Source of the DNA: Lachnospiraceae bacterium
GTDB taxonomy: Bacteria > Bacillota > Clostridia > Lachnospirales > Lachnospiraceae
DNA: 33,909 bases
NCBI GenBank assembly: GCA_023663945.1
Contig: JAMPGL010000039.1
Coordinates: 1 to 33,909, forward strand
Reading direction: 5' to 3'
Below the pieces are notes generated by a model that saw only the letters and a list, made by a program, of their open reading frames with translations, had not been told where the DNA came from and did no database searches. Shown here piece by piece: positions 1-33,909 of the stretch. The position numbers and the translations under genes are program-made. The number at the start of each line of letters is the position of its first letter. The first letter of the stretch is position 1.

Positions 1-109
1 CCAATTAAACATTTAGCTATTTGCAAGCAAACCACTACACATCGCTTCACTGCCAAAACAGTAAATCCTTTCACCATAGCCAAGGCGCCAGTTTAATTTT
101 CACGTTGTC

Positions 110-216
110 CAATGAAACAGCTCCGGAGAAAAGCAAATTCTTAAGGAGCCAATTCGCGCACGCACTATCAAGCGTGGCGACGTAGAATTTGCTTTTCTCC
201 GGAGCGTACCTCATTG
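110..216. repeat. Long imperfect palindrome (MITE-like or terminator-like)
   Basis: A 22-bp perfect inverted repeat lies at 120-141 and 184-205. Outside it a further 6-bp pair (CAATGA 110-115 with TCATTG 211-216) continues the dyad across a short internal loop. The 42-nt centre holds a smaller CACGC/GCGTG hairpin at 159-176. No coding frame is visible in it. It sits in a 340-nt gene-free stretch at the window edge; bases 1-109 hold nothing else I recognise. It could be a small non-autonomous element, a bidirectional terminator for a gene to the left, or a structured RNA. Confidence 0.6.
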
Positions 217-291
217 CAATCCGCTAATTAACCAAACCGAAACTTAATGCACCTCCTCCCCAATAAAAATCCACAACTATCAGAAATGCCA

Positions 292-320
292 TTGAAAATC
301 CTTTCAAAATCGCCTATACT
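292..320 (+). promoter_or_regulatory. Sigma-A-type promoter of the first operon
   Basis: TTGAAA (292-297) and TATACT (315-320) are separated by exactly 17 nt. The -35 box is the left half of a small TTGAAA/TTTCAA palindrome (292-307). Transcription would start near 327, leaving a short leader with a GAAGGTGGG ribosome binding site before the ATG at 359. Confidence 0.7.
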
Positions 321-358
321 AATTTCATAACAAAAACAAATGAGAAGGTGGGAATGCC

Positions 359-1450
359 ATGAAACGGAAGCGTGCTATAATTACTTCTTTGCTGATAATC
401 TGTCTTTTATGTACATCGCCCGCGTTCTCTTTTTCTGTCCAAGGGGCGGAGGATTCTGGCAGACTGTTGGAAGCCTACGAGGACTACCAGCAGCGGCTGT
501 TTGGAATTACCAGGCGTTCCGAGATGGAAGCGGCGGGGTTTCGGGTGATCAGCGACCAGATATTTCCCATTGAGACCGAATGCTTTGGAGGAGTGACCCT
601 GATTCCGGCGCTGGAAAAGGATTATCACAGGCTGGCGCTTTTTCTTGCCAAAGAGGATGGAACGATTGTTTACGCAACCGACCAGCTTGAGGTGAACAGC
701 AGAAATAAGGGACAGATGGAACAGCCGGTAAAGAAGCTTGCCGCGGTTTCCTTTCAGGAGCTTGACGGGGATGGCAAAACAGATATTGTATTGATCACCA
801 TCTGCGAAAATAAGACGGGAGCCTACAAAGGGAAGCCCTATAAGGTAGGAGATGTGCTTTTTCAAAATGAACAGGGTTTTTACCGGGATTACCGAATTTC
901 GGATAAGATTAACCGCTTCAGCATGAATAAGAGCGTGGAGTGCATCACCTCTTTTGTGAGAGATGGGAGAAGCGCAGAATTTTTGTACACGGCGACTACC
1001 AAGCGGGAGCTTCAAAGAAACGGGTTCCAGATTACCAAGGAGCAGTGTTATTTCAGGCAGTTTGAAAAGCTGGGGCGTCTGGAGGTGGTTCCGGGCACCT
1101 ATACCATGGCGGATTTCGCTTTTTTTATGATTTATCTTGTGGACGAGCAGGGAGACATTGTCTGGAGCTTTCAGCCCATGGGGGATTATGACAATCTGTA
1201 CGCGCTGAAAGGAATTGCCTGCCGGGACATTGACGGGGACGGAATGAAGGATCTTCTGGTTCTGGCAAGGTACAGTTACGAGGGAAACGAACTGCTGACG
1301 GAAAGCAGTTATACTATTTATTATCAGAGAACCGGCGGGTTTTATGAGGACACGGAGATACATAAGAAATACCCTTGCAGTGATGAGGATACGGTGGCGG
1401 AGCTGGTAGAGCGGGCAAGGGCTTATTGGGGGTGGAAGACAGAAGAATGA
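359..1450 (+). CDS. Secreted protein with two DxDGDG (FG-GAP/VCBS-like) motifs
   Basis: The 363-residue product starts with a clear signal peptide (KRKR, a hydrophobic stretch to about residue 22, and a likely cut after Ala30), so it should be exported. Two calcium-loop-like motifs, LDGDGKTD near residues 135-142 and DIDGDGMKD at 290-298, each followed by hydrophobic strands, resemble the repeats of FG-GAP/VCBS propellers. The sequence between them has no motif I recognise. The stop codon overlaps the next start (ATGA at 1447-1450), so it is translationally coupled to the response regulator. I infer an extracellular accessory or sensing partner of the two-component system. The start is supported by a GAAGGTGGG site and the promoter above. 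Confidence 0.75.
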   Translation: MKRKRAIITSLLIICLLCTSPAFSFSVQGAEDSGRLLEAYEDYQQRLFGITRRSEMEAAGFRVISDQIFPIETECFGGVTLIPALEKDYHRLALFLAKEDGTIVYATDQLEVNSRNKGQMEQPVKKLAAVSFQELDGDGKTDIVLITICENKTGAYKGKPYKVGDVLFQNEQGFYRDYRISDKINRFSMNKSVECITSFVRDGRSAEFLYTATTKRELQRNGFQITKEQCYFRQFEKLGRLEVVPGTYTMADFAFFMIYLVDEQGDIVWSFQPMGDYDNLYALKGIACRDIDGDGMKDLLVLARYSYEGNELLTESSYTIYYQRTGGFYEDTEIHKKYPCSDEDTVAELVERARAYWGWKTEE

Positions 1451-2106
1451 CTAGAATACTGATTGTAGATGATGAAAAGGCAATATGCGATTTGATTGAT
1501 TTGAATTTATCGTCCTCCGGCTATCAATGTACTGCCGTACAGGATGGGCTTGAGGCGATTGCACTGCTGGAAAAGGAAAGCTTTGATCTGGTGCTTTTGG
1601 ATATTATGCTTCCGGGAGCTGACGGATATGACATTATGGATTATATCCGCCCTTTAAGAATTCCGGTGATTTTTATTACCGCCAAGCATGAGGTTAAGGA
1701 CAGGGTAAAGGGGCTTAAGCTGGGAGCCGACGATTATCTGGTAAAGCCTTTTGATGTGGTGGAGCTGGTGGCAAGGGTGGAGGCTGTGCTTCGGCGCTAT
1801 CACAAGGCGGAGCGGATTTTTACCATGGGTGATGTGGTCGTGGATGTGGAAGCACGGCAGGTTACCCGGGCAGGAAGACCGGTGATACTCACCAATAAGG
1901 AGTTTGGGCTGTTGGTTTTATTTATCACAAACAAAAATGTGGCTTTATTCAGAGAAAGTCTGTATGAGAAGGTTTGGGAGGAGGAGTATTACGGCGACAG
2001 CCGGACCCTCGACCTTCATGTGCAGCGTCTTAGAAGAAAGCTTGGCTGGGAACAAAATCTGGTAGCGGTATACAAGATTGGATACCGCTTAGAGGTACCG
2101 CAATGA
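1447..2106 (+). CDS. OmpR/PhoB-family response regulator
   Basis: The 219-residue regulator has an N-terminal receiver domain with the acidic pair Asp8-Asp9, phospho-acceptor Asp52 (in LLDIMLPG), Thr78 and Lys100 (VKPFD). A C-terminal winged-helix domain ends in RTLDLHVQRLRRKLG and YKIGYRLE, the usual recognition-helix and hairpin signatures. I chose the ATG at 1447, which overlaps the upstream stop, over a TTG at 1426 because the receiver domain begins right there. The stop overlaps the kinase ATG (2103-2106). By family it is phosphorylated by the adjacent kinase and binds 11-bp-spaced direct repeats; such a repeat array is present at 4350-4412. Confidence 0.93.
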   Translation: MTRILIVDDEKAICDLIDLNLSSSGYQCTAVQDGLEAIALLEKESFDLVLLDIMLPGADGYDIMDYIRPLRIPVIFITAKHEVKDRVKGLKLGADDYLVKPFDVVELVARVEAVLRRYHKAERIFTMGDVVVDVEARQVTRAGRPVILTNKEFGLLVLFITNKNVALFRESLYEKVWEEEYYGDSRTLDLHVQRLRRKLGWEQNLVAVYKIGYRLEVPQ

Positions 2107-3533
2107 AATTTTCTTTGAAACTTCTGTTATGGAGTATTATTGTGATGGCAATATCACTTGGCTTCAGCGGATTTTATTTTGTGAATTATGTGTTTGAGAC
2201 ATCCATTGAGCGTGAAGTGGGACAGGCGTTAGACGAGAACAGCATTCTTCGGTTTGCCTTTGAGACGGCGGCGTTAAACGTGCCTGCAAAGTATGATGTG
2301 CTGCAGGACGGCTCGATTGAGCAGATTGCAGTGAATCTGGAATCCGGCGGGATGAACACCGGAAGGATGCTCCGCATTTCCAACGAGGAGGGGGATGCGC
2401 TCTATGCCAGCGATGGGTTTGATGCGGATGAAGAATTGCTTGCCATCACAGACGAGACCACCAAGACCTACCGCGTCATTTCCTTAAATGACCAGTATTA
2501 TGTCCAGACCGGAAGCACGGTGAAAGCGCTTGACAGGGTGATTTATCTGGAAACCCTGCGGGATGTGACGGAAGTGTTTCATGAACGGGCACTGGGATTT
2601 ACCGTGTACCGGAGGGTGATGGTTCTAATGCTTGTGCTTGGAACCCTGATCATGCATTTAATCGCTTCCTGGCTGACCAAGCCCATCCGGCTTTTGACCA
2701 AGGCGACCAAGCAGATGGCGGCAGGGGATTATGAATACCGGGCGCGGAAGGTGAGCAATGACGAACTGGGACAGCTTACATTGGACTTTAACCAGATGGC
2801 GGAGGCGCTGGAAGAAAATGTAAGGAAGCTGGAAGATGAACTGCAGGCGCGGGAGGACTTCATGGCGGCATTTGCACATGAACTAAAGACCCCGTTAACA
2901 TCAATTATAGGTTATGCAGATATACTTCGTTCGCGGAAACTGGATGAGGAAAAGAGCTTTTTGTCGGCAAATTACATTTACACGGAAGGAAAACGACTAG
3001 AGGCAATGTCCATCCGCCTGTTAGATATTATGGTGGCAAGGCATGGAACGCCGGTATTTCAGAGTGTTCCAAGTGAAAATCTGTTCCAGTATCTGAAAGA
3101 TATGTTTCAGACCAATGAGGAGATGGATTTTGTTTATTCCTACGAAAAGCATATCGTCCGGGTAGAGGCGGATTTGATTATTACAGTGCTGATTAATCTT
3201 CTGGACAACGCGGTCAAGGCATCGGAACCGGGAAGCAGAATTGAGATTTTTGGACGCAGGGAGGAAGCGGGCTATCGGTTCGGCGTGAAGGATTACGGGG
3301 TAGGGATTCCCGAGGAGGAGGTTCAAAAGATTACCAAAGCCTTTTATATGGTAGACAAGTCCAGATCCAGAAGCAAAAACGGCGCGGGACTTGGGCTGGC
3401 GCTTTGTGCGGAAATTTTATCCCTTCATGGAAGCGTGCTCTGCATTGAGAGCGTATTAGGACAGGGAACCACCATGAGCTTTGTGATTCCAGAAGGCAGA
3501 GAGGAGGAGCAGCATGAAAAAGTCAGTCATTAA
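2103..3533 (+). CDS. Membrane sensor histidine kinase (HAMP, HisKA, HATPase_c)
   Basis: The 476-residue kinase has a transmembrane helix near residues 5-28, an extracytoplasmic sensor of about 140 residues, a second helix near 172-192 and a HAMP linker (SWLTKPIRLL). The dimerisation motif FAHELKTPLTS carries His259. The ATP-binding domain shows the N box (NLLDNAVKAS), G1 (DYGVGIPEEE) and G2 (GAGLGLAL). Its ATG overlaps the regulator stop by 4 nt, and its own 3' end overlaps the next gene by 20 nt, so four genes form one coupled operon. The signal is unknown; the extracellular domain has no family signature I can name. Confidence 0.93.
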   Translation: MKFSLKLLLWSIIVMAISLGFSGFYFVNYVFETSIEREVGQALDENSILRFAFETAALNVPAKYDVLQDGSIEQIAVNLESGGMNTGRMLRISNEEGDALYASDGFDADEELLAITDETTKTYRVISLNDQYYVQTGSTVKALDRVIYLETLRDVTEVFHERALGFTVYRRVMVLMLVLGTLIMHLIASWLTKPIRLLTKATKQMAAGDYEYRARKVSNDELGQLTLDFNQMAEALEENVRKLEDELQAREDFMAAFAHELKTPLTSIIGYADILRSRKLDEEKSFLSANYIYTEGKRLEAMSIRLLDIMVARHGTPVFQSVPSENLFQYLKDMFQTNEEMDFVYSYEKHIVRVEADLIITVLINLLDNAVKASEPGSRIEIFGRREEAGYRFGVKDYGVGIPEEEVQKITKAFYMVDKSRSRSKNGAGLGLALCAEILSLHGSVLCIESVLGQGTTMSFVIPEGREEEQHEKVSH

Positions 3534-4341
3534 TTATGCCCTTCTTCTTGCGGCAGTGTTGGTGGTGGGATTTGCCGTATGGGGACCGGAGGCGTTAACC
3601 GTGTACAAGGACCGGACGGTATTAAACGCCATTCATACTCAGACTACGGAGATGGAAGAAGAGGGCTACCGTTATCAGCTCAGCAGCAGGGAAAGGGTTT
3701 ATATCCTTTCCAGATGTTTAAACAGTCAGACGCTTCCGGAAAGTGAGCAGAACGCCCTGACCAGGACGGAAGAGGAGATTGCGTATCAGGAGTCCGATGG
3801 AACCTATGCATTTGTGATAAACCGTCAGGGACCTTCCGGCAGGGAAATTACGGATGATGAGATTTATGCCACCTGTAATCAGATGCTTAAGGAGATGAAG
3901 GAATACGGAATCCTTCCGGATACCTTGAGGGAAGTGACTTCCGGCGGATACGATGCGGTGCTGTATTCGGCGATTGATGTTTTAGAGCCTAGAAACAATG
4001 TTTCGGTGTGGAAGGTAAGCCTGTCCACCAGCCAGAAGAATGCAGATAAGCAAAACCGGCTGATAGACGCTTATGTGGACGCCGACACCGGAAAGGTATA
4101 TGAGTTTTATGCAAGAACACAGCTTGGATGGGATGAGATTGACACCGATGAGATGATCAAAAGCTGGGGACAATATATGGGAATGGGAGAGCCGGAGGTC
4201 TATGAAACGGATAACCCCCTTTTGGAGACGACGCCCTATTACCAAAAATATGTTTTCAGGGCAAATGGAGACGAGAGAACGATTGTCACGATTGGATTTT
4301 ATGAGGGAATTAACGAATTATTTCTTAAAATTTCAAGGTAA
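3514..4341 (+). CDS. Membrane-anchored extracytoplasmic protein of the two-component operon
   Basis: The 275-residue protein has a short basic start and one hydrophobic helix (about residues 5-25), so it is probably anchored with the rest outside. A late stretch, VDADTGKVYEF, resembles the strand-turn of PepSY/YycH-like accessory domains, but I cannot assign a family. It overlaps the kinase by 20 nt and has a strong GAGGAGGAG site. Position and topology suggest an accessory modulator of the kinase, as YycH/YycI are for WalK. This is inference from context only. Confidence 0.7.
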   Translation: MKKSVINYALLLAAVLVVGFAVWGPEALTVYKDRTVLNAIHTQTTEMEEEGYRYQLSSRERVYILSRCLNSQTLPESEQNALTRTEEEIAYQESDGTYAFVINRQGPSGREITDDEIYATCNQMLKEMKEYGILPDTLREVTSGGYDAVLYSAIDVLEPRNNVSVWKVSLSTSQKNADKQNRLIDAYVDADTGKVYEFYARTQLGWDEIDTDEMIKSWGQYMGMGEPEVYETDNPLLETTPYYQKYVFRANGDERTIVTIGFYEGINELFLKISR

Positions 4342-4349
4342 TTTAAAAA

Positions 4350-4426
4350 TGATGCAACTATGATGCAAAAATGATGCAACTTTGATGCAACTATGATGAA
4401 AAAATGATGCACTTTCGTTGTATGCT
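4350..4426 (+). promoter_or_regulatory. Six 11-bp direct repeats with TATGCT -10: probable response-regulator promoter
   Basis: TGATGCAA or one-to-two-base variants begin at 4350, 4361, 4372, 4383, 4394 and 4405, an exact 11-bp period (about one helical turn). The fifth and sixth copies are variants (TGATGAAA and TGATGCAC). A TATGCT -10 lies at 4421-4426 with no good -35 at the usual distance, as in PhoB-type activated promoters. The array lies between the two-component operon and the amidase/deacetylase gene. It points to cooperative binding by the OmpR-type regulator encoded at 1447-2106. Confidence 0.65.
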
Positions 4427-4466
4427 GTTTTATAGGAGACAGCTACAGGAGAGGAGCATCATTTTT

Positions 4467-5990
4467 ATGCACAAAGGAAAAAAGCATACCCCCAAAGAAA
4501 AATATATCCGCAGGTCTATTGAGGCGAGGAGCAGGTCGGAAAAAATAGAAAGCTTTCTGATAGCTTTCATAATGCTGATTTGTTCCCTGCTGGTCACAGT
4601 GATTGCCGTTAAGAAACCCTTTGGTGATTTTGGCGGATCCGCGCAGGAGGAAATGACAGAAGGAGAAGAGGAGAATGTTTTGGGTTCCTCAAAACGGACA
4701 GCTTCAAAGACTTATCAGGGTAAAATTCGGAAGCTGGAATCCCCCCAGACGTTAGAGCCTGTACTGTCCAGAGAGGGGGAAATCAAAAAGCAGGTTCTCC
4801 TAGGAGCCGGCATGTCAGGAGAAGATGACGGGAAGGAGAAGGAACCTCTTATTATCATCGACCCCGGACACGGCGGAATGGATGAGGGATGTATTAATGC
4901 GGGAGTGAAGGAAAAGGACGTGAACCTGCAAATCGCCCTGTTAGTCAGGGATAAGCTGGAGGAAATGGGAATGCGCGTAAGCCTTACCAGAGAAAAGGAT
5001 ACTTACCTTGCTAAGGAGGAGAGGGCGGCATTTGCCAATCAGGAGAAGGGGGATGCGTTTATAAGCATTCATCAGAATACGTTTGAAGACGCGGGGGTCT
5101 GCGGGATTGAGACTTGGTATGACGGAACGGGGACAAAGCGGGAGAGCCAGAGGCTTGCACAGCTTGTTCATGAGCAGACGTTAAAAAGCACCGGAGCTAA
5201 GGAGCGGGAAATCAGGGGAGATGCGGATTTCCATGTGACTAGCAATGCCAAAATGCCCGCATGTCTGATTGAAACAGGTTTTTTGTCAGGAAAAGAAGAA
5301 AAAAAGAATTTGACGGATGCCAAATATCAGGACAAGCTTGCAGAGGGAATTGCACAGGGAATCTATCTTTTTTTCAACCCGAAAACTATGTACCTCACCT
5401 TTGATGACGGACCCTCCGCCGAGTGTACAGATATGGTGCTCAATATTTTAAGGGAACGGAATATCAAGGCAACCTTTTTCTTGATTGGAGAATACGTGGA
5501 AAAGTACCCGGAGACGGCAAAACGGATTGCAGATGAGGGGCATACCATTGGAATCCATTGTTACCGCCATGACTATGGGGAGCTTTATCGAAGCGTGGAC
5601 AGCTATCTTGCAGATTTTCAAAAAGCATATGACGCAGTGGAGGCGGCAACCGGAGTGAGGGCAAAAATATTCCGGTTCCCGGGAGGAAGCGTCAATGCGT
5701 ATAATAAGTCAATCTGCAAAGAGATTATTGAAAAGATGACGGAACGGGGGTTTGTATATTTTGACTGGAATGCCAGCTTGGATGATGCCGTGGGGGAACC
5801 GACTCCGGAAGAACTGCTCGTCCGTGCCGAGGAGACAACTTTAGACAGGAAGAAAGTGATCATGCTCGCCCATGACCGGGTATACAGCACGGCAATGTGC
5901 TTAGACCGCCTGCTCACACAGTTTCCGGAATATAAGATGGAGGTATTATCGCCGGATGTGGAACCCATAAAATTTGTCCTTCCGAAATAA
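4467..5990 (+). CDS. N-acetylmuramoyl-L-alanine amidase / polysaccharide deacetylase fusion
   Basis: The 507-residue protein has a basic N-terminus, one membrane helix (about 28-48) and a linker, then two enzymes. The Amidase_3 domain (about 127-300) has zinc and catalytic residues His135 (DPGHGG), His202 (SIHQN) and Glu269 (IETGF). The NodB deacetylase domain (about 305-505) has TFDDGPS with Asp313/Asp314, the metal pair His364 and His368, RFPGGS, and a C-terminal LAHD motif. It is predicted to face outward on the membrane, cleave stem peptides from glycan strands and remove N-acetyl groups. The ATG at 4467 is preferred because an in-frame upstream ATG (4404) lies inside the operator repeats, while GGAGAGGAG precedes 4467. 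Each family is certain; the substrate is inferred. Confidence 0.9.
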   Translation: MHKGKKHTPKEKYIRRSIEARSRSEKIESFLIAFIMLICSLLVTVIAVKKPFGDFGGSAQEEMTEGEEENVLGSSKRTASKTYQGKIRKLESPQTLEPVLSREGEIKKQVLLGAGMSGEDDGKEKEPLIIIDPGHGGMDEGCINAGVKEKDVNLQIALLVRDKLEEMGMRVSLTREKDTYLAKEERAAFANQEKGDAFISIHQNTFEDAGVCGIETWYDGTGTKRESQRLAQLVHEQTLKSTGAKEREIRGDADFHVTSNAKMPACLIETGFLSGKEEKKNLTDAKYQDKLAEGIAQGIYLFFNPKTMYLTFDDGPSAECTDMVLNILRERNIKATFFLIGEYVEKYPETAKRIADEGHTIGIHCYRHDYGELYRSVDSYLADFQKAYDAVEAATGVRAKIFRFPGGSVNAYNKSICKEIIEKMTERGFVYFDWNASLDDAVGEPTPEELLVRAEETTLDRKKVIMLAHDRVYSTAMCLDRLLTQFPEYKMEVLSPDVEPIKFVLPK

Positions 5991-6065
5991 TTTGGCAGTT
6001 GAAGCAATCCGTGAAACAATTTGTTTGAAATATTGTGTCCCCAATGCATAAATTTTTTCCTTTTA

Positions 6066-6104
6066 TTTACACTATAGTTAACGACTCGTTTACTATAGTG
6101 TAAA
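6066..6104. promoter_or_regulatory. Near-perfect dyad overlapping the rubrerythrin promoter region
   Basis: A 13-bp perfect inverted repeat (6066-6078 with 6092-6104) continues inward, after one mismatch, with four more pairs, leaving a 3-nt centre. Each arm contains the palindrome ACTATAGT. A TTTACA (6066-6071) and a TACTAT (6091-6096, 19-nt spacing) could be the promoter, so a bound repressor would cover both boxes. No U-run follows, which argues against a terminator. The sequence is not the classical PerR box. Confidence 0.5.
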
Positions 6105-6129
6105 AATTGCATATATTAAGGAGGAAAAA

Positions 6130-6735
6130 ATGGCAGTTGATTTTAAGAACAGTGTAACCAAGGAGAATCTGATGCGGGCATTTGCAGGGGAGAGTCAGGC
6201 GCGAAACCGCTATACCTTTGCGGCGGAGCAGGCGAAAAAGGAAAAACTGCAAGTGATTGAGGCTGTTTTCACTTATACGGCAAATCAGGAAAAAGAACAT
6301 GCCCAGATTTTTTACGACCATTTAAAGGAGCTGTCCGGAGAGACCATTTGGATTGACGGCGGTTATCCTGTGGATATTTCCGGAAGTGTGCTTGACCTGC
6401 TTAAGATGGCGCAGCACAACGAATACGAGGAGCATGACCCGGTGTACAAGAGCTTTGGCGAGAAGGCGATGGAGGAGGGATTCCAGCGTGCTGCCAATTC
6501 CTTTTTTATGATTGCGGATATTGAAAAGGTGCACGGAGACCGGTTTGGAAGATTTGCAAAGTGGATGGAAGAAAACAAGCTTTTTGTTTCGGATGTAAAG
6601 ACCGGATGGATGTGCTTAAACTGCGGGCATATTTTTGAAGGGGAGCAGGTGCCGGAGAAGTGTCCTGTCTGCCTTCATGACAGAGGATATTTTATCCGTC
6701 TGGAGTTTTCTCCCTACGAAGGACCGAAAGCATGA
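6130..6735 (+). CDS. rbr: Rubrerythrin
   Basis: The 201-residue protein combines a ferritin-like diiron domain and a C-terminal rubredoxin domain. Diiron ligands are visible in GESQARNRY (Glu21), QEKEH (Glu54, His57), a mid-protein Glu cluster and ADIEKVHGDR. The rubredoxin knuckles are CLNCG and CPVC. Family role: NADH-linked reduction of hydrogen peroxide in the cytoplasm of anaerobes. The start is fixed by an AAGGAGG site 5 nt upstream of the ATG. It appears monocistronic, behind the dyad at 6066-6104. Confidence 0.95.
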   Translation: MAVDFKNSVTKENLMRAFAGESQARNRYTFAAEQAKKEKLQVIEAVFTYTANQEKEHAQIFYDHLKELSGETIWIDGGYPVDISGSVLDLLKMAQHNEYEEHDPVYKSFGEKAMEEGFQRAANSFFMIADIEKVHGDRFGRFAKWMEENKLFVSDVKTGWMCLNCGHIFEGEQVPEKCPVCLHDRGYFIRLEFSPYEGPKA

Positions 6736-6749
6736 GAACATGGAATAGG

Positions 6750-6774
6750 GAAAGGGTTTGAATAAAAGCCTTTC
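6750..6774 (+). terminator. Weak terminator-like hairpin after rubrerythrin
   Basis: GAAAGG and CCTTTC pair, with one G-G mismatch and three further A-T pairs, around a 5-nt loop. The following bases (TTGTCG) are a poor U-tract, so termination is uncertain. Confidence 0.3.
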
Positions 6775-6822
6775 TTGTCGCAATTTGTTTATGAATTTAT
6801 TCTTAAGATAGTTTGTTATGAA

Positions 6823-6852
6823 TTGACAGTATCCGCCAGACGAGAATATAAT
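6823..6852 (+). promoter_or_regulatory. Sigma-A promoter of the VanZ-like gene
   Basis: TTGACA (6823-6828) and TATAAT (6847-6852) are perfect consensus boxes with an 18-nt spacer, about 50 nt upstream of the ATG at 6902. Confidence 0.8.
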
Positions 6853-6901
6853 AGAAAAACACGAAAGTGTTTTGGTAATGTATGATCAGTTGGGGAATAA
6901 A

Positions 6902-7408
6902 ATGAAAAAAGCAAAAAGAAAAGTGATTGTGCCGATATTGTGGATATTCTTCGCGGTAATCGCAACAGGAATTGCCTGCCTCTCCTTTCAAAACGGAGAG
7001 GAGGCTAAAAAGCTGGGGGAACAGTTTATCCTGTATCTGGCGCAAAATATAAAACAAAAACAAAATGTAAGCGTCTCCGAGCTCAGCGCGATTACCTATG
7101 ACATCAGGCAGGGTGGGAGAGCTCTTGCATTTCTGGTTCTGGGAATTGTCGGCACTGCGGCGGTTCATTTGTCTTGCCCCAGATGGAATTGGGGTGTCAA
7201 GACGGTTATCACGGCGGTCATCCTTCTGGCGATTGCCGTTTTTACGGAAAGATTAAAGATCTATATTCCTTCCAGGCACTACAGCTATGAGGAAATGATG
7301 ATCAGCATAACAGCCGTGGCGGCTGGATTTTTAGCGGTATCGCTGATCACTCTTACCGTATCCGCATTAAAGGGATTTTTCCGGCTGATGGCGGCAAGCC
7401 GCATCTGA
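6902..7408 (+). CDS. VanZ-like family membrane protein
   Basis: The 168-residue protein has about four hydrophobic segments. It keeps the order of VanZ-family landmarks: an FQNGEEAKKLG stretch after helix 1, an arginine at the start of helix 2 (RQGGRALAFLVLG), and an acidic/basic loop ERLKIYIPSRHYSYEE corresponding to the usual E..Q.F.PGR..s..D. The RKxAH motif is altered, so this is a divergent member. VanZ itself confers low-level teicoplanin resistance; the role of most homologues is unknown. ATG 6902 (GGGGA six nt upstream) is preferred over ATG 6878, which lacks a ribosome binding site. Confidence 0.7.
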   Translation: MKKAKRKVIVPILWIFFAVIATGIACLSFQNGEEAKKLGEQFILYLAQNIKQKQNVSVSELSAITYDIRQGGRALAFLVLGIVGTAAVHLSCPRWNWGVKTVITAVILLAIAVFTERLKIYIPSRHYSYEEMMISITAVAAGFLAVSLITLTVSALKGFFRLMAASRI

Positions 7409-7472
7409 CAGTGCAGGTCATACCTGACAGTGCAAGCTGCATCTGATAGGTCATATCTGACAGAGCAGGCTG
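7402..7472. repeat. Degenerate tandem repeats between convergent genes
   Basis: Four imperfect units beginning with CAT and containing CTGACAG or CTGATAG start at 7402, 7419, 7440 and 7452. Units 1+2 match units 3+4 as a pair, so the array looks like a duplicated pair. The first unit overlaps the end of the VanZ-like gene. No hairpin or U-tract is obvious. Confidence 0.45.
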
Positions 7473-7483
7473 CCGAATCATGC

Positions 7484-7915
7484 TTAAAAGGAACCGGTAA
7501 ATTTCTCTTCGCAGTATTTACAGCGGTAGATTTCTTTTTCCTCATCGGCAAGGACAAAAACATGGGGCAGTTCCTGCTCGATGGAGGTGATACATCTGGG
7601 GTTTTTGCAGCGGATCACGTTTTTGATCTCCTTGGGAAGCAAAAGCTCCTTTTTTGATACGATTTCTCCGTCCTTGATGACGTTGACCGTGATGTTGTGA
7701 TCAATAAAAGCAAGGACATCCAGATCCAGCATAGTAATATCGCATTCCACTTTCAGAATGTCCTTTTTTCCCATTTTGTTGCTTCTGGCATTTTTGATGA
7801 TAGCCACGGTGCAGTCCAGTTTATCTAATTGCAGATGATGATAAATGGACAGACTTTTTCCGGCTTTGATATGGTCAAGAACAAAGCCCTCTTCGATTTT
7901 CCCAACATTCAGCAT
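7484..7915 (-). CDS. pyrI: Aspartate carbamoyltransferase regulatory chain
   Basis: The 143-residue protein starts with the allosteric nucleotide-binding domain (LNVGKIEEGFVLDHIKAG, then KLDCTVAIIKNARSNKMGKKD). It ends with a zinc domain carrying the four cysteines as CKNPRC and CKYC. In the family it binds ATP/CTP and holds catalytic trimers in the dodecameric enzyme. It lies 15 nt downstream of pyrB on the same strand, with an AGGGAGGAA site ahead of the ATG. Length is typical. Confidence 0.95.
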   Translation of the reverse strand: MLNVGKIEEGFVLDHIKAGKSLSIYHHLQLDKLDCTVAIIKNARSNKMGKKDILKVECDITMLDLDVLAFIDHNITVNVIKDGEIVSKKELLLPKEIKNVIRCKNPRCITSIEQELPHVFVLADEEKEIYRCKYCEEKFTGSF

Positions 7916-7930
7916 GATGATTCCTCCCTG

Positions 7931-8848
7931 TTAATTAACATGAATATTTAAAAGCGTGAGAATAAGAGCCATTCTCACATAGACGCCGTACTGAACCTGC
8001 TTAAAGTAGGCGGCACGGGGGTCGTCGTCCACTTCCACGGAAATCTCATTCACTCTGGGAAGCGGGTGGAGCACCAGCATATCCGGGCGGGCAAGCTCCA
8101 TTTTTGCCTTGTCCAGAATGTAAAAGTCCTTTAAGCGGACATAATCCTCTTCATTGAAAAACCGTTCCTTCTGCACTCTGGTCATATAAAGGAAGTCCAG
8201 CTCGGACATGATGCTTTCCAAGCGGATTACTTCCTCGTAAGGGATATTTTTTTCTTTTAACATGTCCGTGATATAATCGGGAAGCATTAATTCTTTCGGG
8301 GAGATAAAAACAAATTTAATTCCTTCGTAGCGTACCAGCGCATTAATCAGGGAATGAACCGTTCTGCCGAATTTCAGATCGCCGCACAGTCCGATGGTAA
8401 AATGGTCAAGGCACCCTTTCAGGGAGCGGATAGTGAGAAGATCCGTGAGGGTCTGCGTGGGATGCTGATGGCCGCCATCCCCGGCATTGATGACCGGGAT
8501 GGAGGATTTACCGGCGGCAACCATGGGCGCTCCTTCTTTGGGATGGCGCATAGCGCATATATCCGCAAAACAGGAGATGACCCGTATGGTATCGGATACG
8601 CTTTCTCCTTTGCTGGCGGAAGAGGAGCCTGCATCGGAAAATCCAATCACGCTTCCGCCTAGATTCAGCATGGCGGATTCAAAGCTGAGTCTGGTACGGG
8701 TGCTTGGCTCGTAAAAGCAGGTGGCAAGCTTTTTGCCGCTGCATGCATGGGCATATTTGTCCATGTGCGCCTCAATATCGTTAGCAAGATCAAAGAGCTG
8801 ATCAAGCTCTGCGGTAGTAAAGTCTAAGGGACTCATAAGATGTCTCAT
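7931..8848 (-). CDS. pyrB: Aspartate carbamoyltransferase catalytic chain
   Basis: The 305-residue enzyme catalyses carbamoyl phosphate + aspartate to carbamoyl aspartate in pyrimidine synthesis. It carries the carbamoyl-phosphate signature STRTRLSFE, the HPTQTLTDL motif and the C-terminal HPLPRVNEI motif. The ATG at 8848 is a typical family start ([10 protein letters not shown]). The AAGGAG site is about 12 nt away, slightly far, and an out-of-frame ATG lies between them. Only about 10 nt separate this site from the T-run of a strong hairpin (8876-8907), so either the gene is read through that hairpin or transcription starts at it. Confidence 0.96.
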
Positions 8849-8875
8849 AATAGCATGTTTCTCCTTTTGGCATTG

Positions 8876-8907
8876 AAAAAATCGAAGAGAAAATTCTCTT
8901 CGATTTT
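8876..8907 (-). terminator. Rho-independent terminator (possible pyrB attenuator)
   Basis: On the minus strand a 13-14-bp perfect stem (8878-8891 with 8894-8907) is followed by a run of six T. It lies just after the nitroreductase stop and immediately before the pyrB ribosome binding site. A weak TTTATT-N17-TATTTT pair occurs upstream on the minus strand, so the hairpin may sit at the very start of a pyrBI transcript. Confidence 0.75.
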
Positions 8908-8914
8908 AAAATAG

Positions 8915-9457
8915 TTATTCCTTAAATGATAATAAATCCTCGGCAGGTTTTCTCTTTGGAGCAACGGGCTCTTCGCCGGGATAGCCGATGGGAATGAGTG
9001 CAACGATTTCTCTCTCTTCGGGAATGTCAAGCAGCGAAGCAGCTTTTGCTTCGTCAAAAATCCCCATGATAACACTTCCGATTCCCTGCTCATAAGCGGC
9101 AAGGCAGAATGTCTGGGCAGCCACGCCGGCATCAAACATCTGCCAGGATCCCTCTTTGGCGGTAGAATAGGAGCCGTCGCGCTCAAAACCGCTTCTGCCC
9201 TTGATATAGGTAACAACGATAAGCATAGGCGCCTGTGCTATGATTTCTCCGTTTCGGGGATATGCAGTGGTGCACTGAGAGGCAATCTTGTCCTTCAGCT
9301 CCCCGCTGACAGCGATATAACGGGTAATCTGCGTATGCTTCCAGCTGGGAGCATAGGAGGCGGTTTCAATGATTTCGGAGAGCAGCGCATGGTCAATGGG
9401 CTGATCCTTAAAGCAGCGGATACTTCTGCGGCCTTTGATACATTCTTTTGCGGTCAT
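8915..9457 (-). CDS. Nitroreductase-family FMN oxidoreductase
   Basis: The 180-residue protein has the family layout: RRSIRCFKDQPI near the start (FMN phosphate contacts), SYAPSWKHTQ, a central DAGVAAQTFCLAAYEQGIGS helix, and IPIGYPGE near the end. Members reduce nitro compounds, quinones or flavins with NAD(P)H; the substrate here is unknown. ATG 9457 (AAGGAG 7 nt upstream) is preferred over GTG 9463. The gene has its own consensus promoter and a terminator, so it is probably monocistronic apart from possible read-through into pyrBI. Confidence 0.88.
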   Translation of the reverse strand: MTAKECIKGRRSIRCFKDQPIDHALLSEIIETASYAPSWKHTQITRYIAVSGELKDKIASQCTTAYPRNGEIIAQAPMLIVVTYIKGRSGFERDGSYSTAKEGSWQMFDAGVAAQTFCLAAYEQGIGSVIMGIFDEAKAASLLDIPEEREIVALIPIGYPGEEPVAPKRKPAEDLLSFKE

Positions 9458-9503
9458 AAGCACACTCCTTTTCTGAATAATCTATGGTTTTCAAACTGCT
9501 ACT

Positions 9504-9532
9504 ATCATAGCATAGATTCGTTTTTGTTTCAA
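9504..9532 (-). promoter_or_regulatory. Sigma-A promoter of the nitroreductase gene
   Basis: On the minus strand TTGAAA (9527-9532) and TATGAT (9504-9509) are separated by 17 nt, about 45 nt upstream of the start codon. Confidence 0.75.
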
Positions 9533-9555
9533 TAAAATATGCATCCGGAAAATGA

Positions 9556-9584
9556 TTGCTTTTTTGAAAGGGATTATATACAAT
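9556..9584 (+). promoter_or_regulatory. Putative promoter of the yqeG-aro operon
   Basis: TTGCTT (9556-9561) and TACAAT (9579-9584) are 17 nt apart. The start point would fall near 9591, at the base of the leader hairpin at 9588-9636. Confidence 0.5.
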
Positions 9585-9587
9585 AAA

Positions 9588-9636
9588 AAGGTCCTATAAA
9601 AAGGTTCTACGAATAGGAACCTTTTTATAGGAACCT
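9588..9636 (+). promoter_or_regulatory. Leader hairpin, attenuator-like, upstream of yqeG-aro
   Basis: A 19-20-nt inverted repeat (9588-9606 with 9617-9636) is complete except for one bulged base. Its inner part is AAAAAGGTTC/GAACCTTTTT around a 9-nt loop, ending in TTTTTATAG. This could terminate transcription weakly, stabilise the 5' end, or be an operator. A second half-copy (TTTATAGG) follows at 9638-9645. Confidence 0.5.
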
Positions 9637-9668
9637 GTTTATAGGTATCGGAACAGAAAGGAGCTCTT

Positions 9669-10193
9669 ATGCTGGAGCGTTTTTATCCGGATCTGTACGT
9701 CAGTTCCGCTTATAAGATTGATTTTCAAAATTATTATGATACCGGCTATCGGGGAATCATTTTTGATATTGATAACACGCTGGTCTGTCATGGAGCGCCT
9801 GCGGATGAGAGAAGCATTCGGCTGTTTGGGAAGCTGAAAGGGATGGGATTTCAGATTCTCCTGCTTTCCAACAACAAGGAGCCAAGGGTTAAAATGTTCA
9901 ATGACGCGGTGCAGGTGCAGTATATTTATAAGGCAGGCAAACCGGCGAAGAAGGGGTATCTCAGGGCGATGGAGATGATGGGAACGGACAGCAGAAGCAC
10001 TATGTTTGTGGGCGACCAGCTGTTTACCGATGTGTGGGGAGCCAGAAATGCGGGAATTTTTTCCCTGCTGGTACAGCCCATTGACAAAAAAGAAGAGATA
10101 CAGATTATCCTAAAGCGCTATTTGGAGAGGATTGTACTCTTTTTTTATAGAAGAAAGTGCCGAAAAGAAGGAAAAAAATATTTGGAGGGATAA
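9669..10193 (+). CDS. yqeG: YqeG-family HAD phosphatase
   Basis: The 174-residue protein is a HAD-superfamily subclass IIIA member. Motif I is FDIDNTLV, motif II is LLSNN, the conserved lysine is in AGKPAKKG, and motif III is VGDQLFTDVWGARNAG. The N-terminal LERFYPDLYVSSAYKID is typical of YqeG. The substrate is not established for the family. AAAGGAG precedes the ATG. It leads the yqeG-aroE-aroK-aroQ cluster, with aroE 19 nt downstream. The C-terminus is strongly basic. Confidence 0.88.
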   Translation: MLERFYPDLYVSSAYKIDFQNYYDTGYRGIIFDIDNTLVCHGAPADERSIRLFGKLKGMGFQILLLSNNKEPRVKMFNDAVQVQYIYKAGKPAKKGYLRAMEMMGTDSRSTMFVGDQLFTDVWGARNAGIFSLLVQPIDKKEEIQIILKRYLERIVLFFYRRKCRKEGKKYLEG

Positions 10194-10212
10194 AACAGAA
10201 AGGAAGATGGAA

Positions 10213-11082
10213 ATGATTGACGGATATACAAGATGCTGCGGACTGATTGGAAATCCGGTGGAACATACGCTGTCCCCGCTGATTCACAATACGCTTGCAG
10301 AATTGTTTTCTCATAACCTTGTGTATGTGCCTTTCCGCGTAGAGGAGGAGCAGGTGAGGCAGGCGGTGGAAGGCGCCTATGCGCTGAATGTGCTGGGGCT
10401 GAATGTGACGGTGCCCCATAAAAGCCGGGTGATGGAAGGGCTGAAGCAGATTGATGACTTGGCGCAGAAGATTGGCGCGGTGAATACGCTGGTCCGCTGT
10501 GACGGCGGTTTTAAGGGATATAACACGGACATGCCGGGATTACACCGCGCCTTGACGGGCGAGGGGATTGCATTAGAAGGTCAGGAGGTGATCCTTCTCG
10601 GCGCAGGCGGGGCGGCAAGAGCGGTGGCGTTTCTCTGTGCCCTGCATCAGGCAAAGAGAGTTTATATGCTGAACCGCTCCATCGATAAGGCAAAGCTCGT
10701 GGCGGAAGAGGTAAATGCGAAAAGCGGCAGGGAGTGCATTTATCCTATGGCGCTTGAGGACTTCAGGCTGCTTCCGGATAAGAAGTTTCTTGCAATTCAA
10801 GCAACCAGCGTGGGGCTTTATCCGAATACGGAGGAGGCGGTTATTTCCGACCCTGCTTTTTATGAGAAGATTCATACCGGCTATGATTTAATTTATAAGC
10901 CCCGGGATACTTCCTTTATGAAGTGGGTAAGACAGAGCGGCGGAAAAGCATATCATGGTCTTAAGATGCTTTTGTATCAAGGGATTATCGCCTATGAGCT
11001 TTGGAATGGGGTTACTGTTTCCGAGGAGATGGCGGCGCAGGTGTACGAAAGACTGGAAAGAGAGATTTACAATGAAAAATAA
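10213..11082 (+). CDS. aroE: Shikimate 5-dehydrogenase
   Basis: The 289-residue enzyme reduces 3-dehydroshikimate with NADPH. Shikimate-binding motifs TLSPLIHN and NVTVPHK (catalytic Lys), NTLVRCDGG and NTDMPG are present, followed by the Rossmann motif GAGGAARA. The open frame reaches back to 10132 inside yqeG, but the conserved domain starts at GLIGNP and an AAAGGA site precedes ATG 10213, so I use that start. The 3' end overlaps aroK by 11 nt, indicating co-translation. Confidence 0.95.
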   Translation: MIDGYTRCCGLIGNPVEHTLSPLIHNTLAELFSHNLVYVPFRVEEEQVRQAVEGAYALNVLGLNVTVPHKSRVMEGLKQIDDLAQKIGAVNTLVRCDGGFKGYNTDMPGLHRALTGEGIALEGQEVILLGAGGAARAVAFLCALHQAKRVYMLNRSIDKAKLVAEEVNAKSGRECIYPMALEDFRLLPDKKFLAIQATSVGLYPNTEEAVISDPAFYEKIHTGYDLIYKPRDTSFMKWVRQSGGKAYHGLKMLLYQGIIAYELWNGVTVSEEMAAQVYERLEREIYNEK

Positions 11083-11581
11083 TATTATTTTGACCGGGTT
11101 TATGGGAAGCGGAAAGACCAGCGTGGGAATCAGGCTCTCCTACGCGCTGAAGCGCACGATGATTGATACCGACAAATGGATAGAGAAACGGCAGGAGATG
11201 ACGGTGTCGGAAATTTTTGACAGCAGGGGGGAGGAAGCTTTCCGCGAAATGGAAACGGAATGTCTCAGAGAGCTTATCAAAACCTGTGACAATCAGATTA
11301 TATCGGCAGGCGGCGGGCTTCCGGTGAGGGAGGAGAACCGCCGGCTTCTATCAAAGCTTGGCAGGGTGTTTTACTTAAAAGCGTCCCCGGAAGCAATTTA
11401 CGAGAGGCTGAAGAATGATACCACCCGCCCGCTTTTACAGGTTGAAGACCCCTTAGAGCGGATTAAAACCTTGCTGAAAGCGCGGGAAGACAATTATATG
11501 GATTGTGCGGATGTGACTATTGAAGTGTCCGGGCGGACCTTCGATGAAATTTTGGAACAGATCAAAGAAAATTTGGAATAG
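11072..11581 (+). CDS. aroK: Shikimate kinase
   Basis: The 169-residue kinase phosphorylates shikimate. The Walker A motif GFMGSGKTSVG follows the start directly, DTDKWIE provides the shikimate/Mg site, GGGLP follows, and the lid region contains RPLL. The ATG at 11072 lies within the last codons of aroE and places the P-loop at the usual distance from the N-terminus. Third gene of the yqeG-aro operon. Confidence 0.95.
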   Translation: MKNNIILTGFMGSGKTSVGIRLSYALKRTMIDTDKWIEKRQEMTVSEIFDSRGEEAFREMETECLRELIKTCDNQIISAGGGLPVREENRRLLSKLGRVFYLKASPEAIYERLKNDTTRPLLQVEDPLERIKTLLKAREDNYMDCADVTIEVSGRTFDEILEQIKENLE

Positions 11582-11597
11582 GAAAGGAGAAGCTTAG

Positions 11598-12044
11598 ATG
11601 AAGCTGTTAGTGATCAACGGACCCAACTTAAATTTTTTGGGAATCAGGGAAAAGGAAGTATATGGAACGCAGGATTATGATTATCTATTAAATATGATAG
11701 GAGAAAAGGGAAAAGAATGCGGCGCAGTGGTGGAAGTGTTTCAGAGCAATCATGAGGGAGCGATCATCGACCGGATTCAGGATGCCTATTTTGACGGGAC
11801 GGAGGGGATTGTGATTAATCCCGGCGCCTACACCCATTACAGTTATGCGATTCATGACGCGCTGGCAAGCATTACGGTGCCCAAAGTGGAAATCCATATT
11901 TCCGATATTACGGCAAGGGAAGAGTTCCGCAGGGTTTCCGTGACGGCGCCCGCCTGCGATAAACAGATTTACGGGCACGGGCTTGCCGGTTATTTGGAAG
12001 CGATTGACGCGGTGATGGAGATTAAGAAGCAGAGACAAAGTTAA
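11598..12044 (+). CDS. aroQ: 3-Dehydroquinate dehydratase, type II
   Basis: The 148-residue enzyme dehydrates 3-dehydroquinate. It shows NGPNLNFLGIRE with the catalytic tyrosine in VYG, FQSNHEG, NPGAYTHYS and HISDITAREEFR; the catalytic His is in YGHGL. Length fits the small dodecameric type II family. It follows aroK after 16 nt with an AGGAGA site. The order kinase then dehydratase, before efp, is common in Clostridia. Confidence 0.95.
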   Translation: MKLLVINGPNLNFLGIREKEVYGTQDYDYLLNMIGEKGKECGAVVEVFQSNHEGAIIDRIQDAYFDGTEGIVINPGAYTHYSYAIHDALASITVPKVEIHISDITAREEFRRVSVTAPACDKQIYGHGLAGYLEAIDAVMEIKKQRQS

Positions 12045-12181
12045 AATATAGTTGAAACAAAGTTAGAACATATTTAGGCGGGATTGAGGCGGATTTGTGA
12101 TAAGGTCAAACTGAATTTTAGATGAGTTTAAACTAAATTTGGGACAGATATGCATTTTAACAGAAGATTTTCGGAAAGTAG

Positions 12182-12210
12182 TTGAAAAATATCATTTTTT
12201 ATATTAAACT
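12182..12210 (+). promoter_or_regulatory. Sigma-A promoter of efp
   Basis: TTGAAA (12182-12187) and TAAACT (12205-12210) have a 17-nt spacer, about 45 nt before the efp ATG. The rest of the 210-nt gap after aroQ shows nothing I recognise. Confidence 0.65.
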
Positions 12211-12254
12211 GGTAAGGAATTATAACGCGATGAAAATTTAGGAGGAATATATTT

Positions 12255-12812
12255 ATGATTTCTGCAGGTGATTTCAGAAATGGTATTACAATTGAGTTAG
12301 ATAATAATGTTTACCAGATTATTGAGTTCCAGCATGTGAAACCCGGCAAGGGGGCGGCATTTGTCAGAACGAAACTGAAAAATATCAAGAACGGCGGTGT
12401 AGTGGAGAAGACATTCAGGCCTACTGAAAAATGTCCTCAGGCACGAATTGACAGAAAGGATATGCAATATCTGTATTCAGACGGAGATTTGTATAACTTT
12501 ATGGATGTTGAAACATACGATCAGGTTGCGTTAAATGCTGAAACAGTAGGCGACGCACTTAAGTTTGTAAAAGAAAACGAAATGGTTAAGATGTGTTCCC
12601 ATAATGGCAGCGTATTTTCGGTGGAACCGCCTTTGTTTGTAGAACTTGAGATTACGGATACAGAACCCGGATTCAAGGGTGATACCGCGACGGGCGCAAC
12701 CAAACCGGCTACCGTGGAGACAGGGGCAGTTGTCAATGTGCCGTTATTCGTTGAAATTCACGACGTGATCAAGATTGACACCCGGACAGGTGAATATCTT
12801 TCCAGAGTATAG
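12255..12812 (+). CDS. efp: Elongation factor P
   Basis: The 185-residue protein has the three-barrel EF-P layout: an N-terminal KOW-like domain with the modifiable loop PGKGAAF (Lys32), a middle OB domain, and the C-terminal signature ending in [11 protein letters not shown]. By family it binds the ribosomal E site and relieves stalling at polyproline. AGGAGG precedes the start. It has its own promoter and a strong terminator. Confidence 0.97.
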
Positions 12813-12838
12813 GTTCATATCCCGGATCAATAAGCCTG

Positions 12839-12868
12839 AAAGACAATGGATTAGTTCATTGTCTTTTT
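12839..12868 (+). terminator. Rho-independent terminator of efp
   Basis: AAAGACAATG (12839-12848) pairs fully with CATTGTCTTT (12857-12866) around an 8-nt loop, followed by T residues. Confidence 0.85.
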
Positions 12869-12911
12869 GTGTACCCGAAAACATATTAATAAGTCAAAAG
12901 AAAGGTAGTCT

Positions 12912-13904
12912 ATGAACAACAAATCTATTAATTTCAAATCATTTACACAAATCATGTTATCAAATCTGAAAGAAAGGTTAGGTGAGGATTATACGGTGTT
13001 TGCTCATACTGTCAAAAAGAATAACGGTATCGAGCTGACGGGAGTAGTGATCAGCAGGACAGGCTGCAACACTTCGCCGACCTTTTACATTGATAGTATT
13101 TATCATCGGGGTATTACCGAGGATGAGATTAAAAAAGAAGCAAAGCGGATTTACGAGCAGTTCCAAAAGTCGGAGGTGAAGGAAGACTTGGATTTCTCAG
13201 ATTTTTTGGATTATCAGAAGATGAAAGAGAAAATAGCCGTAAAACTGGTCAATGCGGAAAAGAACAGAGAACTGCTTGAAATGGTTCCGCATAAGCTCTT
13301 TTATGATTTGGCGCTGGTGGTTTATTATCCGGTTCAGGAAGCTCCGTTTGAGGGAAAAGCTTCCATCTTAATTTACGAGACGCACCGGGAGCAGTGGGGT
13401 GTGAACGAGGAGGAGCTTTTAAAGGATGCCATTCAAAATACGCCCAGGATGTTTCCCGGAAAGATTGAAAGCATGAATCATGTGATGAAAGAGATTTTTT
13501 CTTCAGAGCTTGGAAAGAGCTTAGACGAGGAGGAACTCCGAAGGCTGGGGATTGACGGCGAAGAGCTGGAAGAGATTCTGATATTAGCCGGACGCAAAAG
13601 CGGACAGCACCAGACAACCATGTATGTGCTGTCAAACAGGCAGAAGCTTTACGGCGCGGTGTGTATGCTCTATCCGAATATTTTAAAAAATTTTGCGGAT
13701 AAAATTGGTCAGGATCTCTATATTCTTCCAAGTTCTATCCACGAAGTAATTCTGGTTCCGGTAAATACGGCATCGGGAGGAGATGAACTGCGGGAAATTG
13801 TGACGGATATTAACCGGACGCAGGTAGCAGAGGAGGAAGTTTTGGCGGATAATATTTACTATTACAACCGTATGACAGACGATATTTTAATGCTTTCTAA
13901 GTAA
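12912..13904 (+). CDS. DUF5688-family protein
   Basis: The 330-residue soluble protein has no signal peptide or membrane helix. The middle LIYETHREQWGV, the following NTPRMFPG, and the C-terminal MYVLSNRQKLYGAVCMLYP and DLYILPSSIHEVILVP are features I associate with DUF5688 proteins of Lachnospiraceae. Function is unknown. It follows the efp terminator and is preceded by GAAAGGTAG, so it is probably a separate unit. Assignment is from memory of the family. Confidence 0.65.
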   Translation: MNNKSINFKSFTQIMLSNLKERLGEDYTVFAHTVKKNNGIELTGVVISRTGCNTSPTFYIDSIYHRGITEDEIKKEAKRIYEQFQKSEVKEDLDFSDFLDYQKMKEKIAVKLVNAEKNRELLEMVPHKLFYDLALVVYYPVQEAPFEGKASILIYETHREQWGVNEEELLKDAIQNTPRMFPGKIESMNHVMKEIFSSELGKSLDEEELRRLGIDGEELEEILILAGRKSGQHQTTMYVLSNRQKLYGAVCMLYPNILKNFADKIGQDLYILPSSIHEVILVPVNTASGGDELREIVTDINRTQVAEEEVLADNIYYYNRMTDDILMLSK

Positions 13905-13952
13905 AAATTGCAAAAAAACGGGCTGTTCACAATTTTTTTATAATTGATATAC

Positions 13953-13981
13953 TGGACAATCGTAAAGTCATATGATATGAT
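13953..13981 (+). promoter_or_regulatory. Putative promoter of the tRNA-Arg transcript
   Basis: TGGACA (13953-13958) and TATGAT (13976-13981) are 17 nt apart, about 65 nt upstream of the tRNA. The -10 box touches the left arm of the inverted repeat that flanks the tRNA. Confidence 0.5.
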
Positions 13982-14137
13982 ATTCAAGGTGATGTAACAA
14001 ATTTGTAATATTTATCTCCGGACTGGTTAAACAGCCGGCACAATATGCACCCGTAGTCTAACGGATAGAACGAAGGCCTCCGACGCCTTTAATGCAGGTT
14101 CGATTCCTGTCGGGTGCATTTGCATCACCTTGAATAT
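13980..14137. repeat. 15-bp perfect inverted repeat enclosing the tRNA gene
   Basis: Bases 13980-13994 are the exact reverse complement of 14123-14137, with tRNA-Arg between them. The left arm begins at the likely -10 box and the right arm starts 5 nt after the tRNA. A small CCGG(A)CTG/CAGCCGG hairpin lies between left arm and tRNA (about 14018-14038). Confidence 0.7.
14047..14118 (+). tRNA. tRNA-Arg (anticodon CCG)
   Basis: Acceptor arms GCACCCG (14047-14053) and CGGGTGC (14111-14117) pair fully, with discriminator A. The anticodon stem AAGGC/GCCTT holds the loop CTCCGAC, giving anticodon CCG (reads CGG). The T arm is GCAGG-TTCGATT-CCTGT. The D stem is imperfect, with two of four positions non-Watson-Crick. 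The 3' CCA is not encoded. Confidence 0.93.
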
Positions 14138-14181
14138 GTTTTACACATATCAATAACCGAAATAATTAAGAAAGGAAAGCT

Positions 14182-15459
14182 ATGAAACAAACAGATCAGA
14201 ACAAAATGCATATGCTGCGTGAAAAAACCATAACTGTCAGGGACTTTATTATGGATCACAGCAAAATCGTAATGCCGCTTGTCCTGGTTGTATGCGTAAT
14301 CATAACTGTTGTAATTGCAGTAAATGCCAATCACCGTGAAGCTCTGGAAAAGGAAGCGGAGCAGGCGGCAATGGCGGTGCCTGCCGAAGAAACAGAGGTT
14401 TTGGAGGAAGGGCTGGAATCTCCTGAATACGAGCTGGAAGAAAATGCACATCCGGAGATTAATAATCTGGTTCGTGCTTATTACGATGCTCAGGCTTCAG
14501 GAGATATTGATGTAATTTCAGAATTAAATACTTATTTGGATGAAATTGAGATTATTAAGGTTCAGGAGATGAGTAAGTACGTGGATTCCTATCCGGTACT
14601 CGATGTTTACACTAAGCCCGGTCTCACGGAAAATGCGTATGTGGCGTATGTGTGTTCCGAGGTCAAGTTTACGGAGGTGGAGCAGGAGCTTCCGGGAATG
14701 CAGACGTTTTATATCGGGCTGAATGAGGACGGAAGTTATTTTATCAATGACGGAACCAACGATAAGACCATAAGAAATTATATTAAAGAGATTACGCTTC
14801 AGGATGATGTGGTGGACTTAAACAACAAAGTTGTTGTGAAGTACAATGAACTGCTTGCAGAAGATGAAGAGCTGGAAGAATATATTGCATACCTTCGTGA
14901 AAAGATTAATGAGGACGTAGGCGAGATTCTTGCCTTGGCGGAACAGCCGGAGCCGACTCCGGAGCCGGAACTGGAAGAGGAGGAAGAGGCGGCTGCTCAG
15001 GTAGTGCCAAAGACGGTGCGTGCTACGGATGTAGTCAATATTCGTTCTTCCGACAGTGAAGAGGCGGACCGCATTGATAAGGCGCAGGTTGGTCAGGAGT
15101 TTCAGCTTTTGGAGGAGCGTGGAAACGGATGGAGCATGGTCAGCTATAAAGGCGGCGAAGCATTCATCAAAAGCGATTATCTGGAAGTCGTGGAGGAAGA
15201 GATCATACAGGCGGAAGCTCCGGCAGAGGAAGAACCGGAACCGGCTCAGACTCAGACAGCTTCTGGCGGGACCGTTTCCGGAACCGTGAAAGTGAAAGAA
15301 AGCGTTAAAGTACGCAAGAGCGCCAGCACAGATTCCACAGCGCTGGGAACCGCTTATGCAGGGGACGAGCTGGAGCTTGTCATGAAACAGGCGGATGGAT
15401 GGACAAAGATTAAATACAAGGGTCAGACGGCGTTTGTCAAGTCTGATTACGTAGAATAG
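14182..15459 (+). CDS. Membrane-anchored protein with two SH3b domains
   Basis: The 425-residue protein has a cytoplasmic N-terminus, one transmembrane helix (about 30-48), an acidic extracytoplasmic region of about 220 residues of unknown fold, a Pro/Glu linker, and two bacterial SH3 domains. These cover roughly 275-338 and 362-425, each with VNIRSS or VKVRKSAS strand motifs and a closing GGEAFIKSDYLE or GQTAFVKSDYVE. SH3b domains bind cell-wall components. The start has AAAGGAAAG upstream. The oxidoreductase gene follows after 9 nt, so the two are probably co-transcribed, possibly with the tRNA. Confidence 0.8.
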   Translation: MKQTDQNKMHMLREKTITVRDFIMDHSKIVMPLVLVVCVIITVVIAVNANHREALEKEAEQAAMAVPAEETEVLEEGLESPEYELEENAHPEINNLVRAYYDAQASGDIDVISELNTYLDEIEIIKVQEMSKYVDSYPVLDVYTKPGLTENAYVAYVCSEVKFTEVEQELPGMQTFYIGLNEDGSYFINDGTNDKTIRNYIKEITLQDDVVDLNNKVVVKYNELLAEDEELEEYIAYLREKINEDVGEILALAEQPEPTPEPELEEEEEAAAQVVPKTVRATDVVNIRSSDSEEADRIDKAQVGQEFQLLEERGNGWSMVSYKGGEAFIKSDYLEVVEEEIIQAEAPAEEEPEPAQTQTASGGTVSGTVKVKESVKVRKSASTDSTALGTAYAGDELELVMKQADGWTKIKYKGQTAFVKSDYVE

Positions 15460-15468
15460 GGTGAAAAC

Positions 15469-16536
15469 ATGATTGGAAAAGTTAATATCGGTATTATGGG
15501 AGCCGGAGGCATTGCATCGGTTATGGCAGAGACGGTTAACCGGATGAAGGGTGTGAAGCTTTATGCCGTTGCATCAAGAGAAAAAGTAAGAGCAGATGTG
15601 TTCGCCGGAAAGCATGGATGCAAAAAGGCGTATGGTTCTTATGCGGAACTGGCGGCAGATAATAAGGTAGATTTAATTTATATTGCTACTCCGCATTCGG
15701 AACATTTTGAAAATGCAAAGCTCTGTCTGATAAATAAGAAACCGGTGCTGTGTGAAAAGGCGTTTACTGCTAATGCATATCAGGCGGAGGAACTGTTCCG
15801 GATTGCTCAGGAAAACGGGGTGTTCATTACGGAAGCCATGTGGACGCGCTATATGCCGATGCTTACGACAATCAGGGAAGTTTTGGGGAGCGGCGTGATT
15901 GGAGAGCCTAAAACCCTGACGGCAAACCTTGGATATGTGCTTGACAAGGTGGAGAGACTTCAAAACCCGGCGTTAGCGGGAGGAGCGCTTTTGGACGTAG
16001 GCGTCTATACGCTTAATTTTGCGCTGATGCTTTTTGGAAATAATATCGACAAGATTCATTCCTGCTGTACCTATGCGGATACAGGGGTAGACCAGCAGAA
16101 TACCATCACCATTCAGTATATGGATGGAAAATGCGCGGTGTTAAACAGCTCTATGGTATCCTTAAGTGACCGCAAGGGCATTATTTATGGGACAAAGGGC
16201 TTTGCAATCGTCGAAAACATCAACAATTTTGAGAGTATTTCCGTGTATGATTCTTCTTACAAAAAGGTGGGAGAGTATAAGCGGCCGAAACAGATTTCCG
16301 GTTACGAATATGAGGTGGAGGCCTGCATCCGTGCTATCCGGAATCACCAGATGGAGTGCGTGGAGATGCCTCACAGCGAGACCATCCGTGTTATGAAGAT
16401 CATGGACAATCTCCGCAAAGAGTGGGGAATCGCATATCCCTTTGAAAAGACCTTTGAGGAAGCTGCTGCTTTACCGGAAAAGGAAGAAAAACAGGAAGAA
16501 CAGCAGGAAGAAAAACAAGAAGAACTCGCAGAATAA
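15469..16536 (+). CDS. Gfo/Idh/MocA-family oxidoreductase
   Basis: The 355-residue protein has an N-terminal Rossmann domain (GIMGAGGIA), the IATPHSEHFENA loop and the CEKAFT motif, where the catalytic lysine is kept but the usual proline after it is replaced by Ala. A GFO/IDH/MocA C-terminal domain contains GGALLDVGVYTLNF. Members oxidise or reduce sugars, inositols or dihydrodiols with NAD(P); the substrate cannot be told. The last 20 or so residues are a Glu/Gln-rich low-complexity tail beyond the usual domain end. Confidence 0.88.
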   Translation: MIGKVNIGIMGAGGIASVMAETVNRMKGVKLYAVASREKVRADVFAGKHGCKKAYGSYAELAADNKVDLIYIATPHSEHFENAKLCLINKKPVLCEKAFTANAYQAEELFRIAQENGVFITEAMWTRYMPMLTTIREVLGSGVIGEPKTLTANLGYVLDKVERLQNPALAGGALLDVGVYTLNFALMLFGNNIDKIHSCCTYADTGVDQQNTITIQYMDGKCAVLNSSMVSLSDRKGIIYGTKGFAIVENINNFESISVYDSSYKKVGEYKRPKQISGYEYEVEACIRAIRNHQMECVEMPHSETIRVMKIMDNLRKEWGIAYPFEKTFEEAAALPEKEEKQEEQQEEKQEELAE

Positions 16537-16565
16537 AGAATATTATATCTGAATCAGGCGATACT

Positions 16566-16600
16566 AAAACAGAGTGGACAGTTTGTTCATTCTGTTTTTC
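16566..16600 (+). terminator. Rho-independent terminator after the oxidoreductase
   Basis: A 12-pair stem including two G-T wobbles (16566-16577 with 16587-16598) around a 9-nt loop ends in a T-rich run. Confidence 0.7.
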
Positions 16601-16621
16601 TTTATAGGAAGGCAAAAATAG

Positions 16622-16720
16622 AGCTGTCAGAAAACAGCATGAGCAGGAAAAGCTATCCTGCTTGATGCTCCGTATGCCTGCATCGGTGTGCTGGCTTATA
16701 AGGCGTGAACGTATGGGAAA
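16622..16720 (+). other. Possible structured leader before the small helical gene
   Basis: Between the terminator and the next gene are a GCTGT/ACAGC hairpin (16623-16638), a larger hairpin pairing AGCAT and AGCAGGA (16636-16648) with TCCTGCT and ATGCT (to about 16669), and a later ATGCCT/AGGCGT pairing. The first two share three bases and so would compete. No known riboswitch class is recognised and no promoter is obvious. Confidence 0.3.
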
Positions 16721-16731
16721 GGATTTAAAAG

Positions 16732-17163
16732 ATGAAGAGTGATGATGTTGGTATTCTCCAAGAGATACAAAAAAATACAAAGATGGCAATGAAGGCGATT
16801 GACGCCTTGAGTGGGAAGATTTACGATGACTCCTTATCGGTGCAGATGGCGCGGGAGTCCATGAAATATGCGGAAATATATAATAAAGCAACGGACCGGC
16901 TGTTAAACGGCAAAGCCGCCTTTTACCGGGACAACGGGCTGCAGGACATGATGCTAAAGGGCAGCGTCAATATGAATACTATGCTGAACACCAGCACCAG
17001 CCATATTGCGGAAATGCTGATTCAGGGCTCGAACCGCGGATTGACCAGCATGTGGAAATCGATCAACCACAACGAGCGGGCGGGGGATGTGTCTATGGAG
17101 ATTGCCAAGGAGCTTATGGATTTTGAAGAAAAAAGCATTGAACGCCTAAAGCAGTACCTTTAA
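16732..17163 (+). CDS. Small helical protein of unknown function
   Basis: The 143-residue soluble protein appears almost entirely alpha-helical, with no cysteine, signal peptide or membrane segment. The Met content is high (about 15 residues). I recognise no family. GAAAGGA lies upstream of the ATG. It stands alone between the oxidoreductase terminator and the gdhA promoter. The coding quality (codon use like its neighbours, an intact frame and a good ribosome site) supports a real gene. Confidence 0.7.
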   Translation: MKSDDVGILQEIQKNTKMAMKAIDALSGKIYDDSLSVQMARESMKYAEIYNKATDRLLNGKAAFYRDNGLQDMMLKGSVNMNTMLNTSTSHIAEMLIQGSNRGLTSMWKSINHNERAGDVSMEIAKELMDFEEKSIERLKQYL

Positions 17164-18633
<1,470 letters not shown>

Positions 18634-18643
18634 GATGATTTTT

Positions 18644-18677
18644 AAGCCCCGAAATGCTTGGCTTTCGGGGCTTTTTT
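18644..18677 (+). terminator. Strong terminator of gdhA
   Basis: AAGCCCCGAAA (18644-18654) pairs perfectly with TTTCGGGGCTT (18663-18673) around an 8-nt loop, followed by T residues. Confidence 0.93.
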
Positions 18678-18679
18678 AA

Positions 18680-19012
18680 CAGATTCGGAATTTGGCAAGG
18701 CTTGATCGGATTGCATGGGATGAAAGCACACACCGAAGCGGATTGAATAAGCATCTGTTTTCTTATATAGAATACTGCGGCTTGGATACCAAAGACTATA
18801 TTAAAGAGTATCTGTATATATTAAACTGGATAAGACATTTGGGGCATTGCCAAAGAGAATAATTTAATCCTGAACAAGCAGGAAAGGATTGTGACAGCAT
18901 TTCTTCACACCTTTTGGAAACAAAGCAAGAGATAGAAAAAATGATCAAAAAACGTCAAATCAGTGAGGAAGCAAGAAGCTCGGAGGAGAACAGATGCCTT
19001 TTGTTGAATTGA
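18680..19012 (+). pseudogene. Truncated, interrupted gene remnant (unknown family)
   Basis: One reading frame runs 110 codons from directly behind the gdhA terminator to a TGA at 19010-19012, broken once by TAA at 18860-18862. Before the stop it reads like protein (for example RIAWDESTHRSGLNKHL and YIEYCGLDTKDYIKEYL); after it comes a charged helical stretch (ETKQEIEKMIKKRQISEEAR). There is no start codon, so the 5' end is missing. It overlaps the start of the next gene by 19 nt. I do not recognise the family. Confidence 0.5.
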
Positions 19013-19410
19013 AATTATGTGAAAAAATCGGAAAAATCCTTATAGAAGCAAAAAAATTGTATCATGGGGAAACTTTGACTTTGCTTACAGCATGGCTGAG
19101 GTCTTATGTTTTTTCTGAAATGATTTTAGGAAATGAGGTGTTTTGTTCCCAAGCAAAGACATATGTGGCGAGGTGTTTTGTAGAGGAAAAATTTGGCATA
19201 CTTTCTCAAACAGAAGCGGCAGAAATTGATAATGATGTATTATATTGGTTCGGCTATCTTGTGAGCTACTGGTGTTTTGCTTATCAATTGGAGCCGGGGA
19301 ATATTGCAGAAAATTACGATATAGAAAAAATTGTAAATGCGTATGAAGCATTGCATTCCGTAAGCGTAAAGACAGCAATCAGAATAATTACGGAGGAATA
19401 TGTTCTATGA
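18994..19410 (+). CDS. Partner protein of the DUF3990 gene, possible antitoxin
   Basis: The 138-residue helical, aromatic-rich cytoplasmic protein has no motif I can name; the C-terminal half reads DVLYWFGYLVSYWCFAYQL then an amphipathic helix. The ATG has GGAGGAGAA just upstream. Its stop overlaps the DUF3990 start by 4 nt (19407-19410), the tight coupling typical of toxin-antitoxin pairs. The antitoxin role is inferred only from this order and from the neighbouring gene. Codon use is AT-rich relative to the housekeeping genes. Confidence 0.65.
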   Translation: MPFVELKLCEKIGKILIEAKKLYHGETLTLLTAWLRSYVFSEMILGNEVFCSQAKTYVARCFVEEKFGILSQTEAAEIDNDVLYWFGYLVSYWCFAYQLEPGNIAENYDIEKIVNAYEALHSVSVKTAIRIITEEYVL

Positions 19411-20021
19411 GCAGGATAGAGGTCTATCATGGTTCTGGTATGGAAGTAAAAAAACCATCATTGGAATACGGACGATATGATGCTGATTTTGGAATCGGTT
19501 TTTATGTGACTCAGGATTATGAAATGGCGGAAAAATGGGCGGCGATTAAGAAAACGAGTGTTATAAATGTTTATGAATTGGATTTGGATAACCTAAACGG
19601 GATTGAATTTGGGCTGGATAAGAGCTGGCTTGATTTTATTGTGCAAAACAGAATTGGGAGCGAACGAATAAATATTGACATTACTGACGTGGATTATATT
19701 ATTGGAGCTACGGCAGATGACAAATTGTTTTCGGTGATAGAACAGTATGAGGATAATCTGATTGATGTTGATTCGGCAGTAAAGGCAATGAACGCCATGA
19801 AAATTGGAAAACAAATATCTTTATGTTCGGAAAAAGCCGTTACTGCGATACAATTTACATCTTCCCACATGGTAACGGATGAAAGAAAAGAAGAGTTATC
19901 CGTATTGCGCAAGCAGGCAAGGAGGGAAACGAATGAAATCGTGGAACGGATTTTAAAAGAACGGGTGAAAGAGAAAAATGAGAAGCCGGGACCGGCACCC
20001 AAAATACACAGAAGACGATAA
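19407..20021 (+). CDS. DUF3990-domain protein, ADP-ribosyltransferase-like
   Basis: The 204-residue protein begins VYHGSGMEVKKPSLEYGRYDADFGIGFYVT, which fits DUF3990 (written here as VYHGSG at about residues 7-12, DFGIGFYVT at about 27-35, then EMAEKWA). DUF3990 belongs to the ADP-ribosyl superfamily; the HG, FYVT and later Glu regions match the fold's conserved positions. It is expected to modify a target with an NAD-derived group, as in toxin-antitoxin modules, but this is unproven. The C-terminal tail is very basic (PAPKIHRRR). It is coupled to the upstream partner and followed by a small broken gene. Confidence 0.72.
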   Translation: MSRIEVYHGSGMEVKKPSLEYGRYDADFGIGFYVTQDYEMAEKWAAIKKTSVINVYELDLDNLNGIEFGLDKSWLDFIVQNRIGSERINIDITDVDYIIGATADDKLFSVIEQYEDNLIDVDSAVKAMNAMKIGKQISLCSEKAVTAIQFTSSHMVTDERKEELSVLRKQARRETNEIVERILKERVKEKNEKPGPAPKIHRRR

Positions 20022-20056
20022 CAGAAAATATGATATAAAAAGGAGAATAAAAAAGC

Positions 20057-20284
20057 ATGGAAAAATTTGAAATAGACAGTACACTGCCTAAATTTTTGAG
20101 GGAATCCATAGAAGCTTTTCTGGTTGGCAAGGAAAAGCATGAGAGCGGAATAGGATATTCAGAATTTGATATGGATTATTGTGACCTGTAGACTGATATT
20201 AACGTGTGTGAAGTAGAGCAGATGATTACTCCAGATGAGGCGTGGCGGTTAAGGGAAAAGTATCTGGGATTACAGAAAATGTGA
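20057..20284 (+). pseudogene. Small acidic partner gene interrupted by an amber codon
   Basis: An ATG at 20057 behind AAAAGGAG opens a frame of 44 codons ending in TAG (20189-20191). The same frame continues for 30 codons to TGA (20282-20284), reading INVCEVEQMITPDEAWRLREKYL. That tail matches the pattern I know from small proteins following DUF3990 genes in Clostridia (I.sEVe..I..EqAW.LReKYL). A CAG-to-TAG change would explain it. The result is a 44-residue truncated product unless the stop is suppressed. Confidence 0.6.
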
Positions 20285-20303
20285 CATATATTAGGAGACT
20301 GAG

Positions 20304-20444
20304 ATGATTGATTTTACAAAACGTGAACATTTAAAAAGGGGATATGCAGGCGCTAATGGCAATAAAATCAGTGTACGGTATAAAGGGGAAGATAGTGGGA
20401 ATAAATCTGAATTGTCAGAAAATAGAAGTATACAGGTGGGTTAA
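20304..20444 (+). pseudogene. HipA-like kinase N-terminal remnant
   Basis: A 46-codon frame with a good AGGAG site reads FTKREHLKRGYAGANGNKIS then VRYKGED. The YxGANGxKIxVxY pattern is the usual N-terminus of clostridial HipA-like proteins, in which YMLKFPP should follow. Here the match ends after the GE and a stop comes soon after. About 300 residues of kinase are absent, so this is a stub. Family assignment rests on a short match. Confidence 0.45.
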
Positions 20445-20483
20445 AAAAAGGCGAAAATGTTGCGTAAATAAGCGTTATATTAT

Positions 20484-20516
20484 GCAATTGCGATGAATGC
20501 ACAGGGTATTGTGTAA
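20484..20516 (+). repeat. gdhA 3'-end direct repeat, copy 2 (putative att site)
   Basis: This is the second copy of the 33-nt gdhA end, including the stop codon. It would encode [10 protein letters not shown]-stop against [10 protein letters not shown]-stop in gdhA. Sequence upstream of it is not gdhA-like. Confidence 0.6.
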
Positions 20517-20733
20517 TCACAACCTGCTAAGATGATAAATGTTGTGGAGAAGTTCTATAAACATGGAGTTTATGGGACTTTTCTTTATGAATCTGTAGTA
20601 TAAAGGCATGGTAGTTTGGTTATGGTGATATAAAGCCAGATGCATAGAGATATTGGTAAAAGTAATATATAATCTTGACAATGCTGGAATTGAAAAATAT
20701 TTAAAACTTTGGTATGATAATAAAACAGATTGA
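20517..20733 (+). other. Decayed coding remnants
   Basis: No intact gene is present, but short protein-like stretches occur. A 23-codon frame from ATG 20532 reads VVEKFYKHGVYGTFLYES; another frame ending at 20733 reads DNAGIEKYLKLWYDNKTD. They are separated by stops and frameshifts. I take them as debris of unknown genes, continuous with the accessory patch. Confidence 0.35.
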
Positions 20734-20760
20734 TTCACATTAATAAAGCATAAAGGGGCA

Positions 20761-21006
20761 ATAAAAATACAGATTGCATATGAAAAAGAAGCAGCAAAGC
20801 GTATTCAGGAACAGGATAAACCTACACGACAAAGATTGAAAGCTGCAATAGAAAAATTACCTGATGGAGATGTTAAAAGACTGCAAGGATATAAAAATGA
20901 TTATAGATTGCGTGTGGGTAATTTGAGGGATATATATTCTGTGGATGATGATATAATCATAGTAAAGGATGTATTACCAAGAGGACAGGCATATAAGAGA
21001 TTGTAG
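20761..21006 (+). pseudogene. relE: RelE/ParE-type toxin with ATA in place of the start codon
   Basis: The 81-codon frame matches the RelE family: YEKEAAKRIQEQDKPTRQRL, AAIEKLPDGDVKRLQGY, YRLRVGNLRDIYSV and the C-terminal LPRGQAYKRL. The reading frame is complete, but no ATG, GTG or TTG exists at its head; the expected start is ATA at 20761-20763, just behind AAAGGGG. The in-frame region upstream reaches a TGA at 20731 without a start. Either the toxin is silenced by an ATG-to-ATA change or it uses a rare start. The antitoxin follows immediately. RelE proteins cleave mRNA on the ribosome. Confidence 0.7.
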
Positions 21007-21018
21007 GAGGCATTGAAA

Positions 21019-21210
21019 ATGAGTAAGGAAATGTTAAAAGGCATGATTGAGTTAGTACCAGATGAAGATATAGAAACAATTTATAATGTTATTGTTAAAT
21101 TCATTCCTGAAGATGCTCCTTTACCGGATGAGATAGAAGCTATAGAGAGGGCGAATAGAAGCATAGCAGAAAACGGAACAATCCCTCATGAGGCAATAAA
21201 GTGGGATTGA
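21019..21210 (+). CDS. relB: RelB-type antitoxin
   Basis: The 63-residue acidic protein has an N-terminal helical region (MSKEMLKGMIELVPDEDIETIYNVI, with the first 20 residues forming a helix) and an extended acidic tail ending in PHEAIKWD, a usual arrangement for antitoxins that wrap a RelE toxin. The TAGGAGG site overlaps the toxin stop, so the pair is coupled. ATG 21019 is preferred over TTG 21013, which is only 2 nt from that site. The reverse order, toxin first, is common for this subgroup. A strong terminator follows. Confidence 0.7.
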   Translation: MSKEMLKGMIELVPDEDIETIYNVIVKFIPEDAPLPDEIEAIERANRSIAENGTIPHEAIKWD

Positions 21211-21257
21211 GATAATTGAAATGACCCCCGAAATTATCAGACAAAATTTATAAACCG

Positions 21258-21287
21258 CCCCGTAGATGCCGAATCTACGGGGTTTTT
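21258..21287 (+). terminator. Strong terminator after the toxin-antitoxin pair
   Basis: CCCCGTAGAT (21258-21267) pairs perfectly with ATCTACGGGG (21273-21282) around a 5-nt loop, followed by five T. It also lies just past the end of the convergent minus-strand gene. Confidence 0.93.
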
Positions 21288-21307
21288 GTTTACAATCTTA
21301 TTGCAGA

Positions 21308-21925
21308 TTATCCAACGCTCCCGGCATCTCCCACAGCAGAAGCGATTACTTCCTCGGCGCTGACTACATCAGGCGCAGATCCTTGAAGAGAGCCGTCATT
21401 TGCCACATCCATAGGATTCGGATTGTCCGGTTTTTCTTCGTCATCATCCCAGAGGGAATCATGTTTCTTTCTGTCTTTTTCTTGAAGCTCGCTCAAAGAT
21501 GCCATATTTTTGGCGGACATATACAGTTCCATGCTGTATTCCATAAGCTTTTGTTCGTCGGAGGCAGGTACAATATCGCCTCTTCCGATGCGTCTTGCAA
21601 CCTCCATGATCTTAATCAGATCCTGAGTATATTCTTCCATGGCTTCGCCCTGTTGTTTTGTGGCTTCCGCATTGAACAGGAGCATATGCTGTTCCATGAT
21701 TTTATCCATAAAATTGCGGTATTCCTCATATTTCTCGGAAACAGCATTATAGGATAATTCCAAGGTTGCCGCCTCATTGGCGTATTGTTCTTTGCCATCC
21801 GGAAGAATACTCATCTTGTGTTCCAGTTCCTTTTTCTGCTTTGCCAGAGATAGTTTTTGCTGGTGAAACTCTTTGATCTGTGCAGAATAAATTTGTCTTG
21901 CTTCCCCTATTTTCATTTCATTCAC
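21308..21925 (-). CDS. Coiled-coil protein of unknown function
   Basis: The 205-residue protein is soluble and helical. Residues about 5-80 are Gln/Lys/Glu-rich with heptad-like spacing (coiled coil), a conserved-looking core reads EAMEEYTQDLIKIMEVARRIGRGDIVPASDEQKLMEY (about 95-130, key residues MEVARRI and PASDE), and the last 50 residues are acidic and disordered. I have seen similar proteins in Lachnospiraceae but know no function. The first ATG has AAGGA at good distance. A consensus promoter lies upstream. Confidence 0.75.
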   Translation of the reverse strand: MNEMKIGEARQIYSAQIKEFHQQKLSLAKQKKELEHKMSILPDGKEQYANEAATLELSYNAVSEKYEEYRNFMDKIMEQHMLLFNAEATKQQGEAMEEYTQDLIKIMEVARRIGRGDIVPASDEQKLMEYSMELYMSAKNMASLSELQEKDRKKHDSLWDDDEEKPDNPNPMDVANDGSLQGSAPDVVSAEEVIASAVGDAGSVG

Positions 21926-21940
21926 ATCCTTGTACTGAGG

Positions 21941-22009
21941 GCGGTATATCCGTATACCGCATTAAATAAAGTTACCAGTGCTTTGTCAAATGTCTGCATG
22001 CCGCATGCA
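21941..22009 (-). promoter_or_regulatory. Promoter with two palindromes for the coiled-coil gene
   Basis: On the minus strand, TTGACA (21984-21989) and TTTAAT (21961-21966) have a 17-nt spacer. An 8-bp palindrome GCGGTATA/TATACCGC (21941-21960, 4-nt centre) lies just downstream of the -10. A TGCATGC/GCATGCA palindrome (21995-22009) lies just upstream of the -35. Both are placed like regulator sites. The rest of 21926-22255 up to the blaI promoter has no gene. Confidence 0.65.
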
Positions 22010-22109
22010 CAGGCATGATGCATTACAGCCGCTTGACAAGACTTTTATTATATATCGGCAGAAAGGGAGTTTAAACTTAGAAAGCTTAGGCAAATTTATG
22101 TAATATCTC

Positions 22110-22163
22110 TTGACGAACATCTTCGGCAGTTGTAGAATATAATCACATTCGGCAAATGCCGAA
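22110..22163 (+). promoter_or_regulatory. Promoter and probable operator of the BlaI-type operon
   Basis: TTGACG (22110-22115) and TAGAAT (22133-22138) are 17 nt apart, with an overlapping TATAAT at 22138-22143. TTCGGCA occurs in the spacer (22122-22128) and again as a perfect palindrome TTCGGCA-AA-TGCCGAA at 22148-22163, near the start point. A repressor bound to both would block transcription, matching BlaI autoregulation. Confidence 0.6.
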
Positions 22164-22184
22164 GATAATGCTGGGCAAAATAAG

Positions 22185-22254
22185 AAGTACAGGAAAGGAA
22201 GTACAGGAAAGGAAGCACAGGAAAGGAAGTACGGGAAAGAAAGTGCGAGGCAAG
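22185..22254 (+). repeat. Five 14-bp tandem repeats containing Shine-Dalgarno-like GGAAAGG
   Basis: Units start at 22185, 22199, 22213, 22227 and 22241. The first two are identical (AAGTACAGGAAAGG), the third differs at one base, and the last two are more diverged. The array lies in the leader of the BlaI-type gene, just upstream of its real AAGGAG site. Confidence 0.75.
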
Positions 22255-22273
22255 AATGGAAAGGAGAGAGCAG

Positions 22274-22654
22274 ATGAAGAGACTGCCGGATTCGGAGCTG
22301 GAAATTATGATGATTATATGGGATTATGACAAGCCTGTGACACGGACGGAGATTGAGGAGCGGCTTGACGGGGAACGTAAGCTTTCCCCGACGACGGTTC
22401 TTTCCTTTCTTTCCAGACTGCAGGAGAAGGGATTTCTCAAGGTGGAGAAGTCAGGCAAGAACAATATTTATCTTGCGCTGATTAGGAGAGAGGATTATAT
22501 GCGGACTGAGAGCCGGAATATTTTAAAGCGTCTGTATCAAAATTCTGCCAGAAATTTTTTGGCGGCGCTGTACGACGGGGAGGCTCTCACGGAAGAAGAA
22601 TTGGAAGAGCTGGAGGATTATATCAGCACAAAGCGAAAGGAACAGTCAAAATGA
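22274..22654 (+). CDS. BlaI/MecI-family repressor
   Basis: The 126-residue repressor has the family layout: an N-terminal winged helix (LPDSELEIMMIIWD, TRTEIEERL, LSPTTVLSFLSRLQEKGFL) and a helical dimerisation tail. In BlaI/MecI the repressor is inactivated by proteolysis triggered by the M56 receptor; here the receptor gene overlaps by 4 nt. ATG 22274 is chosen because AAGGAG lies 7 nt upstream and the product length matches the family; an earlier ATG (22256) has no such spacing. Confidence 0.92.
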   Translation: MKRLPDSELEIMMIIWDYDKPVTRTEIEERLDGERKLSPTTVLSFLSRLQEKGFLKVEKSGKNNIYLALIRREDYMRTESRNILKRLYQNSARNFLAALYDGEALTEEELEELEDYISTKRKEQSK

Positions 22655-25464
22655 GAGAATTATTTTTGAATGTGATTGAGATAAATATAGCGGTATCCAT
22701 TGTGTTTCTGGCTGTTTGTGTCCTAAAAGGAAAACTGAGAAAGCGTTATGGCGCGGGCTGGCTCAAGATGGTCTGGCTTTTGTTGGCGGTGCGTCTCTTG
22801 ATTCCCGTTAATTTTTCTCTGCCGGGAGGGTTTCTTTTGGTGAATTTGTCAGGGATTCCCTTTTTGCGGACAGAGGAGGACACAGCAGATTTTGTTGAGG
22901 GAATGGCAGAGTGGGGCAAAGAAACGGCGGAATCTGGCAAAGGAATAACAGATTCGGACAAGGATACAGCAGATTTTAGCACTGAAATGGCAGATTTCAG
23001 TGCTGGAATGGCAGATTTTAGTAATGCAACGGCAGATTTAAACAAGGTATCCGCAGAAATAGAGAAGCAGGACGGAGGTAATCCGTCGCAGATGGAATTG
23101 GGAGCAGGGCAGGCAAAGGAACAAGGCAGACAGGAAGAGAATGGGGGGACAGACGGCACGGCAGACAGAGAGAATGAGAATCCCTATATTGCACCTGCTG
23201 GGGAAGGAGAACTGCTGTCGGAGCTGCTGCTCTTAGCAGGAACCAGAATTTGGCAGGCGGGAATGCTGATTTTCTTTTTGTATTATCTGGTAAGTTATGG
23301 ATATTTTTCCGTGAAGCTTAAGAGAAGCTTACAGCCGGTTGCTGACAGGAGCGTTAAAAGGCGGATTGACAGCTGGCAGAAGCATTTTATGGGAAAAATC
23401 AGGCTTGCTTCCTGTCAAAGTGCATTGGTAAGCAGTCCCATGATAGTGGGGATTTTGGCACCAAAGCTGATTCTTCCGGAAGGAAAGAAAAATTGGTCTG
23501 AGGAGGAGTTGGAATTTGTGACTGCCCATGAACTCTGTCATTATCGGAACAGGGATCTTTGGCTGAAGCTTCTGATGACGGCAGCGTGCTGTGTGAATTG
23601 GTTTAATCCGCTGGTCTTTCTGCTGAGAAAGCAGTTTTATTATGATTTAGAGCTTGCCTGTGACGGAAAGGCACTTTCGGGGTATGGCAGAGAGGAGCGG
23701 GAAAGCTATGCAAGGATTATGCTTGCGTTTGCAGGTAAAACTGGCAGGGAGGCGTTTTTTTCTACGGGATTTTCTGGAAATAAAAAGCAGATGAAGCGCA
23801 GGATTGATTACATGTTTGACGATACCCGGAAGAGAAGGGGGATAATAAGCATTGCCGCTGCCGGGCTGGTGATTTTGGCTATGGGACTTTTGATTTCCTG
23901 TGGGTATCAGCAGGAAAGGGCGGAGGAACCGCAAAATAGTCAAAGCGAAGTGGACGAAAATGAAATACCGGATGGGGAAAAGATACCGGAGCAGGAGGCT
24001 CTTGCACAAAGTGAGGAAGGGGATGAAGAAGTACAAGATGTTCCTTATGATGTGAACAATGAGTATAATGAAATGATCCGGTGCCACGGAGATGACATTT
24101 ACATTGCCAGAGAGGATGGAATTTACCGTTTATCTGATGATGGAGAGGAGGAAGAGCTTTTATATGCAAATAAATATGAAATAAGGAGAGGGATGGAACT
24201 TTATCAGGATTCTCTTTATTTTTGCGGTACAGCAATGCGGGGAGGACAGGAGGCGGCAACCATTTACCGGATGGATTTAAACACCTATGAGGTGGAAGAT
24301 GCGCTTGCACTGTTTGGCAGTCTCTTTGACACGCTCTATCATATCACGATTTATGAGGGCAGGCTCTATGCGGCAAGCGGATACGCTCAGAGAATCGGCT
24401 TTGAACTGGATGAAAATGGCGTTATTACCAAACAGCTTGATGCCAAGGCAGATGACTTTTTATTTAAGGAGGACAACGCTTATTGGGGGCTGCAGTTAAA
24501 GATTTGGAATAACGAAGTGGAATTTGGCTCTGAGGAATATTGGAATGTGACAGACCAGATGAACGGAATGTACCGGAACATCATAGATGCGGCCGCCTGT
24601 GAGCGGATGTTGGATGGAAATCAGGTAGTTGCAAAGTATAAGGACGAACTATTGACAAGTATTTATCTGAAAAAGAAAGACGGAGATTACGAGTTTTTGT
24701 GCGATACCATAAGCTATCCGTCACTGGTGACGGAAACGGGGGTGTACTATTTTCCTGACGAGGGATTTGAAATTTGGTATGTGGATTATGAAACCAAAAC
24801 GAATCAGATGATATGGAAAAAGGAAGACCAAAGGAAGTACCGTGAGACCCAGCTTGTAAACTATGATAAGGAGTATATCTATTTTACCGTCTCGAATCAG
24901 ATTGGCAATTATGAGGGAGACGACGATGGATTGACGATACTGCGAGAATCCTATCTGATGCGGGTTCCCAGATGGCAGGAAGGAAAAGCGGAAAGGATTT
25001 ATCAGTTTGACATGGAGCACCGCATAGGCAGTTTACAGTTAAATTGTGCCGTGGCAGACGGGCAAATGTTCTTTAATGACTATGAGACCGTATCTTTAGA
25101 TCCGGCGCAGAACCATGTGGACAACAGCGGAGAATCTTCCGAGGATGCGGCGGCAATGGAACAGGTAATGGAAGGCTTTGCCGAGGCTTATTTTCAAAAT
25201 GATGAGGAGTCCCTGCGGACATATCTTTCTGAGGATTATACGGACAAAATGGATCTGTACCCGTATCCGGAACAAGCTGGGGAAATAGAAGGACTGTACA
25301 TTTCCGGGCTTCCGGACGGGAACCTTCCGGAAGGAGCATTCTGTTATGTGTCTTATGAATTTCGCGGAAATGTGGAGACGGATGAGGCTCTTTCTTACCT
25401 GAGTACAGAAATGGTTAAAACGCCCGAAGGGTGGAAAATCAGCTTTTACGGGCTGGAAGGATAA
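22651..25464 (+). CDS. M56 (BlaR1-like) metallopeptidase receptor with non-penicillin-binding sensor
   Basis: The 937-residue membrane protein begins with two hydrophobic helices (about 8-24, 37-57), then an unusually long loop (about 65-205) with a heptad-residue repeat. A third helix (about 207-228) leads to the zinc-protease domain, with HELCHY at 293-298 (His293, Glu294, His297) and a Glu-rich helix near ELACDG, then a fourth helix near 400-418. The outer part (about 440-830) is a repetitive, Tyr/Asp-rich region resembling DUF5050-like propeller repeats (DDIYIAREDGIYRLS and similar), followed by an NTF2-like C-terminal domain. No transpeptidase SxxK-type sensor is seen. It probably cleaves or triggers cleavage of the BlaI repressor on an unknown signal. 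Confidence 0.87.
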   Translation: MRELFLNVIEINIAVSIVFLAVCVLKGKLRKRYGAGWLKMVWLLLAVRLLIPVNFSLPGGFLLVNLSGIPFLRTEEDTADFVEGMAEWGKETAESGKGITDSDKDTADFSTEMADFSAGMADFSNATADLNKVSAEIEKQDGGNPSQMELGAGQAKEQGRQEENGGTDGTADRENENPYIAPAGEGELLSELLLLAGTRIWQAGMLIFFLYYLVSYGYFSVKLKRSLQPVADRSVKRRIDSWQKHFMGKIRLASCQSALVSSPMIVGILAPKLILPEGKKNWSEEELEFVTAHELCHYRNRDLWLKLLMTAACCVNWFNPLVFLLRKQFYYDLELACDGKALSGYGREERESYARIMLAFAGKTGREAFFSTGFSGNKKQMKRRIDYMFDDTRKRRGIISIAAAGLVILAMGLLISCGYQQERAEEPQNSQSEVDENEIPDGEKIPEQEALAQSEEGDEEVQDVPYDVNNEYNEMIRCHGDDIYIAREDGIYRLSDDGEEEELLYANKYEIRRGMELYQDSLYFCGTAMRGGQEAATIYRMDLNTYEVEDALALFGSLFDTLYHITIYEGRLYAASGYAQRIGFELDENGVITKQLDAKADDFLFKEDNAYWGLQLKIWNNEVEFGSEEYWNVTDQMNGMYRNIIDAAACERMLDGNQVVAKYKDELLTSIYLKKKDGDYEFLCDTISYPSLVTETGVYYFPDEGFEIWYVDYETKTNQMIWKKEDQRKYRETQLVNYDKEYIYFTVSNQIGNYEGDDDGLTILRESYLMRVPRWQEGKAERIYQFDMEHRIGSLQLNCAVADGQMFFNDYETVSLDPAQNHVDNSGESSEDAAAMEQVMEGFAEAYFQNDEESLRTYLSEDYTDKMDLYPYPEQAGEIEGLYISGLPDGNLPEGAFCYVSYEFRGNVETDEALSYLSTEMVKTPEGWKISFYGLEG
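22882..23049 (+). repeat. Eight 21-bp (7-residue) tandem repeats within the M56 gene
   Basis: Residues 78-133 split into eight seven-residue units with consensus [T/M]ADFSxx, the best copies being TADFSTE, MADFSAG and MADFSNA. The DNA units are 21 bp, so copy number could vary without shifting the frame. The region lies in the loop between the second and third membrane helices. Confidence 0.75.
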
Positions 25465-25468
25465 ACAT

Positions 25469-25501
25469 GTAGATAAAAAATAGATATTTATATGGTATGC
25501 T
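25469..25501 (+). promoter_or_regulatory. Regulator-type promoter of the second two-component operon
   Basis: AGATA occurs at 25471 and 25482, 11 bp apart, and a TATGCT -10 lies at 25496-25501. The whole 33-nt block matches 27378-27410 at 26 positions with no gaps. There is no -35 consensus, as expected if the response regulator activates it. Confidence 0.65.
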
Positions 25502-25537
25502 TATCTCAAAACGCCGGAAGAAGGGAGAGAGTGCCGA

Positions 25538-26212
25538 GTGAATCACAAAATTCTGATTGTTGATGACGAAACCGATATTTTGACCATGCTGGGAAACTTT
25601 TTTGAGAGCAGAGGTTATTTGGTGTTAAAGGCGTCAAAGGGAGAGGAGGCGGTTCGTCAGGCGGAGCGCGGTCCGGAGATGATTCTGCTTGACATTAACA
25701 TGCCGGATATGGATGGCTTGGAGGTCTGCCGGCGTATCCGGGAGTATGTTTCCTGTCCGATTCTCTTTCTCACGGCAAGGATTGAAGAGGGGGATAAGCT
25801 GAAAGGATTTTCGGCGGGCGGTGATGATTATATGGTTAAGCCTTTTTCCTTGGCGGAGCTGGAGGCAAGAGTGGAGGCGCATCTGCGCAGAGAACGCAGG
25901 CATCGGCGGATCGCGCAGATCAAGTTTTGCGGAAATCTCACTATAGATTTTGGGGAGCGCTGTCTGTTTTGTGAGAACCAAAGGATTGCGCTGACCAAAA
26001 AAGAGTTTGGGATTGTGGAACTTCTCTGCCAAAATCCGGGGCAGGTTTTTGACAAGGAACGGATTTATGAGCGGGTATGGGGCTATGACAGCGAAGGGGA
26101 CAGCGGCGTTGTTGCGGAGCATATCCGGAGAATCCGGAATGCGATAGCAGTCTGCACAAATGTACCTTATATTGAAACGGTCTGGGGGTGTGGATATAAA
26201 TGGGTCAAATAA
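25538..26212 (+). CDS. OmpR-family response regulator (second system)
   Basis: The 224-residue regulator has a receiver domain with Asp9-Asp10, phospho-acceptor Asp52 (LLDINMPDMDG), LTAR and VKPFS. The winged helix ends in AEHIRRIRNAI and VWGCGYKW. It starts with GTG; no nearby in-frame ATG fits, and the receiver domain begins immediately. AAGGGAGAG lies upstream, somewhat far. Its stop overlaps the kinase start by 13 nt. It probably binds the repeated element at 25469 and 27378. Confidence 0.92.
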   Translation: MNHKILIVDDETDILTMLGNFFESRGYLVLKASKGEEAVRQAERGPEMILLDINMPDMDGLEVCRRIREYVSCPILFLTARIEEGDKLKGFSAGGDDYMVKPFSLAELEARVEAHLRRERRHRRIAQIKFCGNLTIDFGERCLFCENQRIALTKKEFGIVELLCQNPGQVFDKERIYERVWGYDSEGDSGVVAEHIRRIRNAIAVCTNVPYIETVWGCGYKWVK

Positions 26213-27381
26213 AAGTGCTATGGCAAAATCTGTCTCTGCGAAAAAGCATTGCGGCATATCTCACAGCGTTTACTTGTCTGGCAGTCCTGCTTTGTGCGGT
26301 TACAATCTCCCTTTGCGACCAAGGCGAAACAAAGATTAACAGCCGTTATCCGCTGTTTGGGGAGGAAGTCTATTATCTGACCAATCAGCAGGGACAGCAG
26401 TTAGGAGAGGGAGTCAGAATCGGGACGGGACAAATGCCGATGACGAGAGAAGACGAGATAAGGGTTATTGTTTTAAGAAAAATTCAGACATTTTGTGTGC
26501 CGGTTTATTCCGCACTCTGCATCGTTGGAGCGGCGCTTTTGTTCTATCGAAATAGGCTGAAAAAGCCTATAGGGCTTTTGACGGAAGCTGCCCGGAAGAT
26601 TGCGGAGAATGATTTGGATTTTTGTGTGTCCTATGAGCGGAGGGACGAATTGGGGGCTCTGTGCAGAGCGTTTGAGACGATGCGTTCTGCGCTTCATCGC
26701 AATATTTCGGAGATGGGGCGTCAGATGGAGGAGCGGAAACGCCTCAATTCCGCCTTTGCCCATGACCTGAGGACGCCGCTGACCGTGCTGAAGGGGTACG
26801 GCGAAATCCTACAGGCAAGTCCGGATGAGCAGACGCAGAAGATTGCCGTTACCATGGAAAAGCATATCGACCGGCTGACGCGTTATGCGGACAGCATGAG
26901 CAGGCTGCGCCGGTTAGAGGATGCCAGCCCTCAGTATCAGAACGTTTATGCCGGAGATTTTGTGGATTCTTTAAGAGAATGCGCGCAGATGCTGTGCAGG
27001 CACAGCGGAAAAGACATGCATATGGAGGAGCGCATAAGTTCCCGGCAGATTTACATTGATGGGGAGTTTGTCTCTCAGGTATGCATTAACCTGATCTCCA
27101 ACGCTGTCCGTTATGCCCAAAGCCGTGTGACGTTTGCGGTGGAAGAGAAAGAAACGGGGATTTTGATTTCCGTGACAGACGATGGGAAAGGATTTGAAAA
27201 AGACTGCCTCCAATATGCGCTGGAGCCCTACTATACGGAGGAGGAGAATCATTTTGAGCATTTTGGGCTGGGGCTTTATATCTGTAAAGTGTTATGCGGG
27301 CATCACGGGGGAGACTTGACCATTGAAAATACTGGAAAGGGAGCAAGGGTGGCTGCATTTTTTAAATTTGGCGCAAAGTAG
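26200..27381 (+). CDS. Sensor histidine kinase (second system)
   Basis: The 393-residue kinase has two membrane helices (about 18-38 and 95-115) around a short outer loop of about 55 residues, then a HAMP-like linker (KKPIGLLTEAARKI). His188 lies in FAHDLRTPLTVLKGYGE. The ATP-binding domain has NLISNAVRYA, DDGKGF and HFGLGLYI. The short extracytoplasmic loop resembles intramembrane-type kinases that respond to envelope stress or antimicrobial peptides, often next to ABC permeases, as here. The ATG is inside the regulator's last codons. Confidence 0.92.
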   Translation: MGQIKVLWQNLSLRKSIAAYLTAFTCLAVLLCAVTISLCDQGETKINSRYPLFGEEVYYLTNQQGQQLGEGVRIGTGQMPMTREDEIRVIVLRKIQTFCVPVYSALCIVGAALLFYRNRLKKPIGLLTEAARKIAENDLDFCVSYERRDELGALCRAFETMRSALHRNISEMGRQMEERKRLNSAFAHDLRTPLTVLKGYGEILQASPDEQTQKIAVTMEKHIDRLTRYADSMSRLRRLEDASPQYQNVYAGDFVDSLRECAQMLCRHSGKDMHMEERISSRQIYIDGEFVSQVCINLISNAVRYAQSRVTFAVEEKETGILISVTDDGKGFEKDCLQYALEPYYTEEENHFEHFGLGLYICKVLCGHHGGDLTIENTGKGARVAAFFKFGAK

Positions 27382-27410
27382 ATAAAAAGTTGATATATGT
27401 GGGATATGCT
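27378..27410 (+). promoter_or_regulatory. Regulator-type promoter of the ABC permease
   Basis: This block repeats the architecture of 25469-25501: GATA boxes at 27380 and 27391 (11 bp apart) and TATGCT at 27405-27410, with the same 25-nt distance from first box to -10. It overlaps the kinase stop codon. Confidence 0.65.
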
Positions 27411-27440
27411 CTCTCTATGAAATATGGAGGGAGCATTTTT

Positions 27441-28520
27441 ATGAGAACAATTATTTACTACGAGTGGAAAAAAATCTTTTTAAAACCATTATCTAAGGCA
27501 TCGTTTTTGATCGTTATCCTGTTGTCCTGTCTGTTTGCGGTTTCTACCTATCAAAACAAGTATGCCTGTGATGGAAAGAATCGGGAAGGAACCGGAAGGA
27601 GAGCGGTAGAGATTGACAAGGACATTGCAAGGAAGTATGAGGGGGAACTAACGGATGCAAAAGTGCAGGAAATGTTGTCAGACCTGATGCCGAAAGCCGA
27701 AGAATTACATGGCATGAATGCAAAGTATATTTATTTAAATGCCATGCAGTCGGCAGTGGCAGCTCATTTTGCGGATATAGACGGAAGCTGGAACGGCTTA
27801 AGCGTTTGTGACGTGTTTGGGGAAGAAAAAGTAATGATCGGCTATATTGACGGCTGGCTTGCGGTCAGTCAGGATTTAGTAAAAATCATAATTGCTCTGA
27901 CTATGGCAGTGATTGTTCTCACGGCGCCGGTATTTTCCGGAGAATACCGGGGGACAGATCAGATTATTCTGACCAGCAGATACGGAAGAGACCGGTGTAC
28001 CTTGGCAAAAGTGATGACAGCGCTGATGTCGGCGTTTATTTTAACCACAATTACCATCGCGTTTTATTTGACACTTGCATTTTGGCTGTATGGAAAGGAA
28101 GGGCTGTCCTGCAGCATTCTTTTTGGAGGGATGTCCTATGCAGAAAGATTCATCCCTTTTAATATTACCTGCGGTACGCTGCTTTTATACCAAGTGTTCC
28201 TGGCATATACAGGAGTAATGGGTGCGGCAGGATTTACTTTATTCTTTTCGGCACTGTGCAGGAGCCAGCTAGGGGCGCTGGCGGCATCGGCGGCTTTTTA
28301 CGTATTTCCAGTCTTTCTTCCCATTGCGGAGACCAGTCCTTTGTTTAAGCTGGCTGTTCTTTTTCCGGTATACCACGGTCAGTTTGTTTCCCTGATGAGC
28401 GCAGGGGAGATGCAGGGGGGACTTTTGTATGCCGTGTGGGCGTTTCCAGCGGCGGTGCTGTTATTTCTGGCAGGAAGCGCAGGAGGGAGAAGAATATTTG
28501 TCTGTCAGAGGAAAGCTTGA
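27441..28520 (+). CDS. ABC-2-type permease without a partner ATPase nearby
   Basis: The 359-residue protein has an N-terminal helix (about 20-38), a large outer domain of about 100 residues, then five to six membrane helices (from about 150 on), with FSGEYRGTDQIILTSRYGR typical of ABC-2 permeases of the gliding/lantibiotic-immunity type (key residues EYRxGT-like and R). The ATG at 27441 has GGAGGGAG 8 nt upstream; the longer in-frame start at 27390 lies inside the promoter. No ATPase gene is next to it, so it may borrow one or act alone. Confidence 0.8.
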   Translation: MRTIIYYEWKKIFLKPLSKASFLIVILLSCLFAVSTYQNKYACDGKNREGTGRRAVEIDKDIARKYEGELTDAKVQEMLSDLMPKAEELHGMNAKYIYLNAMQSAVAAHFADIDGSWNGLSVCDVFGEEKVMIGYIDGWLAVSQDLVKIIIALTMAVIVLTAPVFSGEYRGTDQIILTSRYGRDRCTLAKVMTALMSAFILTTITIAFYLTLAFWLYGKEGLSCSILFGGMSYAERFIPFNITCGTLLLYQVFLAYTGVMGAAGFTLFFSALCRSQLGALAASAAFYVFPVFLPIAETSPLFKLAVLFPVYHGQFVSLMSAGEMQGGLLYAVWAFPAAVLLFLAGSAGGRRIFVCQRKA

Positions 28521-28544
28521 AAAAAATATGGAATGCAGTATAAT
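28517..28544 (+). promoter_or_regulatory. Promoter of the patatin operon
   Basis: TTGAAA (28517-28522, overlapping the permease stop) and TATAAT (28539-28544) are separated by 16 nt, about 50 nt ahead of the ATG at 28596. Confidence 0.7.
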
Positions 28545-28595
28545 AGTAAGCAGATATCCTGATATGGGGTAAATGGTAAAGGAAATAGGATACGA

Positions 28596-29447
28596 ATGAA
28601 ACAGACAGGGATTATGATTGAAGGCGGTGCCATGCGCAGTGTATTCGCAGCGGGGGTGCTGGATTTTTTTATGGAGAAGGGGATAGAGATTCCCAACGTG
28701 CTTGCCGTGTCGGCAGGCGCCTATGCAGGGATGAACTATGTGTCCGGGCAGAGCGGCAGGGCAGTGGATGCCGTGATTAAACCTCTGGAAAAAGAAAAAT
28801 ATATGGGGTTTAAGACTTTTTTAAAGAAGGGAACCTTTTTTGACATGGACTTTTTGTTTGACGTGGTTCCTAAGAAGCTGTCGCCCTTTGACTTTGAGAG
28901 CTTCAAAAATTCTGCAAAGCGGCTTGTGGTCAACACCACCAACTGCCTTACCGGCGAGAGCGAATATTTTGAAAAGTTTGACACGGAAGAGCAGTTTTGG
29001 AAGATCTGCAGGGCGGCAAATTCCCTTCCGTTCATTTCCAAGGTCAGCTATATCAACGATATTCCGATGCTGGACGGAGGGCTGGCGGACGCACTTCCCT
29101 TAGACCGGATGGAAGAAGAGGGTTGGGAAAAGGCACTGGTGATCCTCACCCGTAAGGAGGGTTATCGAAAGAAATACCGATATTTTTATATGCTGTTTTT
29201 ACGTCTGGTATATCATAAATATCCCAAACTGATTAAGACGGTGGCTAAGCGGGCGGAGAAATATAACGCCTGCCTTGACCAGATTCATCAAATGGAGGCG
29301 GATGGAAAGGCGCTTGTATTTCGTCCGTCCAGAGTGGCTGTGGGGAATAATGAGTCTCATGTGGATGTGCTGATGGATTATTACCGGCACGGATATGAGG
29401 AGGCAAAGGGGAGAGAAGCGGAGATATTCAGCTTTCTGGCAACATAA
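28596..29447 (+). CDS. Patatin-like phospholipase
   Basis: The 283-residue protein has the oxyanion motif EGGAMRSVFAAGVLD, the nucleophile elbow AVSAGAY (Ser in VSAG) and the catalytic Asp in DGGLAD. The first glycine of the usual GxSxG is Ala here. It resembles the bacterial YjjU/RssA-like group rather than secreted toxins, and has no signal peptide. Predicted role: acyl hydrolysis of membrane lipids in the cytoplasm. It is followed after 30 nt by the TPR/DUF4037/DUF4125 gene. Confidence 0.87.
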   Translation: MKQTGIMIEGGAMRSVFAAGVLDFFMEKGIEIPNVLAVSAGAYAGMNYVSGQSGRAVDAVIKPLEKEKYMGFKTFLKKGTFFDMDFLFDVVPKKLSPFDFESFKNSAKRLVVNTTNCLTGESEYFEKFDTEEQFWKICRAANSLPFISKVSYINDIPMLDGGLADALPLDRMEEEGWEKALVILTRKEGYRKKYRYFYMLFLRLVYHKYPKLIKTVAKRAEKYNACLDQIHQMEADGKALVFRPSRVAVGNNESHVDVLMDYYRHGYEEAKGREAEIFSFLAT

Positions 29448-29477
29448 TCTGCCAGTATGGAAACGGAGGCGTGTAGT

Positions 29478-31814
29478 ATGAATATCAATGAAATCTTACG
29501 GCAATTGGATTATTTGTTCAGGACTCATCAGATTGAGCAGGTGGAGCCTTTTCTCTTGGAAAAGATGGAACAGGCGCAGTTTTTGGGTGATTATGGAGCG
29601 CAGATCACGCTTTATAATGAGCTTATCGGGCACTACCGGGAGATGGGAGAGGGAGAAAAGTCCATTGTCTGCTGCAGGCAGGTGCTGGAGTTGATGGACG
29701 ATTTAGGGCTCCAGGGAACCACGGACTACGCAACCACTCTTTTAAACGTGGCAAACGCATGCCGGGCGGCAGGGCTTTTGCGGGAATCCATGATTTATTA
29801 TCAGAAGGTAAAGGAAATATACGAGGGAAAGCTGGCAGAAACGGATTTTCGATATGCCAGCTTATACAACAATATGAGTCTTTTGTTTCAGGAGATGGGG
29901 GACTTTGAGAGTGCCTGTGACTGTCTTAAGAGGGCGCTTTCCATTGCAATGCGCTATGAGGATGCCCGCATTGAGGTGGCGGTTACTTACACCAATCTTG
30001 CGGCGTCTGAGTTAAAGTTAGGGCGTGTTCACGAGGCGATTGACCATCTTGAAAACGCGTTTTCTATTTTTGAAATGGACGAGGAGAAGGATTATCATTA
30101 CAGCGGAGCACTGTCCGCAATGGGAGAGGCGCAATATATGGCCGGCAATCTGGAGGAGTCCGCCAGATATTATAAGCTTGCCCTCCGTGAGATTGAGCGG
30201 AATATGGGAAGAAACAAGGCGTATGAGATTACCTTGCAGAATTTAAATGCGGTTACGGTCAAAATGGAGCAGTTTCCTAAAGCCGGCAAGAGTTTTGGAA
30301 ACGGGATGGAACTGTGTGAAGCATTTTATCGGGAATATGGGGTTCCTATGATTCGGGAAAAGTTCCCTCAGTATGAAAGCATGATTGCCGTCGGGCTGGC
30401 AGGAGAGGGGTCTGAGTGCTTTGGGTTCGATGATGAGGTGTCGAGGGATCACGATTTTGGCCCGGGATTCTGCATGTGGCTGACGGATCAGGTATATGAC
30501 GAAATTGGAGAACGCCTGCAGGAGGCTTACGAGGAGCTTCCTTCCACTTATATGGGGATTACCCGCTTTACTACGGCTAAAGCGCAGAAGAGAGTGGGAG
30601 TGTTCCGCATAGGTGATTTTTATGAAGGGCTGATTGGCTTAAGGGATGTGCCGACCACTCAGAACCAGTGGCTGTTTTTGGAGGACTACCGGCTGGCAGC
30701 GGCGGTAAACGGCAGGGTTTTCCGGGACGATCTTGGAGAATTTACCCGCATCCGAAAAGGAATTTTGAATTATTATCCGGAGGAGGTCCGTCTGAAAAAG
30801 ATTGCAAGGCAGGCGGCGCTTATGGCGCAGTCCGGGCAGTATAATTATTCCAGAATGTTTGGAAGAGGAGAGACGGTTACGGCGTCTATCGCGCTGTCGG
30901 AGTTTATGAAGCATACCATGTCCATGGTATACCTTTTAAACCGCACTTTTGCGCCTTTTTATAAATGGATGCACCGGGGAATGCGGGAGCTTGTCATTTT
31001 GCCGGAGATTGGAGATATTTTAAATGCGCTTGTGGATTTCCCCAAAGGAGATGAGCGGATTCCGCAGACCATTGAGATTATTGTTGCGCTTATCATTGCG
31101 GAGATGAAAAAGCAGGGCTTGACCAGCGGGGAGGATAATTATCTGGATCATCATACCGATCAGATTCTGATGCGGATCCCGCAAAAAGAAACGACCGATG
31201 ATTCCTTTAAGACGGCGTTGATTAACGAATTGGTGTCCTTAGAATGGGAAGCCTTTGATAAGGTACAGAATGAAGGCGGGAGGGCGGACTGTCAGGATGA
31301 TTGGAATACCTTTTCCCTGATGCGCAAAAGCCAGTATCTTACATGGAATGAAGAGATGTTAAAGAGCTATATCAGTGATTTTAGACATGCAAATGACAGG
31401 GGCTGGAACTTGATTACCGAAAAGTATGGACGGATGATGGAGAGTACGGCGCCTGCGCAGTATGCACAAATCAAGGATTCCCTGCCGGAATTGTCTGAGA
31501 TGAAGAAGGAAATCTGTGAGGAGATTATCAAGATTCAAGTAGACTGGATGGAAGAGTTTGCAAGGAAGTACCCCAAAGCGGCGGGGAATGCAAGAAGCAT
31601 TCACACCAGCGAGGATACCCTCTTTAATACTTCTTACGAGACCTATCTGAGGGGAGAGCTGTCCACCTATTCTGATCAGACATTGGATTTGTACGGAAGA
31701 TTTATAACAAGGCTGTGCAGGGAAAATAAAAACCTTGCCGAAATGACCATGGAAAATACGGCGCTTTTGTATGGATATTCTTCGCTGGAAGATCTGGAAA
31801 GCAAGCTCTCGTGA
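29478..31814 (+). CDS. TPR - DUF4037 (nucleotidyltransferase-like) - DUF4125 fusion
   Basis: The 778-residue soluble protein has three parts. Residues about 1-275 are tetratricopeptide repeats (for example ASLYNNMSLLFQEMGDFESA). Residues about 290-560 are DUF4037, with GLAGEGSECFGFDDE and SRDHDFG, a glycine-serine then acidic pattern like a nucleotidyltransferase active site. Residues about 575-775 are DUF4125 (ELVSLEWEAFDKVQNEGG, CQDDW). This order is known to me from Lachnospiraceae; the function is not. It may transfer a nucleotide to a TPR-bound partner, which is inference. ATG 29478 (GGAGG upstream) is preferred over 29457. Confidence 0.82.
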   Translation: MNINEILRQLDYLFRTHQIEQVEPFLLEKMEQAQFLGDYGAQITLYNELIGHYREMGEGEKSIVCCRQVLELMDDLGLQGTTDYATTLLNVANACRAAGLLRESMIYYQKVKEIYEGKLAETDFRYASLYNNMSLLFQEMGDFESACDCLKRALSIAMRYEDARIEVAVTYTNLAASELKLGRVHEAIDHLENAFSIFEMDEEKDYHYSGALSAMGEAQYMAGNLEESARYYKLALREIERNMGRNKAYEITLQNLNAVTVKMEQFPKAGKSFGNGMELCEAFYREYGVPMIREKFPQYESMIAVGLAGEGSECFGFDDEVSRDHDFGPGFCMWLTDQVYDEIGERLQEAYEELPSTYMGITRFTTAKAQKRVGVFRIGDFYEGLIGLRDVPTTQNQWLFLEDYRLAAAVNGRVFRDDLGEFTRIRKGILNYYPEEVRLKKIARQAALMAQSGQYNYSRMFGRGETVTASIALSEFMKHTMSMVYLLNRTFAPFYKWMHRGMRELVILPEIGDILNALVDFPKGDERIPQTIEIIVALIIAEMKKQGLTSGEDNYLDHHTDQILMRIPQKETTDDSFKTALINELVSLEWEAFDKVQNEGGRADCQDDWNTFSLMRKSQYLTWNEEMLKSYISDFRHANDRGWNLITEKYGRMMESTAPAQYAQIKDSLPELSEMKKEICEEIIKIQVDWMEEFARKYPKAAGNARSIHTSEDTLFNTSYETYLRGELSTYSDQTLDLYGRFITRLCRENKNLAEMTMENTALLYGYSSLEDLESKLS

Positions 31815-31824
31815 GGCAGTCAAG

Positions 31825-33192
31825 ATGGAAAAGGCAAAAGAAACAAAATATGAGATTGACATGTGCAACGGTCCCTTGTTTGGGAAAATACTTCTCTTTA
31901 CCCTGCCTCTTATGTTGTCAGGTATTTTGCAGCTTCTTTTTAATGCGGCTGATGTGGTAGTGGTTGGGAGATTTGCAGGAAATGAGGCATTGGCGGCGGT
32001 AGGGTCTACCGGTGCACTGACCAATCTGCTGGTCAATTTGTTTATTGGGCTGTCCGTGGGAGCAAATGTGCTTGTGGCAAGGTATTACGGCGCCAAGGCA
32101 CAGGAGGAGGTAAGCCAGACAGTACATACCTCTATTGTGATCAGTCTGATCGGAGGAGTGATTCTCTGCCTGCTTGGAATCGTTCTTGCAAGACCGCTTC
32201 TCCGGATGATGGACACGCCGGAAAATGTAATTGAATATTCCGTGCTTTATATGAGGATTTACTTTCTGGGAATGCCCGTGATGCTTTTGTTCAACTTCGG
32301 CAGTGCAATCCTTCGGGCGATTGGGGATACGAGACGACCGTTATTTTATTTGATAACGGCGGGCGTGATCAATGTATGCTTGAATTTGTGCTTTGTAATA
32401 ACATTTCATATGGGAGTGGCGGGGGTTGCGCTTGCCACGGTTATTTCCCAGTGTGTATCGACCTTTTTGATCTTGCGGTGTCTGGTTCTGTCGGAAGGCT
32501 GTTTTCAGCTGAGCCGGGACAAGCTTCGCTTGAATATGGAAAAATTAAAGAAAATTGCCGCGATTGGACTTCCGGCAGGAGTACAGGGATCGCTGTTCTC
32601 CATATCAAATGTTTTGATTCAGTCCTCGGTAAATTCCTTCGGCTCTATTGCAATGGCGGGAAACACCGCAGGCTCCAACGTGGAGGGATTTGTGTATACG
32701 GCGATGAATTCCGTGCATCAGACAGCGGTCAGCTTTACCGGACAGAATTTGGGCGGCAGAAGATACGACCGGATCAACAAAATCCTTGTGGAATGCCTTT
32801 TGTTTGTGACCGTGATTGGTCTTGTGATGGGAAATGGCGCTTATTTTCTGGGGAATCATATTTTATCCCTGTATTCACCAGATGAGGAGGTTATTGCATA
32901 CGGGCTTCAACGAATGAGCATCATTTGTACCCTTTACTTCCTCTGCGGTATCATGGATGTTCTGGTGGGGAGCATCCGCGGGCTGGGGTATGCGGTGATG
33001 CCGATGATCGTATCACTTTTGGGAGCCTGCGTATTTCGGGTAATCTGGATTTATACCGTATTTCAGTGGGATAGGACTTTACATACCCTGTATATTTCTT
33101 ATCCGGTTTCGTGGGCATTGACTGCACTAGCGCATTTTATCTGCTTTATCGTTGTTAAAAGAAAAATAGACCGCGCGGCAGTGAAGGGGTAG
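31825..33192 (+). CDS. MATE-family efflux transporter
   Basis: The 455-residue protein has twelve hydrophobic segments in two homologous halves. The first half starts GPLFGKILLFTLPLMLSGILQLLFNAADVVVVGRF (key part FTLPLMLSGILQ and ADVVVVGRFAG); the second has IGLPAGVQGSLFSISN. MATE proteins export cationic drugs or metabolites with Na+ or H+. The ATG at 31825 lies 10 nt after the TPR gene, so they are co-transcribed. The reading frame extends upstream to 31771, but that overlap is unlikely to be translated. Confidence 0.93.
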   Translation: MEKAKETKYEIDMCNGPLFGKILLFTLPLMLSGILQLLFNAADVVVVGRFAGNEALAAVGSTGALTNLLVNLFIGLSVGANVLVARYYGAKAQEEVSQTVHTSIVISLIGGVILCLLGIVLARPLLRMMDTPENVIEYSVLYMRIYFLGMPVMLLFNFGSAILRAIGDTRRPLFYLITAGVINVCLNLCFVITFHMGVAGVALATVISQCVSTFLILRCLVLSEGCFQLSRDKLRLNMEKLKKIAAIGLPAGVQGSLFSISNVLIQSSVNSFGSIAMAGNTAGSNVEGFVYTAMNSVHQTAVSFTGQNLGGRRYDRINKILVECLLFVTVIGLVMGNGAYFLGNHILSLYSPDEEVIAYGLQRMSIICTLYFLCGIMDVLVGSIRGLGYAVMPMIVSLLGACVFRVIWIYTVFQWDRTLHTLYISYPVSWALTALAHFICFIVVKRKIDRAAVKG

Positions 33193-33199
33193 ACAGGCT

Positions 33200-33859
33200 A
33201 TGAAAAGAAAAAAATATCAGGCGGTTATCTTTGATTTGGACGGCACGCTTTTAAACACGCTGGAAGATTTGATGAACAGTGTGAATTACGCGCTTAAATC
33301 CTGCAATATGCCGGAGAGAAGTTATGAGGAAATCCGTCATTTTGTGGGAAACGGCATTGAGAGGCTTTTGAAGCTTTCGGTGCCGGGCGGGACAGACAAT
33401 CCGCAGTTTGAGAGAGCGTTTGCCCTATTTAAGGAACATTATGGAAAACATTGCAATGATAAGACGGATCTTTATCCGGGAATCCGTGAGCTTCTTGATG
33501 CGCTGAGAAGGGACGGCTTTGCAATGGCGATTGTCTCCAACAAATATTATGAGGGTGTGCAGACGCTAAAAGAGCAGTATTTTAAGGATTATCTTGATGT
33601 GGCAATCGGAGAGCGGGAAGGAATCCGCAAAAAACCGGCGCCGGATACGGTTCTCACCGCCCTTAAGGAATTGCATGTATCCAAGGAAAATGCGGTATAT
33701 GTAGGCGATTCCGAGGTGGATATTGAGACCGCTGCGAATGTGGGAATGGATTGCATTACCGTGAGCTGGGGATTTCGAACCAGAAAGGAACAGGAAGAGG
33801 CTGGGGCGAAAGTGTTTGCGGAGAGTCCGATGGAGGTGCTGGGGGTGTTGTATTATTAA
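33200..33859 (+). CDS. HAD hydrolase, phosphoglycolate phosphatase-like
   Basis: The 219-residue protein has motif I FDLDGTLLNT, a helical cap, motif II IVSNK, Lys in RKKPAPDT, and motif III VGDSEVDIETAANVG. This is the Gph/PGP subgroup of HAD phosphatases; substrates range from phosphoglycolate to sugar phosphates. It follows the MATE gene after 7 nt and ends the operon within the window. The remaining 50 nt hold nothing recognisable. Confidence 0.9.
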   Translation: MKRKKYQAVIFDLDGTLLNTLEDLMNSVNYALKSCNMPERSYEEIRHFVGNGIERLLKLSVPGGTDNPQFERAFALFKEHYGKHCNDKTDLYPGIRELLDALRRDGFAMAIVSNKYYEGVQTLKEQYFKDYLDVAIGEREGIRKKPAPDTVLTALKELHVSKENAVYVGDSEVDIETAANVGMDCITVSWGFRTRKEQEEAGAKVFAESPMEVLGVLYY

Positions 33860-33909
33860 GTTCCGGTTTAGTTTGATTAGGCGTATTATTAAAACGACCA
33901 CTCGTATCA

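Follow-up and report, generated by a model that had tools for sequence, protein, structure and literature searches.

A six-unit array of 11-bp direct repeats as the probable activator operator of a same-operon OmpR/PhoB-type response regulator in Lachnospiraceae

The six direct repeats that precede an amidase/deacetylase gene in the 33,909-nucleotide stretch of Lachnospiraceae DNA analyzed here (the window) very probably form an activator operator for the OmpR/PhoB-type response regulator (RR) of the same operon, whose target promoter would be nested in the terminator of the operon upstream. The array, its spacing, its conservation, its co-distribution with the RR and a predicted hairpin were read from sequence, and from them we infer binding, dimers, activation, the transcription start and termination. 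A first-pass annotation of the window had proposed an OmpR/PhoB operator, a reading supported here by the conservation of the array, its co-distribution with the RR, the offset of the -10 element and a geometry shared with E. coli phoA; it was silent on the spacing to the -10, the regulon and the straddling terminator.

Structure of the array and its operon

The genome to which the window belongs, as contig C40, comprises 3.74 Mb in 107 contigs. The window holds, in this order, the genes for an FG-GAP-like protein, the RR, a sensor histidine kinase (HK) and a PepSY-like protein, then the array and the amidase/deacetylase fusion gene (Table 1). The 3' end of the FG-GAP-like gene overlaps the start of the RR gene, and by eye its product has a signal-peptide-like N-terminus. 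The RR carries a receiver domain and a winged-helix Trans_reg_C domain, both far above the Pfam cut-offs, and the top NCBIfam model for the HK was WalK, under its cut-off. PepSY was matched at E<=0.01 in 26 of the 49 members of the accessory-protein alignment, and a structure model of the PepSY-like protein (mean pLDDT 68) has a helix at 3-36. At 25538-27381 the window encodes another pair of OmpR-type regulator and kinase, the regulator having a different recognition helix (SGVVAEHIRRIR). Two other tandem repeats were seen in the window: one of 14 bp (4.4 copies, 22184-22244), directly before an ORF at 22256, and one of 21 bp (3.4 copies, 22969-23039), within the ORF 22651-25464.

Table 1. 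Features of the operon, the array and the downstream promoter region, in window coordinates
Feature	Position	Strand	Basis or remark
FG-GAP-like protein, operon gene 1	359..1450	+	FG-GAP matches weak, under Pfam cut-off
OmpR/PhoB-type response regulator (RR)	1447..2106	+	Response_reg and Trans_reg_C; presumed array binder
Sensor histidine kinase (HK)	2103..3533	+	HAMP, HisKA, HATPase
PepSY-like accessory protein	3514..4341	+	N-terminal hydrophobic helix; PepSY under Pfam cut-off in the window
Operator unit 1, TGATGCAACTA	4350..4360	+	Sequence and TRF
Operator unit 2, TGATGCAAAAA	4361..4371	+	Sequence and TRF
Operator unit 3, TGATGCAACTT	4372..4382	+	Sequence and TRF
Operator unit 4, TGATGCAACTA	4383..4393	+	Sequence and TRF
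Operator unit 5, TGATGAAAAAA	4394..4404	+	Degenerate, in many orthologues too
Operator unit 6, TGATGCACTTT	4405..4415	+	Putative -35 stand-in; also hairpin left arm
Predicted intrinsic terminator	4405..4466	+	Hairpin 4405-4461, then T-run 4462-4466
-10 hexamer TATGCT	4421..4426	+	Exactly 10 nt past TGATGC of unit 6
Nominal transcription start	4433 (+/- 2 nt)	+	Predicted from the -10
Shine-Dalgarno-like GAGGAG	4451..4456	+	In right side of read-through hairpin
Target gene: Amidase_3 and polysaccharide deacetylase	4467..5990	+	N-terminal hydrophobic segment by eye

The six units with an 11-bp period start where they had been annotated and are far beyond chance. TRF returned a period of 11 and 5.7 copies, and a four-unit pattern (up to two mismatches) matched the array alone in the window, in five overlapping registers, against a mean of 0.00 and a largest count of 0 in dinucleotide shuffles. 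Four units have TGATGCAA, the fifth has TGATGAAA and the sixth TGATGCAC. The repeats had been drawn over 4350-4426, which is right for 4350-4415, whereas 4416-4426 are a spacer and the -10 hexamer; similarly, the regulator described as immediately upstream, though part of the same operon, lies about 2.2 kb away, with the kinase and PepSY-like genes between. An array of six units could plausibly work as a strongly cooperative switch, as was then suggested.

Conservation of the array with the RR operon

Absence of the array from close relatives with the same operon had been named as evidence that would count against the operator reading. Of 136 confirmed RR loci in Lachnospiraceae the best 80 were taken, and 77 of these were assessable (the exceptions being the truncated L117 and L181, and L162, which had no PepSY gene); in 72 of the 77 an array, usually of six units, stood after the PepSY gene and before the amidase/deacetylase gene. 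All 72 outscored every one of 1540 mononucleotide shuffles; two marginal ones (L186 and L190), just over the shuffles and rejected by another scoring, are counted among the 73 cis loci used below, which comprise the 72 and the window (72 distinct 60-mers, close relatives included). For the five loci without an array, no amidase was found in the 2.7 kb after the PepSY gene in L157 and L193, the amidase match lay 2.1 and 0.8 kb off in L131 and L194, and the sequence of L161 ended 243 nt after the PepSY gene, too short to judge. In distant cis loci the units decay to the core nnATGnnnnnn, with phase and number mostly kept.

When the same 80 loci, chosen as the best of 136, were searched with one pattern for array-like sites upstream of the RR gene itself, 2 were positive; upstream sequence of 1.8 kb or more was available for 72 of the 80. 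Two-unit sites with a well-placed -10 were observed upstream of the RR gene, on the same strand, in L175 (-1318), L184 (-3021) and G004 (C1:321676), and these sites in three genomes possibly reflect a lineage-specific autoregulation.

Promoter geometry and unit number

The information in the inner units sits at A3, T4 and G5 (1.9, 2.0 and 1.5 bits), with a weaker A/T preference in the tail, which favors a base-specific operator over phased A-tracts. Downstream of the cis arrays (n = 73), the hexamer kept T1 in 72, A2 in all 73 and T6 in 71 loci and varied mainly at positions 3-5, the pattern of a -10. Since the array positions in this count had been picked partly by -10 score, a second test was performed on arrays found blind to the -10: TAnnnT occurred at offset 16 from the start of the last unit in 64/69 trans arrays (those away from the RR operon) and in 48/56 cis arrays, against 0-3 at the remaining offsets from 12 to 20. 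The trans set consists of the fetched array places rather than every array of the genus, with those of G031 and of genomes found by the two-unit scan alone lying outside it; duplicates were merged and L227, which repeats L226, was left out. The cis array L253, from another genus, was kept in the blind -10 test and left out of the trans unit and hairpin counts, and in L252 no array was found in the trans unit count.

In the sequence of E. coli phoA, TGTCAC is followed by 10 nt and then by TATAGT. Tandem direct repeats with an 11-bp period ending about 10 nt before a -10 were likewise found here, and because phoA shares this spacing between the last repeat and the -10, the geometry of the array is that of a PhoB-activated promoter. 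Promoters of the phoA type generally lack a -35 element. The -10 of the window is weak, and the output of a simple promoter scan of the window did not include the array promoter.

Four units were found in 50/67 trans arrays and six in 9/67, while cis arrays had six in 48/73 and four in 14/73. Counted blind to the -10, trans arrays (n = 69) had four (45), six (10), five (8) or three (6) units, and cis arrays (n = 56) mainly six (32) or four (15), with three in 6 and seven in 3; odd numbers made up 14/69 and 9/56, respectively. The dominance of even numbers fits two or three bound dimers. Unit number and -10 quality showed a weak trade-off (Spearman 0.27, p = 0.027). The earlier remark that six units exceed what is usual agrees with the other promoters, where four was commonest, but six was commonest at the operon's own promoter; for ArcA, 92/158 sites have three to five 11-bp repeats, as given in PMC3798270.

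A predicted terminator straddling the promoter

The hairpin predicted across the promoter has a dG of -27.6 kcal/mol (z = -6.64), while RNA beginning at 4433 folds at -1.9. Its left arm falls within unit 6, the spacer and the -10, all upstream of the presumed start, and the stable predicted stem abuts a U-run, as in intrinsic terminators. A straddling hairpin (at -12 or below, with the left arm preceding the start by 10 nt or more) was found in 48/73 cis loci against 10/365 dinucleotide shuffles, and by the same criterion no hairpin was found in 25/73; the 73 loci are related, not independent. The output of a simple terminator scan of the window did not list it.

Covariation was scored on 23 non-redundant loci with the short hairpin form, picked because they fold. 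In them, 9/10 stem pairs had changed on both sides, and 90.9% of the pairing cells were paired, against 76.7% after shuffling and at most 60.0% with the partner slid; the covariation score was 0.603, against 0.329 and at most 0.226, respectively. The frequent G-U pairs favor an RNA over a DNA palindrome. Only read-through RNA would contain the left arm, from which it follows that the enzyme would be expressed only from the RR-driven promoter.

Among trans promoters, 16/68 had a straddling hairpin (-9 or below), with the left arm beginning no more than 4-5 nt before the presumed start in 11 of the 16. A predicted link between these hairpins and a co-directional upstream gene was unsupported (13/53 vs 1/10, p = 0.43).

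Arrays elsewhere in the genome and the genus

A genome scan for further arrays with an 11-bp period had been proposed as a check, and it turned up many more. With a three-unit pattern (up to three mismatches), the window's own genome gave 41 matches in 15 places (that on C82 weak), and the reversed control pattern gave none; there were at least 13 array places besides that of the window, mostly of four units. The RR and PepSY genes were found in the same 29/37 genomes of the genus, the RR being scored as absent when no match reached E<=1e-60. All genomes with the RR (29/29) had sites outside the RR operon, against 2/8 without it (Fisher p = 1.2e-5). The RR-positive genomes were scored by the three-unit pattern in seven cases and by two units plus a spaced -10 in 22, and the control for the latter pattern was negative in all 30 genomes (0/30). 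The two exceptions, G007 (a four-unit array at C25:244876) and G012 (two units at C61:8971), may carry remnants, or the RR may be missing from their assemblies.

RpoB was chosen as the tree marker because alanyl-tRNA synthetase showed two score classes. The tree was built on the 28/37 genomes with an RpoB match, of which five lacked the RR; the window's genome and three of the eight RR-lacking genomes were among those without an RpoB match. RR absence required three changes on this tree, at least two of them forced by well-supported branches, and the absence label was more clustered than in most shuffles, so that the evidence amounts to a few events and not to eight independent losses. The alanyl-tRNA synthetase matches within this one genus fell at about E-202 to E-207 or at E-142 to E-146, with G007 at E-191, which points to two types or to a transfer.

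Elsewhere in the family, 4/395 genomes had a three-unit array (up to one mismatch), so that trans arrays have multiplied mainly within this genus. The RR with its cis array does extend further, for example to G360, L253 and the Acetatifactor records L142 and L166. The highest counts of array matches were those of G000, G031 and G032.

Regulator identity and alternative explanations

An alignment of the window's RR with 23 orthologues (24 sequences) showed almost no variation in the recognition helix (SRTLDLHVQRLR), as expected with a conserved operator. The phospho-acceptor aspartate typical of the family is conserved, D52 and D8/D9 being invariant in the same sequences. The closest full-length paralogue in the genome is 53% identical to the RR. 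Of the 32 Trans_reg_C matches in the genome, 30 regulators were fetched and 20 aligned by tblastn, the window's included, leaving 10 unaligned.

Binding of the arrays by another OmpR-type regulator is unlikely. That number of candidates, the similar helices of several of them (the nearest, TRTVDVHIQRLR, in a paralogue at C59) and the sites of G007 and G012 without the RR would all suit it, but the array accompanies the RR operon in nearly all assessable loci of the best 80 of 136, remote sites track the RR, in a co-distribution computed for this RR alone, and an identical helix was found in 0/19 aligned others (29 others fetched). A comparably low probability is given to the hairpin being a DNA palindrome for a second regulator instead of an RNA terminator: inverted repeats around a -10 are a common form of operator, but here T-runs follow the stem, G-U pairs are used and sequence changes are compensated.

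Two readings that dispense with a specific protein were rejected. Curved DNA or an UP-like element of phased A-tracts, aiding RNA polymerase directly, would account for the 11-bp period, the A-runs that end several units and the A/T-rich positions 8, 10 and 11; however, conservation falls on TGATG, where ATG carries 1.5-2.0 bits, the tail is often CTA, TTA or CTT, and the co-distribution is left unexplained, so this reading is highly improbable. Functionless tandem-repeat slippage is the least credible of all, with hardly any chance of being right. It would suit the similarity of the units and the copy numbers that differ among species, but diverged units keep the TGATG/ATG core, the phase and the distance to the -10 over many genomes, a conservation that already contradicts slippage, and even unit numbers dominate.

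Proposed mechanism

With the same-operon RR as the preferred binder, phosphorylated RR dimers in head-to-tail order would each occupy a pair of 11-bp half-sites, with three dimers at the cis promoter and two at most other promoters. The start-proximal dimer, 10 nt ahead of the -10, would stand in for a -35 element and recruit RNA polymerase, like PhoB at phoA, and in this genus the same RR would drive a regulon of exported and surface proteins. The upstream RR-kinase-PepSY operon would end in an intrinsic terminator that encloses the -10 and the start, so that read-through RNA would fold the hairpin, ending transcription and, in this genus, covering the Shine-Dalgarno sequence, while RNA from the array promoter, born without the left arm, would escape termination.

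More broadly, we are somewhat inclined to regard this as a composite element recurrent in Lachnospiraceae, in which the activator promoter of a two-component system is folded into the terminator of that system's own operon, the last repeat and/or the -10 region serving as the left arm; only RNA born at the promoter would be elongated and, in this genus, translatable, and in one clade the arrays would have multiplied to at least 12 surface-protein promoters. Searches of the open-licence literature with narrow phrases, which are weak evidence, returned no paper on such a terminator arrangement nor on such a Lachnospiraceae regulon. If correct, the model would make the operator of an apparently uncharacterized envelope two-component system in gut Lachnospiraceae readable, so that the regulon could be listed from the sequence of any genome. 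It would also provide a natural series of promoters, differing in the number of RR dimers (two or three) and in -10 strength, for studies of cooperativity, and would show how a regulated gene can be shielded compactly from transcripts running on out of the operon of its regulator.

Comparison with known systems

By analogy, the system probably works like a PhoB-type activator. The array resembles phoA in its 11-bp direct repeats, the PHO box being made of two 11-nt direct repeat units (PMC4415409), and in the 10 nt between the last half-site, TGTCAC in phoA, and the -10. It differs from PhoB sites in its TGATG head (TGTCA in PhoB) and in usually having four or six units. The RR was rejected as a PhoB equivalog (NCBIfam TIGR02154, 190.2 bits against a cut-off of 296.2). 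ArcA sites also have more than two direct repeats with 11-bp spacing, but their number and spacing vary and many of the targets described are repressed (PMC3798270), whereas the present arrays mostly have four or six units at a fixed position to the -10.

WalRK/VicRK half-sites, TGTWAH-N5-TGTWAH, follow an 11-bp period and serve cell-envelope targets (PMC4168254, PMC9210968). The present system shares the half-site period, the envelope targets and an accessory membrane protein, and differs in half-site sequence. Membership in WalR/WalK was rejected (RR 174.9 bits against 340 for YycF; HK 184.6 against 725 for WalK). YycH and YycI are reportedly accessory membrane proteins of WalK; a 49-sequence profile of the PepSY-like protein matched no PDB chain at E<=1. 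With the PhoB and WalR/WalK cut-offs of NCBIfam missed, the RR-HK-PepSY set was filed as an OmpR/PhoB-family system with its own half-site, apparently an uncharacterized one in which the nested terminator is a variant arrangement.

Genes under the trans arrays

An N-terminal hydrophobic segment was found in 53/61 first genes under trans arrays, against 33/121 other ORFs of the same loci. Pfam and NCBIfam scans assigned LRR, VIT/VWA, sulfatase-domain, GH25, LysM, RCC1-like and WG-repeat proteins, and about half of the scanned genes had no family match. A cell-surface regulon is the natural summary of these genes. By Pfam, an array precedes a VIT/VWA protein gene both in the window's genome (L019), where an exosortase K gene follows it, and in G032 (L212); the proteins of L214 (G003) and L231 (G030) resemble these at the N-terminus, by eye alone.

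At three trans loci of the window's genome, all near contig ends (L009, L012 and L018, on C17, C26 and C76), the upstream sequence, the array and the leader are very similar, and the downstream genes differ. The upstream gene of L009 had no Pfam match. The likeness suggests that the end of the upstream gene and the promoter were copied as one unit.
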